Shown piece by piece: positions 1-64,000 of a stretch of 64,000 nt of DNA (positions are counted from its first letter, which is position 1; every line of letters starts with the position of its first letter). A program made the translations under genes and the position numbers. The notes under the pieces are model-generated. The model saw only the letters and a list, made by a program, of their open reading frames with translations, ran no database searches and was not told the DNA's origin. The DNA comes from Rhizobium redzepovicii (GTDB lineage: Bacteria; Pseudomonadota; Alphaproteobacteria; Rhizobiales; Rhizobiaceae), in the NCBI RefSeq assembly GCF_019793435.1, contig NZ_JAILYH010000002.1, positions 124,001 to 188,000 on the forward strand. The letters are read 5' to 3'.

Positions 1-20
1 AGCGGGTCCTGCTGGACCTT

Positions 21-48
21 AGATTAAGTAACTTTGATTTGCCGTCAA
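21..48 (-). promoter_or_regulatory. Leftward promoter with embedded operator, twin of the one at 3725
   Basis: Read on the minus strand this has TTGACG, a 16-base spacer and TAATCT, with the spacer and -10 holding AAATCAAAGTTACTTAATCT. It matches the promoter at 3725-3752 in 25 of 28 positions. The core AAGT-N-ACTT is a short palindrome, as expected for a repressor site. It points out of the window, so the gene it drives is not visible. The promoter role is inferred from the sequence only. Confidence 0.6.
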
Positions 49-229
49 GTGTGGACGCGGTCATTGTGAAGCGAACCCGCTATTTCAGCATCCGACCGGC
101 CGCAAGACGTCCAAGGAATAACGCAATCTTGATCGGCGGCAGCAGTTTACCGAACACGGTATCGACCTATCTGACTGGCAATCACATCAAAAATGCTGGC
201 TCCACAGGCCAGCGATGGGAGGTTGGGGG

Positions 230-415
230 ATGCTCCAAATTCGCAAATTGCTGGCTGCAATGGCAGCCGTCGCCGCGGTTGCCGTATCGTCGTCCTGCAC
301 GACGAGTTCGACCGACTCGGTGCAAACCGGCTCGGTTGGATATAGTAGCGTCGACTACGGACTGAGACCCGCCTGCCGCGACGGCTTCGGCAACGATCGC
401 CCTTGCAGCTATTAG
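230..415 (+). CDS. Small secreted hypothetical protein
   Basis: A 61-residue protein whose first 25 residues (basic MLQIRK, then an alanine/valine-rich stretch) look like a signal peptide. The Ser-Ser-Ser-Cys that follows is only a weak lipobox. The remainder is Ser/Thr-rich and ends with two further cysteines (ACRDGFGNDRPC), which could form one disulfide. The start at 230 is preferred because GGGAGG lies seven bases upstream; an ATG at 215 is also in frame but lacks such a site. I do not recognise a family. It stands alone between a leftward promoter and a convergent gene. Confidence 0.55.
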   Translation: MLQIRKLLAAMAAVAAVAVSSSCTTSSTDSVQTGSVGYSSVDYGLRPACRDGFGNDRPCSY

Positions 416-495
416 GTTCAACGACGGCTCGAGGGCCAATGCTCTTCCGCTTGGAATCGCCTTGGCACATTGTCGTGCTTCCGGGTTGAAGTTGC

Positions 496-1035
496 CTAGC
501 GGCGGATAGGCAAATCCCAAACGCGGTAGAGTTCGTTGAGCGCATCCCCCGTGCGGCATTCTATGGTTGGCAAGCCGGAATCCAGAAGCGCTTTCGCATA
601 TTTGACGTCGCTATGTCGCGTCTTCAGCAGAATCCAGCGAACCATCTCCCATTTGATGCTGTCTCTTGTGCCTTCGAGATGTCCGGCACGATCGGAACGG
701 TTGATCAGCGTGCGCTTGAGATAACGGGCAAACCGCAGCCAATGATTTGAGGTGATCAGAATAGCGCCTGTCGCACGTTTCAAACGCCGCGGCATCAGCC
801 GCGAGTAATTACCTTCCATAATCCACCGCTCTTCAAGAATTGCCGCGTCGTGAAGTTTGGCAAATTCTGCTTCCGGGCGAGTCTGCCAATCGGTATTGGG
901 CAAATGATGCAGTTGGTCGAGATGCACGCTTTGGAAACCGAGCTTGTTCGAAAGGGCGACCGCCAAGGTTGACTTGCCCGTATTAGAAGGGCCAAGGACG
1001 ACGATGCGTTCGCCAAGGGCGTGCAAAGGCAGCAT
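496..1035 (-). CDS. P-loop nucleotide kinase-like (adenylate kinase / FlaR-like) protein
   Basis: A 179-residue P-loop protein. The Walker A motif GPSNTGKST sits about 14 residues from the start, followed by a hydrophobic-strand/LDQLHHLPNTDW segment. That segment is typical of the small adenylate kinase-like proteins often annotated as DNA topology modulation protein FlaR. A basic lid-like region (LMPRRLKRATG) follows. The family binds and phosphorylates a small molecule, usually of unknown identity. The upstream 71 codons of the open frame have poor codon usage and are excluded; the ATG at 1035 starts right at the conserved domain. It is monocistronic, and no neighbour hints at a substrate. 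Confidence 0.7.
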   Translation of the reverse strand: MLPLHALGERIVVLGPSNTGKSTLAVALSNKLGFQSVHLDQLHHLPNTDWQTRPEAEFAKLHDAAILEERWIMEGNYSRLMPRRLKRATGAILITSNHWLRFARYLKRTLINRSDRAGHLEGTRDSIKWEMVRWILLKTRHSDVKYAKALLDSGLPTIECRTGDALNELYRVWDLPIRR

Positions 1036-1275
1036 GGGACACCGGTCGGAAATTTTGAGGTAGCTTCCACTGGCTGCAGTCAGTGTGACTGTCAACACAC
1101 AATGAGCAGGCCTGCCTAATGCAAGTCGCCCGGCAGCGCGCCCTAGACACCGCCGCCCGTCACCGACCCAATCCCCTGAAGCGACGGAATTAGTTGGTGA
1201 CCCGGCTGTTGGAAAACCGTTACGAACCGCAGCAAGCGTGATACACACCGAGATGTTGCTCTAGGAAAGGCGGTC

Positions 1276-2415
1276 ATGCGGTATCTTCGGTCAGGGCCGC
1301 GTCGGCTTCACACCCAGGAGATGGGCGTTCCGCGCGCCAAAGCGGTGGGTTTGAGGTCGGGCGAAATCGCCGACCGGAATATTCGCGTCATCCTGGAAGC
1401 GATCCGCCGGCATGGGCCGCTGACGCGCACCGAGCTTGGCCGACATAGCGGGCTGACCGGCCCCGGCATTACCAATATTCTGCGGCGGCTGGCGGAAGAA
1501 AAACTGGTCACATCAAACCGCCGCAACGGGCTTGGCGGCGGCGCAACTGCAACGGAATTCGCGTTGCGGCCGGAGGGCGCCTTCTCGGTCGGGGTCAAGC
1601 TTCGCCAGACGCGCGGCGAAATCGTCCTCATCGATCTCAGCGGCCAGGTGCACGACCGGGTCTATTTCGACGTGGATCCTGCGCACAGGGTCGGCGCGGT
1701 GCATGCCGTCGCCAGGGATATGGTCGATCGCCACGCGGCCTTGCCGGTCATCGGCCTCGGCATCGCCGCCAAAGACTGGACGGAGGAGGAAAGCGACGCG
1801 ATCGCCGCGATGTCGACGGTCGCGAGGCCCTATGTCGAGAACGAATGCACGGCAAGCCTGCTTGCCGAGCGCACCATCGGCAGCGCCATGCCGGAGGGCT
1901 GTCTGGCGATGATCATCATCGACGACGACGTGCAGGCCGGTTTTCTCGTTCGCGGCGTTCCCTATTCCGGCGTGCATGGCCGGGCGGGCAGCATCGGCGA
2001 AATGCTGACCGGGCCAGACAATGTCCAGCTCAACACCGTCGTCGGGTTCCATTCCCTGCGCTCACGCATCGGCGACGAGGACTTCGCCCGCCTGCTCAAG
2101 GGCGAGGAGTTCTCCTGCCCCTTGCTGTCACAATGGATACGCGAAGCCGCCGGCCACCTGCTCGATCCGATCATCGCCATGGCCGGCTTTCTTGCCCCGA
2201 GCGTCGTCATGATCGGCGGCGATCTGCCGCAAGGCATGATCGAAGCACTGATCCATCAGCTTTCCATCGAGCGACGCGACACCTCGACGAGACCGCTGCT
2301 GACGCCCTGGATTTCGCCGATGAAACCGGCGAGCTTCAGCGGCGGCGGCGTGGCACTCGGTGCCGCCCTCTTGCCCTTCCTCAACACGTTGCTGCTGCCG
2401 CCGGCTTCGGCCTGA
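1276..2415 (+). CDS. ROK-family transcriptional repressor
   Basis: A 379-residue protein with an N-terminal winged helix-turn-helix (about residues 30-85, including GPLTRTELGRHSGLTGPGIT) followed by a ROK-type actin-fold domain. The Cys-X-Cys-Gly zinc motif of ROK sugar kinases is missing, so this is a regulator rather than a kinase. The start at 1276 has AGGAAAGG about six bases upstream. It converges with the Gfo/Idh dehydrogenase that follows and lies beside a CUT1 sugar operon, so it is a candidate for the repressor acting on the twin promoters at 21-48 and 3725-3752. A second ROK gene at 7138 is the alternative. Confidence 0.85.
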   Translation: MRYLRSGPRRLHTQEMGVPRAKAVGLRSGEIADRNIRVILEAIRRHGPLTRTELGRHSGLTGPGITNILRRLAEEKLVTSNRRNGLGGGATATEFALRPEGAFSVGVKLRQTRGEIVLIDLSGQVHDRVYFDVDPAHRVGAVHAVARDMVDRHAALPVIGLGIAAKDWTEEESDAIAAMSTVARPYVENECTASLLAERTIGSAMPEGCLAMIIIDDDVQAGFLVRGVPYSGVHGRAGSIGEMLTGPDNVQLNTVVGFHSLRSRIGDEDFARLLKGEEFSCPLLSQWIREAAGHLLDPIIAMAGFLAPSVVMIGGDLPQGMIEALIHQLSIERRDTSTRPLLTPWISPMKPASFSGGGVALGAALLPFLNTLLLPPASA

Positions 2416-2418
2416 TGC

Positions 2419-3465
2419 TCAGGTCAGCGCTTCATCGGCATGGCTGAGATCGGAAGCCAGCGCCTTGTCCAGGACCTTTTGGATATTGGCGGCGCGGCGG
2501 AAGGACGGTTCCTGCGTCTTGCCGGCCCGTACGGCCTGGACGAAACGCTGGTAGTTGGTTTCGACGGGATCGAAAGACACGTCACGCCAGGTCGCGGTGT
2601 GCACGTCTTCGCCAAGACAGGCGCGCAGCGTCGATTGTCCAGTGTCGTAGATCATCTCGATCGAGCCGGTTTCGCCATAGACCCTGAGGCGCAGCTGATC
2701 CATCTGGCCAGCGGCCGTGCGCGTCGCCTGGATGGTGCCGATCGCGCCATTGGTGAAATCGACGTTCATCGTGAAGCTGTCATTGGCATCGAGGTCATAT
2801 TCGCCAATCTTATGATCAGGTGCCTTGTCGAAGGTCTTCAGCCGCGCAAAGACATGGGCGACGTCGAGCCCGGAACCATAGGAGGCGAAATCGACAATGT
2901 GGATGCCGATGTCGCCGAGCGCGCCGTTCGATCCATGTTTTTTGCTCAGCCGCCACAGCCATTTGCTTTCGCTCTTCCAGTCGCCCCAGTGGCGGCCGAC
3001 CAGCCAGCTCTGCAGGTGCGACGCCTCGACATGGCGCACCGCACCAATTTCACCGGCGAGCACCATCTGCCGGCCTTTCTGCAGGGCGGGCGAATTGCGA
3101 TAGGTGAAATTGACCATGCCGACCTTGCCCGAGCGTTCGATCGCCTCGGTCATCTCCATCGCCTTGACCGCATCGGTGGCGAGCGGCTTTTCACAGAAGA
3201 CGTGTTTGCCGGCAGCGATCGCCTGAAGCGTCGTCGGGTGGTGGATGCTGTCGGGCGTGACATTGGCAACCGCGTCGAATTCGCCCCAGGCAAGGGCCTC
3301 TTCCAGCGAGGTGAAATGGTTGGCGATGCCATGTTCGCTGCAGAAGGCGGCAAGCCTTTCCGGAACGACATCGACGCCGCCCACGACGCTGACGCCTTCG
3401 ATCGCCTTGAATCTCGCTGCATGCTGGTTGGCCATGCCGCCCGTGCCGAGAATGAGTAAACGCAT
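2419..3465 (-). CDS. Gfo/Idh/MocA-family NAD(P)-dependent oxidoreductase
   Basis: A 348-residue dehydrogenase of the glucose-fructose oxidoreductase / inositol dehydrogenase family. The Rossmann motif GTGGMANQHAARF is at the N-terminus, the EKPLATD motif near residue 97 carries the conserved catalytic lysine, and the C-terminal half is the GFO/IDH substrate domain. Such enzymes oxidise or epimerise free sugars, inositols or sugar acids in the cytoplasm. The ATG at 3465 is chosen because GGAGGA precedes it directly; the longer frame upstream has none. It is divergent from the sugar ABC operon at 3831 and shares its control region, so it probably acts on the imported sugar. The exact substrate cannot be told from sequence. 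Confidence 0.85.
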   Translation of the reverse strand: MRLLILGTGGMANQHAARFKAIEGVSVVGGVDVVPERLAAFCSEHGIANHFTSLEEALAWGEFDAVANVTPDSIHHPTTLQAIAAGKHVFCEKPLATDAVKAMEMTEAIERSGKVGMVNFTYRNSPALQKGRQMVLAGEIGAVRHVEASHLQSWLVGRHWGDWKSESKWLWRLSKKHGSNGALGDIGIHIVDFASYGSGLDVAHVFARLKTFDKAPDHKIGEYDLDANDSFTMNVDFTNGAIGTIQATRTAAGQMDQLRLRVYGETGSIEMIYDTGQSTLRACLGEDVHTATWRDVSFDPVETNYQRFVQAVRAGKTQEPSFRRAANIQKVLDKALASDLSHADEALT

Positions 3466-3614
3466 CTTGTCCTCCATGAGTTCGCTTCCGGCTACCGCGC
3501 AGCCGGGCAAAAACCGCACTTGCCATCGCGGCCGTCCGCGATCGCCTCATGCTTCTTCAGGAAAATTGCGGTGGCTGCGCCACGCGTCCGAAAGGGCGCT
3601 CCGTCACGGCGATG

Positions 3615-3663
3615 GCGCAGATCCTTTTCGAAAAATCGATCTCGATTTTCCGGAATTCTGCGC
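3615..3663. repeat. Imperfect inverted repeat in the divergent intergenic region
   Basis: A 49-base stem-loop-like element bounded by GCGCAG and CTGCGC, with inner arms around GAAAAATCGAT and CGATTTTCC. Similar palindromes are scattered between genes in rhizobia. It lies in the 365-base gap between the Gfo/Idh gene and the ABC operon, upstream of the mapped promoter. No coding frame is convincing in that gap. Confidence 0.5.
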
Positions 3664-3724
3664 TAGCTGCTGTTGATTGTCGCCAGCATCTCAACCTCCC
3701 GGCTCTGGCCTCCCAAGCTGTGGC

Positions 3725-3752
3725 TTGACATCAAATCAAAGTAACTTAATCT
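3725..3752 (+). promoter_or_regulatory. Promoter and operator of the CUT1 sugar operon
   Basis: TTGACA at 3725-3730, a 16-base spacer and TAATCT at 3747-3752 give a strong sigma-70-type promoter for the operon that starts at 3831. The segment 3733-3752 is the near-exact inverted twin of 21-40. Its palindromic core AAGTAACTT lies between the -35 and -10 boxes, a placement where a bound repressor would block polymerase. One of the two ROK proteins is the likely ligand. Confidence 0.65.
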
Positions 3753-3830
3753 AATTAATGCAGCACGGAAATGAGGAGAGGTCAACTGACCGCCAGGCTG
3801 TATTCGTTCAAAATGGGGAGGAGACCCATC

Positions 3831-5129
3831 ATGAAGAGCGCCACCGTCAGCGCATTTGCGCTGAGCACAATATTATTTTCAGCATCCGTTTCATTTGCCC
3901 AGGAACTTGCAACCAAGGACCGGATCGGCCTTGCCGATGCGCCAAAATCCCTCGTCGTCCGCCTGACCAACGACAGCCCGAACAATTCCGATCCCGCCAT
4001 CGCCGAAGGCTACCAGAAGCTCTTCGTCGACTTCATCAAGAAGCATCCCGATTGGAAACTGCAGATGCAGTTCATGTCCTCAGACATCGGCACCGAACAG
4101 GCCAAGATGCTGGAGCAGGCCAAGGCCGGCAATGCGCCCGATTGCGCCGCCGTCGACTCCTTCGTCCTCTCGCAGTTCATGGTCAATCATGTGCTGGCTG
4201 ACTTCACGCCTTACTTCTCGAAGGAAGAAGTGGACGACCTCTTCCCCTTCATCCGCAGCGGCATCACCGACAAAGACCAGACGGTGCGGGCATGGTGGTG
4301 GGATACGGATTTGCGCGTGCTCTATCGCAACAAATCGATCGTCGCCGAGGCGCCTGCGACCTGGGACGATCTGAAGACAGCCGCCCTCGCCTCCACCAAG
4401 GAGGGTATGGAAGGTGTCCTGTTCAACGGCGGGCGCTGGGAAGGCACGACCTTCGACTGGCTGGCGAACTATTGGGCGCTCGGCGGCAAACTCGTCGACG
4501 ATACCGGCAAGCCGGTCTTCGGCGAAGGCGAGAACAAGGAGAAATTCCTGAAGGCGCTGAACTATTTCAAGGATCTCGTCGATTCCGGCGCGGCCCCCAA
4601 GCGCGTCAGCACGATCGCCAACTACGACGACATGAATGCTGCTGCGGCGGCGGCGACCACAGCCCTCTTCATCGGCGGCAATTGGCAATATGCCCAGCTG
4701 AAGTCCACGCTCGACGAAGCCGAGTTCAAAAACTGGACCTTCTCGCCGATCCCCGGCCCGACGGCCGATCAGCGCTCGACAGGCACCGGCGGCTGGACGA
4801 TCGCCTCGTTCAGCAAGGACAAGGACAAGGTCGAGATGTGCGCCAACCTCGCACGCGAGGTCTATATGGGGCCGGCAAACGCACTGCAGCAGCAGCTGCC
4901 GACCCGCAAATCGCTGTTCGACAAGTATGAAGTCTTCTCGACCGAAGCCAACAAGACCTTCGCCAAGGCTCTGGTCGACGGACAGGCGCGCCCCGGCGTG
5001 CCGATCTATCCGGAAATATCAAACCAGATCCAGATCATGATGGGTGACGTGCTCTCGGGCACCAAAAAGCCGGAGGAAGCCCTGGATGCCGCATTCAGCG
5101 CGGCGATAGAGGCCTACAAGCGGCTGTGA
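3831..5129 (+). CDS. CUT1-type sugar ABC transporter, periplasmic binding protein
   Basis: A 432-residue extracellular solute-binding protein (family 1, MalE-like). Residues 1-23 form a signal peptide ending SFAQ. The mature part has the usual two-lobe pattern, with the WWWDTDLRVLYRNKSI hinge region and aromatic-rich ligand segments such as NGGRWEGTTFDW. The ATG at 3831 follows GGGGAGGAG. It is the first gene of an operon of binding protein, two permeases, ROK regulator, isomerase and ATPase. The family imports mono- to oligosaccharides or polyols; the substrate is not deducible here. A 243-base gap with a hairpin repeat separates it from the permease, which may let it be made in excess. Confidence 0.9.
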   Translation: MKSATVSAFALSTILFSASVSFAQELATKDRIGLADAPKSLVVRLTNDSPNNSDPAIAEGYQKLFVDFIKKHPDWKLQMQFMSSDIGTEQAKMLEQAKAGNAPDCAAVDSFVLSQFMVNHVLADFTPYFSKEEVDDLFPFIRSGITDKDQTVRAWWWDTDLRVLYRNKSIVAEAPATWDDLKTAALASTKEGMEGVLFNGGRWEGTTFDWLANYWALGGKLVDDTGKPVFGEGENKEKFLKALNYFKDLVDSGAAPKRVSTIANYDDMNAAAAAATTALFIGGNWQYAQLKSTLDEAEFKNWTFSPIPGPTADQRSTGTGGWTIASFSKDKDKVEMCANLAREVYMGPANALQQQLPTRKSLFDKYEVFSTEANKTFAKALVDGQARPGVPIYPEISNQIQIMMGDVLSGTKKPEEALDAAFSAAIEAYKRL

Positions 5130-5146
5130 TGCGGTGGCGTCCGTGG

Positions 5147-5293
5147 CCAGCCCCTCATCCGGCTGCCGCCACCTTCTCCCCGTTGTGATGGGGATAAGGG
5201 GACAAGCCGCAACCTCTCCGTCCCTCACAAGCGCCTCGTCCGGCGCGTCCCCTCTCCCCGCAAGCGGGGAGAGGGTTAGGGTGAGGGGCAGCA
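5147..5293. repeat. RIME-like rhizobial intergenic repeat
   Basis: The gap between binding protein and permease contains CCTTCTCCCCGTT...GGGGATAAGGGG and then CCCTCTCCCCGCAAGCGGGGAGAGGG, two hairpins within 130 bases. This CTCCCCGC/GCGGGGAG palindrome with its GTTAGGGTGAGGGGC tail is a common dispersed element between genes of rhizobia (RIME type, by recollection). In the mRNA it would fold into stable hairpins that could protect the binding-protein transcript. Confidence 0.6.
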
Positions 5294-5372
5294 GCACTCT
5301 TCAACGCTTCAGACAACGACGGCGCCTGTCCGCAGGCCCCGTCGACATTGCCAAACCCGGACAGGGAAGCCA

Positions 5373-6302
5373 ATGAGCCCTATTGCCATCGAGGTCGACA
5401 GCCCGCCTCAAAGCAGAACGTTCATGCGCCGTTTCGCCGGGGCGCCCCTGCCCTGGATCATGCCGGTGATCGTCGTCATCGGCATATTCTACCTCTACCC
5501 CGTCATCGACGTTTTCCGGCTTTCCTTCACCAATGCGACGCTGATCGGCGACACTCAGGACTACACGCTGGGCTCGATCGTCAATGCGCTGAGTTCGCCG
5601 CAGCTGCCCGACATTTTATGGGCGACGCTGATCTTCGTCGGCGGCAGTGTCATCGGCCAGCAGATCCTCGGCCTTGCGGTCGCCGTCACCGTCATCCGCG
5701 GCGAAAAGCGCGGCCTGTTCGGCACCACCATCCTCAGAACGACGGCGCTCATCGCCTGGGTCGTGCCGGGCATTGCCGGCGGCATCATCTGGCAGATGCT
5801 ATTTTCCGAAGCGCCTTACGGCGCGCTGAACAGCATTCTGAGATTGATGCATATGCCAACCGTCGCCTGGCTTTCCGATCCCGCCATGGCGCCCTGGTCG
5901 ACGCTGATTTCCAACATCTGGCGCGGCACGGCCTTTTCGATGGTGGTGATGTATGCGGCGCTGAAGGCGATCGATCCCTCGCTCTATGAAGCCGCCGAAG
6001 TCGATGGCGCAACGGCCTCGCAGCAGTTCTTCTTCGTCACCCTGCCGCAGCTGCGCGCCGCCATCCTCGTCAACATGATCCTGATCACCATCCAGACGGT
6101 GAATACCTTCGACGCGATCATCACATTGACGGGCGGCGGCCCTGGCCGCGCGACCGAAGTGATCTCGCTCTACGTCTTCAACATCGTTTTCAGAAACTAC
6201 GATCTCTCCGGCGGCAGCGTGCTCTCCGTGCTCATGCTGATCATCAGCCTCGGCCTTGCCTTCGTCTATGCCTCGTTCCTGCCGAAGGAGGAAGAGCAAT
6301 GA
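5373..6302 (+). CDS. CUT1 sugar ABC transporter permease (MalF/UgpA-like)
   Basis: A 309-residue inner-membrane permease with about six hydrophobic spans, the first around residues 30-50. The EAA loop is present near residue 205 (YEAAEVDGATASQQFFFVTLP), which docks on the ATPase. It is the first of the two permeases of the system that starts with the binding protein at 3831. Its stop overlaps the start of the second permease by four bases (ATGA), so the two are translationally coupled. Confidence 0.9.
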   Translation: MSPIAIEVDSPPQSRTFMRRFAGAPLPWIMPVIVVIGIFYLYPVIDVFRLSFTNATLIGDTQDYTLGSIVNALSSPQLPDILWATLIFVGGSVIGQQILGLAVAVTVIRGEKRGLFGTTILRTTALIAWVVPGIAGGIIWQMLFSEAPYGALNSILRLMHMPTVAWLSDPAMAPWSTLISNIWRGTAFSMVVMYAALKAIDPSLYEAAEVDGATASQQFFFVTLPQLRAAILVNMILITIQTVNTFDAIITLTGGGPGRATEVISLYVFNIVFRNYDLSGGSVLSVLMLIISLGLAFVYASFLPKEEEQ

Positions 6303-7141
6303 GCGGGCGGACGGGAACGCGGCTCGGCGATGCCTTGAGCTATCTCTTCATGCTGGTGATGTTCGTCTTCTTCGCCGGCCCCCTCACCTATCTCCTGTCG
6401 ATGGCGATGCGTGACAAGCGCGAGATCTATCGCGGCGCGGCGCGCTATATTCCTCAGAACCCAACCATCGACAATTTCATCACCGTGCTGAACAACAGCT
6501 ATTTTCCAATCTATCTCTGGAACGGCCTCAAGCTTGCGGCCTTGAGCGGGATCGGCGTGCTGATCGTGGCGCTGCCCGCCGCTTACGCCTTTTCCCGCTT
6601 TCAGTTCCGCGGCAAGGGCCTGTCGATGATGGGACTGCTGCTCTTCCAGATGATCTCGCCGCTTGTCATCATGGTGCCGCTCTACCGCTACATGAACCGG
6701 CTCGGCATGCTGGACACCCATTTTGCCGTCGTCATGGTCTATATCGCGCTCGGCGTTCCGCTGGCGACCTGGCTGTTGAAGAGCACGGTCGACGGCATTC
6801 CGCGCAGCCTCGACGAAGCCGCCATGATCGACGGCTGCAACCGGTTTTCGGTGTTCTGGCGCATCATCCTGCCCTTGTCGGCGCCGGGTATCGCCTCGGT
6901 CTTCATCATCACGGTAATTGCCGGCTGGTCGCAATTCCTGGTGCCTTTCCTGCTGCTCACCAAAAATGACCTGATGCCGATCGGCGTCGGAATCTTTAAC
7001 TTCCGCGGCATGCAGACCGACTCGTCCATCCAGCTGCTTGCCGCCGCCTGCCTGATCTCGGTCGTTCCGGCGATCGTGGCCTTCCTGTCGCTCCAGAGGC
7101 TGATCCTCGGCGCGATGACCAGCGGCGCGGTGAAGGGATGA
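6299..7141 (+). CDS. CUT1 sugar ABC transporter permease (MalG/UgpE-like)
   Basis: A 280-residue inner-membrane permease, the partner of the preceding one. It has about six membrane spans and an EAA loop near residue 175 (LDEAAMIDGCNRFSVFWRIILP). It ends in the SGAVKG tail often seen in this subfamily, as do the other second permeases in this window. The stop codon overlaps the next start (ATGA at 7138), which places the ROK regulator in the same message. Confidence 0.9.
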   Translation: MSGRTGTRLGDALSYLFMLVMFVFFAGPLTYLLSMAMRDKREIYRGAARYIPQNPTIDNFITVLNNSYFPIYLWNGLKLAALSGIGVLIVALPAAYAFSRFQFRGKGLSMMGLLLFQMISPLVIMVPLYRYMNRLGMLDTHFAVVMVYIALGVPLATWLLKSTVDGIPRSLDEAAMIDGCNRFSVFWRIILPLSAPGIASVFIITVIAGWSQFLVPFLLLTKNDLMPIGVGIFNFRGMQTDSSIQLLAAACLISVVPAIVAFLSLQRLILGAMTSGAVKG

Positions 7142-8421
7142 GCATCGGTTCAGTCTCGATGATTGATGAAGGATTCGACTCTATGAACCAGACACTCGGC
7201 GCCAGGCCGTCCCCCGATCTGACCGGCGCCAATGTCGAGGATGCCGGTGAGCACAACAGGGCGGTCGTCCTGCGCTGCATTCACCGCCAGGCGCCGATTT
7301 CACGCGCCGAAATCGCGAGGCGCACCGGGTTCACCAAACCGGCGATCGCCCGCATCGTCGACCGGCTGTTGGACGAGGGTCTGATCATGGAAGCCCGCCG
7401 CCGGCATGGGCTGCGGGGTCAGCCGGCGATCGAACTCGAGATCAATCCGGATGCCTGTTTTGCGATCGGCATCAACATCGACCGCGACCATCTGACGATC
7501 CTGGCGGTCGATGCCGTCGGCAATGTCCGCGCCCGCGTGCATCATGAGAAGCGTTTCATCCTGCCGGCGGAATTCCTGCAGCTGACGTCAGATGCGATTT
7601 CGCATTTCCAACGCAGCCGGCTGATCGACGATGCGCGGCTCGCCGGCATCGGCCTGGCGATGCCGGATTGGCTCGGGGAGATTTCGCTGCTCGGTAAGCC
7701 CGAGGCCTATCAGGAGTGGACGGCGTTCGATGTGCGTGCAGCACTCGAAAATCTGACGCAGCATCCTGTCTTCATCGAAAACGAAGCCAATGCCGCAGCC
7801 CTTGCCGAGCTCGATTACGGCCTCGGCGCCGAGAGCAGCAGCTTCTTCTACATCGCCATCAATGCCTGCCCGGGCGGCGGCCTCGTGCTCGACGGCAACG
7901 GTCACCGCGGCGCCATGGGCCTCAGCGGCGAAATCGGCTGGCTTCCCATTGCCGACGGCCGGGACGAGAAAGCCCACAAGGTCCAGCTTCTCGGCGAAAT
8001 ATTCTCGCTGTTTTCACTTTATGATTTTCTTGCCCGCCACGACGTCGAGGTGAGTGTTCCGCACGATCTGCTGACGCTCGATGCGCATGGCAGGCGCCTG
8101 GTTTCGCAGTGGCTGAAGGAAATGAGCGCGCATCTGGCCGTCGCGGTCAAGCATATCGGCTTGATCGTCGATCCCGACGCCGTCCTCGTCGGCGGCCGGC
8201 TGCCGATCCGCATCGTCGACGAGTTGCTGCGCTATGTGCACGAACATCTCGACGCCGAGGACACGAGCCTGCCCTCGCTCCATCGCGCCTCGCTCGGCGA
8301 GGATGCCTCCGCAATGGGGGCGGCAGCCATGCCGATGGCGGCGGCCCTGATGCTCGCATCGGCGGATGTCGCTCAACGCGCGCGTTCGCCGCTGAAAAAC
8401 ATGGATCGCCTGAACAGTTGA
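7138..8421 (+). CDS. ROK-family transcriptional regulator inside the sugar operon
   Basis: A 427-residue protein with a winged helix-turn-helix (about residues 35-90, APISRAEIARRTGFTKPAIARIV) and a ROK domain. As in the ROK protein at 1276, the CxCGxxGC zinc motif is absent and the usual glycine-rich phosphate loops are degenerate, which points to regulation rather than sugar kinase activity. The start at 7138 overlaps the permease stop. An ATG at 7183 with GAAGGA upstream is an alternative that would shorten it by 15 residues. Two ROK regulators for one locus suggests either layered control or different partner operons. Confidence 0.85.
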   Translation: MSIGSVSMIDEGFDSMNQTLGARPSPDLTGANVEDAGEHNRAVVLRCIHRQAPISRAEIARRTGFTKPAIARIVDRLLDEGLIMEARRRHGLRGQPAIELEINPDACFAIGINIDRDHLTILAVDAVGNVRARVHHEKRFILPAEFLQLTSDAISHFQRSRLIDDARLAGIGLAMPDWLGEISLLGKPEAYQEWTAFDVRAALENLTQHPVFIENEANAAALAELDYGLGAESSSFFYIAINACPGGGLVLDGNGHRGAMGLSGEIGWLPIADGRDEKAHKVQLLGEIFSLFSLYDFLARHDVEVSVPHDLLTLDAHGRRLVSQWLKEMSAHLAVAVKHIGLIVDPDAVLVGGRLPIRIVDELLRYVHEHLDAEDTSLPSLHRASLGEDASAMGAAAMPMAAALMLASADVAQRARSPLKNMDRLNS

Positions 8422-8468
8422 AACGGCTGGCAAGGCGCCGGGAATTTGGTGAAGATGGGAGGATTTTG

Positions 8469-9323
8469 ATGAAGATCGGCTTTTACACTTCGACATTCAA
8501 TGATCGCCCGCTTGAAGAAGTGTTGGATTTCGCCGCATCGGCGGGGTTCGACGCGATCGAAATCGATGTCGGCGGCCATATCAAAACGCCGGATCGGGTG
8601 GAGGCAGCCGTCACGCTTGCCCGCAGCCGCAATCTCTTCGTCTCTTCGATCACCTATTTCGGCAATCAGCTCGATGCCGACCGCGAAAAACGCCGGGAGC
8701 TTCGGGCAAGGACCGCCGATTTTGCCGAGGCGATCGGCGATGCCGACGTCCCGATCTTCGTGATCTTCCCCGGCCGCGACGACAGCGCCAGCGAGGAGGC
8801 CAATTATGACGACTTCGCCGATTTCGCAAACGAGTTGATCGGAAAGACGCAGTCCTCCGGCCTCACCTTCGCGATCGAGAATTGGCCGGGACCGAAGGAC
8901 CATTTCATCGGTACAACGCCGAGAGGATGGCAGGAGCTTTTCCGCAGGATCGAAGATCGCCGCTTCGGCCTGGAATTCGATCCCTCACACCTCATCCGCA
9001 TCGGCGTCGATCCCTATCAGGCGATGGAGGCGGTGAAAGACCGCATCGCCATCCTGCACGCCAAGGATACGGCGATCGATCATGAGGTGCTGCAAGCTGT
9101 CGGCTATCACGGCAAGGGCTGGTGGCAATACAAGCTGCCGGGTCAAGGCCTTCTCGACTGGCCGCGTTTCCTCAGCCAGACGCGCGGGCATGGCTTTGAC
9201 GGCACGCTGTCGATCGAGCACGAGGACGCCGCCTATGGCTGGCCCGGCAAGGATCTTGCTGCGCGCAAGGAGGGCGAGCGTCTCGGCCTCACTTATCTCA
9301 AAACGGTCCTGAGCGGACTTTGA
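8469..9323 (+). CDS. Sugar phosphate isomerase/epimerase-like TIM-barrel protein
   Basis: A 284-residue protein of the xylose isomerase-like TIM-barrel superfamily (AP endonuclease family 2). It starts MKIGFYTSTF and carries the pattern of metal-binding acidic and histidine residues: EN after strand 5 (FAIENW), EFDPSHLIRIG, ILHAKD and the final SIEHED. In this family these ligate a divalent metal that drives aldose-ketose isomerisation or epimerisation. The start at 8469 follows GGGAGG at normal spacing. It is in the sugar operon directly before the ATPase gene, so it should work on the imported sugar or the product of the Gfo/Idh enzyme. Confidence 0.85.
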   Translation: MKIGFYTSTFNDRPLEEVLDFAASAGFDAIEIDVGGHIKTPDRVEAAVTLARSRNLFVSSITYFGNQLDADREKRRELRARTADFAEAIGDADVPIFVIFPGRDDSASEEANYDDFADFANELIGKTQSSGLTFAIENWPGPKDHFIGTTPRGWQELFRRIEDRRFGLEFDPSHLIRIGVDPYQAMEAVKDRIAILHAKDTAIDHEVLQAVGYHGKGWWQYKLPGQGLLDWPRFLSQTRGHGFDGTLSIEHEDAAYGWPGKDLAARKEGERLGLTYLKTVLSGL

Positions 9324-9345
9324 CGGCGAATTCGGGAGGACTGTC

Positions 9346-10407
9346 ATGGCCCATGTTTCGGTCAACAATGCACGCAAGGATTACGGCGCGTTCAAAGCCA
9401 TCAAAGGCGTATCGGTCGACATCGGCGACGGCGAGTTCGTCGTTCTGGTCGGCCCATCCGGCTGCGGAAAATCCACCCTTTTGCGGATGATTGCCGGCCT
9501 CGAAGGCATCACCTCGGGCAAGATCCAGATCGGCAAGCATATCGTCAACGAGCTTGCGCCCAAGGATCGCGACATCGCCATGGTGTTCCAGAACTACGCG
9601 CTCTATCCGCATATGACGGTCGCCAAGAATATGGGCTTTTCCCTGCGGCTGAAACGCATGCCGAGGACGGAGATCGACCAGCGGGTCGGTAATGCCGCCA
9701 AGATACTCGGCCTCGAAAATCTTCTCGAAAGATATCCAAAGCAATTGTCCGGCGGCCAGAGGCAGCGCGTCGCCATGGGCCGGGCGATCGTACGCGACCC
9801 GGCGGTCTTCCTGTTCGACGAGCCGCTGTCGAACCTCGACGCCAAACTTCGGGTGCAGATGCGCTCGGAGATCAAAGAACTGCATCAGCGGCTGCAGACG
9901 ACCACCATCTACGTCACCCACGACCAGATCGAAGCCATGACCATGGCCGACAAGATCGTCGTCATGAAGGACGGGCTGATCGAGCAGTCGGGCTCGCCGC
10001 TGGAACTCTACGATCGGCCGAACAATCTTTTCGTCGCCGGTTTCATCGGCTCGCCGGCGATGAATTTCATCCAGGGCAGCATGGGAGAAGGCGGCTTCAA
10101 AACCGCCGACGGCCTGCTGCTGCCGAGCGAGCGCCGCCCGAGCGATGCCGTGACCTATGGCATCCGGCCCGAGCATATCAGGCTCGACCCCGACGGCATC
10201 GAGGTAACGACTGTCGTGGTGGAGCCGACGGGTTCGGAAACGCTTGTTATCGTTCGGTTGGGCACACAGACGCTCACCTGCGTCTTTCGGGAACGGATCA
10301 GGGCCGCCCCCGGCGACGTGCTGAGGATCGCGCCCATCCACGATACCATCCACCTGTTCGGGGCGGACGAACAGCGGATCACCTCTGGTGAAACCCCGCT
10401 GAACTGA
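9346..10407 (+). CDS. Sugar ABC transporter ATPase (UgpC/MsmK-like)
   Basis: A 353-residue ATPase with Walker A (GPSGCGKSTLLRM), the ABC signature LSGGQRQRVAMGRA, Walker B (VFLFDEPLSNLDA) and the H-loop (YVTHDQIEAMTMAD). A C-terminal TOBE/OB domain of about 110 residues follows, as in MalK and UgpC. It energises the CUT1 transporter encoded from 3831. GGAGG precedes the ATG at 9346. It is the last gene of the operon; a strong hairpin follows at 10443. Confidence 0.92.
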   Translation: MAHVSVNNARKDYGAFKAIKGVSVDIGDGEFVVLVGPSGCGKSTLLRMIAGLEGITSGKIQIGKHIVNELAPKDRDIAMVFQNYALYPHMTVAKNMGFSLRLKRMPRTEIDQRVGNAAKILGLENLLERYPKQLSGGQRQRVAMGRAIVRDPAVFLFDEPLSNLDAKLRVQMRSEIKELHQRLQTTTIYVTHDQIEAMTMADKIVVMKDGLIEQSGSPLELYDRPNNLFVAGFIGSPAMNFIQGSMGEGGFKTADGLLLPSERRPSDAVTYGIRPEHIRLDPDGIEVTTVVVEPTGSETLVIVRLGTQTLTCVFRERIRAAPGDVLRIAPIHDTIHLFGADEQRITSGETPLN

Positions 10408-10442
10408 GCCGGCCGATTGCCCCCTCCCCTTCGGCCGGGCGG

Positions 10443-10472
10443 CGGCCGGGAGCGCGTTTTCCGCGCCCCGGC
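10443..10472. terminator. GC-rich hairpin after the sugar operon
   Basis: GGCCGGG-A-GCGCG, loop TTTTC, CGCGC-CCCGGCC forms a nearly perfect 12-pair stem about 35 bases after the ATPase stop. There is no clean T-run, so rho-independent termination is uncertain. The position between the sugar operon and repA makes a transcription barrier plausible. Confidence 0.5.
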
Positions 10473-10536
10473 CGTGAAATTTCTTCCTGCTCCGACATCC
10501 GAGCAGCATCCGCCAAGTGCTTGAACCACCGCTGAA

Positions 10537-10558
10537 AAGGTTAATATGCGTTAACCTT
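10537..10558. promoter_or_regulatory. Palindrome upstream of repA (candidate RepA operator)
   Basis: AAGGTTAA, a six-base spacer TATGCG and TTAACCTT form a perfect 8-base inverted repeat 90 bases before the repA start. The AT-rich stretch around it (10535-10575) is where the repABC promoter should be. Autorepression by RepA, helped by RepB, at such a site is established for repABC plasmids; that this palindrome is the site here is inference. Confidence 0.5.
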
Positions 10559-10648
10559 AAAATTCTTGGCCGGCATCGGAGAATCGCGGATAATAACGGT
10601 TAGAAGGGCCTTTGATCCCGAAGATCGTTATCCGAAAGATTGCTGCCG

Positions 10649-11857
10649 ATGAACGCTAATTTGACCGCCTTGAACAAGGCGCCGTTGCATTTCGAGGATC
10701 AGATCCTCGAACAGGGCGACGTGATTTCAAAGAAGCTGCATCTGCTCAGTGTGCAGCGCTTTCCGCCGAATGCGAAGAAGACGCTGCGCAACTTCTCCCT
10801 GGCGGAGGTCGCCAATTATGTCGGTGCCTCGCAAAGCACGCTGAAGAAGCTGCATCTCGAAGGCAAAGGGCCCTGCCCGCAGACCTCGCCTTCCGGTCGG
10901 CGCTCGTATAGCGCCGAGCAGATGCTTGAGCTGAGGCGCTATCTCGATGCCCACGGCCGGTCCGAGAGCCGCATGTATGTCCCCCAGCGCCGCGGCCACG
11001 AGAAGCTGCAGGTCATCGCGGTCGTCAATTTCAAGGGCGGCTCGGGCAAGACGACGACGGCGGCCCATCTTGCCCAGCATCTGGCGCTGACCGGCCACCG
11101 CGTGCTTGCCGTCGATCTCGATCCGCAGGCATCGCTGTCCTCGCTGCACGGTTTCCAGCCGGAGTTCGACCAGGCCTCGTCCCTTTATGAAGCGATCCGC
11201 TACGACGGCGAGAAGAAGCCGCTCTCTGACATCATCCATAAGACGAACTTTCCCGGCCTCGATATCGTGCCGGCCAATCTCGACCTGCAGGAATACGAAT
11301 ACGACACGCCGCTGGCGATGGCCGATAAGTCGAGCAATGACGGCAAGACCTTCTTCACCCGCATTTCGCGGGCGCTCGCCGAAGTCGACGACCGCTACGA
11401 TGTCGTCGTCATCGATTGCCCGCCGCAGCTCGGCTACCTCACGCTGACCGCCCTGACGGCGGCGACCAGCGTGTTGATCACCATCCATCCGCAGATGCTC
11501 GACGTCATGTCGATGGGCCAGTTCCTGCTGATGCTCGGCGGCATCCTGAAGCCGATCCGAGCGGCCGGGGCCGAAGTGAACCTCTCCTGGTACCGCTATC
11601 TCATCACCCGCTACGAGCCGACCGATGTGCCGCAGGCACAGATGGTCGGCTTCATGTCGACGATGTTCCACGAATTCATGCTGAAGCAGCAAATGGTCAA
11701 GTCGACGGCGATCTCGGATGCCGGGATTACCAAGCAGACGCTGTATGAGGTCGAACGGTCGTCGATGAACCGGGGAACCTACGACCGGGCGCTGGAGGCG
11801 ATGGATGCCGTCAACGTCGAGATCGCCGAGCTTATTCATCGGGCATGGGGGCGGTGA
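10649..11857 (+). CDS. repA: Plasmid partitioning protein RepA (ParA-type ATPase)
   Basis: A 402-residue RepA. An N-terminal region with a helix-turn-helix-like segment (LAEVANYVGASQSTLKKLHLEGKG, about residues 50-75) precedes a ParA ATPase domain with the deviant Walker A FKGGSGKTTT near residue 130, the DLDPQAS motif and VIDCPP. RepA drives plasmid segregation with RepB and represses the repABC operon. The ATG at 10649 is preferred over an in-frame TTG at 10640. It is the first gene of the repABC operon and is followed, at its stop codon, by a perfect 26-base hairpin. Confidence 0.93.
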   Translation: MNANLTALNKAPLHFEDQILEQGDVISKKLHLLSVQRFPPNAKKTLRNFSLAEVANYVGASQSTLKKLHLEGKGPCPQTSPSGRRSYSAEQMLELRRYLDAHGRSESRMYVPQRRGHEKLQVIAVVNFKGGSGKTTTAAHLAQHLALTGHRVLAVDLDPQASLSSLHGFQPEFDQASSLYEAIRYDGEKKPLSDIIHKTNFPGLDIVPANLDLQEYEYDTPLAMADKSSNDGKTFFTRISRALAEVDDRYDVVVIDCPPQLGYLTLTALTAATSVLITIHPQMLDVMSMGQFLLMLGGILKPIRAAGAEVNLSWYRYLITRYEPTDVPQAQMVGFMSTMFHEFMLKQQMVKSTAISDAGITKQTLYEVERSSMNRGTYDRALEAMDAVNVEIAELIHRAWGR

Positions 11858-11879
11858 ATTTGTCGGCTGACAAATTCAC
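11854..11879. promoter_or_regulatory. 26-base perfect hairpin spanning the repA stop codon (candidate parS or attenuator)
   Basis: An 11-base arm GTGAATTTGTC, loop GGCT and GACAAATTCAC form an exact inverted repeat; the repA stop TGA lies in the left arm. It occupies most of the 69-base repA-repB gap. In repABC plasmids a parS centromere often lies near or inside the cassette, but the canonical GTT-N4-GC-N4-AAC site was not found here by eye. This may therefore be a divergent parS, or an RNA hairpin tuning RepB translation. Confidence 0.45.
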
Positions 11880-11926
11880 GGTTTCCTTGAACCGAATCAA
11901 TTGATTGACCGCAATCGGAGGACGTG

Positions 11927-12901
11927 ATGGCACGAAAGAATCTGCTGGAGAGGCTGGCCGACATGCCTGACGAGAATGCAGGCGCGCCGAACTATCCGAT
12001 GCGCGGGGCGGGCCGGTCGCTCGTCCGCTCGCTGGACGAACTCGCCAAGCAGGCGGAAAAATTCCTGGAGGGCGAGGCGGTCGTCGATCTCGACCCCGAT
12101 GTCGTCGAGGTCTCCTTCGTCAAGGATCGCCTGTCCGAGGATGACGAGGAATTCCGCGCGCTGGTCGAAGCGATCCGTGCGCGCGGGCAGGACACGCCTA
12201 TTCTGGTGCGCCCCCACGGCAAGATCGACGGACACTATCAAGTGGTCTTCGGCCACCGGCGGCTGCGTGCCGCCCGCGAGCTCGGCCGTAATGTCAGGGC
12301 CGTTGTCAAAGCGATCGACGACCGCACCCATGTCATCGCCCAGGGGCAGGAGAATTCGGCCCGCGCCGATCTTACCTTCATCGAACGGGCGCTCTTCGCC
12401 GGGCGGCTGGAAGAACTGGGATACGACAGGGAGGTCATTTCGACAGCCCTTGCCGCCAATGCGGCGTCGATCTCGAAAATGATATCGGTGATGGATCGCA
12501 TCTCGCCGGAGGTCGTCCAGGCGATCGGCCCCGCACCCGGCATCGGCCGCGAACGCTGGGTGGAGTTGTCGCTGCTCGCCGGCAAATCGGCCAATGCAGC
12601 AAGCGTCGCCCAGGTCCTGCAGGACGACAGCTTTCATCAGTTGCCTTCCGACAAACGTTTCGAAACGCTCTATGCGGCGCTCAACAAAAGCGCGCGACCG
12701 GTGAAGAAGACGGCAGCGGCAAGGAAGGTGAAATGGCAGCCGCGAGACAAGGCGGTCCAGGCGGAAATGAAGAATGACGGCAAGGCGTTCTCGCTCTCGA
12801 TGAAAGCGAGGAATGCCGGCCGCTTCGGGGAATTTCTCTCCAGCAGGCTGGATGCGCTCTATGAGCAATTCCTCGCCGAGGAGAGCAAACAAGGAGAGTA
12901 A
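11927..12901 (+). CDS. repB: Plasmid partitioning protein RepB (ParB-type)
   Basis: A 324-residue ParB-family centromere-binding protein. The ParB/Sulfiredoxin-like N-terminal domain includes PILVRPHGKIDGHYQVVFGHRR (about residues 88-110, with the GHRR box). The following KorB-like region contains the ENSARADLTFIERALFAGRL motif and a helix-turn-helix (AALAANAASISKMISV). It binds parS and couples it to RepA. GGAGG lies five bases before the ATG at 11927; a GTG one codon earlier is also in frame. The 213-base gap to repC holds the antisense RNA. Confidence 0.92.
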   Translation: MARKNLLERLADMPDENAGAPNYPMRGAGRSLVRSLDELAKQAEKFLEGEAVVDLDPDVVEVSFVKDRLSEDDEEFRALVEAIRARGQDTPILVRPHGKIDGHYQVVFGHRRLRAARELGRNVRAVVKAIDDRTHVIAQGQENSARADLTFIERALFAGRLEELGYDREVISTALAANAASISKMISVMDRISPEVVQAIGPAPGIGRERWVELSLLAGKSANAASVAQVLQDDSFHQLPSDKRFETLYAALNKSARPVKKTAAARKVKWQPRDKAVQAEMKNDGKAFSLSMKARNAGRFGEFLSSRLDALYEQFLAEESKQGE

Positions 12902-12910
12902 ACCGCAAAA

Positions 12911-12965
12911 GAAAAAGGCCCCCAAACGACCTGAGTCGTGGAAGCCCTTCTCCTATCCTTAAGCA
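12911..12965 (-). ncRNA. Antisense incompatibility RNA (ctRNA) of repABC
   Basis: The repB-repC gap carries, on the minus strand, a hairpin with the perfect stem ACGAC-TCAG-GTCGT, flanked by GGGCTTCC and GGGGGCC and followed by a T-run (TTTTTC). This is the standard terminator of the small RNA that blocks repC translation in repABC plasmids. The promoter at 12972-13000 would start it near 12965, giving about 55 nucleotides, the usual size. The ends are estimates from the promoter and the T-run. Confidence 0.75.
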
Positions 12966-12971
12966 AGACAG

Positions 12972-13000
12972 AGAATCGCATTTTCACGAATCCCAGTCAA
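12972..13000 (-). promoter_or_regulatory. Promoter of the repABC antisense RNA
   Basis: Minus-strand TTGACT (12995-13000), a 17-base spacer and GATTCT (12972-12977). The strong -35 box and ideal spacing fit a constitutive promoter for the counter-transcript. It sits at the expected distance from the terminator hairpin. Confidence 0.6.
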
Positions 13001-13113
13001 GAGTCCTGCAGCGCTGCGCGTGTCTTTTCAGACGCGTAAAAGACGCTCCAGCGCTCTTATCCTCGCATCGTTTCGGTGAGCGGATTTCTTTTGCCTGATG
13101 AGAGGTGAAGGAA

Positions 13114-14442
13114 ATGGAGAGTGAATCTGTAACGACGCCCTTCGGGCGGCGGCCGATGTCGCTTGCCATGCTGCTGAAACAGCGGCGCGGCGAAGCGATC
13201 GCGGCCGGGACGACGCGCAACAAATGGAAACTGTTCCGATCTGTCTGCGAAGCCCGGGCAGGGCTCGACGTAACCGACCGGGCGCTGACAGTGCTCGATG
13301 CGCTGCTGAGTTTTTATCCGCAGGACGAACTCTCCAGCGAACGCGGGCTCGTGGTCTTTCCCTCGAACTTGCAGCTTTCGCTGAGAGCACGCGGCATGGC
13401 CGCTGCCACGTTGCGCCGGCACCTCGCCGTGCTTGTCGAGGCCGGCCTCATCTCCCGCAAAGACAGCCCGAACGGCAAGCGCTATATCAGGCGCAACAGG
13501 GAAGGCGGCATCGGCGAGGCCTACGGCTTCAGCCTGGCGCCGCTCCTTGCCCGCGCCGCCGAGATCGAAACGATCGCCGCACGCATTGCCGCCGACCGGC
13601 AGATGCTGCGGAGGATGAAGGAGCGGCTGACCATCTGCCGTCGCGACATCGCCAAGCTCATTTCCGCGGCCATTGAGGAAGCGGTTCCCGGCGACTGGGA
13701 GCGCATCGCTTCGACGTTCCAGGCGCTGTTGCAGCGCATTCCGAGAGCGGCAAAGCTCGAATACCTCGGGCCAATACTCGATGAGCTTGAGACGATCCGC
13801 CTAGGCATCATCAACATATTGGAATTGCAAGATAAAATTCAGATAGCGAGCACCAATGAATCCCAGATTGAGCACCACATACAGAATTCGAATCCCGAAT
13901 CCCCATCTGAATCTGAACCGGGCTTGGAAACCGGGCAGGAGGCGAACCGGCGTTGCGAACCGGGGCCAGGGCTGGAAAGGCGCGAACCGGGAATGGCCGG
14001 CGAGGATGGGGAGGGATGGCGGGCCATTGTCCGGACGCATGCCGGGAAATTGAAATCCTTCCCGCTTGGCATGGTCCTCCAGGCCTGCCCTGATATCATC
14101 GACTACGGGCCGGGCGGCACGATCGCCAGCTGGCGGGATCTGATGATGGCGGCGGCCGTCGTGCGCTCGATGCTGGGCGTCAGCCATTCGGCCTATGAGG
14201 AAGCAGCCTCGGTGATGGGGCCGGAGAGCGCCGCCACCGTCATGGCCTGCATTCTCCAGAGGGGAGGGCACATCAACTCCGCCGGCGGCTACCTCAGGGA
14301 TCTCGCCCAGCGCGCCGAACGGAGCGAGTTCACGCTCGGCCCGATGTTGATGGCGCTGTTGCGGGCAAAGGAGCGGTTTTCAGACGGGCCGTCGCATGGG
14401 CCAGAGATAGGAACAGATCTTGTTCAGGCAGCGTCGCGATAG
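13114..14442 (+). CDS. repC: Replication initiator RepC
   Basis: A 442-residue RepC, the replication initiator that defines this plasmid class. The N-terminus [20 protein letters not shown] and the winged-helix DNA-binding region that follows ([19 protein letters not shown]) are characteristic. The origin is normally inside repC, in an AT-richer middle part; here the stretch around 13800-13910 ([30 protein letters not shown]) is visibly AT-richer. The ATG at 13114 has GAGGTGAAGG upstream; an in-frame GTG at 13105 is less likely. Its 3' end overlaps the convergent chemoreceptor gene by 19 bases. Confidence 0.93.
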
Positions 14443-16229
14443 GCTCGTGCGCCGGGCTCGGTCCCGCCCAGTTCGAACTGGGTGACCAGGTCGCGCAGGC
14501 GCTCCGCCTCGCCAGCGAGCGTGACGCTGGCGGCGGTGGTTTCCTCCACCATCGCGGCGTTCTGCTGGGTCACCTGGTCGAGTTGATGCATGGCGGAATT
14601 GACTTCCGACAGGCTGGTGGCCTGTTCGCGCGCCGAGCCCGCCAGCGCTTCCATGCGCTGGTTGATATCGACGATGAAGCGCCCGATGTCGCCAAGTGCT
14701 GCGCCGGTCTGGTTGACCAGCTCGACGCCGCCGGCGACCTTGGCGGATGCCCGACCGATCAGTTCCTTGATCTCCTTGGCGGCTTGGGCCGAACGCTGTG
14801 CCAGTTCGCGCACCTCCTGGGCGACGACGGCAAAACCCTTGCCGGCCTCGCCGGCGCGGGCAGCCTCGACGCCGGCATTGAGCGCCAGCAGGTTGGTCTG
14901 GAAGGCGATCTGGTCGATGACGGCGATGATATTGTTGATCTGCCTGGACGACTCCTCGATCTGGCCCATGGCATCCACCGTCTGGGCCACCACTTTGCCC
15001 GATGCGAGGGCGCTGCGATTGGCGTCGTCGGCGACCCCTCGGGCCTCTTTGGCAATCTCGAAGGCTTCGGTGACCTTGGCTGTGACGGCGTTCAGCGCCG
15101 CAGCGGTCTGTTCCAGCGTGGCCGCCTGCCGTTCGGTGCGGCCGGAGAGTTCGTTGGAGCCGTTGCTGATCTCGCGGGTGCCGGAATTGATGATCGACAC
15201 ACTTTCGGAGACGGAGAGCAGCGTCCCGCCGAGCTGCTCGACGGAAGCGTTAAAATCATGTCTCAGCGGTTCGAATTCCGGCGCGAACCGCTCCGAAAGC
15301 TTGAAGGCGAGATCGCCCGCCGCGAGCCGCTTCAGCCCGGCTGCCAGCCCCGATGTGGCGACCGTCAGCCGCTCGGCCGCGCTCCGTTCGGCCTGCTCCT
15401 GGTCGACCAGCCGGTTTGCTTCAGCCAGTCGCCGGTTCTCCTCGGCCTCGCTTTCGAGCCGGGTGCGGGCGATGGCATTCTGACGGAAGACTTCCACCGA
15501 CCCGGCCATCAGGCCGATCTCGTCACGGCGCCCGGCATAGGGGATTGCCTTGTCGGTTTCGCCACTCGCGAGCGCCTGCATGGAGTGGGTAATGCGCTGG
15601 ATCGGGCGCGACACATGCCGGGCGATCGCAATCAGAATGCCGAGGCCGATAATGGCGGCGAGGCCCGCCAATGCCAGTTCGATTTCGATTTTCGTCTCGA
15701 GCGCACTGCCCGCTTCGGCGACACTCTCGGTGGCGATCTTGTCGACGATGGCGTTGACGGCGGCAATGCCGGTCAGGATCGCCTGCTGTGAGCGCGCCAG
15801 CTTTTCGGTAGTCGGCACTTCATCCGCCGGCTGCAGGCCGAGGCTGACCTTGACGTCTTTTTCCCAGACATCATGCGCCTGGCGCAGCGAGCGCGCGCCC
15901 TCGGTCAAGGACGCTGCAAGATCGATACCGCCGAGCTCGTCGAGCGATTGCGTCAGCGCGCCGTTGCTTTCGTCGAATTCCGTCTTGACCTCGGCCGCCG
16001 AGACGAAATTGGTCATCGACAGAACCCGGTCGACGACCGATGTCGCTTGCCTGAACTGCTGTTCGATATGGGCGGAGGCCAGCTTGGCGTTCACCGCCTC
16101 CTCCACCACCGCGGCGACCCGGGTCTGGCCGGTGACCGATTGGTAGCCGATCAGGAATGCGCTGCCGAAGCCGACGACGATCGTTGCCACCATGGGCACG
16201 AGAATCTGCATGCGTATGGAGAGTTTCAT
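14424..16229 (-). CDS. Methyl-accepting chemotaxis protein
   Basis: A 601-residue chemoreceptor: first membrane helix at about residues 10-30, a periplasmic four-helix sensor of about 150 residues, a second membrane helix near 190-210 ([17 protein letters not shown]), HAMP, then the cytoplasmic signalling hairpin with the conserved tip [20 protein letters not shown]. The sensor ligand is unknown. The start at 16229 has GAGGTG upstream. Its start lies ten bases after the stop of a di-haem peroxidase gene, so the two share a message. That links the receptor to redox or peroxide conditions by context only. The 3' end overlaps repC. Confidence 0.92.
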
Positions 16230-16239
16230 TGCCTGCACC

Positions 16240-17226
16240 TCAGTTCGGCAGCGTCGGCAAGGGGATGTCTTGCTTTTCCGCGGTCAAAGTTCCCAGAAAG
16301 GCGACCAGATCCTTGCTCTCCTCTTCCGTCAGCAGGAAGGGCGACATCGCCGGATCGAGTGACGGACGGCTGACGCCGCCGCTTTCATAGTGGGTGATCA
16401 CCTCGTCCATGCTCTTCAGGCTGCCGTCATGCATATAGGGACCACGGTAGAGCGTATTGCGCAGGCCGGGCGTCTTGAAGGCATATTTATTGCCGGGGCT
16501 GCTCGGATCGATCTTGTAGCGGCCGATATCGTCGCTCGGCAGGCCGATGTCATGGAACTTGTTGTCGGTGAAATTCCAGCCGGAATGGCAGGCGGAACAG
16601 CCGGCTGTGCCGGTGAACAACTCGAAGCCCCGCTTGGCGCTGTCGGAGACCGCCTTCTCGTCGCCATCAACCCAGCGGTCGAAGGGCGACCAGTTGGAAA
16701 CCACCGTCCGCTCATAGGTGGCGATGGCCGTCAGCAGCGTCTCCTTGCTGATGCCCTTGTCCGGGAAGACCTCGCCGAACCACTTCTTGTAGTCGGGTAT
16801 GTCATGCATTTCACTCACGGCATCGTCGAGCTTGCCATTCATTTCGGCGGCAGCGGTGATCGGGCCCGCCGCCTGCTGCTCCAGGTTCGGCGCGCGACCG
16901 TCCCAGAAGAAAGGCGAGACCCAGGCAACGTTCAGAACCGTCGGCGCCTGGCGCCCGAGCGCGGTATTAGCCGCGCCGATCGGCGTCTTCACAGGCGTCT
17001 CGAAGCCGAAGGACGGGTTGTGACAGCTGGCGCAGGTCATATTCTTATTGCCGGATAGCCTGGGATCGAAGAACAGCATCTTGCCGAGCGTCGCCAGTTG
17101 AGGGGAATAGGCCGTCACCCCTTCGAAAGGCACGGTCAGCGGCCGTTTATAGGCGGAAAGATCGGCAGCCGCGCCGGGTTGGATTGCGGCCAATGCGAAG
17201 AGGGAAGCTGCAATCAGGAGACGCAT
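16240..17226 (-). CDS. Periplasmic di-haem cytochrome c peroxidase / MauG-family protein
   Basis: A 328-residue secreted protein with a signal peptide ([21 protein letters not shown]) and two covalent haem sites, CASCH at residues 65-69 and CSACH at 210-214. The order and spacing match bacterial di-haem peroxidases (CcpA/MauG). These reduce hydrogen peroxide with electrons from cytochrome c, or oxidise a protein substrate. Late methionines, including one in GPYMHDGS, could serve as distal haem ligands. It is the first gene of a two-gene message with the chemoreceptor. Confidence 0.9.
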
Positions 17227-17424
17227 CGTTCTAGCAAGTCCGGAGAAGTTTCTGACTGATGCTAAAATTAGCGCAATTGCATTAATGGTATCTAAAGCAA
17301 AATATACTTGAGGCCTACGTGAAGGTTTTGCTGGCTGAAGTTGTATCGCAGATATTTATCCCTGCGAAATACAATAGCAGGTTACTATTCCTCCATTGCA
17401 GATGAAAGACGACGCGTTTTAGCC

Positions 17425-17904
17425 TCACCCCGCTCTGGCTGACGAACTTTTCCTATTGAGAAGGGCTGCGCGAATCTGTTCGTTCTTGCTCAACAGGGGA
17501 GGGGGAACTGGTGCAGGCTGCTCCGGCGCCTCGACCTTGCCATTATTCTGCTTGAGGCTGAGGAAGCGTTTTTGCGCGACCAGCCGGTCTTCCGAAGACA
17601 GCGCTTCGAAGGGCACGCCGTCCACGCCATGGCGCATGGAATCGGGCTGGGCGCTGGCGAAATAGTAGCGCCGGCAATGGACATAGGCGGCGGTCGCGCG
17701 TCTCAGCGTCGTCACGCCCGCGTCGGCCTTCAGGAGCGGGCGCAATTCGTTGAAGAGGCCGACGGCAAAAGGGAGGATCGGATCTCCGGGCTTCGCCGGA
17801 AGCACGCCGACCGGCCGGATCAACAGCGTGTTTATTGCGTTTGCCTTCTCGACGTCGAGCTCGGTTGCCGCAATCGGCCCGCGGCTGATCTTCCAAGGTT
17901 CCAT
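17425..17904 (-). CDS. ProQ/FinO-family RNA-binding protein (probable)
   Basis: A 159-residue protein. Residues about 50-125 (RPVGVLPAKPGDPILPFAVG, then LRRATAAYVHCRRYYFASA and HGVDGVPFEAL) fit the ProQ/FinO fold: an LRPLL-like helix, the Y-HC-RRYY helix and a final DG-P segment. A Pro-rich linker and basic C-terminus follow (LLSKNEQIRAALLNRKSS). Family members are RNA chaperones that bind structured RNAs; FinO acts on plasmid antisense RNA. The ATG at 17904 has GGAGG four bases upstream, and the longer upstream frame does not. It is monocistronic, about 3 kb from repC. Confidence 0.7.
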   Translation of the reverse strand: MEPWKISRGPIAATELDVEKANAINTLLIRPVGVLPAKPGDPILPFAVGLFNELRPLLKADAGVTTLRRATAAYVHCRRYYFASAQPDSMRHGVDGVPFEALSSEDRLVAQKRFLSLKQNNGKVEAPEQPAPVPPPLLSKNEQIRAALLNRKSSSARAG

Positions 17905-18137
17905 GTATCCTCCATAGCGACCGACTGTAATGGTATCTTGACGGACTGGGGCAATAGCGTTGCGGCTCGCATATTGCCAGCCCCGCTGCAAGCTGCCAAT
18001 TCCGGGCGGATATAGGCCGGCCTTATCGGCCTGCCATTGCATCTAATCGTTTTTATCGCGGAATATCCATTGACCTCCAGCATCGATTACACTTCTTATC
18101 CGCGCCCAAGATGAGTGACCGGCCGCGGGGAGGATAT

Positions 18138-19040
18138 ATGCGGGTTTTCTCGAGCATAGACGAGCTGCGCCACACGCTCGATGCGCTGAAGCGCCAGGGA
18201 CGCACCGTCGGTCTGGTGCCGACGATGGGCTATCTCCATGCCGGTCATATGGAGCTCGTATCGCGCGCACGGGCCGAGAACGATCTCGTCGTCGTCTCGA
18301 TCTTCGTCAATCCGCTGCAGTTCGGTCCGGCCGAAGATCTCAGCAAATATCCACGCGATCTGGAGCGCGATTCGGCCATGCTCAAGCAGGCCGGCGTCAA
18401 TTTCCTGTTCGCTCCCGGCGTCGCGGACATGTATGCGCGCCCGATGAAAACCGTGGTCGACGTCCCCGAGCTAGGGCGGGAACTCGAAGGCGCGGTCAGG
18501 CCAGGGCATTTCGCCGGCGTCGCCACCGTCGTCTCCAAGCTCTTCAATATCGTGCAGCCGCAAACCGCCTATTTCGGGGAGAAGGATTACCAGCAGGTCG
18601 TCATCATCAAGCGCATGGTGGATGATCTGGCGGTGCCGGTGCGGGTGATATCGGTGCCGACCGTCAGGGATGCCGACGGCCTCGCATTATCGTCGCGCAA
18701 TGTCTATCTCAGTCCTGAGGAGCGCCGTGCCGCGGCAATCGTCCCGCAGACCCTCGACGAGGCCGAGCGCCTGATTGCCGACGGCCTCACGGATGCCAGG
18801 GAGTTGGAAGCAAAGCTCACGAAATTTCTCGGTCGCGAGCCTCTGGCAAAACCCGAAGTCGTCGCCGTCAGAGACGCCTCGACGCTTGAGCCGGTCAGCA
18901 CGATCGAAGAGCCTGTCGTCGTGGCGCTTTTCGTTCGGTTCGGCTCGACGCGGCTTCTTGACAATCGAGTGGTCCGCAACAACCGGGTTGCCGGGGTTAT
19001 CGGCGGGAAGGGCAAGCCGGGAAAGGGAGTGACGAAATGA
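18138..19040 (+). CDS. panC: Pantothenate synthetase
   Basis: A 300-residue pantoate-beta-alanine ligase, which makes pantothenate from pantoate, beta-alanine and ATP in the cytoplasm. The nucleotidyl-transferase signature [15 protein letters not shown] (HxGH) is near residue 30, FGEKDYQQ near residue 150, and the KMSKS-like loop [14 protein letters not shown] near residue 185. The ATG at 18138 follows GGGGAGG. It overlaps panB by four bases, so panCB form one operon. In R. etli the plasmid-borne panCB are needed for growth without pantothenate (recalled literature on p42f). Confidence 0.95.
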
Positions 19041-19858
19041 GCGCCATCGGATCTCAAAAGCGTCTGACGCCGACCCGCATCTCAGCCATGAAGGGCGGCA
19101 AGCCGATCGTCTGCCTCACCGCCTATACGACGCCGATGGCGCGCCTGCTCGATGAGCATTGCGACCTGCTGCTGGTCGGGGATTCGCTCGGCATGGTGCT
19201 CTACGGCATGGAGACCACCCTCGGCGTCACGCTCGACATGATGATTGCCCACGGCAAGGCCGTGATGCGCGGCGTTAACAAGGCTTGCGTCGTCGTCGAC
19301 ATGCCGTTCGGCAGTTATCAGGAATCGAAGGAAGTGGCCTTCCGCAATGCCGTCCGCATCCTGCAGGAAACCGGCTGCGATGCCGTCAAGCTGGAAGGCG
19401 GCGAAGAGATGGCCGAGACCATTGCCTTTCTGACGAAGCGGGGCATCCCGGTCATGGGGCATATCGGCCTGATGCCGCAGCAGGTCCAAACCGCGGGAGG
19501 CTATCGCTCCGTCGGCCATTCCGAACACGAGACTTCGAAGATCCGGCGCGACGCGCATGCCATCGGCGGCTCGGGTGCCTTTGCCGTCGTCGTCGAAGGC
19601 ACTGTAGAACCGCTCGCCCGGGAGGTCTCGTCAGCCATCCACATACCGACCATTGGCATCGGCGCATCCTCCGCCTGCGACGGCCAGGTTCTGGTATCCG
19701 ACGATATTCTGGGGCTGTTCAACGATTTCACGCCGCGTTTCGTCAAACGCTACGACGAACTCGGCAAGAGGATCGCAGCGGCCGTCTCCGCCTATGCCGA
19801 CGAAGTCCGGTCGCGAAAGTTTCCGGCCGCGGAGCATACGTTCAAGCGCCGGTCCTGA
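19037..19858 (+). CDS. panB: 3-methyl-2-oxobutanoate hydroxymethyltransferase
   Basis: A 273-residue ketopantoate hydroxymethyltransferase, the first step toward pantothenate (ketoisovalerate plus methylene-tetrahydrofolate gives ketopantoate). The metal and substrate motifs are present: [10 protein letters not shown] (residues about 45-54), [24 protein letters not shown] and the [14 protein letters not shown] segment. It is translationally coupled to panC (ATGA). panE, which would supply ketopantoate reductase, is not in the window. Confidence 0.95.
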
Positions 19859-19879
19859 GCAGGGACATCATCAGGTCCA

Positions 19880-20792
19880 TCACCGCGCGAGCTGTCGTTC
19901 GCGCATGATATCGGCCGATCGGCGAACGGCCTCGGAGACCTGCAGCAGCTGTTTGGCCATCGGGGTCGAATTGCGCCAGACCATGCCGATCGTTCGCGAT
20001 GGCTGCGGAGACTGGAAGCGGGAGATCGAAACCTGCGCCGAGCGCGTTTCCACGGGAACGGCCATCTCCGGGATCAAGGTGATGCCGATGCCGGCGCTGA
20101 CCATTTGGACCAGGGTGGAGAGCGAGCTGCCTTCCATCACTTCGCGCGGGCGGGCCGAACCGATCTTGCAAAACGACAAGGCCTGATCGCGGAAGCAATG
20201 GCCCTCCTCGAGCAGCAGCAACCGCATTTCGCGCAGCGCCTCGCGTTCGGGCACCGGCTTGCCCTCGTCTTCGGGCCGCCGCACCAGCACGAACTCTTCC
20301 TTGAAGAGTTCGAGTTCGGTCAGCGATGGTTCCGACACGGGCAAGGCAACGATTGCCGTATCCAGCTGGCCTTGGGTAAGTTCGTGAACAAGCTTTGCCG
20401 TCTGCGTCTCGCGCACCTCGATCTGAATTCCGGCGAAAGTTTCGTTCAGATCGTTTATGATAATCGGCAGCAGATAAGGCGCAATGGTCGGTATGATGCC
20501 GACGCGCAGCCGCGACAGGAAGGAGTGGCGAGAGGCGCGCGCCAGCTCCCCCAGTTCGTCCACGCCGCGCAGGATCTCGCGGACCTTGAGAGCGAAGGTC
20601 TGGCCGAAGGCCGTCAGCTTTACTTCGCGCGCGCTGCGCTCGAAAAGCTCGCTGCCCAACTCCTGCTCAAGTTCTTTGATCTGCATTGAGAGTGCCGGCT
20701 GGGAGATGGCGCAGGCCTCGGCAGCGCGCCGGAAGCGGCCATCCCTTGCCAGGGCTTCAAAATAACGCAGCTGTTTCAGGGTCAGGTTCTTC

Positions 20793-20794
<2 letters not shown>
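19880..20794 (-). CDS. oxyR: Hydrogen peroxide-responsive LysR-type regulator OxyR
   Basis: A 304-residue LysR regulator with an N-terminal helix-turn-helix (FRRAAEACAISQPALSMQIKELE). The sensing cysteines are in GHCFRDQALSFC, with the eight-residue gap seen in OxyR, where they form a disulfide on peroxide exposure. It is divergent from katG with a 139-base gap, the classic arrangement. A palindrome covers its own start codon, which suggests autorepression. Confidence 0.95.
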
Positions 20795-23120
<2,326 letters not shown>

Positions 23121-23131
23121 TCGGAAGCATT

Positions 23132-23170
23132 CGCCCGGGCGCCGTTTCGACCGCGCCCGGGCGTTTTTTT
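23132..23170 (+). terminator. Rho-independent terminator of katG
   Basis: CGCCCGGGCGC and GCGCCCGGGCG form an 11-pair stem around a short loop, followed by seven Ts. It begins 12 bases after the katG stop. Confidence 0.9.
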
Positions 23171-23332
23171 GAATAGCTTCAAATGGAAACAGCGCCCAAG
23201 TCCCCTCGCCACCGTGCGGAACTTTCCGGCGATGAACGCATCCTCGGCAGTGAGATAGCGCAAAGCGCCATCCTCCATCGCTCCCGATCTTGAGCGCGCA
23301 GGCCAAAGGCCGAAGAGACCGACACCCGCCCG

Positions 23333-24301
23333 TCAGGCGAGCAGCACCTTGCCGCCCGCCCGGAAGGGAAGCGCGCATTGCAGCGCATCGCCGATCTTTT
23401 CAAGAGGAAAGACTTCCCGCACCTCGGTCGCGATCACCTTCGCAACGATCTGCGCCGCCACTTCGGAATAGGCGCGCTGGACCTCGCCCATGTCTTCGGA
23501 ATGAACCAATTCCCGGAGATGGAAAAAGGAAAAGATGATATCGGGATGGGCAGCCCAGAAGGAATTCGGGATGCTTTGGCCCGAGAGCAGGCCGTAATGG
23601 ACGAAGTGTCCGCCAGGTTTGAGCGCAGCAGCGAGGATTGAGGCGCGCGCGCCGCCGACGCAGTCGAGCACGGCGTCCAGCCCATGCCGACCGGCAAGCC
23701 CGGCGGCCAGATCGCCGTCCGCGCTGTCGACGATGACGGTCTCGAGCCTGCCGCTGAGGCGCGCGCGCGATTCCTCGCTGCGGACGATCGCCACCGGCTC
23801 GACGCCGACGGCATTCGCCAGACCGATCAGGATCGATCCGATCGAAGAGGCGGCGGCGTTGACGGCGATGCGCATGCCCGGCCTCAGCCCGATCTTCTTG
23901 TGCAGCATCAGCCAGGCCGTCATCGGGTTGACGTAGCTCGTCGCCGCTTCGAAATCGGATAGCCCATCCGGAACACGAAGGCACCAGTCGGGATCGGTAT
24001 CCTTGAATTCCTGCCATCCCCCGGCGCTGCGCACCGGCAGCACGCGGGTGCCGGGCGCAAGCCCGTAAACGTCCTCACCGCAGGCGTCGACCACCCCGAA
24101 GGCTTCGAAGCCGGGGATGAAGGGCAGGGTCGTGCGTCCGGCATAGGCGCCTGAAATGGTGATGATATCGGAGGGATTGATCGACCGCGCCAAGAGCCGC
24201 ACCCGGACCTGATCGCGGCGTAGCACCGGCAATGCGGCCCGCTCGATCCCGACGACATCCTGAGCCGGTCCGAATTTTCGCACGACCGCCTGATATTGCA
24301 T
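23333..24301 (-). CDS. Zinc-independent MDR-family NADPH oxidoreductase (quinone / enoyl reductase-like)
   Basis: A 322-residue medium-chain dehydrogenase/reductase. The N-terminal GroES-like domain (SINPSDIITISGAYAGRTTLPFIPGFEAFG, split across residues 45-75) lacks the catalytic zinc cysteines. A Rossmann part follows with AAASSIGSILIGLANAVG in place of the common GAAGGVG. This pattern is typical of quinone oxidoreductases and mitochondrial-type trans-2-enoyl-CoA reductases. It is divergent from a thioesterase gene by 53 bases, beside an acyl-CoA ligase and thiolase, so an enoyl-thioester reductase role is possible. The start at 24301 begins the conserved fold. Confidence 0.8.
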   Translation of the reverse strand: MQYQAVVRKFGPAQDVVGIERAALPVLRRDQVRVRLLARSINPSDIITISGAYAGRTTLPFIPGFEAFGVVDACGEDVYGLAPGTRVLPVRSAGGWQEFKDTDPDWCLRVPDGLSDFEAATSYVNPMTAWLMLHKKIGLRPGMRIAVNAAASSIGSILIGLANAVGVEPVAIVRSEESRARLSGRLETVIVDSADGDLAAGLAGRHGLDAVLDCVGGARASILAAALKPGGHFVHYGLLSGQSIPNSFWAAHPDIIFSFFHLRELVHSEDMGEVQRAYSEVAAQIVAKVIATEVREVFPLEKIGDALQCALPFRAGGKVLLA

Positions 24302-24354
24302 TGCATCCCCCGGACAACAGCGGTTAGAACAGCCCACCAATTTTCGGTGATCGC

Positions 24355-24765
24355 ATGAGTGTTGACGACAGGCCTTTAGCATCCTTCCGGGTCTCGATGC
24401 GAGACATCGACATCTATGGTCATGTCCATAACTCGGTTTACCTCGATTATTGCGAGGATGCGGTCGTCGAGTTCCTGCGGCACCGGGAAATTCTCAGCCA
24501 CTTCCGCCACACCTCCTCGGGCGTTGCCTATCACGTGAAGAAGGCCGAGATCACTTTTCACAATCCCATCGACGTCGACGACGTCGTCGAAGCCAAGGTG
24601 ACGGTCGAGAAAATCGGGCGCACGAGCCTCTCTTTCGCGATCGAACTTTTTCGCCAGCGCGATGGCGCCCATTGCGCCTCGGCCGGATTCGTCTGGGTCT
24701 GCGTCGGCCTCTCCGACAGCCGCCCGACGCCGATCCCCGACGCCACCAGGGCAGCTTTGGGCTGA
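24355..24765 (+). CDS. Hot-dog fold acyl-CoA thioesterase (4HBT family)
   Basis: A 136-residue single hot-dog domain. Near the start, RDIDIYGHVHNSVYLDYCEDA contains the Asp-x-x-Gly-His-x-Asn pattern of the YbgC/4-hydroxybenzoyl-CoA thioesterase family, where the Asp acts in hydrolysis of acyl-CoA. The rest (VAYHVKKAEITFHNPIDVDD) fits the central strands. It starts an apparent operon with an AMP-ligase and a thiolase. The acyl group is unknown. Confidence 0.82.
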   Translation: MSVDDRPLASFRVSMRDIDIYGHVHNSVYLDYCEDAVVEFLRHREILSHFRHTSSGVAYHVKKAEITFHNPIDVDDVVEAKVTVEKIGRTSLSFAIELFRQRDGAHCASAGFVWVCVGLSDSRPTPIPDATRAALG

Positions 24766-24793
24766 CGGCCGATCTTCAAACCAGCGGGTGTCC

Positions 24794-26317
24794 ATGCCGA
24801 TCCATGCAGAGCTTCTTCGACATGCAACGGAAAGGCCGGATCAGCCGGCCCTGGCGATCGACGGCCGCTCCCTGAGCTACGGCGAACTCCATTTACGCGC
24901 CAACGCGATTTACCGCTTTCTCCAGGAAGTGCCGCGCTCGCCCCGTCGCACGCTCGATCTGCCCGGCGTGGAGAGACTTGCGGCCCTCAGCCTCGGCAAC
25001 CACATCGGCTTCGCCGAATATTTCATCGCCGCCACCGCCTCGCCGCATACCTGCGCGGTGATCGACCCGATGATGCCGCCTGAGAGAATCGAGCGCATCA
25101 TCGAGCGGCTGGCGCCTGACGTGCTTGTCGTCGACGACGATAGCGGCCCAAGCGCCGAGATCGGCCGCAGGCTCGGTATCTCAGTCATCACCGCCGGAGC
25201 CGAGCCCTTCGATCTCGCCGCGACGGAAGGCGAGCTGCCTGGAGAGGCCGAGGGGATTTTCCTGATCGGCTTTACTTCGGGCACCACCGCCGAGCCGAAA
25301 GCCTATTATCGCTCGCGCGAGCAGTGGCGCCGGAGCCTCGATCGTGGCCGCATGGTTTTCGAACTGGAAGGCGCGCCGTCCACAATGTGCCCCGGCGCCT
25401 TGGCGCATGGCCTCGCGCTTTACGCCATGGTCGAAGCCTTGGATGCCGGCGGCACCTTCCATTCAGTGAGGAAATGGGATGCCGCTGCCGTTGCGCGCAT
25501 TCTCTCTGCCGAAGCGATCGAACGGCTGGTCGCCGTGCCCACCCATATAGCGGGCATTGCGAGAGCCTGGGCTGGCGAACAGCCTCTCACCTCCCTGCGC
25601 GACGTTCTGACTGCCGGCGCGAAACTGGACGTGAACGGCGTCGAAGCCATGCGTCGCCTTTTCCCGAAGGCGCGCATCCGCGAATATTACGGCGCATCCG
25701 AGATTGGTTTCATGACCGTCTCCACCCTTGTCGGCGGCGCGGTCGATTTTCCGATCGACCGCGTGGGCCAGGCCTATCCCGGCGTCGAGATTTCCATTCG
25801 CGACCCTGATGAAAACGACGTCGGCACCGATGTGCCGGGCACCATCTTCGTCAGGAGCGACCTGATCGCCGACGGCTATCTCTGGGGCGACGACGGTCAG
25901 GCGTTCCGGGTCACACCGGTTGGCGCCACCGTCGGCGATCTCGGTGAAATCGACGCCAATGGCATGCTGCGGGTGATCGGCCGGGCAGGCGGCATGATGA
26001 TTTCAGGCGGCAACAACGTCTATCCCGCCGAAGTCGAGAGCGCGCTGAAAACCTGCCCCGGCGTCGAAGAAGCCGTCGTCTTCGGCCTGCCGGATGACTA
26101 TTACGGCCAACGGATCGTCGCCGTCGTCTCCGGCGAGGCGATCGATGCGAAAATGCTGGCCGAGGATTGCGCCAGCAAGCTTGCCAGGTTCAAGATCCCC
26201 AGGCAATTCTACCATATCGCCTCCTGGCCGATGACGAGCAGCGGCAAGATTTCCAGGGGCCAGGTGGAAGCAGCGGTCATTTCGGGAGACGGCCTTGTCC
26301 TACGCCTATCAGCCTGA
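24794..26317 (+). CDS. AMP-dependent acyl-CoA synthetase/ligase
   Basis: A 507-residue ANL-family ligase. It has the P-loop GFTSGTTAEPKAYY (about residue 160), YYGASE (motif A5), the hinge region LRVIGRAGGMMISGGNNVYPAEVE, and a C-terminal TSSGKISR with the catalytic lysine. It activates a carboxylate to acyl-AMP and transfers it to CoA. The start at 24794 begins with the domain MPIHAELLRHATERPDQPAL; the ribosome site is weak. It overlaps the thiolase gene by 23 bases, indicating coupling. The substrate is not predictable. Confidence 0.85.
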   Translation: MPIHAELLRHATERPDQPALAIDGRSLSYGELHLRANAIYRFLQEVPRSPRRTLDLPGVERLAALSLGNHIGFAEYFIAATASPHTCAVIDPMMPPERIERIIERLAPDVLVVDDDSGPSAEIGRRLGISVITAGAEPFDLAATEGELPGEAEGIFLIGFTSGTTAEPKAYYRSREQWRRSLDRGRMVFELEGAPSTMCPGALAHGLALYAMVEALDAGGTFHSVRKWDAAAVARILSAEAIERLVAVPTHIAGIARAWAGEQPLTSLRDVLTAGAKLDVNGVEAMRRLFPKARIREYYGASEIGFMTVSTLVGGAVDFPIDRVGQAYPGVEISIRDPDENDVGTDVPGTIFVRSDLIADGYLWGDDGQAFRVTPVGATVGDLGEIDANGMLRVIGRAGGMMISGGNNVYPAEVESALKTCPGVEEAVVFGLPDDYYGQRIVAVVSGEAIDAKMLAEDCASKLARFKIPRQFYHIASWPMTSSGKISRGQVEAAVISGDGLVLRLSA

Positions 26318-27488
26318 CGAGGATTGGCAGCCGGTCGTGGTTGCCGCCTACCGCACGCCGATCGGCCGGGCCTTCGGTTCGCTTGCGACGGTCGCCGCCG
26401 AAGACCTGCTTGCGGCGATCATCCGCCGGATCGTTGCCGAAACCGGCATCGCGCCGGACGATATAGACGACGTGCTGGTCGGCAATGCCGCCGGCGGCGG
26501 CGGCAATATCGGCCGGCTGGCCGCCCTCACCGCCGGCCTGCCGTTGTCCGTTCCCGGTGTCGCCGTCGACCGGCAATGCGGCTCGGGCCTGGAAGCGATC
26601 ATCATGGCCGCCCGCCTGATCCAGGCGAAAGCCGGCGCCTGTTTTCTCGCCGGCGGCGTTGAGAGCGTCAGCACCGCGCCGTGGCGCGTCGAACGGCCGA
26701 AAGCCAATGGGGCGCTGCCGCGCTTTTATGGCCGCGCCCGCTTTTCCCCCGAAACGGTCGGCGACCCCGAGATGGGCATTGCCGCTGAAAACGTCGCCCG
26801 CCAATTCGCCATCGCACGCCAGAGGCAGGACGAATTCGCGCTCCGCAGCCACTGGCTCGCTGTCGCGGCCGCCGAGGCAGGCCTCTTTCAGCCGGAGATC
26901 GTCGACATCTCCACCACCCACGGACTGGTGGAACGCGACGAATGCCTGCGCCCCTCCACATCGCTTGAGGCGCTCGCAAATCTCCGGCCGGTCTTTCTCC
27001 GCGACGGTTCGGTGACAGCAGGCAATGCCTGCCCGCTGAATGACGGCGCCTGCCTGGTGCTGGTCATGAGCCGTGGAATGGCCAAAAGCCTCGGCATCGG
27101 CAAGGGCCTCGCCCTCATCGACAGTGCTGCGGCCGGCGTCGATCCCAATCTGCTCGGCATCGGCCCCGTCGCCTCGACCAAAAAGCTGCTGCGGCGTCAG
27201 CCCGGGCTCTCGCTCGCCAGCATCGATGCCATCGAATTCAACGAGGCCTTCGCCGCCCAGGTTCTGGCATCGCTGGATCAGCTCGACATCCCTGCCGACA
27301 CGGTCAACAGGGAGGGCGGCGCCATTGCTTTGGGCCACCCCTTCGGCGCATCCGGCGCGATCCTGGTTACGAGACTGTACAGTCAGTTGGTCCGCGCCGG
27401 CGTTCCCGGCGCCACCGGCCTCGCCATGATCGGCATCGGCGGCGGCATCGGACTGACGGCACTGTTCGAGTCTGTCGCGCTTTCCTGA
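26295..27488 (+). CDS. Thiolase (acetyl-CoA acyltransferase)
   Basis: A 397-residue thiolase. The nucleophile cysteine is in DRQCGSGLEA (about residue 95), and the other active-site motifs NEAFAAQ (about 318) and GHPFGASGA (about 350) are present. The final cysteine of the canonical CGG motif is replaced: the C-terminus reads GIGGGIG. Loss of that cysteine, normally the acid/base in thiolytic cleavage, could change or lower activity. It begins with TTG inside the end of the ligase gene. Confidence 0.85.
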   Translation: MSYAYQPDEDWQPVVVAAYRTPIGRAFGSLATVAAEDLLAAIIRRIVAETGIAPDDIDDVLVGNAAGGGGNIGRLAALTAGLPLSVPGVAVDRQCGSGLEAIIMAARLIQAKAGACFLAGGVESVSTAPWRVERPKANGALPRFYGRARFSPETVGDPEMGIAAENVARQFAIARQRQDEFALRSHWLAVAAAEAGLFQPEIVDISTTHGLVERDECLRPSTSLEALANLRPVFLRDGSVTAGNACPLNDGACLVLVMSRGMAKSLGIGKGLALIDSAAAGVDPNLLGIGPVASTKKLLRRQPGLSLASIDAIEFNEAFAAQVLASLDQLDIPADTVNREGGAIALGHPFGASGAILVTRLYSQLVRAGVPGATGLAMIGIGGGIGLTALFESVALS

Positions 27489-27986
27489 GAAGGACCGCCT
27501 GCATCGGCTGGCAGTAAAAGACGGAGAGAGGGATGGGCGACGTTAGCCCCACCCTCCGTCCTGCTCGGCCTTGAGCCGAGCATCCACACCGCATCCACCG
27601 GCAGCCGTGGCATGGGTCCTCGGCGCAAGGCCTGGGATGACGGAGAGTGGGGTTGGCTTCTCGCCAAACTCCGCCGGAACCATCCAGCCGCCCCACCTCC
27701 GTCCCTTGCAACACCTGACGACGCAGGTCTCCTTCCATCCCGGCCGAACGGCCCGATCCTAGGGCGAGCCGCCCTACTGCCTTGGCATAGGACGACAGCG
27801 ACCGAGGGAGAATGGTTCGGCCTGACGATCCGGCGCATTCTCCCGTCCATCGGCTGCGGCCGGCCGCGCCGGAAATTTCGCGTGGCGTCCCCATACCGAT
27901 GAAGTCGCCTGCCTCGCCGAGGCGGCGATTTCGGCAGCCATCTCAGGTCAACAGAGGAAATCCTCGCTAGGACAAGGAGACTACCC
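27489..27986. other. Intergenic region without a convincing gene
   Basis: About 500 bases between the thiolase and the NmrA-like gene. The short open frames here have no ribosome site or recognisable product. The region contains the palindromic element described at 27547-27652, and near 27913-27925 a small hairpin (CCTCG/CGAGG). A Shine-Dalgarno AAGGAG lies just before the next start. Confidence 0.6.
27547..27652. repeat. 106-base element with terminal inverted repeats (rhizobial palindromic repeat)
   Basis: The ends CCCCACCCTCCGTC and GACGGAGAGTGGGG are inverted repeats matching at 13 of 14 positions. Inside, CTCGGCCTTGAGCCGAG and GGTCCTCGGCGCAAGGCCTGGGATGACGG resemble the dispersed intergenic repeats of rhizobia. 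Too short to code; a MITE-like or RIME-like element. Confidence 0.55.
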
Positions 27987-28751
27987 ATGAAGATCGTCAT
28001 TATCGGCGGCACCGGGCTTATCGGCTCGAAGACCGTGGAAAGATTGCGCAGCAAGGGGCACGAGGTGCTGGCGGCATCGCCGAATTCGGGCGTCGACACG
28101 ATCACCGGCAAGGGGCTCGCGGAAGCGCTGGCCGGCGCCGAGGTGGTGCTCGATCTTGCCAACTCGCCCTCCTTCGAGGACAAGGCCGTCCTGGAATTCT
28201 TCCAGACATCGGGCCGCAATCTGCTGAAGGCAGCAGCCGCCGCCGGCGTGAAGCATCATATCGCCCTGTCCATCGTCGGCATGGAGCGGCTGCAGGGCAG
28301 CGGCTATATGCGCGCCAAGATGGCCCAGGAACAGCTGATCAAGGCTTCCGGCATCCCCTACACCATCGTCCATTCCACACAATTCCACGAATTCATGGCC
28401 GGTATCGCCCAGTCGGGCACATCAGGCCAGATGGTTCATCTGTCGCCGGCCTATGTGCAGCCGATCGCATCGGACGATGTCGCCGACGTCATGGCCGAGG
28501 TGGCGCTGGGCGCGCCCGTCAACGGCACGATCGAGATCGGCGGACCGGAGAAAATTCGCCTCACCGATATCGTGACGCGCCTGCTGAAAGCGACGAACGA
28601 TCCGCGCCAGGTGATTACCGATCCTCACGCCCGTTACTTCGGCGTCGAGCTCGAGGATAATTCGCTGGTAACCGGCGCCAAGGCGCGGCTCGGCCGCATT
28701 CGCTTCGACGATTGGCTCAGCCGGCAGCCACAGCAGAAGAAGAGCGCCTGA
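27987..28751 (+). CDS. NmrA-like / atypical SDR NAD(P)-binding protein
   Basis: A 254-residue protein with an N-terminal Rossmann motif (IGGTGLIGSKTVERL) and the overall pattern of NAD(P)-binding atypical short-chain dehydrogenases such as NmrA and NAD(P)H:quinone oxidoreductase 2. There is no catalytic Tyr-x3-Lys; the YMRAKMAQEQLI segment is the nearest. Such proteins often sense the NADPH pool or act on small quinones. GGAG precedes the ATG. It is 63 bases before a cupin gene on the same strand, so the two may be co-transcribed. Confidence 0.8.
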   Translation: MKIVIIGGTGLIGSKTVERLRSKGHEVLAASPNSGVDTITGKGLAEALAGAEVVLDLANSPSFEDKAVLEFFQTSGRNLLKAAAAAGVKHHIALSIVGMERLQGSGYMRAKMAQEQLIKASGIPYTIVHSTQFHEFMAGIAQSGTSGQMVHLSPAYVQPIASDDVADVMAEVALGAPVNGTIEIGGPEKIRLTDIVTRLLKATNDPRQVITDPHARYFGVELEDNSLVTGAKARLGRIRFDDWLSRQPQQKKSA

Positions 28752-28814
28752 CGGCCGGGGCCGCTCTTCGCGGCCCTTGCCGCAACCGTTTCCATCAACG
28801 CAAGGAGACCAGAC

Positions 28815-29228
28815 ATGTTAGGAAAAATGATCTCGGCAGGGGCATTCGCCGTTGCCATTGTCACCGGCACCGCCGCGCATGCCGCAGGCGACAAGGCGAA
28901 GGTAACCCTCGTCTACGACCACGCGCTTCCCAACGTTCCCGGCAAGAGCATCAAGGCCGTGCTCGTCGAATATAGGCCCGGCGGCACATCGCCAGGCCAC
29001 ACCCACCCGAAATCCGCCTTCATCTATGCCACCGTTCTGGAGGGCTCGATAAAAAGCCAGGTCAATGACGGCCCGGTGAAGATTTACAAGGCCGGCGAAA
29101 GCTTTCCCGAATTCCCCGGCGATCACCACAGCGTCAGCGCCAACGGCAGCAAGACCGCGCCCGCGAAACTGCTTGCGGTCTTCGTGGTGAACTCGGACGA
29201 GACGGAACTGACGACCGACGACAAGTAA
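28815..29228 (+). CDS. Secreted single-domain cupin protein
   Basis: A 137-residue protein with a signal peptide (about residues 1-23, ending AHA) and one cupin barrel. The first metal motif reads GGTSPGHTHPKSAFIYATVLEG (residues about 55-77, with H-x-H and a later acidic ligand replaced) and the second PEFPGDHHSVSANG. Periplasmic cupins of this size appear next to quinone- or NmrA-type genes in many proteobacteria; function unknown. It follows the NmrA-like gene closely. Confidence 0.8.
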   Translation: MLGKMISAGAFAVAIVTGTAAHAAGDKAKVTLVYDHALPNVPGKSIKAVLVEYRPGGTSPGHTHPKSAFIYATVLEGSIKSQVNDGPVKIYKAGESFPEFPGDHHSVSANGSKTAPAKLLAVFVVNSDETELTTDDK

Positions 29229-29275
29229 GCTGCCCTCGATGCCCGGCCCCGCCGGGCATCGTTCCTTGCTCTCGG

Positions 29276-30559
29276 TCAAGCAGATTGCAGCGCCATCTCC
29301 AGGTCGGCGATCAGATCGTCCGGATGTTCGATGCCGATCGACAGGCGGATGGTCGATTCCAGCACGCCGATGCGCTGGCGGACATCGGCCGGCACGCCGG
29401 AATGCGTCATGGTCGCCGGGTGGCTCGCCAGCGATTCCGTTCCCCCGAGACTGACCGCAAGCTTGAACACCTGCAGCGCGTTCAGGAATTTGAAGGAGGC
29501 CGGCTGGCCGCCGCGAATGTCGAAGGAAAAGGTGGAACCGGCGCCGGTGCATTGCGCGGCGAAGGTCCGGCCAGCCGGTGAATCCGGATTGTGGTAAGGC
29601 AGGTAGTGAACCTTCTCGACCTTCGGGTGATCGCGCAGAAAATCGGCGACGGCGCGCGCATTGCTGTTTGCCCGCTCCATGCGCAGCTGCAGCGTTTCCA
29701 GCGAGCGGCCGAGCATCCAGCAGGAATGCGGATCGAGCTGGGTGCCGATCGCGCCGCGCAACGCCTTGACCTGCTTGATGACTGCCTTGCGGCCGAGAAC
29801 GGCGCCGGCGATCAGGTCGGAATGGCCGCCGACATATTTGGTCAGCGAATAGAGCGAGATATCGGCGCCGTGTTCGATCGGCCGCTGGAAAACCGGGCCG
29901 AGCAGGGTGTTGTCGCAGACGATGATCGGCACATGCCCCTGCTTTGCGCCGATCGCGTCGGCGACGCGCCGGATCATCGCGACATCGACCAGGCTGTTGG
30001 TCGGATTGGCCGGCGTTTCGATCAGGATGACGGAAACGCGGCCCTTGGCCATCGCCTCCTCAGCCGCCTTCTGCACCGATCCCTCGCTGACGCCATCGGC
30101 AAAGCCGACCGCGGCGACGCCGAAATTGAGGAAGGTCTTTGCCAGCAGGGTTTCCGTGCCGCCATAAAGCGGCTGCGAATGCAGGATTGCATCGCCCGGC
30201 CGGACGAAGGCGAACAAGGTCGTGGCGATCGCCGACATGCCGGAGGAAAACAGCGCGCCGCTTTCCGTCCGCTCGTAGACGGCAAGCCTGTCCTCGACGA
30301 TCTCGCTATTGGGATGGTTGAAGCGCGAATAGACGAGACCGGCGCCTTTGCCCGCCGGCGGCTCGCGGCGGCCCGAGACGTAATCGAAGAAGTCGCGGCC
30401 ATCCTCGGCCGAATTGAAGACGAAGGTGGAGGTGAGGAATACCGGCGGCTTGACCGCCCCTTCCGAGAGTTCGGGATCGTAGCCGTAGTTCAGCATCTGC
30501 GTTTCGGGATGCAGTGCATGATTGCCGATATGGGTTTTGGAAGGATGCGGGGCCGTCAT
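29276..30559 (-). CDS. PLP-dependent methionine gamma-lyase / cystathionine gamma-synthase-type enzyme
   Basis: A 427-residue Cys/Met-metabolism PLP enzyme. The cofactor lysine is in [11 protein letters not shown] and the phosphate/cofactor motifs [15 protein letters not shown] and [10 protein letters not shown] are present. The C-terminal [18 protein letters not shown] is the family hallmark. The N-terminal part is about 30 residues longer than many relatives. It may cleave methionine or cystathionine or make a thioether; sequence alone cannot settle this. It is transcribed alone, convergent with the cupin gene. Confidence 0.88.
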
Positions 30560-30645
30560 GATCGTCTCCTCTGTCGGGATTGCCCAAGAACAAATTACAT
30601 CAAAACCGCGTCTGAGGCGCAGTCATCGATGATGCTCCTCAACGA

Positions 30646-31725
30646 TCAGTTGATGGCCTCGCCCAAAGTGTCTGCAACATAGGCGCCGCGCGCGCCCATC
30701 GGCAGCGGCGGGCCCGTCGTCGTGTCTCTCGCGGTCTGATGCTCCAGTTCGGCGTTGAGTTCTGCGCCGATGACGAGAATGACGACGGAAAGCCAGATCC
30801 AGATGAGGAAGCCGATCAGCGCACCGAGCGTGCCGTAGGTCGCGTTATAATTGGCGAAATGATCGAGATAGAAGGAGAAGCCGAGCGACATCGCCGCCCA
30901 GGCAACCGTCGTCAGAGCCGCCCCCCACGTCATCCACCGAAGCTTGGCAGGCTCCCGGCTGGGGCCGAAGCGGTAGACCGAGGTCACCGCCACCGCCACA
31001 ACAAGCAGAAGCAGCGGCCACCGCAGGAGAAGCGCCATGTGCTCCTTGAACTGATCGAGCCAGAGATAGGAAAGCACGACCGGCATGACGCCGACAAGCA
31101 CCACCATGACCACCGTCAGAAGCATTGCGCTCAAGGTGAAGCAGAGGCCGACGAGGTTCAGACGGATAAGACCGCGCTTTTCATTCTCCTCATAGGCCAC
31201 ATTCATCGCATCGAAGATCGCCAGCGTGCCGCTATGCGTGCTCCACAGCGCAATGCCGAGACCGACGAAAAAGGTGATGCCGAGCGCACTGTCGCGCTTG
31301 CTGACGAGCTCCTTGATCTGATCGGCCAGAAGGTCGAAGGCCCCCGGCGGCAACAGACCGGCCAGTTCGCGTAGATGCTCCGATATGGTGACCGGATCGG
31401 CGACCAGCCCGTAAAGAGACACCAGAGCCGCCATGGCGGGAAACAGCGCCAGCAGCAGATAGAAGGTCACACCCGCGGCAATGAGTGTCACCCGGTCGTT
31501 CAGGACTTCACGGTAAACCCGCCAGAACACATCGCGAAGACCGCTGAGCGGAATAGCCTCGGGCGTGGCGGCGCTGCGGCCATGATCGTCCACCGCGCGG
31601 CCGGGCTCCGCCGACGGAGCCGGCGCACCACCCTGCTTTGCCTGCAACAACACAAACGCCCCGATCGCCGCTGCCATCATCGCAGCGGCGATGGACAACC
31701 TCTTGAGCGGGAGCGCATCTGCCAT
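30646..31725 (-). CDS. YihY/virulence factor BrkB-family membrane protein
   Basis: A 359-residue inner-membrane protein. After an N-terminal hydrophobic segment (about 10-27) and a Pro/Ala-rich linker comes the YihY/BrkB core with about six membrane spans: LIAAGVTFYLLLALFPAMAAL, ITFFVGLGIALWST, LLTVVMVVLVGVMPVVLS, the LRWPLLLLVVAVAVTSVYRFGPSR block and YGTLGALIGFLIWIWLSVVI. The core family is about 280 residues, so the first 70 are an extension. Function is not established despite the family name. The start at 31725 is chosen for the hydrophobic N-terminus. Confidence 0.85.
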   Translation of the reverse strand: MADALPLKRLSIAAAMMAAAIGAFVLLQAKQGGAPAPSAEPGRAVDDHGRSAATPEAIPLSGLRDVFWRVYREVLNDRVTLIAAGVTFYLLLALFPAMAALVSLYGLVADPVTISEHLRELAGLLPPGAFDLLADQIKELVSKRDSALGITFFVGLGIALWSTHSGTLAIFDAMNVAYEENEKRGLIRLNLVGLCFTLSAMLLTVVMVVLVGVMPVVLSYLWLDQFKEHMALLLRWPLLLLVVAVAVTSVYRFGPSREPAKLRWMTWGAALTTVAWAAMSLGFSFYLDHFANYNATYGTLGALIGFLIWIWLSVVILVIGAELNAELEHQTARDTTTGPPLPMGARGAYVADTLGEAIN

Positions 31726-32425
31726 TACCCTAATCCTCTGATTTGCTGCGTGGATAACGCCGCGTGCCGCAAAAGGATGCAAGCCGTTGCTTTCTTGTGG
31801 AGATTCGAAGCGCAGGGGAGGGGAGGCCGCGGCAACAAGGGCCGTTTAGGGCAGAAACCCATTATCATAATATACTGATTTTACTCAATAAGTTATTCAA
31901 TACGGAAATGAAACAGGAGTTTAGTTTCATCACTGCGGTTTAGACTATATCTGCACCCGGCCGCCGTCGCCGCGATTTAGGGGCCCCTGGAACGGGAAAT
32001 TCGCCGCCACGCATCTTGGAAAGCGCGGCTTGGACCCGAATTCCGTCCACCGCCATCAGCTCGAACGTTGGATATCAAACGCGACAAACGATGCATCCCC
32101 TCATCAATAGCGCCGCCAGAAATAACCGGCGAAAGCCGCTGGCGTTGTCCACGGCAAACATCGCCCTTGGGCTGTCGACGACGCCGCGCCAGCATCCACG
32201 AGAGCCTCATCCTGAGGTGCCCCGCAGGGGCCTCGAAGGACGAGGCGGGTGCGCGAACGCCGAATGAATGCAAGGAGCCGCGCCGGAACGTGCCCCTCGA
32301 TGCTTCGGCCTGTGAATTATGTACCTGGATATCGCTCATGCCACGCCATTCGGATCTCGGCAGACAATGACGCCGGCCCCTCGCTAATCTTCACGGCAGA
32401 ACGATTCCAGCCTGCAGCCAATGAA
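31726..32425. other. 700-base gene-poor region at the start of the accessory stretch
   Basis: No convincing gene. It starts with an AT-rich stretch (31855-31930) holding a small inverted repeat, ATGAAAC...GTTTCAT at 31906-31928. It then changes to GC-rich sequence with a dispersed repeat copy at 32204-32276. The short frames on the minus strand read through the repeat and are not supported. Confidence 0.55.
32204..32276. repeat. Dispersed repeat, copy 1
   Basis: GCCTCATCCTGAGGTGCCCCGCAGGGGCCTCGAAGGACGAGGC and its tail resemble the copy at 34334-34409 over about 73 bases, with roughly three quarters of positions identical by eye. The core CCTCATCCTGAGG...CCTCGAAGGACGAGG is a palindromic element often found between rhizobial genes. 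Confidence 0.6.
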
Positions 32426-32803
32426 CTACCCGGCATTGGCGGCCGCGGGCCTCCTGCGCGCCCGGATGATCTGCCCGACATCCTTGTCATACCGATCATC
32501 GGGGAAGGTTATATTCCAGATGAGGCGACGCAACGGCTCCGGAGCGATATTCCGATAACCGAGCTCCTCCAGCCGAAGCAGCATCAGCAGATGGTCGGTC
32601 ACGACGACCAGCCTTGCATAGGCGCTGACCTGATGCAGCGTCGGACACATGGCGGCATATGAGTTGAAGCCAAAGGATGCGGCGATGGCCTCATCGAGGT
32701 GCGATGACTTGATGTATGGATACTGCCGGCGCAGAACCTTCTTCGGAGCGGCGATATTCGAAGGCCAGAATCTCATCGATGGATGGAGCATAGGACGACC
32801 CAA
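32426..32803 (-). CDS. Small hypothetical protein with a KSSHLDEA-type domain
   Basis: A 125-residue protein. Residues about 20-55 (KVLRRQYPYIKSSHLDEAIA, then ASFGFNSYAAMCP) resemble the short helical module KSSH-x-x-EA-x-A-x-GF found in plasmid proteins annotated as glyoxalase-related. The rest (LVVVTDHLLMLLRLEELGYR, then FPDDRYDKDVGQIIRARRR) is not recognised. It may be the remnant of a longer protein. No neighbour shares its strand. Confidence 0.5.
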   Translation of the reverse strand: MGRPMLHPSMRFWPSNIAAPKKVLRRQYPYIKSSHLDEAIAASFGFNSYAAMCPTLHQVSAYARLVVVTDHLLMLLRLEELGYRNIAPEPLRRLIWNITFPDDRYDKDVGQIIRARRRPAAANAG

Positions 32804-33271
32804 TGTTCTTGGTCGAGGTCAGCCGATTACGCTTAGACCTTGGTGAACATGGCCGTCGATAGGTTCCAAGCACCCTTCAACCCGGCAGCAAGGTGTGGGC
32901 CTCGATGCTGAGACATTAACCTGTAGATGCCTTCTCCTCAGGATATGCATCGACTGAAAGGGTAGGTCGCCAACCCCAACTGCCATAGTCCCCCAGTTCG
33001 TTGTCCGCGGACGACGGAGCGATGGCTTTCAAGGTCAGCTGGATGGTGCCGGCTCATGGAAGCGCGCCACGTCGCCCGAGAGGTTGCAGCAGATTGGAGA
33101 GGAGTAAATCGAGATTCACGGGGTCATCGGCGCGCTGGTTACGTCATCGTCAGCTATGGACCTGACGACCAGCCGTCGCGGCAGATACCATCCTCTACTA
33201 CATTTCGGTTCTATTCAGATTTCGATCGTAGATTGGCGCCAAACTCAAATGTGACTGCAGAGGAGCACACA
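32804..33271. other. Intergenic region, 470 bases, no gene seen
   Basis: No supported coding frame. It contains TTGTCCGCGGACGA at 33001-33014, a one-mismatch copy of the palindrome that occurs twice near 34.6 kb. An open frame from 33056 continues into the next gene but has no start signal before 33272. Confidence 0.5.
33001..33014. repeat. Palindrome TTGTCCGCGGACAA, imperfect copy
   Basis: TTGTCCGCGGACGA, one mismatch from the perfect palindrome at 34582 and 34631. It lies upstream of the hypothetical membrane-anchored protein at 33272. Confidence 0.5.
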
Positions 33272-34054
33272 GTGCGGGGGTTCATGCCGTTTGGCATCAT
33301 TGGCGTGCTCATTCTCGGCGCGATGGCCAGCTACTATTGGGAGGGAAACCTATTTGGCTTCCGCCACTGGAGTTGGCGGCAGAAGCTTACGGTTTCGGTT
33401 GAGACGCCTAATGGGATGGTAATCGGCAGTTCGGTGACTGCCGCAGGTTGGGATATGCCACCTGAATGGTTCAGAATTGGCGATTCGGGAGGCGGGCACG
33501 GCGGCCCGCTCAAACTCACCGGAGAAGCTGTTACATTGGAGGTGGCACCGAATAAGTATCTGTTTGCGCTGGTTGACGATGCCGCGACAGAACTGGCGAT
33601 CACGCTCTTCGCCAGCCCGCCATTTCGATCAGCTGGTCGAGACGAGTACGCAAGTTCCCTTGATCGAATTCAACTCATCACAGAGGCGAAAAGGCTGACA
33701 CCGAAACAATATCCTCGCCTGGTCACATTTACTGACGTCAATGATCCGACCACCGTCCGAGATGTGAAGCCATCCGAGCTGGAGGAATTCTTTGGACCTG
33801 GAGTTTCATTGAATTCTATTACCTTGTCGGTGACGCCAGAGCCGACGACCGACGGACGAGTCGACGCCGCTCTTCCCTGGCTATGTGCATATGAGTTTCG
33901 GCCGAGCGGAAAGAGCCACTTGTCACATCAAACCATTGGCCCGTCCTCGACGGCACTAAAATCGAATAGATGCCCCTGGCGAAATTACGTTATGGAGGCT
34001 TGGGGAACGGATGTCGATGACAAGATGAAAAAACGTCTCTGTTGCCCTTCCTAG
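33272..34054 (+). CDS. Hypothetical membrane-anchored protein, possibly damaged C-terminus
   Basis: About 260 residues. One N-terminal hydrophobic helix (FGIIGVLILGAMASYYWEG) is followed by a soluble part that I do not recognise by name, with KLTVSVETPNGMVIGSSV, the glycine-rich GDSGGGHGGPLKLTGEAVTLEV and KRLTPKQYPRLVTFTDVNDP. Related rhizobial proteins (recollection) end with a W-x-x-x-Y...LDG motif. Here LPWLCAYEF is present, but the LDG part (HWPVLDGTKIE) appears in another frame around 33930-33968, which suggests a frameshift. The GTG at 33272 has GAGGAG upstream; an ATG at 33284 is also possible. Confidence 0.5.
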   Translation: MRGFMPFGIIGVLILGAMASYYWEGNLFGFRHWSWRQKLTVSVETPNGMVIGSSVTAAGWDMPPEWFRIGDSGGGHGGPLKLTGEAVTLEVAPNKYLFALVDDAATELAITLFASPPFRSAGRDEYASSLDRIQLITEAKRLTPKQYPRLVTFTDVNDPTTVRDVKPSELEEFFGPGVSLNSITLSVTPEPTTDGRVDAALPWLCAYEFRPSGKSHLSHQTIGPSSTALKSNRCPWRNYVMEAWGTDVDDKMKKRLCCPS

Positions 34055-34333
34055 CGGCGCTGAGAGTGCTTCGATCTAGGCTGCATCAGTATCGACTTCG
34101 ACATGCTCCTCCCAACACCTATTGGGAGATCCTGCAATGGCTCGACGCGGTCGGAGCGACGCGAATTGAAATCAGCGGCTCGCGATCCGAAGCGGATACG
34201 CTCGATTAATGGGCTGATACAAGGCCGCGTGACGAGCCTCGTTCACGCAGTGCTATTGCATTGAGGCACATCCACGGACCGATCGAGCAAGCGCATCTCA
34301 GCAACGGGCACTGAAGATTCCGCCCCGTGAGAA

Positions 34334-34409
34334 GCCCTATCCTGAGGCGCGCCGCAGGGGCTTCGAAGGACGAGGCGGGCGCACTCACGCCAAAGAAATG
34401 CGAGAAGGA
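34334..34409. repeat. Dispersed repeat, copy 2
   Basis: GCCCTATCCTGAGGCGCGCCGCAGGGGCTTCGAAGGACGAGGC and its tail, the same orientation as copy 1 at 32204-32276, 2.1 kb away. Homologous repeats like these allow recombination and rearrangement in this stretch. Confidence 0.6.
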
Positions 34410-34581
34410 GCTTGGAGCGGCCCTCCGAGAGTTTAGCCATCGGCCTGCGCACGTCAGGATGGAACTGGAGGGTCGCGCCCTTAATCGCAGGCGCTGGCAT
34501 TCTGCATCGCCGCGCTGAGGCGAGCGGGGATCGACCCTGCAAAGGACGGGCGGCGAGAATCCGCTATCAATTGCGAATGCA

Positions 34582-34595
34582 TTGTCCGCGGACAA
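34582..34595. repeat. Palindrome TTGTCCGCGGACAA
   Basis: A perfect 14-base palindrome, 49 bases before an identical copy. The pair and the third copy at 33001 are the only ones noticed in the window. Confidence 0.6.
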
Positions 34596-34630
34596 CAGGC
34601 AACCATTTCAGAGCGGCGGCGCGGCGCAAG

Positions 34631-34644
34631 TTGTCCGCGGACAA
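34631..34644. repeat. Palindrome TTGTCCGCGGACAA
   Basis: A perfect copy, extended to GTTGTCCGCGGACAAC (34630-34645). Two sites 49 bases apart could bind one dimeric protein each or serve as recombination sites. Confidence 0.6.
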
Positions 34645-34932
34645 CGTCACACAGAATCCGCCCGCCGTCATCAGAGCTACGCCCGCTTAACCTTCCTCCA
34701 CCGCATCATCCGCGATGGCCCGACCGCCACGCTTGAATTTGCGGGATTGCGGCACTACCTCTTGATCGACCGAAGCGCCCCCCTCCGAGCCGCGGCGGTT
34801 CGACGGGCAGCATTCCTCCTCCCAGGCTGCCGGTCCCTGTCGAAGCCCGGCGCCCTCTCCCGCGCCGGACTTTCGTTATCTCGGCGAGCCGCCGTCGCCG
34901 CCGACCAGCTTTCCACTGCCGAAAAGACTATG

Positions 34933-35826
34933 TCAGGGCTCATCGTAACAAAGCGCCCATTCGTCGCCGATATACCAGCAGCGTCCTATCCGCGGCTCCG
35001 TCTTCCAAATCAGGCTCTTGACGAACTCGATGCCGCCGCGCTTGAACGCGGCCGTCAGCGCCTCAATCTCATTCTCATCGACCGTCAACCCACCATCGGC
35101 GCAGACGAAATAGGCTGTACCGATCCAGCGTGCCGCAAATCCACGCGCGCCGCGCCCGATACGAAGTGCGGCACCATGGCAGGCATGACGACCACTACTC
35201 GATGGGCGACTCTGGCGCGGTACGCCGAGCGGCAACACCAGGCGCCCTCCCGGCCGCAGACTTTCGATCCAGCGCTCGGCGGGACGCCCGACGGCAAAGT
35301 TCACGTAGATCGCGTCCATCTCTTGCTGCGGCCATTGATTGTCGTCCGCGATGATGACGCTGACATTGGCCCGGTCGGCAAGGGCTGACCGAGCGTGGCC
35401 GGCCAGATCACGATCCATCTCGATGGCATAGACATGACCAGTGGCGCCGACCAACTCGGAAAGAACCGCGCTGTAATAACCGGTGCCGGCTCCGATATGG
35501 GCGATGCGATCGCCGATTTGGACGTCCAGTTCATCCAGCAGCCGCGCATGCAGCGACGGGCTGCCATTGTTGACGCCCTTGTCGGGTTGCAAGGCGAACA
35601 ACGCGTCCTGATAGGCCAGAACCAAATCGGAGGAAAGCAGCGGGCGATATCCGCCACCCAGATTGGCGACCTGCCATGGCGGCGCACCGAGGAATTTTTC
35701 GCGCGGCACTACGGCAAAGGCGGCCTCGATCCGCGGGTTCGTCGTTCCGGCGGCTGCCGCCACCTGATGGGCGTAGGCCCGACGGACCACCGCAAGTTCG
35801 TCGGCCGTGAACATCGCAATGGGCAT
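34933..35826 (-). CDS. PCMT-family SAM-dependent methyltransferase
   Basis: A 297-residue protein like protein-L-isoaspartate O-methyltransferase. SAM motif I reads IAHIGAGTGYYSAVLSEL (about residue 107), the acidic post-I position is AIEMDRDLA, and motif III-like SLRPGGRLVLPLG is near residue 190. An N-terminal helical part of about 80 residues (AFAVVPREKFLGAPPW) is standard. The C-terminal 90 residues differ from the classical repair enzyme, so another methyl acceptor is possible. It stands alone in the accessory stretch. An ATG at residue 5 is an alternative start. Confidence 0.8.
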   Translation of the reverse strand: MPIAMFTADELAVVRRAYAHQVAAAAGTTNPRIEAAFAVVPREKFLGAPPWQVANLGGGYRPLLSSDLVLAYQDALFALQPDKGVNNGSPSLHARLLDELDVQIGDRIAHIGAGTGYYSAVLSELVGATGHVYAIEMDRDLAGHARSALADRANVSVIIADDNQWPQQEMDAIYVNFAVGRPAERWIESLRPGGRLVLPLGVPRQSRPSSSGRHACHGAALRIGRGARGFAARWIGTAYFVCADGGLTVDENEIEALTAAFKRGGIEFVKSLIWKTEPRIGRCWYIGDEWALCYDEP

Positions 35827-35905
35827 GGCTCATCTCCAAACATGACTTGATCTGAAGCGACAACATTCGTGACGGAAGTTACGCGCTATTTTGCTTCCAT
35901 TGTAA

Positions 35906-36119
35906 AAAACTCCGTTGTTATGTCATACTGTTAATGCCTGGATGGGGACCCCTCTCTTTGCGGCACCGAGGGTAACTGGGCTAGATTTGGCGGCAGTACG
36001 GATTTTATCATCGATCGCAGCCGCAAGGCGACACTAACGCAATTGGATGCGGGGCACGATCACAACCATCAAGAGGCGATTGACGCAATCGCCAGACATG
36101 CGACATAAAACTCCGTTGT
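35906..36119. repeat. Direct repeats flanking an orphan coding fragment
   Basis: AAAACTCCGTTGT occurs exactly at 35906-35918 and again at 36107-36119. Between them a frame stays open from 35935 to 36108. Its protein-like sequence has no start codon and ends GHDHNHQEAIDAIARHAT. The repeats could be the scar of an insertion or deletion. The fragment is not identified. Confidence 0.4.
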
Positions 36120-36198
36120 GTATCCAAACCTTACAATCTGGGCAGGTTGATAATTGGTTGTTACGATTGCCGCTGTGTTAGCCCGGAGTATTTTAGAC

Positions 36199-36840
36199 AT
36201 GTATGTTGGTCGAATTGTTGGCGTGGGTCGCACCCGAAAAGGGGATTTGGTCGCTGCTTACAGGGTTTCGAGCCGATCGTTTCCCAACAGGAACGCGGAA
36301 AAGCTGGGCAACTCTGTGCAGATTATTGCCCAACCGGAAAGCGCCGACGCAGCATCAGACAGTCCTTACATTGCTTATGAATGTCTAATTTGGAACGATC
36401 ATTTTGCGGTTGTCAGCAACGGCACGCATACCAGACCGATTTATGAGCGGCTTAAGGCAGGTAATGCCCCCCGAGATGCAATTGCCAGCGTTCTCGTTGG
36501 CCTTGACCGTGAGTTCGATCAGCATGACACGCCGCGAATTTGCGGTTTGGTTGACCTTGCCGAGAGCAGGCTATGGCTCGGTAGCGTAACCGCCACCAGC
36601 TTATCAGTTATGCCTATGGAGATTGAGCCGGGGCAGCTCGCCTATATCACGACTTATGCGTTTCCTCTTCCCCGCGTCGAACAGATTGATAGTGACTTTG
36701 GCGCCGCTGAGCCGATTGCAATTTGTCGCCATATAACCGATGCATCAGTCTTCTCTGAATTCGAGAAACCTATTTGCGCCACATCCTGGATCGCGTCTGC
36801 AACAGGACATCAAAGCGCGACGCTGAACTCCATCCGCTGA
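36199..36840 (+). CDS. Archaeal-type IMP cyclohydrolase-like protein (PurO family)
   Basis: A 213-residue protein whose sequence follows archaeal PurO closely: MYVGRIVGVGRTRKGD at the start, AAYRVSSRSFPNR (residues about 20-32), PYIAYECLIWNDHFAVVSNG and HTRPIYERL, then APRDAIASVLVGLDREFD and HDTPRICGLVD. PurO closes the ring of FAICAR to give IMP, the last step of purine synthesis, normally in archaea. Bacteria use PurH for this. Length fits (about 200). The ATG at 36199 follows CGGAGT. The gene has no purine neighbours, is less GC-rich than the core of the plasmid, and lies in a repeat-filled stretch, all pointing to horizontal acquisition. Activity is not certain. Confidence 0.72.
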   Translation: MYVGRIVGVGRTRKGDLVAAYRVSSRSFPNRNAEKLGNSVQIIAQPESADAASDSPYIAYECLIWNDHFAVVSNGTHTRPIYERLKAGNAPRDAIASVLVGLDREFDQHDTPRICGLVDLAESRLWLGSVTATSLSVMPMEIEPGQLAYITTYAFPLPRVEQIDSDFGAAEPIAICRHITDASVFSEFEKPICATSWIASATGHQSATLNSIR

Positions 36841-36881
36841 TTTCATATAAGGGGATGGTTCGCTTCAAGCCCGACAGCCGC

Positions 36882-37040
36882 TTAGGCTTTCGCGGCAACA
36901 AGGCCTGCCAGTTGCGGGGTGGCCTGGCAACTGACGCCGAGCCGGTCACCGAGATAATGGTAAAAGGACAGTCCGAGCTTCTGGCAGGTCTTCATCAGGC
37001 CGAGCATAGTGTCGCGCGCAACATGGCCGTCTCTGTTCAT
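36882..37040 (-). pseudogene. Probable transposase C-terminal remnant
   Basis: The minus-strand frame ends with RDGHVARDTMLGLMKTCQKL followed by GLSFYHYLGDRLGV and a short basic tail. This looks like the conserved C-terminus of a DDE transposase (segments of the type K-TCRKLG-SF--YLG-RL are common in insertion sequences of rhizobia). The rest of the element is absent. Identification is from pattern memory only; the family is not assigned. Confidence 0.35.
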
Positions 37041-37195
37041 GGTGCTACCAGATATCTTTCGCCTGGTGACGAAGCCGCGAGATCCTTCTGCCGCACTTAG
37101 GCCGCGCGGCAGCACTGAACTGCAAGCAGGGAGCATCAGCCTGAGCCCGCCCGACCTCCGGGTCTCGACACTTCCCAGGAGCGCCGTTCGCACGA

Positions 37196-37705
37196 TCAGG
37201 CGCGCGGCGTCGTGCCACCCATGGCGTTTACGCTGTACCGCTTCTTGATCCTGTCGACGGGCATCCCGTCCTGAAGGGGAACCTGGGCCACCCTGTCATA
37301 GGTCTCAAAGCCCATCTTGGCGTAATAGCCAAGGCCGCTGATATTGTCGGCGCGGATGGTCGCATTGATGAATTCGAGTCCGAACGCTTCCGCTGCCGCA
37401 AGGGTCGCGGGAAAAAGCGCGCTGCCGACGCCTGCGGTCTTCGGGTTCAAACGGGCAAAGGTCGCAATGTCGGCGACGCCTTTCGGTGGATCGCCATATA
37501 AGCTCAGCGATTGAAAACCGACCAGCGACTGATTGTGCTCGGCTACATGGCAGGCAAGCGGAAACTCGCCATCGATGAACCAGTCGGCGAATTCGGCAGC
37601 CGAAAGCGGGGTCTCGAGCGCTGTCGTTCCGCCGGCCCGGATGATCTCGTTCAGGAGAGCGCTCAGTTCCTCGGCGTCGGAGGAGACGGCTTTTCGGATG
37701 TGCAT
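37196..37705 (-). CDS. GNAT-family N-acetyltransferase
   Basis: A 169-residue acetyltransferase. It begins MHIRKAVSSDAEELSALLNE, as in many PhoP/ribosomal-type GNAT proteins. The acetyl-CoA loop is atypical (NPKTAGVGSALFPATLAAAE, with G-x-G-x-A in place of R-x-x-G-x-G/A), followed by INATIRADNISGLGYYAKMGFE, which is the usual GLY-YxK-GF end of the fold. Substrate unknown. It is upstream of and on the same strand as nothing; the ABC operon at 37843 ends 137 bases away. Confidence 0.8.
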   Translation of the reverse strand: MHIRKAVSSDAEELSALLNEIIRAGGTTALETPLSAAEFADWFIDGEFPLACHVAEHNQSLVGFQSLSLYGDPPKGVADIATFARLNPKTAGVGSALFPATLAAAEAFGLEFINATIRADNISGLGYYAKMGFETYDRVAQVPLQDGMPVDRIKKRYSVNAMGGTTPRA

Positions 37706-37842
37706 GTCTTGGCTACCTCGTTATCCCGACAACCTATCGGCGAGATTTTGAGATGACAAGTCACCATTTGTCTGCCGAAATGACGCATCATCCAGCCCAT
37801 CCGACAGCGATTTTCGCAGCCCCGATTGCGCGTAAACTGTCT

Positions 37843-38913
<1,071 letters not shown>

Positions 38914-38927
38914 GTAGGACCTATCCT

Positions 38928-40448
38928 CTATCGCTTCCTGCGCACGCGCAGCGCCTGGAACGGCTTGCGCGGGATTTTGACGCCGAAGGAGGCGTCCGGC
39001 TTGCCGCCGCGCACGACCGAGCCATGACGGGTCGGATGCGGAACGGGTGCCGCCACCTTCTCGGCCGGCGTGATCGTCATCTCCCAGGTGTCGATGATAT
39101 CGACATCGTAATCGTCGCCATCTACCGGCAGGCCGGTGGACCAGACGACCGGCTGATGCTCGCCGAAATAGATCAGCCGGAAATCGCCGTCGCCGTCACG
39201 CGCGCCCGACACGCGCGACCAAGGCCATTCGCCGATGATGCCGAGCGGCTCAAGTCCATGTTTGACGTCGGCTTCCAGGAGATCGCGAAGGAAGCCGATG
39301 CGCTTCCAGGCCTCGCCCCGCAGTTCGCCGCCCTTGGCCCACCAGATCAGATCTTCGGGATGGGAATAGGTCTCGCCATGGCCGGCATAGCCGCCGCGCG
39401 CCATGGTGATCCAGAAGCGATGCACGAGTTCTCCCGCATGAAGATTGCCCCAGGACTGCAGGATGTCGCCCTCATATTCCGGCTCGTCATTGACGACAGG
39501 CTTGCCATAGGCATCGCGCCATTCCTGGGTCCGCTTGACGTCGGGGTTCTGAATGCAGGTGTGGGTGACCCACGGCTTGCGATGATCGAAATTCGCGGTC
39601 ACGTCGCCATTATGAATGGAGCGCAGGTGCTGGTAGGGATCGTTTTCCTCCAGAATGTGGAAGTAGCGATCCCACTGCGCCATGGGCTTGGTGTCGATGA
39701 GGAAGTCATATTCGTTGGCGAGCGACCACCAGACGTTCCGGTAGGCAGAAAGACGGGCGGCCAGATATTCGACATAGCGGAAATCCTGCGCCGCCGACAT
39801 GTCGGCATAACCCCAGCGGTCATAGGGATGGAAGATGATGATATCGGCTTCGATGCCGAGCTCGCAGAGAGCCGAGACCTGTTTTTCGAAATGCTGGAAG
39901 GCCGCGGGGTTGGGCCGGTCGAAATCCTGCCTGCCTTCCGCGCCGCTTTCGAAGCAGGCATGCAGCGGCTCGTTGACATTATAGGGATAGTCCTTCGGGA
40001 ATACGCCCATACGCATCTTATTGAAACGCGCGGTCTTCAGCGTCTCCAACGTCTGCTTCTGCATGTCGAGCGGCTGATGCGTCCAGGCGTAGCAGGTCGT
40101 TCCGAAGGAGAGGAACGGCGTGCCGTCGGCATACGCGAAGTGGAATTTGTTGCGCACGCGCACCGGGCCGTGATTGCCGGCCGAAGGTGCCACCGCGGTC
40201 AAAACGCCGGTCCTGCCGTCAAGCGCCGCGGTCTTGGAGCGCGTCTTAAACGACCACTCACCCTTGCTGTCGGGCATGAAACGGATGCGGTAGGTGCCGT
40301 TGCCGTCATAGAAGCCCGGCACGCGCACGTCGCGGCTCTTCTGGGTGAACACGGCATCGAATGCCACGTCGAGATAGGGATTTCCGGCCGCAGGCCCTTC
40401 GAAGGCGGCCTCGAACACACCCCATTTTTCGACTGTTGCATCGGACAT
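38928..40448 (-). CDS. Cytoplasmic DUF5060/DUF4038 glycoside hydrolase, GH140 apiosidase-like
   Basis: A 506-residue protein with an N-terminal DUF5060 beta-sandwich (about 1-95, VPGFYDGNGTYRIRFMPDSK), a TIM barrel of the DUF4038 apiosidase-like type (about 105-440) and a short C-terminal domain. The barrel has FLSFGTTCYAW, then WWSLANEYDF with Asn245-Glu246 as candidate acid/base, and PVVNDEPEYEGD with Asp321/Glu322 as candidate nucleophile region. GH140 enzymes release D-apiose from plant cell-wall glycans. There is no signal peptide, so it acts in the cytoplasm on an imported glycoside. It sits between permease and ATPase genes, next to the apiose catabolic genes; the substrate is inferred from that. 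Confidence 0.75.
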   Translation of the reverse strand: MSDATVEKWGVFEAAFEGPAAGNPYLDVAFDAVFTQKSRDVRVPGFYDGNGTYRIRFMPDSKGEWSFKTRSKTAALDGRTGVLTAVAPSAGNHGPVRVRNKFHFAYADGTPFLSFGTTCYAWTHQPLDMQKQTLETLKTARFNKMRMGVFPKDYPYNVNEPLHACFESGAEGRQDFDRPNPAAFQHFEKQVSALCELGIEADIIIFHPYDRWGYADMSAAQDFRYVEYLAARLSAYRNVWWSLANEYDFLIDTKPMAQWDRYFHILEENDPYQHLRSIHNGDVTANFDHRKPWVTHTCIQNPDVKRTQEWRDAYGKPVVNDEPEYEGDILQSWGNLHAGELVHRFWITMARGGYAGHGETYSHPEDLIWWAKGGELRGEAWKRIGFLRDLLEADVKHGLEPLGIIGEWPWSRVSGARDGDGDFRLIYFGEHQPVVWSTGLPVDGDDYDVDIIDTWEMTITPAEKVAAPVPHPTRHGSVVRGGKPDASFGVKIPRKPFQALRVRRKR

Positions 40449-40478
40449 TCTGTCTCTCCTCGTAGAAAGATTTCGCGA

Positions 40479-41363
40479 TCAGCCCTTGACGGCGCCGGAG
40501 GTGAGGCCGGAGACGAAGTAGCGCTGGAACATGAGATAGACGATCGTCGCCGGCAGGACGGTCACGACGATCGCGGCGTTAAGCTGGCCGTAATTGCTGG
40601 AGAACTGCCCCTGGAACGACATCAGACCGAGCGGCAGCGTCCACATGTGCTGGTCCTGCAGCAGCACCAGCGCCATGGCGAATTCGTTCCAGGTAGAAAC
40701 GAAATCGAGGATGAGCAGCGCGGCAAGCACGGGCAGGCAGACCGGCAGGAAGATCCGCCGGAAGATAGTGAAGTGGGTTGCGCCGTCGATCAGCGCGGCT
40801 TCCGACAACTCCTTGGGAATGCCCTTGAAGAAGCCATGCAGGATGAAGACCTGATAGGGAACGCCGAAGGCGATATAGGGAAGGATGACGCCGGGATAGG
40901 TGTCGATCAGACCGAAGGAATTGACCAGGGTGAAGAGCGGCGCCAGCATCACCTGGAAGGGGATCATCGTGCCGAAGACGACGATGAGCAGCAGCGCCTT
41001 GCTGATCTTCAGCTTGATCTTGGCAAGCGCATAGGCGGCCATCGCCGACAGAAACAGGCCGAGCGGCACCTTGATGACCGTGATGATGACGCTGTTGAAG
41101 AAGGAGTTGGCGAAATTGCCGCGGCTCCAGGCAGCGCTGTAATTGTCATAGGCGAGCTCGGTCGGCGGCATGAAGGCGCCGGTGCTCGTCACCGCCGCCG
41201 GCGTCTTCAGCGAGGTGAAGACGATGAACACAAACGGCGCGACCCAGACGAGGGCGACGATGACAAGCGTGATCCAGAGGCCGATCAGGATGGGATCACG
41301 CTTCATCGACGATGGCTGGACGTCGAGATGCACGGCGGCGGTTTCGCTCGGCACTGCTGTCAC
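40479..41363 (-). CDS. CUT1 ABC transporter permease 2 (MalG-like)
   Basis: A 294-residue inner-membrane permease with six spans starting near residue 25 (GLWITLVIVALVWVAPFVFI). The EAA loop is KELSEAALIDGATHFTIFRRIFLP, and the protein ends SGLTSGAVKG. The start is a GTG at 41363 overlapping the stop of the first permease (GTGA), with GAGGAGG upstream; a longer frame that extends further is antisense-like and not used. It forms the channel with the product of 41360-42259. Confidence 0.9.
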   Translation of the reverse strand: MTAVPSETAAVHLDVQPSSMKRDPILIGLWITLVIVALVWVAPFVFIVFTSLKTPAAVTSTGAFMPPTELAYDNYSAAWSRGNFANSFFNSVIITVIKVPLGLFLSAMAAYALAKIKLKISKALLLIVVFGTMIPFQVMLAPLFTLVNSFGLIDTYPGVILPYIAFGVPYQVFILHGFFKGIPKELSEAALIDGATHFTIFRRIFLPVCLPVLAALLILDFVSTWNEFAMALVLLQDQHMWTLPLGLMSFQGQFSSNYGQLNAAIVVTVLPATIVYLMFQRYFVSGLTSGAVKG

Positions 41364-42259
41364 GATTCGACCTCCTCGTGCTTCTGGGTCCATCTCAAAT
41401 AGGGAATGACGACGGCCATGGTGATCAACAGCAGCACGACGGAGATCGCCGCACCCCGACCGAAATCGAAGATCTGCATGGCCTGGGTGAAGGCCCAGAG
41501 CGCCAGCATCTGGGTGGACTGTGCAGGCCCGCCGCCGGTCAGGCCGTAGACGATATCGAAGGCCTTCAGCGACGAGATGACGGAGAGAACGAGAACAATG
41601 GTGATCGTCGGGCGCAATGCCGGCAGCGTTACATGTTTGAACACCGCCCAGCGGCCGGCGCCATCGATCCGCGCGGCCTCGACCAGCGTCTGCGAGACAT
41701 TCTGCAGGCCGGCCAGGAACAGCACCATGGAGAAGCCGACCGTCTGCCAGAGATAGGCGACGAAGACGGAGTAAAGCGCGATATCCTTGTTTCCCAGCCA
41801 GTCCTTGATCCAGCCCTGCATGCCCCAGGAGGTCAGCAGCTGGGCGAACAGGCCGAAGAAGGGATCGTACATCCACTTCCACATGGTGGCGACGGCGATC
41901 GGGGCGATGATGACGGGCAGGTAGAAGATCGCCCGCAGCCCGTTGCGGCCGAAGATCTTCTGGTTGAGACTGAGCGCCAGCAACAGCCCAACCAGCGGCG
42001 GGAAGATCAGGCTCATCAGGGTCCAGATCACCGTGTTGCGGAAGGCAACCCAGAAGACAGGATCGCGGGTGAAGATCGCCGAATAATTGGCCATGCCCAC
42101 GAACTGCCGGTTGGCATCCAGCCCGTTCCACTTCTGGAAGCTCAGGATGACGACATTGAGCATCGGGTAGAGCGCGAAGACCGCATAGATCGCCAGCGCC
42201 GGCACCAGCAGGATTGCGGCTTGCATACGCGGGTCATGTGTCGATTGTCGAAGTGACAT
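41360..42259 (-). CDS. CUT1 ABC transporter permease 1 (MalF-like)
   Basis: A 299-residue inner-membrane permease; the first span is ILLVPALAIYAVFALYPMLNVV. The EAA loop is LVEAARIDGAGRWAVFKHVTLPALRP. It follows the binding protein gene after 90 bases and overlaps the next permease by four. The MalF/UgpA-type first periplasmic loop is short, as in many rhizobial CUT1 systems. Confidence 0.9.
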   Translation of the reverse strand: MSLRQSTHDPRMQAAILLVPALAIYAVFALYPMLNVVILSFQKWNGLDANRQFVGMANYSAIFTRDPVFWVAFRNTVIWTLMSLIFPPLVGLLLALSLNQKIFGRNGLRAIFYLPVIIAPIAVATMWKWMYDPFFGLFAQLLTSWGMQGWIKDWLGNKDIALYSVFVAYLWQTVGFSMVLFLAGLQNVSQTLVEAARIDGAGRWAVFKHVTLPALRPTITIVLVLSVISSLKAFDIVYGLTGGGPAQSTQMLALWAFTQAMQIFDFGRGAAISVVLLLITMAVVIPYLRWTQKHEEVES

Positions 42260-42349
42260 GCTTTCCTCCTGGCGGGGCGCTTGCGCAGCTCACGAAAGAA
42301 TGTGCCAGCCGATCAATGCGGAGGTCGATCGACCGGCGCTTGGGAGGAA

Positions 42350-43603
42350 TCAGGTTCTGCTTGCGATGAAGGTTTGCAGCTGCTTGGCCGCCTCGGCCGG
42401 CTCTGTGTTGCCGGAGGCGACGTCGTTGATGACGCGGAAATATTCCGTCGTCACATCGAGCGGGAAGGCCTGGTCGCCGTTCATGTAGACCTTGCCGTAT
42501 TTCTGGAAGATCCCCAGCCATTCCGCCTCAAGCGGCTTCTGGTTGGCGTATTGGACATTCTTATTGACAGAGGTCGAGCTCAGCTGGCCGAGCAGATCCT
42601 GCTGCACCTTGGTCGACAGGAAATAGTCGAGGAATTTCGCGGCTGTGTCGGGATTCTTGCTCTTGGTGCTGATGTAATTGTACTCGGCGAAACCATAGAG
42701 ACGCTCGGTATTGGTCGGGAAGGGGAAGATGCCGTAATGGTCGAGATTGGCGCCCGAGCCGTTGAGCTGGCTGACCAGCCAGTCGCCTTCGAGCATCATC
42801 GCCGCGCGGCCTGCGGTGAAGAGGCTGTAGGACTGCTTGTTGTCGATGCCCATGAAGGGCTGCAGCGTATAGTCCTTCGTCCACTTGGCGAATTCCGCGA
42901 AACCGTCCGTCGCGCAAGGCTCCTTGGTCCAATCCAGCGTCATCGCCTTCAACGCGTCGTGCTTTTCGGCGCCGCACTTGGTCTCGAGGATGACATCCAT
43001 CAGGCGCATGACGTGCCAGTTGACCGTGCCGCCGAAGGTGAAGGCGGGGATGCCGGCGGCTTTCAGCTTGTCGGCCGCGGCCAGAAGTTCCTCATAGGTC
43101 TTCGGCTCTTCCTTGATGCCGGCCTGTTCGAAAAGCTTCTTGTTGTAATAGACGGCCTCGCCCTTGAAGGTGAAGGGAACACCGTGCTTGCCGCCGGGAT
43201 AGAGGTCGGCAAAAGCCGCAGCCGAGGGCAGCAGTTCGTCGGTCCATTTATATTCGGTGTAATATTTGTCGAGCGGCAGGGAGAGGCCGGCCTTCACATA
43301 TTCGCCGCCGAGGCCAAGGCCCGCCCAGCTGAAATAAATGTCTGGGCCCTTGTCTGAGCCGGCTGCGACGCGCAGCGCCGTCTTGTGCTCGTCGACGGCG
43401 CGCTGAACGATCTCGACATGCGTTCCCGGGTTCGCCGCTTCGAAATCCGTCGCGACCTTCTTCAGCGCGCCGTTGGCGGCGTTGTTGTCGAAGTTGAGCG
43501 TCCAGAGCGTGATGTCTTCGGCAAGAACTGGCGTCGCGGCGAAAGACGCCATGGCGATCGCGACGATGCTCGCAGTCTTCAATTTCGCGGATAGGGTCAG
43601 CAT
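42350..43603 (-). CDS. CUT1 periplasmic binding protein for the putative apiose-containing glycoside
   Basis: A 417-residue extracellular solute-binding protein (family 1). A signal peptide of about 28 residues ends TPVLAE. The mature protein has the two-lobe MalE-like pattern (WTLNFDNNAANGALKKVATD, then MLEGDWLVSQLN and the late FPLDVTTEYFRVINDVASGN). GAGGAGG lies before the ATG. It is the first gene of the operon with the GH140-like enzyme, and the operator motif TGGTATGATGAG is 59 bases upstream. The ligand is inferred from context only. Confidence 0.88.
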   Translation of the reverse strand: MLTLSAKLKTASIVAIAMASFAATPVLAEDITLWTLNFDNNAANGALKKVATDFEAANPGTHVEIVQRAVDEHKTALRVAAGSDKGPDIYFSWAGLGLGGEYVKAGLSLPLDKYYTEYKWTDELLPSAAAFADLYPGGKHGVPFTFKGEAVYYNKKLFEQAGIKEEPKTYEELLAAADKLKAAGIPAFTFGGTVNWHVMRLMDVILETKCGAEKHDALKAMTLDWTKEPCATDGFAEFAKWTKDYTLQPFMGIDNKQSYSLFTAGRAAMMLEGDWLVSQLNGSGANLDHYGIFPFPTNTERLYGFAEYNYISTKSKNPDTAAKFLDYFLSTKVQQDLLGQLSSTSVNKNVQYANQKPLEAEWLGIFQKYGKVYMNGDQAFPLDVTTEYFRVINDVASGNTEPAEAAKQLQTFIASRT

Positions 43604-43661
43604 TACCGTCCTCCTCTTGATAAGCCGGCCCCTTGTCGCAGATGATCATTTACATGTCAAC

Positions 43662-43680
43662 TGGTATGATGAGCTAACCA
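43662..43680. promoter_or_regulatory. Regulon operator, site A (GntR/FCD type)
   Basis: TGGTATGATGAGCTAACCA: TGG and CCA ends 13 bases apart, the same layout as site C at 57430. It overlaps the end of dhaL and lies upstream of the binding-protein operon. TTGACA on the minus strand abuts it (43655-43660), so binding would interfere with that promoter. Confidence 0.6.
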
Positions 43681-44321
43681 TCACGATGCTGTGTGAATTT
43701 TGCGATGGAGGCTATGATGATAGCGGCCGATGCCGCGCCGGGGTCGATATGGCCGATCACCCGATCCCCGAGCCGTGATGCCCGCCCCCTGGCCGCCGTC
43801 ATATCCCGGGTCGCTTCGCAGCCTTGGCGCGCTGCCCGCTCCGCTATGTCGAAGCATTCAGCAAGGGCCGCTCCCGACGCCCTGGCCTTGAGCGCCGCAT
43901 CGGCCGCTGGCTTCCAGGCATCGACCATAGTCTTTTCGCCGGGCTCGGCCTTGCCGCGTTCCTGAATGCCCTGCGCCATCGCCGCGAAAACGCGCACGAA
44001 CTCCTCGTCGCTCAGCTCCGGTCTGTCCTTGACGGCGGCTCCGGCCCGCATGAAAGCCGTCGCATAGAGCGGGCCCGATGACGCACCGACCGCATTCAAA
44101 AATGCCTTTGCCGCCGCGTTGAAGACGGCCGTCGGCGCAGTCTGCGCGGGGTCGAGTGCACCGACGGCCTTGGTCGCGGCCTCACAGCCGGCATCCATGG
44201 CAAGGCCATGATCTCCGTCGCCGATGGCGCCATCCAGCTCGCAGAGATGATCGCGCTGCGCCCCGATGTCCTCGGCGATTAAGGCAAAGAGGTGCTGCAG
44301 GTCTTTCGTCGCAATTGCCAT
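43674..44321 (-). CDS. DhaL-like dihydroxyacetone/erythrulose kinase, ATP-binding subunit
   Basis: A 215-residue DhaL domain. DGAIGDGDHGLAMDAGC (about residues 29-45) holds the aspartates that bind two magnesium ions and ATP. LNAVGASSGPLYATAFMRAG and the DMTAARGRASRLGDRVIGHIDPG end are the other conserved blocks. It transfers phosphate to substrate held by DhaK. No DhaM phosphotransfer protein is nearby, so ATP is the probable donor. It starts two bases after dhaK and ends the operon, next to operator A. Confidence 0.88.
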   Translation of the reverse strand: MAIATKDLQHLFALIAEDIGAQRDHLCELDGAIGDGDHGLAMDAGCEAATKAVGALDPAQTAPTAVFNAAAKAFLNAVGASSGPLYATAFMRAGAAVKDRPELSDEEFVRVFAAMAQGIQERGKAEPGEKTMVDAWKPAADAALKARASGAALAECFDIAERAARQGCEATRDMTAARGRASRLGDRVIGHIDPGAASAAIIIASIAKFTQHRDG

Positions 44322-44323
44322 GG

Positions 44324-45328
44324 TCACCTCGCAAACATGGCGCAATCGCAGGGATGATCGATCAGCCGCTGCAGCTCGTCGTCGAGATGCATGACGGTGA
44401 TCGACGCGCCGGCCATTTCGAGCGAGGTGCAATAATTGCCGACGAGCGACGTATGAATGACAAGCCCAGCTTGATCGAGCCGCGCCTTGACCCGCCGCAT
44501 CATGATGTAGAGCTCCATCATCGGCGTCGATCCTAGCGAGTTGACGAGCACGGCGACACGATCGCCCCGCTCGGCCTTCATCTCACGGAAAATATTGTCC
44601 ATCAGTTCGTCGGTCACCGCGTCGGCCGTCTTCAACGGCTCGCGGGCAACACCGGGTTCGCCGTGAATGCCCATGCCGATCTCCATCTCCTCCTCGCCGA
44701 TCAGGAAGTTCGGCTTCAAAGTCTGCGGCAGCGAGCAGGGCGCAAGCGCCACGCCCATCGTATAGGTGCGCGCATTCGCGTGGCGCGCGACGCGCTCGAC
44801 CTCGTCGAAGGAATTGAGAAGATCGCAGGCAGCACCGGCGGCCTTAAAGATGAAGACGTTGCCGGCAACGCCGCGCCGCTTCTCCCTCTGATCGGCAGGG
44901 GCGGAGGCGACATCGTCGGTGGTCAGCACGGTGCGCACCTCGATCTCGTCGAGCGCCAGCATTTCCGCCGCCATGTCGAAATTCATCACGTCGCCGGCGT
45001 AATTGCCGTACATGAAGAGCACGCCGGCGCCGCCGTCGACAGCTTTGGCGCAGGCGATAATCGGATCGGGCGGCGGCGAGGCGAAGACATTGCCGATCGC
45101 CGCGGCATCCGCCAGCCCCTTGCCGACATAACCGAGAAATGTCGGTTCGTGCCCGGATCCACCGCCGATCACCAGCGCGACCTTGCCCTTGCGTGGCCCG
45201 TTTCTGGCAATGATCGCACGCGGCATATCCTCCACCGCATAGAGATGCCGGGGATGGACCGCGAGCACGCCTTGCAGCATTTCATCGACGGCATCTGCGC
45301 CTGCATTGATAAGCTTTTTCGTCTTCAC
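44324..45328 (-). CDS. DhaK-like dihydroxyacetone/erythrulose kinase, substrate-binding subunit
   Basis: A 334-residue DhaK domain. VIGGGSGHEPTFLGYVGKGLADAA (about residues 52-75) and the substrate histidine in MGIHGEPGV, which forms a hemiaminal with the ketone, are intact. FMYGNYAGDVMNFDMA is also typical. In tetritol pathways homologues phosphorylate L-erythrulose to L-erythrulose 1-phosphate (LerK), the same compound made by the apiose decarboxylase encoded here. Both subunits are separate genes, and no fused kinase is seen. Confidence 0.88.
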   Translation of the reverse strand: MKTKKLINAGADAVDEMLQGVLAVHPRHLYAVEDMPRAIIARNGPRKGKVALVIGGGSGHEPTFLGYVGKGLADAAAIGNVFASPPPDPIIACAKAVDGGAGVLFMYGNYAGDVMNFDMAAEMLALDEIEVRTVLTTDDVASAPADQREKRRGVAGNVFIFKAAGAACDLLNSFDEVERVARHANARTYTMGVALAPCSLPQTLKPNFLIGEEEMEIGMGIHGEPGVAREPLKTADAVTDELMDNIFREMKAERGDRVAVLVNSLGSTPMMELYIMMRRVKARLDQAGLVIHTSLVGNYCTSLEMAGASITVMHLDDELQRLIDHPCDCAMFAR

Positions 45329-45383
45329 GCCGATCCTCCCAGAACGAGCTCCGACTGCATAGATGCGGCTGGCGCGCTGGACG

Positions 45384-47228
45384 TCAATCCGCGAGTGGCA
45401 AGACCGCAGTGGCGAATGGTGCGAGCCGCACCTCTTTGCCCAATGCGTCGCCGTCGACCCGTCGCTCTTCGCCGGTCAGATTGACCACGTAGATCTTGGC
45501 GCCGCCAGCATCCCGCGCCACGAAAGACAACACCTGGGAGGGCGAAGACGAAACGCATTCCTGCCAGGACGCGCCGGCGAGTGCCGACAAAGTCTGCACG
45601 GTATTGAAGAGCGGCCGCCGCCCGCCTCGTTCGGTCGGTTCATCAGGGCCGGCAATCAGGCCGAACGGGCCGGTCAGTGCCGAAAGCGTCAGGCCTTCGA
45701 GACCGGCATCCAGCACCCGGATCGCGTAGCCGAGCGCAAAGGCCTCGGCGAAACGCCCGTTATGACGCGGGTCGCGATTGGCCATCGGAATGCGCCCGCC
45801 GGCCGGATTGTCCATGGTCCGGCTGCCATAAGGGTTCTGTCGCATGGGGATCGTCGACGGGCCAATGCGATAGGGCTTGTCGCCGTAGATCGCGCGGACG
45901 GATCGCGTGATGAAGGGCAGCGCTTCCAATGTCTGCATGACGCTGAGATCGTCGGCCGCATGCACGATCGGGTTGGTGCAATGGCTGACGAAGTCGATCT
46001 CGCCAGCCGGCACGCGTTTGCGGTTGAGCTCGGTGAAATAGCTCAGCATGCCGCCGCCGATGCGAATGCCCGGGAAGGCGGCGCGAGCCGCGGCATAGAT
46101 CTCTTCGAGGGGAGGGCAGTCCGGCCATTTGCTGCCGGGCGGCGTCGACTGCCGATCGACGGAAGGTGAGACCAGGATTGTATCCGGCCGGAAGTCCGCG
46201 CTCCGCATCTGGCGGGCAATCTCGGCCGCCTCGCTTGCTGGCGACACCTTGCAGGCAAGCGCGATCTCCAGGGTCGTGCGGCCGCGATGAGCGGCGGTGA
46301 TCGCGGCAAATTTCTGCAGCGCTTCGGCGCCATGTCCGGCGTCCGGATCGAAATGGAAGAGAAGCTCGCGAGGCGCGATCTCCGACAGGAGAGAGCGGGC
46401 CGAGAGCGTTGCATCGGCCTGCTCCGGCGTAACGACCACGCCGATATCGGGCATGGTGCCGGCCCGTGTTCCGAGTTCGAGCTTTATGACACCGCTCGAC
46501 GTCGCGGCTGAAAGCGCTGCGGAGCGGCTGGTGTCCCTGATCGTGAGCGACGTCTTCTGCCGAACCGGTTGGTTGGCGGGAATTTTGTAGGGCCAGGGCA
46601 GGGCAAGCGGCCTGACATAGGTCTTGTAGGAGGCATCGGACCAGTTCCTCTGATCCTCCATTTCGAAGGTGTCGCCTTCCATCCGGCATTCCGCCGTCAC
46701 CTCAGGCATGACCTCATGGGAAATGGCGCGCATATCCTTGAACGGCTGCCAGGGCTCGATGATATCGGGAAATCGTGTCTGGACGATCCGGCCGTCGACA
46801 TGTTCAACCGTTGCCGATGAGCCGGCCACGCCGACGATCGGATGCAGGATGCAGAAGCCGCAGCGATTGGTCTCAAAGCCGGTGTCGCTCGTGGCTTCGG
46901 CCTCGAAATCGAGCCGGTCCGGATATCCCCGGATGCGGACGTCGATGACGAGCTTCGTTCCATCCGGCCTCTCGCAACGCGCCCGATAAGCGATGCCGAA
47001 ACGGTCGTCACCCTGCTCGATCCTGAGATCGGCGATGTCAGGACTGTAAGTGCCCCAGTCCCGGTCGCGGACGAGGTAGGAAATCGCCCGCAGCACCTCG
47101 ATCCCCTGGTAGCGGATGGAGCGAAGGTTGCCATCGGCGAGATCGGCCGTCAGCTTTCCGGCCGTCAGGCGAACCGGCGGCGTTTCCACAGCATGGGTGC
47201 CGCAAAGCTGGAAGGCATCGGCCGTCAT
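45384..47228 (-). CDS. apnL: D-apionate lactonase (ApnL-like)
   Basis: A 614-residue cytoplasmic protein without a common named domain that I recognise. Its length and position right after the Gfo/Idh dehydrogenase in an apiose gene cluster match ApnL, the lactonase that opens D-apionolactone to D-apionate. Notable stretches are the N-terminal beta-rich region (GTHAVETPPVRLTAGKLTAD) and a later TIM-barrel-like half with GGGMLSYFTELNRKR and FVSHCTNPIVHAADD, where acidic and histidine residues could form the active site. It overlaps the dehydrogenase gene by four bases. The assignment rests on context and recalled pathway work. Confidence 0.75.
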   Translation of the reverse strand: MTADAFQLCGTHAVETPPVRLTAGKLTADLADGNLRSIRYQGIEVLRAISYLVRDRDWGTYSPDIADLRIEQGDDRFGIAYRARCERPDGTKLVIDVRIRGYPDRLDFEAEATSDTGFETNRCGFCILHPIVGVAGSSATVEHVDGRIVQTRFPDIIEPWQPFKDMRAISHEVMPEVTAECRMEGDTFEMEDQRNWSDASYKTYVRPLALPWPYKIPANQPVRQKTSLTIRDTSRSAALSAATSSGVIKLELGTRAGTMPDIGVVVTPEQADATLSARSLLSEIAPRELLFHFDPDAGHGAEALQKFAAITAAHRGRTTLEIALACKVSPASEAAEIARQMRSADFRPDTILVSPSVDRQSTPPGSKWPDCPPLEEIYAAARAAFPGIRIGGGMLSYFTELNRKRVPAGEIDFVSHCTNPIVHAADDLSVMQTLEALPFITRSVRAIYGDKPYRIGPSTIPMRQNPYGSRTMDNPAGGRIPMANRDPRHNGRFAEAFALGYAIRVLDAGLEGLTLSALTGPFGLIAGPDEPTERGGRRPLFNTVQTLSALAGASWQECVSSSPSQVLSFVARDAGGAKIYVVNLTGEERRVDGDALGKEVRLAPFATAVLPLAD

Positions 47229-48259
47229 CGCAGCATCGCCCCGACATCGATCGTCTGCCCCCTGGAAGCACTGTCATAGGCGGCTTCGACGAGGGCGAAG
47301 GTCTTCAGATTGTCGGCGCCCGAGGTCGAATGCTCCGCGCCGCGCTTGAGCTGATCGACCCAATGCTGCTGGATCGCATAGACGCTCTCCTGGATATTGT
47401 GCCAGGGCCGCGAGGCCCAGGACAGCAGCTTCGGCGAAACATCCGTTATCGTAGTGCCCTTGGCGTTGGTGATTTCGAGGCCATACTCCTGCCTCAGGCG
47501 GATCGTGCCTTCGGCGCCGTCGAGCTCGATCAGGGTCTCCGGGAACGGCTCTTTGGAAAGCTTGGTGGCGTAGCTGACGTCGACGACCGAGGTGGCGCCG
47601 TTCTCGTGATCGAGCAAAATGGTCGCGACATCCTCGCCCTTGATGTTTGGATTGACCCGCCTGGTGCGGGCCGTGAGCGAGCTGACGTCGCCGAGGATAT
47701 AGCGGGCGATATCGAGCGTATGGATGCCGAGATCTTCGATAATGAAGCGCTCGCCTTCGGCGAGATAGGGCTGGCCGGAGAAGACGTCGTAGCCCGAGCG
47801 GAAGGAAAAGCGGCCCCAGAAGGGCGTGCCGATGGCGCCGGTATCGAGCGCGGTGCGCAGCGCCTGGATCGGCGTCTGCCAGCGAAAATTCTCGTGCACC
47901 ATCAGGGCGACGCCGGCCTCGCGACAGGCCTCGACCATCGCCTTCGCATCCGATAGCGTCTTGGCGAAGGGCTTCTGGCAGATGGCCGGCACCTTATTCC
48001 GAGCGGCCATTTCCACCAGCGCGCGATGGCTCTGGACGGTGGTGGCGATATCGACGAAATCGAAGCCGCCATCAGCGAACAAGGCCTCGGCATCGCTGTA
48101 GCGACGCTCGATGCCGAACTGGCCGCCGACGATGTCAAGCCGCTCCGGGTCGCGGTCGCAGATCGCGACGATCCTGGCGCCCTCAACATTGTTCCAGGCA
48201 TGCATCTGGTTGATCGCAAAGAAGCCGCAGCCGATCAACGCACCTCTCAATTCGGTCAT
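47225..48259 (-). CDS. apsD: D-apiose dehydrogenase (ApsD-like, Gfo/Idh/MocA family)
   Basis: A 344-residue Gfo/Idh/MocA dehydrogenase. Rossmann motif GCGFFAINQMHAW at the N-terminus; CQKPFAKTLSDA carries the conserved lysine, and the substrate domain is intact. In the oxidative apiose route this enzyme makes D-apionolactone with NAD. It is coupled to the lactonase gene behind it and to the permease before it (gap of one base), which places the first catabolic step within the transporter operon. Confidence 0.82.
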   Translation of the reverse strand: MTELRGALIGCGFFAINQMHAWNNVEGARIVAICDRDPERLDIVGGQFGIERRYSDAEALFADGGFDFVDIATTVQSHRALVEMAARNKVPAICQKPFAKTLSDAKAMVEACREAGVALMVHENFRWQTPIQALRTALDTGAIGTPFWGRFSFRSGYDVFSGQPYLAEGERFIIEDLGIHTLDIARYILGDVSSLTARTRRVNPNIKGEDVATILLDHENGATSVVDVSYATKLSKEPFPETLIELDGAEGTIRLRQEYGLEITNAKGTTITDVSPKLLSWASRPWHNIQESVYAIQQHWVDQLKRGAEHSTSGADNLKTFALVEAAYDSASRGQTIDVGAMLR

Positions 48260-48260
48260 G

Positions 48261-49321
48261 TCAACCTGCCTTTGCCATCTGCATGAGGGTGACGCGCTGC
48301 TGCAGGCGGCGCTGCGCCTGGTCGACGACCACGGCGATGATGATGACGAGGCCCTTGATGACCATCTGCCAGAAGGAGGAGACGCCCATCATGACAAGCC
48401 CGTCGGAGAGAATGCCGATGACGAAGGCGCCGATGATCGTGCCGCCGATCGTGCCGCGGCCGCCCGACATCGAGGTGCCGCCGAGAACGGCTGCCGCGAT
48501 CGCATTGAGCTCGAAGCTTTCGCCGGTGGCCGGATGGGCGGCCATCAGTTCCGAGGAGATGACGACGCCGACGATTGCTGCGCAAAGGCCGGAGAACATG
48601 TAGACGAAGATCTTCACGACATCGACGCGGATGCCGGACATGCGCGCCGCCCGTTCATTGCCGCCGACGGCGAAGATGTGGCGTCCGATCGGCGTCGAGC
48701 GGGCGACATAAGCGGCCGCCAGCGCCAGCACGATCAGGATCCAGATCGACACCGGCAGGCCGAGGATGCGGCCAGCGCCGAAGAAGTCGAAGCCGGTCGT
48801 GGCATATTCCGGCCGGCCGACGAGGTTGGGAAAGGTCTGGCCATCGGACGACAGCAGCGCCAGGCCACGAGCGACATACAGCGTGCCGAGCGTGGCGATG
48901 AACGGCGCGACGTTCAGCTTCGTGATCAACAGACCGTTGATGAGGCCGATGATAAGGCCGATCGACAGCGTGATCAGCACGATCTCGAAGAGGTTGAAAT
49001 AGATGGTGTAGCCGATCGGCAGTTCGATGCCGTAGAGGATCAGCCCGCCGGCAACCATGCCGCACAGGCCGACGATCGAACCGACGGAGAGGTCGATACC
49101 GCCAGTGATGATGACGAAGGTCATGCCCATCGCCAGGAAGGCGTTCAGCGCCACATGTTTCGACATCAGGATCATGTTCGCCGTCGAGGTGAAGTTCGGC
49201 GCGAAGATCGCAAAGAAGATGATGACGGCGAAAAGCGCGATGAAGGTTCTGAGCTTCATCAGCGTCAGAAGCGCGGAGCCGTTGGCGCCTTTCGGCGCAA
49301 GAGTGGTAGACGTAGCCGCCA

Positions 49322-49325
<4 letters not shown>
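48261..49325 (-). CDS. Ribose-type (CUT2) sugar ABC transporter permease
   Basis: A 354-residue permease of the RbsC/AraH type with about ten hydrophobic segments and the GGIDLSVGSIVGL signature near residue 75, plus ARSTPIGRHIFAVGGNERAARMSG and VLGGTSMSGGRGTIGGTIIG. It works with the ATPase that overlaps its start and the binding protein at 51587. The set is the likely importer of free D-apiose. Confidence 0.92.
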
Positions 49326-50868
<1,543 letters not shown>

Positions 50869-50872
<4 letters not shown>

Positions 50873-51513
50873 GAGCCGACCTTCAGTTCCGAGGGTGTGA
50901 CGAACGGAAGCTCCCCGCTTTTCGGCAACGGAAAGGCGCCGATCACCGTCACCGTCTTGCCGGTCAGACCATCGCGCGGAACGGCGGAGAGAAAAGCGGT
51001 ATTGGCCTTCTCGTTGAACGCCTTGCCGAACTGCGCCCATTCGATCTGGTTCTTGAACTCGTTGAAATTGACAAATTCCAGCGTATCGCGCAGTGCGGTG
51101 CCGCGCAGCGCCGGCCCGATCTGCACCTTGGCATCGGCCTTGCCGTCGCCATCGGCGTCGACATCGAGCGTTGCCGCGCGCGAGGCCGTATCGGCTGCGA
51201 CGACCGTGCCGGTGATCTTCACCGCATAGGTCCAGGGCGAACTGCTCTGCTTGCGCGGATTGCCGTATTTCTCGCCGGCAGCATCCGGATTGGAGGTGGC
51301 AAGTTGCATGACGTCCTTCAGCTCGCCGGCGCGCTTTTCGAAATAGGGCACGACCTCAGGCTGCCAGATCGCCTCGACCTTGGCATTCGGGTCGAAAGCG
51401 GTCTTGGCCGCTTCAGCCGCCTTCTCCTTCGCAGTCGGCGTCTTGATGATCTTGCAACCGGGCAAGGCCGCCACCACGACGGCGGCAAACAGGGCGCCCT
51501 TCATTCTCAACAT
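50869..51513 (-). CDS. DUF2291-type periplasmic lipoprotein of a sugar ABC operon
   Basis: A 214-residue lipoprotein: a short basic start, a hydrophobic segment and the lipobox LPGC near residue 20. The mature part (KIIKTPTAKEKAAEAAKTAF, then PLRGTALRDTLEFVNFNEFKNQIEWAQFG) matches DUF2291. These proteins accompany ribose-type sugar transporters in rhizobia, and their role is not known. It lies between binding protein and ATPase. The ATG at 51513 or the one three codons later could be the start. Confidence 0.8.
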
Positions 51514-51586
51514 GCGGGTAAACCTCGACGTCTTGCAAAATGCATTGCGGAGGGCGCAACGCTGCACCCTCCGCAATTGGTGCTGA

Positions 51587-52591
<1,005 letters not shown>

Positions 52592-52596
52592 TTAAG

Positions 52597-52615
52597 GGGG
52601 AGGGCATGCCTCCCC
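52597..52615. terminator. Hairpin between apnO and the binding-protein gene
   Basis: GGGGAGG, loop GCATG, CCTCCCC is a perfect seven-pair GC-rich stem in the 95-base gap. The gap also has two direct copies of CCGTCTCC..GGAGCGGTTA (52555 and 52575). No T-run follows, so it is more likely an mRNA-stabilising or attenuating structure than a full terminator. Confidence 0.45.
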
Positions 52616-52623
52616 GGGCCGGT

Positions 52624-53451
52624 TCAGGTGATGCGCCGGATGCTTTCGGCGATCTCCTGCGGTTCGAAGACTTTCTTCCAGTCGTCGCGCATCAGCGCCG
52701 GAATGCCGAACTCGATTGCCTTGTTGCAGGCATCCGAGAACACGCCGTCGACCTCCTTGAAGATGACGGCGCCGAGCACGTTCATATGGCCGAGCAGAAA
52801 GTCGCGGGCGGCCTCCGCCGGCACGCCGCGCGCCACGCATTCGTCCATCGCCTGGCGCATGACGACGAGCAGCGAAGCGCAGACCGTTTCGGAAAGGCCG
52901 GGTTCGAGCATGGCGAGCTGATCGACCGTAACCCTGTGCGAGCGCATGACCGGCGCCCAGATGAGCTTGGCGATTTCCTCACCGAGCGTATAGGCGCTGT
53001 CAGGCCCCTGCATCAGCGCCGAGACGATATGCTGTTTGGCAAACAGACCGCCGAAATGGTCCTTCTTGGCCTGCATATCCGTCTCATCGTTGAAGATCGG
53101 CGGATGGCAGGGATGAGTGACGAAATAGGTGAGGTCGTCGCGCTTCGGCAGATGGCCGGCGAATGGGGCGGCGGCATCCAGCGCCACCACCATCGTGCCT
53201 GATGTGAGCTTGTCGACGATGCCGGCCGCGACCTTGCCGATCGCCGTATCCGGCACGGCGAGGATGACCACATCAGCGCCGTCGAGCGCGGCATCGACCG
53301 GCACGCAATCAAGGCCGAGATCGTTCTTCAAACGCGCCTTGCCAGCGTCGCTCACCTCGACATGGTGCACTTCAAAGCGCGAGCCTTTGAGATTTTTGGC
53401 AAGCCGGTATCCCATTTTGCCGCCGGCGCCGAAGAGAGCAATCTTGGTCAT
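52624..53451 (-). CDS. apnO: D-apionate oxidoisomerase (ApnO-like)
   Basis: A 275-residue NAD-binding protein. The N-terminus IALFGAGGKMGYRLAKNLKG is a Rossmann motif, followed by VVILAVPDTAIGKVA and a C-terminal all-helical domain of the 6-phosphogluconate dehydrogenase type. In the apiose pathway ApnO oxidises D-apionate and rearranges it to 3-oxo-isoapionate. It is the first gene of the central operon, 39 bases after operator site B. Function rests on gene order and the known family of ApnO. Confidence 0.8.
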   Translation of the reverse strand: MTKIALFGAGGKMGYRLAKNLKGSRFEVHHVEVSDAGKARLKNDLGLDCVPVDAALDGADVVILAVPDTAIGKVAAGIVDKLTSGTMVVALDAAAPFAGHLPKRDDLTYFVTHPCHPPIFNDETDMQAKKDHFGGLFAKQHIVSALMQGPDSAYTLGEEIAKLIWAPVMRSHRVTVDQLAMLEPGLSETVCASLLVVMRQAMDECVARGVPAEAARDFLLGHMNVLGAVIFKEVDGVFSDACNKAIEFGIPALMRDDWKKVFEPQEIAESIRRIT

Positions 53452-53490
53452 GTTTTCCTCACCTTTTCAGTTCTGGATAGGATCATATAC

Positions 53491-53512
53491 TGGTATGATG
53501 AGTCAATCACCA
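53491..53512. promoter_or_regulatory. Regulon operator, site B
   Basis: TGGTATGATGAGTCAATCACCA: the same TGGTATGATGAG half as site A, here with the CCA three bases further away. It is 39 bases before the apnO start and after the derI stop. A minus-strand TTGACT (53501-53506) overlaps it. Confidence 0.6.
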
Positions 53513-53530
53513 TATCATTACTTTGGTCGT

Positions 53531-53977
53531 TTAAGACCCATGTTTTTCGGCGTCGAGCCGGTCGATCGCCTCGACGTTGCCGGCCGACGGGCCATCGGGA
53601 TCGAATTCGGAAGCGAGCCAGACGTCTACGATCGACTTCGCCAGTTCCGGGCCGATCACGCGCGCGCCCATCGTGATGATCTGGGCGTTGTTCGATTTCG
53701 CCGCGCGTTCCGCCGAATAGGTGTCGTGGGTGAGTGCGGCGCGAATACCAGGCACCTTGTTTGCGGAAATGCACACACCGATGCCGGTGCCGCAGAACAG
53801 GATGCCGCGCTGATGTTCGCCGTCGACGATCGTCTGCGCCAGGCGCTGGGAGAGATCGGCGTAGAAGCCGGACTGGCTGAGATCGTGAACTTCGAGATCC
53901 GCTTTGCCGGCGAGATGGGCGGCAATAACATCGAGGAGCGGTTTGCCGGCGCTGTCGGCGCCAATTGCAATCTTCAT
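53531..53977 (-). CDS. derI: D-erythrulose-4-phosphate isomerase (DerI-like, RpiB/LacAB family)
   Basis: A 148-residue RpiB-family isomerase. The active-site region [20 protein letters not shown] with the catalytic cysteine (about residue 67) and the phosphate-binding [21 protein letters not shown] are intact. In the tetrose branch of rhizobial sugar pathways this enzyme turns D-erythrulose 4-phosphate into D-erythrose 4-phosphate. It follows the TIM-like lerI gene by 34 bases in the same operon as OiaX and OiaK. Confidence 0.85.
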
Positions 53978-54011
53978 AGCAGTTTCCTTTCATCGCCCTC
54001 AGGCATGGAAA

Positions 54012-54776
54012 TCACCTTTCGATCGCCGCGCTGACGCGACGAAGAATGTCGAGGTAACCGTCGACGCCCCAGGCGGAGCGGCCGATAAACAGGCCGTCGA
54101 TATGCGCCTCGGTGATCAGTTCCTCACAATTTTCCGGATTGACGCTGCCGCCGTAGAGAATCGGCACCGCACGGCCAAGAATGGATTTCGCCACCTCGGC
54201 GATCTTGCCGTGCCGCTCCGACGCGTAGTCGGCGGTCGCCGGTATGCCCTTGGCGCCGATTGCCCAGACAGGCTCATAGGCAAGCAGGATCGGAGCCTTG
54301 TCGGCCTCCGTGTCGACGCCGCGCAGCGCCGCCTCGACCTGGCGCCGCAAAACCGCATCGGCCCGGCCCTCCTGGCGCTCCTGCAGGGTCTCGCCGATGC
54401 AGATCAGCGGCGTCAAGCCATGGCGGATCGCGGCGGAAACCTTGAGGCCGACGGTTTCGTCGGTCTCGCCGAAATGCTCGCGGCGCTCGGAATGGCCGAG
54501 CTCGACGATGTCGAGCTGGCAGTCCTTCAGCATCAGAGGAGAAATCTCGCCGGTCCAGGCGCCGGCATCCTCCCAGTGCATGTTCTGGGCGCCGACCTTC
54601 ACCGAGGTCTCGGCCAGCAGCCGCTTGACCTCGCGCACCGCGGTAAAGGCGGGAATGACGAAGCGCTGCACGCGGGTATCGCGTTCCGCGTCCGTCGCTG
54701 CGAGGCGGTGCGCGAAAGCCAGAGCGTCCTCCACCGTCTTGTTCATCTTGAAGCTGGTGCCGACCCAGACGACCAT
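54012..54776 (-). CDS. lerI: L-erythrulose-1-phosphate isomerase (LerI-like, TIM family)
   Basis: A 254-residue TIM-barrel protein of the triosephosphate isomerase family. Lys in GTSFKMNKT, catalytic His in VELGHSERRE (residue about 93), catalytic Glu in AYEPVWAIGAKGIPA and the phosphate loop ILYGGSVNPEN are all present. Rhizobial tpi paralogues next to rpiB interconvert L-erythrulose 1-phosphate and D-erythrulose 4-phosphate rather than trioses. The start at 54776 overlaps the kinase stop. Confidence 0.86.
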   Translation of the reverse strand: MVVWVGTSFKMNKTVEDALAFAHRLAATDAERDTRVQRFVIPAFTAVREVKRLLAETSVKVGAQNMHWEDAGAWTGEISPLMLKDCQLDIVELGHSERREHFGETDETVGLKVSAAIRHGLTPLICIGETLQERQEGRADAVLRRQVEAALRGVDTEADKAPILLAYEPVWAIGAKGIPATADYASERHGKIAEVAKSILGRAVPILYGGSVNPENCEELITEAHIDGLFIGRSAWGVDGYLDILRRVSAAIER

Positions 54777-56119
54777 CAGTTCTTCCTTCCCAGACGGATC
54801 TGCGCGAAATAGCCGTCCGTTCCGACCTGGCCGCCTTTCAGCGCGATCTGCAGGCCATTGGTCGGCGGGTAATCGCCATGGGCGAGGCATAGCGGCGAAC
54901 CCGGCGTCTGGGGCAGCGGCAGAAGCGTCGTCAGCGCGTCGATCTTCAATTGCCGGAGCGCATGGCTCGACGTGTCGCCGCCGGCAACGACGGCGCGCGA
55001 CAGCCCTTCCGCTTCGATCAGCCGTCGCAGGATCGTGCCGAGGGTACTGCCGAGCCGGTGGCGGGCGCCCGGCAGCCGGTCGATATCGGCGCCGCGGTCC
55101 GCGGATGGGCCGAGCGCCGTATAGAGGATGACGCTCTTGCCGTCTTTCAGCTTGCTGACACCCGCCTGCACGGCCGCTTCCACGGCGGCTTCGCCATTGG
55201 AAACCAGCGCGAGCGGGTCGAGCGCAATGCTCTCGAAACCGTTCTCGGCAGCCGTGCGAATCTGCCGCTCGGTGGTCGGCGAGACGCTGCCGGAGACGAC
55301 GGCGAGGCGATCGACCGGGCCGATATCGGCAAATTCGGCGCCGATCTCACAGATCAGGCCGGCCTGCCGCCAGGCGCTGAGCAGGGCATATTCGACACCA
55401 GAGGAGCCGGCGACGAAACCTCCCGAACGGCCTGTGACCCGCAGCATCTGCCGGCCGGCGGCCGCCTGTGTTGCTGCGCAGTCGACATCGAGGAGCAGTA
55501 TCCCTTCGCCATTCGATGTCAGCGCGTCGATCCGTTGGTCGGCGTCCGCCGCGGTGATCGCAACGAGATCGGCAAGCAGGACGGGGAGGGAGGTCTGCTT
55601 CGACAGATGGAGCGCAAGATCCGCCTCGTCCATTGGCGTGACGGGATGGCGGCTCATGACAGGATGGCGGTCGATGCGGAAGACGCGGCCCTGATAGGCG
55701 GCGAAGAGATTGCCGAAGGCCGTATAGCGCTTCAATTGCGGCGCGCCGACGATAACCGGCACGATGGACTGTCCGAAACGCCTGCGGCCGACTTCGATCG
55801 CCTTGCCGATATTGCCGATCCCCGGGCTGGAATCGAAGGTCGAGCAGACCTTGTAATGGCAGATCGAAGCACCGAGCGAACTCAGCCAGTCGAAGGCCGG
55901 CGCAAGGTGTTCCTCCATCCACGCCGGCGTTTCGCTGCGGCTCGTTCCCGCCAAGCCGATCGCGCGGCAGTGTTTGAAGCGGGCGAAGAATTCCGGCGAG
56001 GGAAGGTCGAGGAAGAGCACGGTCTCGACACCGTTCGAGGCAAGCGCCTCCATGACGTCGGTCGAGCCGGTAAAATCATCGCCGTAATAGCTGACGAGAC
56101 GTCCGTCCATATCGCTCAC
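54776..56119 (-). CDS. oiaK: 3-oxo-isoapionate kinase (OiaK-like, DUF1537 four-carbon acid sugar kinase)
   Basis: About 447 residues. The DUF1537 N-terminal domain starts YYGDDFTGSTDVMEAL and the C-terminal nucleotide-binding domain has AVVAGGDTSSHALRQL and LLPLPQTPGSPLCLAHGDYP. OiaK phosphorylates 3-oxo-isoapionate with ATP. Start: a GTG at 56119 overlaps the oiaX stop (GTGA); an ATG three codons later (56110) is the alternative. It lies between the RuBisCO-like gene and lerI. Confidence 0.85.
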   Translation of the reverse strand: MSDMDGRLVSYYGDDFTGSTDVMEALASNGVETVLFLDLPSPEFFARFKHCRAIGLAGTSRSETPAWMEEHLAPAFDWLSSLGASICHYKVCSTFDSSPGIGNIGKAIEVGRRRFGQSIVPVIVGAPQLKRYTAFGNLFAAYQGRVFRIDRHPVMSRHPVTPMDEADLALHLSKQTSLPVLLADLVAITAADADQRIDALTSNGEGILLLDVDCAATQAAAGRQMLRVTGRSGGFVAGSSGVEYALLSAWRQAGLICEIGAEFADIGPVDRLAVVSGSVSPTTERQIRTAAENGFESIALDPLALVSNGEAAVEAAVQAGVSKLKDGKSVILYTALGPSADRGADIDRLPGARHRLGSTLGTILRRLIEAEGLSRAVVAGGDTSSHALRQLKIDALTTLLPLPQTPGSPLCLAHGDYPPTNGLQIALKGGQVGTDGYFAQIRLGRKN

Positions 56120-57372
56120 GCGCCTTTGCCATCGCTGAATTTCGCAATCGAGGCGGCAAGCTCCGGATAATCTCTCGCGTAGACCTCCAGCGGAATGTCG
56201 GCGACCGCCGCCTGCCAGGCCTGCTGCACGGCGCGAACGCCGGCGGCCGGGCCGCCGGGATGACTGACGATGCCGCCGCCGCAGAGATAGAGGAGGTCGA
56301 CGGTGCGGCCGGTGCGCTGATAGGTCTCCGGCGCCTGTCCGCCCCACTGGCCGGAACCTGCGACCGGAAGCGGCCGGTCGGCGGCGTCGAACAGCGGCGC
56401 GCTGATGGCCTTGAAAGACGAGACGAAGCTGTCATCGGGCTCCCAATATTTCACCCTGATGCCGTTGATCTGGAACTGGTCGACGCCCAAGAGCCGCCAG
56501 AACTGCTGGTAGACCTTGAAGTCCATGCCGGCGCCCGGATCGCGCGTCAGCACGTCCCAGCCGTTTCGATGCGCGTGCAGCACCAGGCTGGAGCGCTTGC
56601 GCAGAAAGCTCATGCCGCCGAAACCGATCGAGTTGATGTTGACGACAGCACAATTGCCGCCGGCCGCAGCGACGATGTCGTGGTTGCGCATCATCTGGTC
56701 GGGGTCGGCATGCGAGATGCCGAAGGCATACATCACCTTCTTGCCGGTCTTCTGCTCATGATCGAGAATGCGCGGCATGATCGCCGCGACGCGGTCCTTG
56801 AGCGGCGAATAGGCCGGGCTCATCAGTTTCTCATCGTCCTTGATGAAGTCGACGCCCGATGCGATCAACTCGCCGACGAGCTCGGCCGTCTCGTGCGGTC
56901 TCAGCCCAAGTGCCGGCTTGACGATCGTGCCGATAATCGGCCGGTCTTCGACGCCGGTGAGGCGCCGACTGCCCGGTATGCCGAATTGCGGCCCGGGATG
57001 GGCGCTCTTGAAAGCCTCCGGCAGCGTCATGTCGACGATGCGGATGCCGGTCATGCCCTTGATCGAATAGACGCCGCCGATCGCGATGGTCATCAGAGCG
57101 GAGAGATCGATGCCGATCGCCTCAAGCGGAAAGCCGATGTCGACATCGGCGCGGTGCAGCCGCGTGCCGGGAGCCGCCTCCGGCCAGGTCGGATGACGCC
57201 CGTCCTCGAGCGGGCGGATCGCCAGCACCCGGGCGGCGACACGCGCCTTCAGCTCCTCGGTCTCGCCCGGAACCGGCACGAAGGTCCCGGTCGACTGGTC
57301 GCTGGCGATCTTCTCCGCCATCGCCTCGACGCTGCCGGGCGTTTCGATGCGGTAGGTCAGGGTAATCATCAT
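56116..57372 (-). CDS. oiaX: 3-oxo-isoapionate-4-phosphate decarboxylase (OiaX-like RuBisCO-like protein)
   Basis: A 418-residue RuBisCO-like protein. IVKPALG (Lys152) and GVDFIKDDE (Lys178 for carbamylation, Asp180, Glu181 for magnesium) keep the RuBisCO spacing, and the C-terminal barrel is complete. The loop-6 lysine of true RuBisCO is missing: the region reads PVAGSGQWGGQ. It therefore cannot fix CO2 in the usual way. In the apiose route OiaX decarboxylates 3-oxo-isoapionate 4-phosphate to L-erythrulose 1-phosphate. It is the first gene of its operon, divergent from the GntR regulator across operator site C. Confidence 0.87.
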   Translation of the reverse strand: MMITLTYRIETPGSVEAMAEKIASDQSTGTFVPVPGETEELKARVAARVLAIRPLEDGRHPTWPEAAPGTRLHRADVDIGFPLEAIGIDLSALMTIAIGGVYSIKGMTGIRIVDMTLPEAFKSAHPGPQFGIPGSRRLTGVEDRPIIGTIVKPALGLRPHETAELVGELIASGVDFIKDDEKLMSPAYSPLKDRVAAIMPRILDHEQKTGKKVMYAFGISHADPDQMMRNHDIVAAAGGNCAVVNINSIGFGGMSFLRKRSSLVLHAHRNGWDVLTRDPGAGMDFKVYQQFWRLLGVDQFQINGIRVKYWEPDDSFVSSFKAISAPLFDAADRPLPVAGSGQWGGQAPETYQRTGRTVDLLYLCGGGIVSHPGGPAAGVRAVQQAWQAAVADIPLEVYARDYPELAASIAKFSDGKGA

Positions 57373-57429
57373 GAACGGACGGCTGCTCCTCTCGGCCTAC
57401 GCAGATTGTCATGGCGTCAACTTGTGATC

Positions 57430-57448
57430 TGGTATAATGAGTATTCCA
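57430..57448. promoter_or_regulatory. Regulon operator, site C, in the oiaX-regulator gap
   Basis: TGGTATAATGAGTATTCCA, the TGG-N13-CCA form also seen at site A. It lies between the divergent oiaX and GntR-family genes, 58 bases before oiaX, so it can control both. Confidence 0.65.
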
Positions 57449-57531
57449 ATCGATGCAAAGCGGAATCTTCGGCCGCGCAAATTTTCGTTGCGCGCTTTGT
57501 CCTTGGTTCGAAAACTGTTAGGAGGAGACAT

Positions 57532-58254
57532 TTGAGCCAGCGAGATCTCATGACCCAGCCCCTCGAACAGATCGTCCGCCGCAAACTATCCGACGAAGTG
57601 TTTGATCGACTTGAGCGATTGATCACATCAGGCGAGCTCCAGCCCGGCGATGAAATGCCCTCCGAACGGGTGCTGATGGAGCGCTTCGGCGTCGGCCGCC
57701 CGGCAATCCGCGAAGCCATGCAGTCGCTCGCCAACAAGGGCCTCGTCAGCATTTCACACGGCGAACGAGCCAAGGTGCTCAGGCTGACGGCAAAGTCGAT
57801 CTTCCGCCAGGTCGATCTCACCGCCAAGATCATGCTGTCGCAATCGGCGGATTCGCTCGAACATCTGAAGAGCGCCCGCATCTTCTTCGAGCGCGGCATG
57901 GCCCGCGAGGCCGCCCAGCGCGCCTCGGCAACCGACATCGCCGATCTCAGGGATATCATCGAGCGTCAGCGCATGTCGCTCGGGCGCGCCGAAGCGTTCA
58001 TTGACGCCGACATGGAATTCCACACCCGCATCGCCCAGATCTCCGGCAATCCGATCTATGTTGCCGTCAGCGAAGCCATGCTTGCCTGGCTGAAGGAATA
58101 TCATACCGAGATGCTGATCTGGACCGGCAAGGAAAAGTTCACGCTCGCCGAACACGACGAAATCGTCGACCGCCTGGAAGCCAACGACATCGACGGCTCG
58201 GAAACCGCGCTGCTCAAACACCTCGAACGCTCGCGAGCGCTTTACGCGAAGTAG
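57532..58254 (+). CDS. GntR/FadR (FCD) family regulator of the apiose regulon
   Basis: About 240 residues: an N-terminal winged helix (LERLITSGELQPGDEMPSER, then LMERFGVGRPAIREAMQSLANKG) and an FCD ligand-binding domain of six to seven helices with the metal-site residues spread through ADMEFHTRIAQISGN and LAEHDEIVDRLEAND (Asp/His pattern). FCD regulators sense small acids or sugar derivatives. A TTG at 57532 has GGAGGAG upstream; an ATG at 57550 is the other choice. It is divergent from oiaX, and sites A, B and C fit a GntR-type operator. The inducer is unknown; an apionate-type acid would fit. Confidence 0.82.
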   Translation: MSQRDLMTQPLEQIVRRKLSDEVFDRLERLITSGELQPGDEMPSERVLMERFGVGRPAIREAMQSLANKGLVSISHGERAKVLRLTAKSIFRQVDLTAKIMLSQSADSLEHLKSARIFFERGMAREAAQRASATDIADLRDIIERQRMSLGRAEAFIDADMEFHTRIAQISGNPIYVAVSEAMLAWLKEYHTEMLIWTGKEKFTLAEHDEIVDRLEANDIDGSETALLKHLERSRALYAK

Positions 58255-58341
58255 GGAGCTTTTGTTTAGCGACTGCTTGGGAACAATGATGTGCCGGCGA
58301 GGTTTTGGATAGGCCCGTCAGGCAAAAATCCCAAGGAGGAT

Positions 58342-58668
58342 ATGAAAATGCGTATGAAACTCGTAGCAGCTTCGCTTTTCGCAATCGGCATGGCCACATC
58401 GGCCTTCGCGCAGTCCAACCCAGCGCCGGCCGGCGCCACGATTGACAAGAACCAGGCCGATCAGGGTGGCGGCGCGGCCAGCGACATGAAGACCAAAAAG
58501 CCGATGGCGACCGATTCCACCACGACCAATTCCACGACCAGCGGCACGATGAAAATGGACAAGACCAAGTGCCCGAACCCGGTCAACAACTCGGCCAAAC
58601 TTCAGACCCAGGGCGGCACCAGCAATGCCACGCCGATGGACGAAGCCTGCGCAGCCCATAACAACTGA
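58342..58668 (+). CDS. Small secreted hypothetical protein
   Basis: A 108-residue protein with a signal peptide (about residues 1-23, ending SAFA). The mature part is low-complexity, rich in Thr, Ser, Asn, Lys and Gly (MATDSTTTNSTTSGTMKMDK), and ends with two cysteines in CPNPVNNSAK and DEACAAHNN. Similar small periplasmic proteins with MKSTTTGS-like runs occur in rhizobia. Function unknown. AAGGAGGA precedes the ATG at 58342; the frame upstream of it is not used. A bidirectional terminator follows at 58682. Confidence 0.75.
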   Translation: MKMRMKLVAASLFAIGMATSAFAQSNPAPAGATIDKNQADQGGGAASDMKTKKPMATDSTTTNSTTSGTMKMDKTKCPNPVNNSAKLQTQGGTSNATPMDEACAAHNN

Positions 58669-58681
58669 TCGGCTTCCCCAG

Positions 58682-58711
58682 GCAAAAACCCCGCTTCGGC
58701 GGGGTTTTTGC
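58682..58711. terminator. Bidirectional rho-independent terminator
   Basis: AAAAACCCCGC, loop TTCG, GCGGGGTTTTT gives an 11-pair stem with A-run and T-run on the two sides. It follows the small secreted protein by 13 bases. Confidence 0.9.
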
Positions 58712-58782
58712 CTCATCTCACAGCCCTTATCGGCGGCATCCCCGAGCCAGCCTTGACTCATCGACAGGCGATTGGTATCAAG

Positions 58783-58802
58783 TTGGGTAATCGATAACCC
58801 AA
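58783..58802. promoter_or_regulatory. LacI-type operator before the fructosidase locus regulator
   Basis: TTGGGTAATCGATAACCCAA is a 20-base palindrome with one mismatched pair, centred on the CG of ATCGAT as in LacI-family operators. It is just upstream of the LacI-type gene at 58813 and suggests autorepression. Confidence 0.65.
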
Positions 58803-58812
58803 AGCATCGCCC

Positions 58813-59817
58813 GTGACCACTTCACTCAACGACATAGCTGCCCGTGCAGGCGTTTCCGTCAAGACCGTGTCAGGCGCCTTGCATGGCGGGTCGGCGCGCA
58901 TGTCGGAGGATACCCGGCAGCGGATCAAGGAGATCGCCGAGGAGCTCGGCTATGTCACTAACTTCGCCGCACGCAGCATGCGGCAGGGGTGGATGCCGCT
59001 CGTCGGCCTGGTCGCGGACGACTTGATCACGTCGCCTTTCGCGACGGAGATTATCAGGGGGCTCGACGGCGCTGTGCGCGCCGCTGACATGGCCGTTTTC
59101 GCCATGACACTCGGCGGCCATCGCAGCGTGGCGTCGATCCTCGACGAGATGCGGCGGTTTCGCCCGCGGGCGATTGCCTATGCCGCCATGTATCACAAGA
59201 GCGTCGACCTGCCGCCCGAATTTGCCGATGCGGTCGGCGTCATGATCAACTGCCGCGATGCCAACGACCGCGTGACCTCGCTGGTGCCCGATGAAGCAGG
59301 GGCGGCGCTGGAGATTACCAACTACCTGATCGACGCCGGCCGGCGCAACATTGCCTTCATCAATCTGCCGGGGCTGCTTGCTGGCGACCTCCGCGAACTC
59401 GGTTTCCGGCAGGCGCTCGATCATGCCGGCATCGACGGAGCCGGCGCCATCGTCCTGCCTGCCGTCAGCAAGGCGATCTACAATGACCGGGCGCACAGCC
59501 TCGTGGGCACGCATGTCCATGCGCTGATGAACGGCCCACGGCGTCCCGATGCCATCCTATGCGGCAATGACCGCGTGGCGATGGAGGCCTATGCGGCGCT
59601 ACGCCGGACAGGCGCAACCATCCCCGATGACGTCGCCGTTGCGAGTTTCGACAATCAGGTCGAGATCGCCTCGCGTCTCGACCCGCCGCTGACCACCATG
59701 GCGCTGCCCCATCGCGCCATGGGCCGCCAGGCCGCACAAATCCTGCTTGCCGAAGACCGGGCTCCGGTCGGAGTGCAGAAACTGCCGTTCCAACTGGTGG
59801 AGCGGGCATCCGTATAA
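58813..59817 (+). CDS. LacI-family transcriptional repressor
   Basis: A 334-residue LacI-family protein. The DNA-binding headpiece LNDIAARAGVSVKTVSGALHG is at residues 5-25 and the hinge at about 45-58. A periplasmic-binding-like domain follows, with the effector cleft pattern VPDEAGAALEITNYLIDAGR and LCGNDRVAMEAYAALRR. The start is a GTG at 58813, with a perfect-looking operator upstream. It precedes a CUT1 transporter and a GH32 enzyme on the same strand, which it is presumed to control. Confidence 0.9.
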   Translation: MTTSLNDIAARAGVSVKTVSGALHGGSARMSEDTRQRIKEIAEELGYVTNFAARSMRQGWMPLVGLVADDLITSPFATEIIRGLDGAVRAADMAVFAMTLGGHRSVASILDEMRRFRPRAIAYAAMYHKSVDLPPEFADAVGVMINCRDANDRVTSLVPDEAGAALEITNYLIDAGRRNIAFINLPGLLAGDLRELGFRQALDHAGIDGAGAIVLPAVSKAIYNDRAHSLVGTHVHALMNGPRRPDAILCGNDRVAMEAYAALRRTGATIPDDVAVASFDNQVEIASRLDPPLTTMALPHRAMGRQAAQILLAEDRAPVGVQKLPFQLVERASV

Positions 59818-59853
59818 ATTGAGAAAGTCCCATTCAATTGAGGAGGAATTCAA

Positions 59854-61146
59854 ATGGGTAAACGATTACTTTGGTCTCTGGTCCTGTCCTCGGTGCTATC
59901 AGCATCATGGGCGCAGGCAGCCGAGAAAACCGCAATCCAGGTCATGCATCAGGGCGATCCCGGTTTTGTCGCCGCCTACGGCAAAGTCGCCGAACGGTTC
60001 GAGGCCGCCAATCCCGATGTCGACATACAGTTCATCTATGCGCCGCACGATGCCTATAACGAGAAGTTCAGCGCCGCCGTCATGGCCAAGCAACTGCCCG
60101 ACGTCATGGAACTCGATGCGCCGTTCCTCGCCAACTACGTCTGGTCGGGTTATCTTCAGCCGATCAAGCCGCTGATCGACAAGGACCTCCTCGACGACAT
60201 GACGGAGTCCAACGTCGCCCAGGGCACATACCCGATCGACAAGGACCTCTATGCAATCGGCCTCACCGACTCGTCGGTGGTTCTTTACGGCAACAAGAAA
60301 TATCTGGAAGCAATCGGCGCCCGCATTCCGAAATCCGTCGACGATGCCTGGACCAGGGAGGAGTTCGAAACCTATCTCGAGAAGCTGTCTAAGCTCGACG
60401 GGGTGAAGTGGCCGATCGACACTTTCCGCGGCTACGGCATCAAGACCGAATGGATCACCTATGCCTATGGTCCGATCCTGCAATCGGCCGGCTGCGATCT
60501 CATCGACCGCAAGGCCTGGAAATCCGAGGGAACGCTGGACAGCGATGCCTGCGTCGATGCTCTCGCCATGATGCAGAAGTGGGTCAAGAACGGCTGGGTC
60601 GTGCCGCAATCGGCCGGAACCAACCAGTTCTTCGCCGAAGGCAATCCGGCAGCGCTGGCGCTCGGCGGACACTGGGTTTATGCCGAGGCCGCCGCGACCA
60701 TGAAGGACAACATCGTCGTCCTGCCGCTTCCGAAGTTCGGCGCCAAGGGTGCGAGCCCCAATGGCACCTGGATCTGGGCGATCACCAAGACGTCGAAACA
60801 TCCCGATATCGCCGCCAAGTTCATCAGCTTCCTTCTGAAGGACAAGGAGTATCGGGCCTACGTCGCAAGCCAGTCGGGTTATCCCGGCCTGAAGAGCTTT
60901 GCGGCCGAATCTCCGCTCTATGCAAACGGCGGCCCGATGGCGATCGCCTTCGAACAGGCGTCAAAGACGGCCGTCTCGCGCCCGCCGCATCCTGCCTATC
61001 CGACAATCACCTCGGCCTTCATGCAGGCCGTCGATGAGGCGTTCAACGGCGGCGATCCCAAGGAGGCGCTGACGTCAGCCGCCAAGAAGATCGACGAGGA
61101 TATCGAGGACAATGACGGGTATCCGCCGTTCGGCGACGGGCAATAA
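59854..61146 (+). CDS. CUT1 periplasmic sugar-binding protein of the GH32 locus
   Basis: A 430-residue binding protein (family 1). The signal peptide ends SWAQAAE. The mature region has the MalE-like pattern (IQVMHQGDPGFVAAYGKVAE, then LGGHWVYAEAAATMKDNIVV and NGTWIWAITKTSKHPDIAAKFIS). GAGGAGG precedes the ATG. Neighbouring permeases and the GH32 enzyme suggest a fructose-containing oligosaccharide as ligand. Confidence 0.88.
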   Translation: MGKRLLWSLVLSSVLSASWAQAAEKTAIQVMHQGDPGFVAAYGKVAERFEAANPDVDIQFIYAPHDAYNEKFSAAVMAKQLPDVMELDAPFLANYVWSGYLQPIKPLIDKDLLDDMTESNVAQGTYPIDKDLYAIGLTDSSVVLYGNKKYLEAIGARIPKSVDDAWTREEFETYLEKLSKLDGVKWPIDTFRGYGIKTEWITYAYGPILQSAGCDLIDRKAWKSEGTLDSDACVDALAMMQKWVKNGWVVPQSAGTNQFFAEGNPAALALGGHWVYAEAAATMKDNIVVLPLPKFGAKGASPNGTWIWAITKTSKHPDIAAKFISFLLKDKEYRAYVASQSGYPGLKSFAAESPLYANGGPMAIAFEQASKTAVSRPPHPAYPTITSAFMQAVDEAFNGGDPKEALTSAAKKIDEDIEDNDGYPPFGDGQ

Positions 61147-61237
61147 GAGCATCGCCGCCGACAGGTCGAAGCCCTGCGTTGTCTCCGGCAGGCATCGCAG
61201 GGTGGACCGGGATTAAGGGTTGGAGAGGAGGAGCTAC

Positions 61238-62176
61238 ATGGTCATGCAACAATCGATATCGTCGACATCCGTCCGAAAGGCTCCGGCGCGCCGGCATGAC
61301 AGGGGACGGCTGATGCAGGAAGCGGCCATGCTCGCGCCGGCGGTGATCCTGTTGACCTTCTTTCTCATCCTGCCGTTCCTCCTGTCCTTCTGGACGGCAA
61401 TGACCAACCAGCCGCTGGTGCCGCGGCCGACGCCCGTCCGCTTCGTCTGGTTCAACAATTTCATCCGTATCTTCCAGGACGATCTTTTCTGGACCGCCCT
61501 TTGGAACGTCTCGCGCTTCACCTTCTGGATCATTCCGGCGCAGTGCGGCCTCGCCTTCGCGACGGCGCTGCTCCTGCATCAGAAGCTGCCGTTCCGCAAT
61601 CTGCTGCGCGGCATGTTCTTCCTGCCGGCGATCACCTCGATGGTCGTGGTCTGCGTCATCTGGGGCACGCTGTTCCAGTATCCCACGGGACCGTTCAACC
61701 AGATCCTGGGCTTTCTCTCCGGCGGAGCGATCCAGCCGATCGATTGGCTCGGCGATCCGCAATGGGCGATGTTCTCGCTCGTCCTGCTCTCAGCCTGGCA
61801 GGCCTACGGCTTCCAGATGATCGTCTACCTCGCCGGCCTTCAGGGAATTCCGGACGAACTCTACGATGCCGCCAAGATCGACGGTGCGAACGCTTTCCGG
61901 CGCTTCTGGCATGTGACCATGCCCGGCCTGCGGCCGACCCATGTCTTCGTGCTGGTGATCACGACCATCCAGGCGTTCAAGCTGTATACCCAGGTGGCCA
62001 TCCTCACGCAGGGCGGTCCAAAGAGCAGCACCGAAACGGTGGTGCACTACATGGTCCGTTCCGGCTTCGAAGAGCAGAAGATGGGCTACGCCTCTGCCGT
62101 TTCGGTCATCTTGTTCGTGATCGTTCTCATCATCGCGCTGATCCAGCGCCAGCTCCTGAGGCGCTTCGATGTCTGA
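61238..62176 (+). CDS. CUT1 sugar ABC transporter permease (MalF-like)
   Basis: A 312-residue inner-membrane permease with the EAA loop ELYDAAKIDGANAFRRFWHV. The first membrane span is LAPAVILLTFFLILPFLLSF. The ATG at 61238 has GAGGAGGAG upstream; the longer frame starting at 61220 lacks such a site. It overlaps the next permease by eight bases. Confidence 0.88.
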   Translation: MVMQQSISSTSVRKAPARRHDRGRLMQEAAMLAPAVILLTFFLILPFLLSFWTAMTNQPLVPRPTPVRFVWFNNFIRIFQDDLFWTALWNVSRFTFWIIPAQCGLAFATALLLHQKLPFRNLLRGMFFLPAITSMVVVCVIWGTLFQYPTGPFNQILGFLSGGAIQPIDWLGDPQWAMFSLVLLSAWQAYGFQMIVYLAGLQGIPDELYDAAKIDGANAFRRFWHVTMPGLRPTHVFVLVITTIQAFKLYTQVAILTQGGPKSSTETVVHYMVRSGFEEQKMGYASAVSVILFVIVLIIALIQRQLLRRFDV

Positions 62177-63062
62177 TATCGCACTCTCGATCCCGCAGGC
62201 CCGCACGGCGCGGCCCCGTTCCCCCGCAACGGTTCTTCGCATCATCCAGACGACATGCATTTTCATCATCGCATTGGTGATCGTGTCTCCATTGCTGCTC
62301 CTGGTCGTGGCAAGCCTCAAGGATGACCGGTTCCAGATTCTGGCCGATATGGGCAGCTTCCGCGCCTTCTGGGTTTCGAACCCGACGCTTTCCAACTATG
62401 CCGAGGTCGGCCACCTCTCGGGTGAACTCGCCTTCGGACGCTACCTCATCAACTCGCTGATCATCCTGGTCACGACGGTCTGTTCCGGCCTGATCGTGAA
62501 TTCGATGGCCGCCTTTGTCCTGGCCTGGGGATCGTTCAAGGGCCGCGCCGTCATCCTGTCGATCGTGATCGCGCTCTATGTGATCCCGCAGGAAAGCATC
62601 ATCATGCCGCTCGTGATCATGGTTTCTCGGGCGGGAATGACCGACACCTTCGCGGTACAGATCGTTCCCTGGGTCGCCAGCCCCCTTTATATCTTCCTGT
62701 TCTACCAATTCTTCGCGCAACTGCCGAAGGAATTGCTGGAGGCCGCCGAGATCGACGGCGCGTCCTTTTTCCGGGCGTATCGCTCCATCTTCCTGCCGCT
62801 CAGCCTGCCGGCACTCGCCACCGTGTCGATCCTCATGGGGATCGAGACCTGGAACCAGTATCTCTGGCCGATCCTGGTGACGCAGACCGACTATGCCCGG
62901 CCGATCGCGGTGGCCATCGCGACCTTCTTCGGACAGGACAGCATCTACTGGGATCGTGCGATGGCTGCCTCCGTTTTGATGATGATCCCGATCCTTGGGC
63001 TCTACCTCGCGTTCCAGCGCTGGTTCGTGAGCTCCTTTATTGGCTCCGCCGTGAAAGGTTGA
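62169..63062 (+). CDS. CUT1 sugar ABC transporter permease (MalG-like)
   Basis: A 297-residue inner-membrane permease with six spans and the EAA loop ELLEAAEIDGASFFRAYRSIFLP. It ends SSFIGSAVKG like the other second permeases here. It is coupled to the first permease. The ATPase for this system is not in the window; it may be past the right edge or one of the shared UgpC-type ATPases may serve it. Confidence 0.88.
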   Translation: MSDIALSIPQARTARPRSPATVLRIIQTTCIFIIALVIVSPLLLLVVASLKDDRFQILADMGSFRAFWVSNPTLSNYAEVGHLSGELAFGRYLINSLIILVTTVCSGLIVNSMAAFVLAWGSFKGRAVILSIVIALYVIPQESIIMPLVIMVSRAGMTDTFAVQIVPWVASPLYIFLFYQFFAQLPKELLEAAEIDGASFFRAYRSIFLPLSLPALATVSILMGIETWNQYLWPILVTQTDYARPIAVAIATFFGQDSIYWDRAMAASVLMMIPILGLYLAFQRWFVSSFIGSAVKG

Positions 63063-63066
63063 ATTG

Positions 63067-64000
63067 ATGACAAGCCAAGCGATTTCTCCGTCCGATCAAG
63101 TGGGGCCGGAGACGATCAGCGCCGTCCTGCCCGAGGGGGCCACGATCCACGCCTGGATCAGGGCGCCGCATGCCGGCGCCACGGGCAGGCTGACGGCATA
63201 TGTCGACGGGGAGCCGGCCGGTGCTGTCGAAACATCAAATCCGCATGAATTCGAGTTTCGGCGGCTGACGCTGGAAAGAGGCGGAGAGGCGGCTTTCTCC
63301 TACAATCCGGTTACAACCGAAATATCGGTCCTCTATGCTTTTCTCCCGCCCCGCGTCCTGGAAGAAGGCATCCGGCTGCTGCATGTCCGACAATGCGCCG
63401 CCACACCTGAGGTCCCGGGCAGCTATCACTTCCGTCCGCTGTCTGGTTGGATGAACGATCCCAACGGGTTCGGAAGGTTCGGCGGCAAGCTGCACCTGTT
63501 CTACCAGCATTATCCGCATAGCCCTCGATGGAACAACATGCATTGGGGTCATGCGGTTTCGGAGGACTATCTTCACTGGAAGCATCTCCCGATCTTTCTT
63601 TTCCCTTCCGATGAACTCGCTCAGCAGGCCGACGGGCGGGGCGGGGCATTTTCCGGCTCCGCGATCGCTCTTCCCGGCGATGAAGCCGGCCTTCGCATTT
63701 TCTTCACCGAGCACATGAAAGATCGGCAACCGGAGGAACAGGTTCAGTTCACCGCCACCAGCCCCGATCTTGTCAATGTCGAGCCGGCGAACCTGATCCT
63801 GCCAGCGCGTCCCGCCGGGCTCGGCCTGACAACCGACTTCCGCGATCCTTACGTCTTTTCGGGGCCCGACGGCAAATGGAAGATGTTGGTGGGCACACGG
63901 GACCGCGAGGGTGGCGTCATCCTGCTCTACGAAACGGATGATCCGGCTGCGGCGACGGGATGGACCTTCCTCGGCATGCTTCACCGCGAGAACCGCTTCG
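63067..64000 (+). CDS. GH32 family beta-fructosidase (partial, runs off the window)
   Basis: At least 311 residues with no stop inside the window. After an N-terminal beta-rich segment of about 120 residues comes the five-bladed GH32 start: LSGWMNDPNGFG with the nucleophile aspartate, FYQHYPHSPRWNNMHWGHA, GAFSGSAI and TTDFRDPYVF with the conserved RDP motif. GH32 enzymes split sucrose, inulin or levan-type fructosides. There is no signal peptide, so it should act in the cytoplasm on an imported oligosaccharide. It follows the permease by four bases. Confidence 0.88.
   Translation, partial: MTSQAISPSDQVGPETISAVLPEGATIHAWIRAPHAGATGRLTAYVDGEPAGAVETSNPHEFEFRRLTLERGGEAAFSYNPVTTEISVLYAFLPPRVLEEGIRLLHVRQCAATPEVPGSYHFRPLSGWMNDPNGFGRFGGKLHLFYQHYPHSPRWNNMHWGHAVSEDYLHWKHLPIFLFPSDELAQQADGRGGAFSGSAIALPGDEAGLRIFFTEHMKDRQPEEQVQFTATSPDLVNVEPANLILPARPAGLGLTTDFRDPYVFSGPDGKWKMLVGTRDREGGVILLYETDDPAAATGWTFLGMLHRENRF

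Follow-up and report, generated by a model that had tools for sequence, protein, structure and literature searches.

The IMP cyclohydrolase PurO and the cyclohydrolase domain of PurH (ATIC) share their reaction, and the two are unrelated in sequence and structure (PMC6797443). In archaea, passages of PMC3261824 and PMC6797443 describe PurO as a replacement for that domain, whereas the Rhizobium genome studied here has a full-length PurH as well. Arginine, glutamate and tyrosine side chains have been proposed as catalytic in PurO, the Thermococcus kodakarensis enzyme TK0430 is active both in vitro and in E. coli, and the Pyrococci related to this species have no known IMP cyclohydrolase at all (PMC6797443). 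For bacteria, a 2019 survey quoted in a passage of PMC6797443 counted PurO-like genes in 22 of 1266 genomes, and a paper on Sphingomonas includes an annotated purO (PMC12078293). A passage of PMC4177761 states that PurO is confined to Archaea; this is contradicted by the present data. Among the listed open-licence literature, we found no paper on a rhizobial PurO.

We investigated a purO gene in a window of 64,000 nucleotides, the whole stretch of DNA analysed, from a Rhizobium contig (Table 1). Judging from sequence, the product is probably (at about 0.78) a working PurO-type IMP cyclohydrolase beside PurH, encoded by an accessory gene that moves nearly alone and lies here by an IS66-type remnant.

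Table 1. Features of the purO locus and of equivalent sites (window positions unless another record is named)
Feature	Position	Strand	Evidence
purO (PurO-type IMP cyclohydrolase, 213 aa)	36199..36840	+	ORF, Pfam, NCBIfam, PDB, alignment, predicted model
Likely ribosome-binding site GGAG of purO	36185..36188	+	upstream DNA alignment
purO 5' leader	36098..36198	+	blastn of flanks, alignment
PCMT-type methyltransferase gene, left neighbour	34933..35826	-	Pfam; similar DNA in related plasmids
GNAT acetyltransferase gene, right neighbour	37196..37705	-	Pfam; similar DNA in related plasmids
Insert, 1,166 bp	35936..37101	.	R. acidisoli plasmid has 27 other bases there
Decayed 3' part of transposase gene, IS66-type	36879..37089	-	match inside R. 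johnstonii 3841 IS66 transposase gene
RepC genes	13150-13671; G000:C47:322413-322934		profile match
RtcB-family gene at equivalent site, Rhizobium plasmids	L053 2766-4160; L057 2794-4236; L060 2834-4276		

Family membership and active-site residues

The original prediction had assigned the gene to an archaeal-type PurO, and profile searches bear out the PurO identity. PF07826 matches the product with 149.5 bits (cut-off 28.1; E 1.1e-43) and is its sole Pfam match, the PurH/ATIC domain PF01808 being absent. Both NCBIfam PurO equivalog models are passed as well, NF003167 with 171.3 bits (cut-off 150) and TIGR01922 with 162.3 bits (cut-off 158.35), the latter by only 4 bits. Up to an E value of 1, the only solved relatives found by sequence were PurO entries of M. 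thermautotrophicus (1kuu, E 3.9e-27; 2ntk, E 5.5e-27), and the identity to this protein, MTH1020, is 37%. All five sequence blocks quoted in the prediction were located: YVGRI at residues 2-6, AAYRVSSRSFPNR at 19-31, PYIAYE at 56-61, AVVSNG at 70-75 and DTPRI at 110-114. Neither an unrelated family as the best match nor a loss of all catalytic residues was found: the Pfam match is to PF07826 only, and the proposed catalytic Arg, Tyr and Glu are kept.

We based AlphaFold modelling on 10 alphaproteobacterial sequences. Only the best of the five models was good (pLDDT 79.3, pTM 0.81), the others having pLDDT values of 60.0 to 37.7. The PDB entries closest to this best model were 1kuu, 2ntm and 2ntk (TM 0.83-0.84), and proteasome subunits and other Ntn folds ranked lower. 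The predicted fold appears Ntn-hydrolase-like and would lack the N-terminal nucleophile, residue 2 being Tyr and not Ser, Thr or Cys.

We take the proposed catalytic set to be R30, Y59 and E104 of the archaeal enzyme, corresponding to R31, Y60 and E105 in the Rhizobium protein. These three residues are invariant in all 17 aligned sequences, and the set is also kept in a clostridial relative from Monoglobus with 27% identity. Kang in 2007 reportedly gave the full list of 13 substrate-contacting residues of PurO. Archaeal position 54, an Asn in MTH1020, is Ser in 16 of 16 aligned alphaproteobacterial PurO sequences (Ser55 in the Rhizobium protein); passages of PMC3261824 report Asn54 as a substrate contact and note the same Asn-to-Ser exchange in two Methanocellales.

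The purO gene and its leader

The reading frame is as predicted, running from the ATG at 36199 to a stop codon that ends at 36840 with no internal stops. We favoured this start over that of a longer ORF beginning with TTG, because the ATG is preceded by GGAG in 10 of the 14 purO copies whose upstream DNA was aligned. The leader is common to the nearest purO copy over about 100 bp, and to other close copies over about 60-90 bp. It may have a promoter role, and purO would then be expressed from its own promoter. The G+C content of purO is 52.9%, against 61.7% for the window.

An upstream riboswitch was considered and rejected. No known RNA or riboswitch overlapped purO or its leader in an Rfam scan of window positions 33000-40000, which returned ar14 elsewhere and two weak matches far below the gathering score. 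The ar14 match, an alphaproteobacterial sRNA (59.8 bits, gathering score 58.8), lies at 34761-34877 on the forward strand, between the methyltransferase gene to the left of purO and an ORF at 33056.

The plasmid and the insertion site

The contig (C47 of the source genome; 515,902 bases) has two RepC matches, in agreement with the plasmid location that had been claimed. Two RepC genes on one 516-kb contig suggest that the plasmid is a cointegrate or that it uses two replication systems.

The gene had further been described as lying alone among repeats and decayed fragments, which holds for the transposase remnant but not for the flanking genes, which are open and have family matches above cut-off. 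Between 33800 and 37900 we found only two-copy repeats, each 17-22 bases long and 73-88% identical, together with three short inverted pairs. The remnant matches 210 plasmid records, many of them rhizobial, and transposase features underlie most of the 12 matches listed. The R. johnstonii 3841 transposase gene belongs to PF03050 (IS66), and no Pfam family matched the short ORF of the remnant itself. Among plasmids, nothing informative matched the left part of the insert (35936-36110), and no target duplication was identified at the insert; a role of the IS in the insertion of purO is plausible.

The methyltransferase-GNAT gene pair occurs on many Rhizobium plasmids, and we compared 10 of 309 matching records at the insertion site. 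In five (R. acidisoli, WSM2304, NZLR1, BT04 and WSM1455), only a short gap separates the two genes, a result that rests on DNA matches, as two of the records are unannotated and the BT04 methyltransferase gene is unannotated. The site holds an RtcB-family gene in three others (C104, N324 and BT03), an IS66-type transposase gene in 3841, and a hypothetical gene in CB782. The site behaves like an insertion hotspot, since the RtcB gene occupies the same intergenic position on three plasmids.

We found no support for contamination or a misassembly that placed archaeal DNA in the contig. Rhizobium plasmids match the flanks on both sides, the closest homologues of the protein are themselves rhizobial (up to 87% identity), and the listed completeness and contamination of the assembly are 100% and 0.01; such an artefact is therefore hardly credible.

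Distribution of PurO

Within the genus, 6 of 148 genomes have PF07826, the source genome among them, and one of the six copies is broken. Wider samples gave 2 of 394 genomes in the family, 2 of 297 in the order, 1 of 385 in the class, 3 of 398 in the phylum and 1 of 199 in a second family; these samples overlap, and their positives are the source genome, G017 and G1504 recurring, with only G1504 from outside the genus. A second collection gave 9 loci in Rhizobium, Neorhizobium, Ciceribacter, Devosia and an uncultured Rhodospirillales. Eight of 72,556 plasmid records match; in five, a broken Sinorhizobium sp. B11 copy among them, the match covers 80% or more of the query, and four rhizobial plasmid copies are already annotated as "IMP cyclohydrolase" in public records.

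The B11 copy, on plasmid p2 (G116:C3:10297-10877), is split in two, each part with a flagged stop, and C-terminal purO fragments were found in Rhizobium sp. T1473, T1470 and T136. As broken and partial copies exist, purO is dispensable. The broken Sinorhizobium gene is evidence that purO can be lost.

Carriage by phages was also considered. It is ruled against by the absence of matches among 50,697 phage records, and by a scan of viral contigs that gave two pattern matches, neither a PurO relative.

Surroundings of other purO copies

Across 17 purO loci, no neighbour gene within 8 kb was found in a constant place, and a conserved operon partner was accordingly rejected (L029 and L030 were left out of the neighbour-gene comparison). 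We identified 115 collinear DNA matches between the 17 loci, none of which starts before -199 or ends after 704 relative to the ATG. The ORF ends at 642 in most copies and the longest match runs about 62 bp past the stop, indicating that similarity ends within 200 bp of the ORF. Among the best matches listed, neighbours taken from different loci reach a similarity of no more than 52% over long stretches, and the best of these look like paralogous transporter genes. Common neighbour families occur only at scattered offsets and with low identity, the largest group (9 loci) being ABC-transporter ATPases; sugar-type ABC operons lie near purO in the window and in L011, but not on the same side of it, and their similarity is 27-52%.

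At 11 further loci, we additionally scanned the immediate neighbour to the left and to the right of purO with Pfam (22 proteins). Only those of Devosia and R. terrae were suggestive of a purine or one-carbon link, and none was apparent in the others. In Devosia nitrariae (L014 8001-10199), purO, folD and an FchA-like cyclodeaminase gene stand in a row on one strand, an arrangement seen at this locus only, and in R. terrae an adenine deaminase gene lies beside purO. FolD and FchA-like enzymes belong to the folate pathway to 10-formyl-folate, the donor for the step before PurO. In the annotated Sinorhizobium B11 record, pyrF follows the broken purO copy.

Transfer, gain and selection

The acquired status proposed for the gene is supported by the insert, at a site where R. 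acidisoli has 27 bases, and by incongruence between purO and purH. We compared these two genes in 11 genomes (55 pairs), leaving out plasmid-only records, L017 (a MAG with a partial purO) and G116 (broken purO). R. ecuadorense and Ciceribacter have purO genes that are 92.6% identical and purH genes that are 78.6% identical, indicating recent passage between lineages or a common near source. Between the window genome and R. ecuadorense, identity is 93.3% for purH, the highest purH value of the set, and only 77.9% for purO. Their purO genes lie on different contigs in differing surroundings, and the DNA of the window site is found in R. ecuadorense on contig C993, apart from its purO on C1004. 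On these sequences, the simplest reading would be a separate gain of purO in the two genomes, although loss and replacement of an older copy could mimic this. Across all pairs, the two genes still correlate (Spearman 0.60); purO is more alike than purH in 18 of 55 and not in the other 37, and thus recent transfer is clear only for some pairs. That purO was gained more than once, and the number of these separate gains, we infer.

The label "archaeal" should be used with caution, as bacterial copies were already published; the nearest relatives seen are other Alphaproteobacteria. In a PurO tree of 18 rows, 4 of 15 inner branches are starred, and the one archaeal row, from the PDB and with a very long branch, falls inside the bacterial set, a placing in a little-resolved tree that we do not trust.

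Finally, we estimated selection from Nei-Gojobori counts on 15 copies, leaving out L017, the broken B11 copy and the fragment L028. For the window copy, comparison with its nearest relative gives a dN/dS of 0.116, and comparison with the 9 of 14 copies for which dS is finite gives 0.076-0.134; its dS starts at 0.59 and exceeds 1.6 for L018 and L025, the remaining 5 of 14 comparisons being saturated. For all copies, the median is 0.11 (range 0.06-0.31), with finite dS in 44 of 105 pairs. A dN/dS of about 0.1 reflects purifying selection, and thus the protein has been kept in intact copies.

These values bear on whether purO might be a neutral passenger heading for decay and maintained solely by repeated transfer, as its rare and scattered occurrence, the want of a tie to any neighbour gene, the adjoining IS remnant and the broken copies in other replicons might suggest. 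The reading is weakened by the selection result, obtained between intact copies and with a window dS of at least 0.59, and also by the conservation of the reading frame and much of the leader, and we regard it as very improbable.

PurO beside PurH

As the original prediction had supposed, PurO and PurH occur together: the source genome has one PurO, and one full-length PurH on another contig (G000:C80). PurH scored above cut-off in all 13 purO-bearing genomes tested (7/7 and 6/6, the source genome included), a set that contains G116, with its broken purO, and L017, a MAG in which purO was only partly aligned.

The prediction had left three readings side by side: redundancy, specialisation or another substrate. 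Because the catalytic residues are kept and the family scores are high enough for the PurO models, the same reaction as that of PurH is favoured on sequence grounds, and purO would therefore be redundant at the level of the pathway, a specialised role being less probable. A specialised PurO would act in vivo on a related imidazole nucleotide, or serve to lower AICAR or FAICAR signals, for example in plant infection, and not to make IMP. The full-length PurH already in 13 of 13 tested carriers, the selection on intact copies despite it, and the Ser in place of Asn at archaeal position 54 would all fit such a role. So would a passage of PMC8751395 that treats AICAR as important in the rhizosphere and apparently also for infection, and states, citing Newman 1994, that the synthesis of AICAR "seems to be required" when various Rhizobium infect legumes. 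Against it, both strict equivalog cut-offs are passed and the proposed catalytic residues are unchanged. The carriers, moreover, include Devosia and an uncultured Rhodospirillales, both presumably not symbionts of legumes. On balance we consider a specialised role unlikely.

A working second cyclohydrolase, our preferred reading, would close the ring of FAICAR, the product of the formyltransferase half of PurH, to give IMP, a reaction carried out by the PurO enzymes described in PMC6797443, and would do so as a second enzyme beside a bifunctional PurH of chromosomal type. The gene would move among alphaproteobacterial replicons as little more than its ORF, with a leader of up to about 100-200 bp and a few tens of bp after the stop. 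The equilibrium of AICAR formyltransferase is unfavourable and is pulled by the cyclohydrolase, so that an extra cyclohydrolase could speed the removal of AICAR. The most likely benefit would be more pull on the conversion of AICAR to IMP when this step is limiting or PurH is impaired. The purO-folD-FchA-like gene order of Devosia and the adenine deaminase gene of R. terrae fit the idea of AICAR removal, at 2 of the 11 loci. Rather improbably, purO might be a mobile bypass, a second and structurally unrelated IMP cyclohydrolase through which IMP synthesis continues while a natural antimetabolite poisons PurH or conditions in the rhizosphere limit it; the gene would then be spreading singly, like plasmid-borne drug-insensitive isoenzymes.

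Comparison with known PurO systems

The Rhizobium protein resembles the archaeal PurO enzymes (MTH1020, PDB 1kuu/2ntk; TK0430; MJ0626) in family models, length and the Arg/Tyr/Glu set, and its predicted fold is like theirs; it differs in having Ser where the archaeal protein has Asn54. The purO of T. kodakarensis likewise appears to have been transferred, and lies amid seemingly redundant genes and traces of mobile elements (PMC6797443). It clusters, however, with thiC, purC-like and purP-like genes (PMC6797443), whereas the rhizobial purO has no adjoining purine gene.

Clostridial PurO-like proteins from Monoglobus and Subdoligranulum score higher with PF07826 (241 and 227 bits, against 149.5 for the Rhizobium protein), and, unlike the rhizobial one, their genes belong to purine clusters, where a gene for an AICAR formyltransferase adjoins them. 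In a Subdoligranulum record labelled as a plasmid (L071 5326-6678), a PurN-type formyltransferase domain (PF00551) is joined in one ORF to a PurO-like domain (PF07826) that comes after it, and a gene for a PF01808 protein of 405 aa follows. The clostridial proteins seem to replace the cyclohydrolase domain of PurH, and their place in purine clusters suggests the same reaction in other bacteria.

The closest counterparts are the alphaproteobacterial PurO proteins of Rhizobium, Neorhizobium, Ciceribacter, Agrobacterium vitis and Devosia, which are 64-87% identical to the Rhizobium protein and 213-218 aa when full-length, with gene surroundings that differ from those of the copy studied here. The rhizobial copies suggest that the gene travels singly between bacteria already equipped with PurH, with multiple gains, probably also by two close relatives, and is kept by selection. 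They make it possible to ask, in a natural setting, why a core pathway keeps a redundant step, for which a complementation assay is already in the literature (PMC6797443). The PurO family and its bacterial members are known; what is curious is that rhizobia seem to have gained the gene repeatedly and to maintain it.
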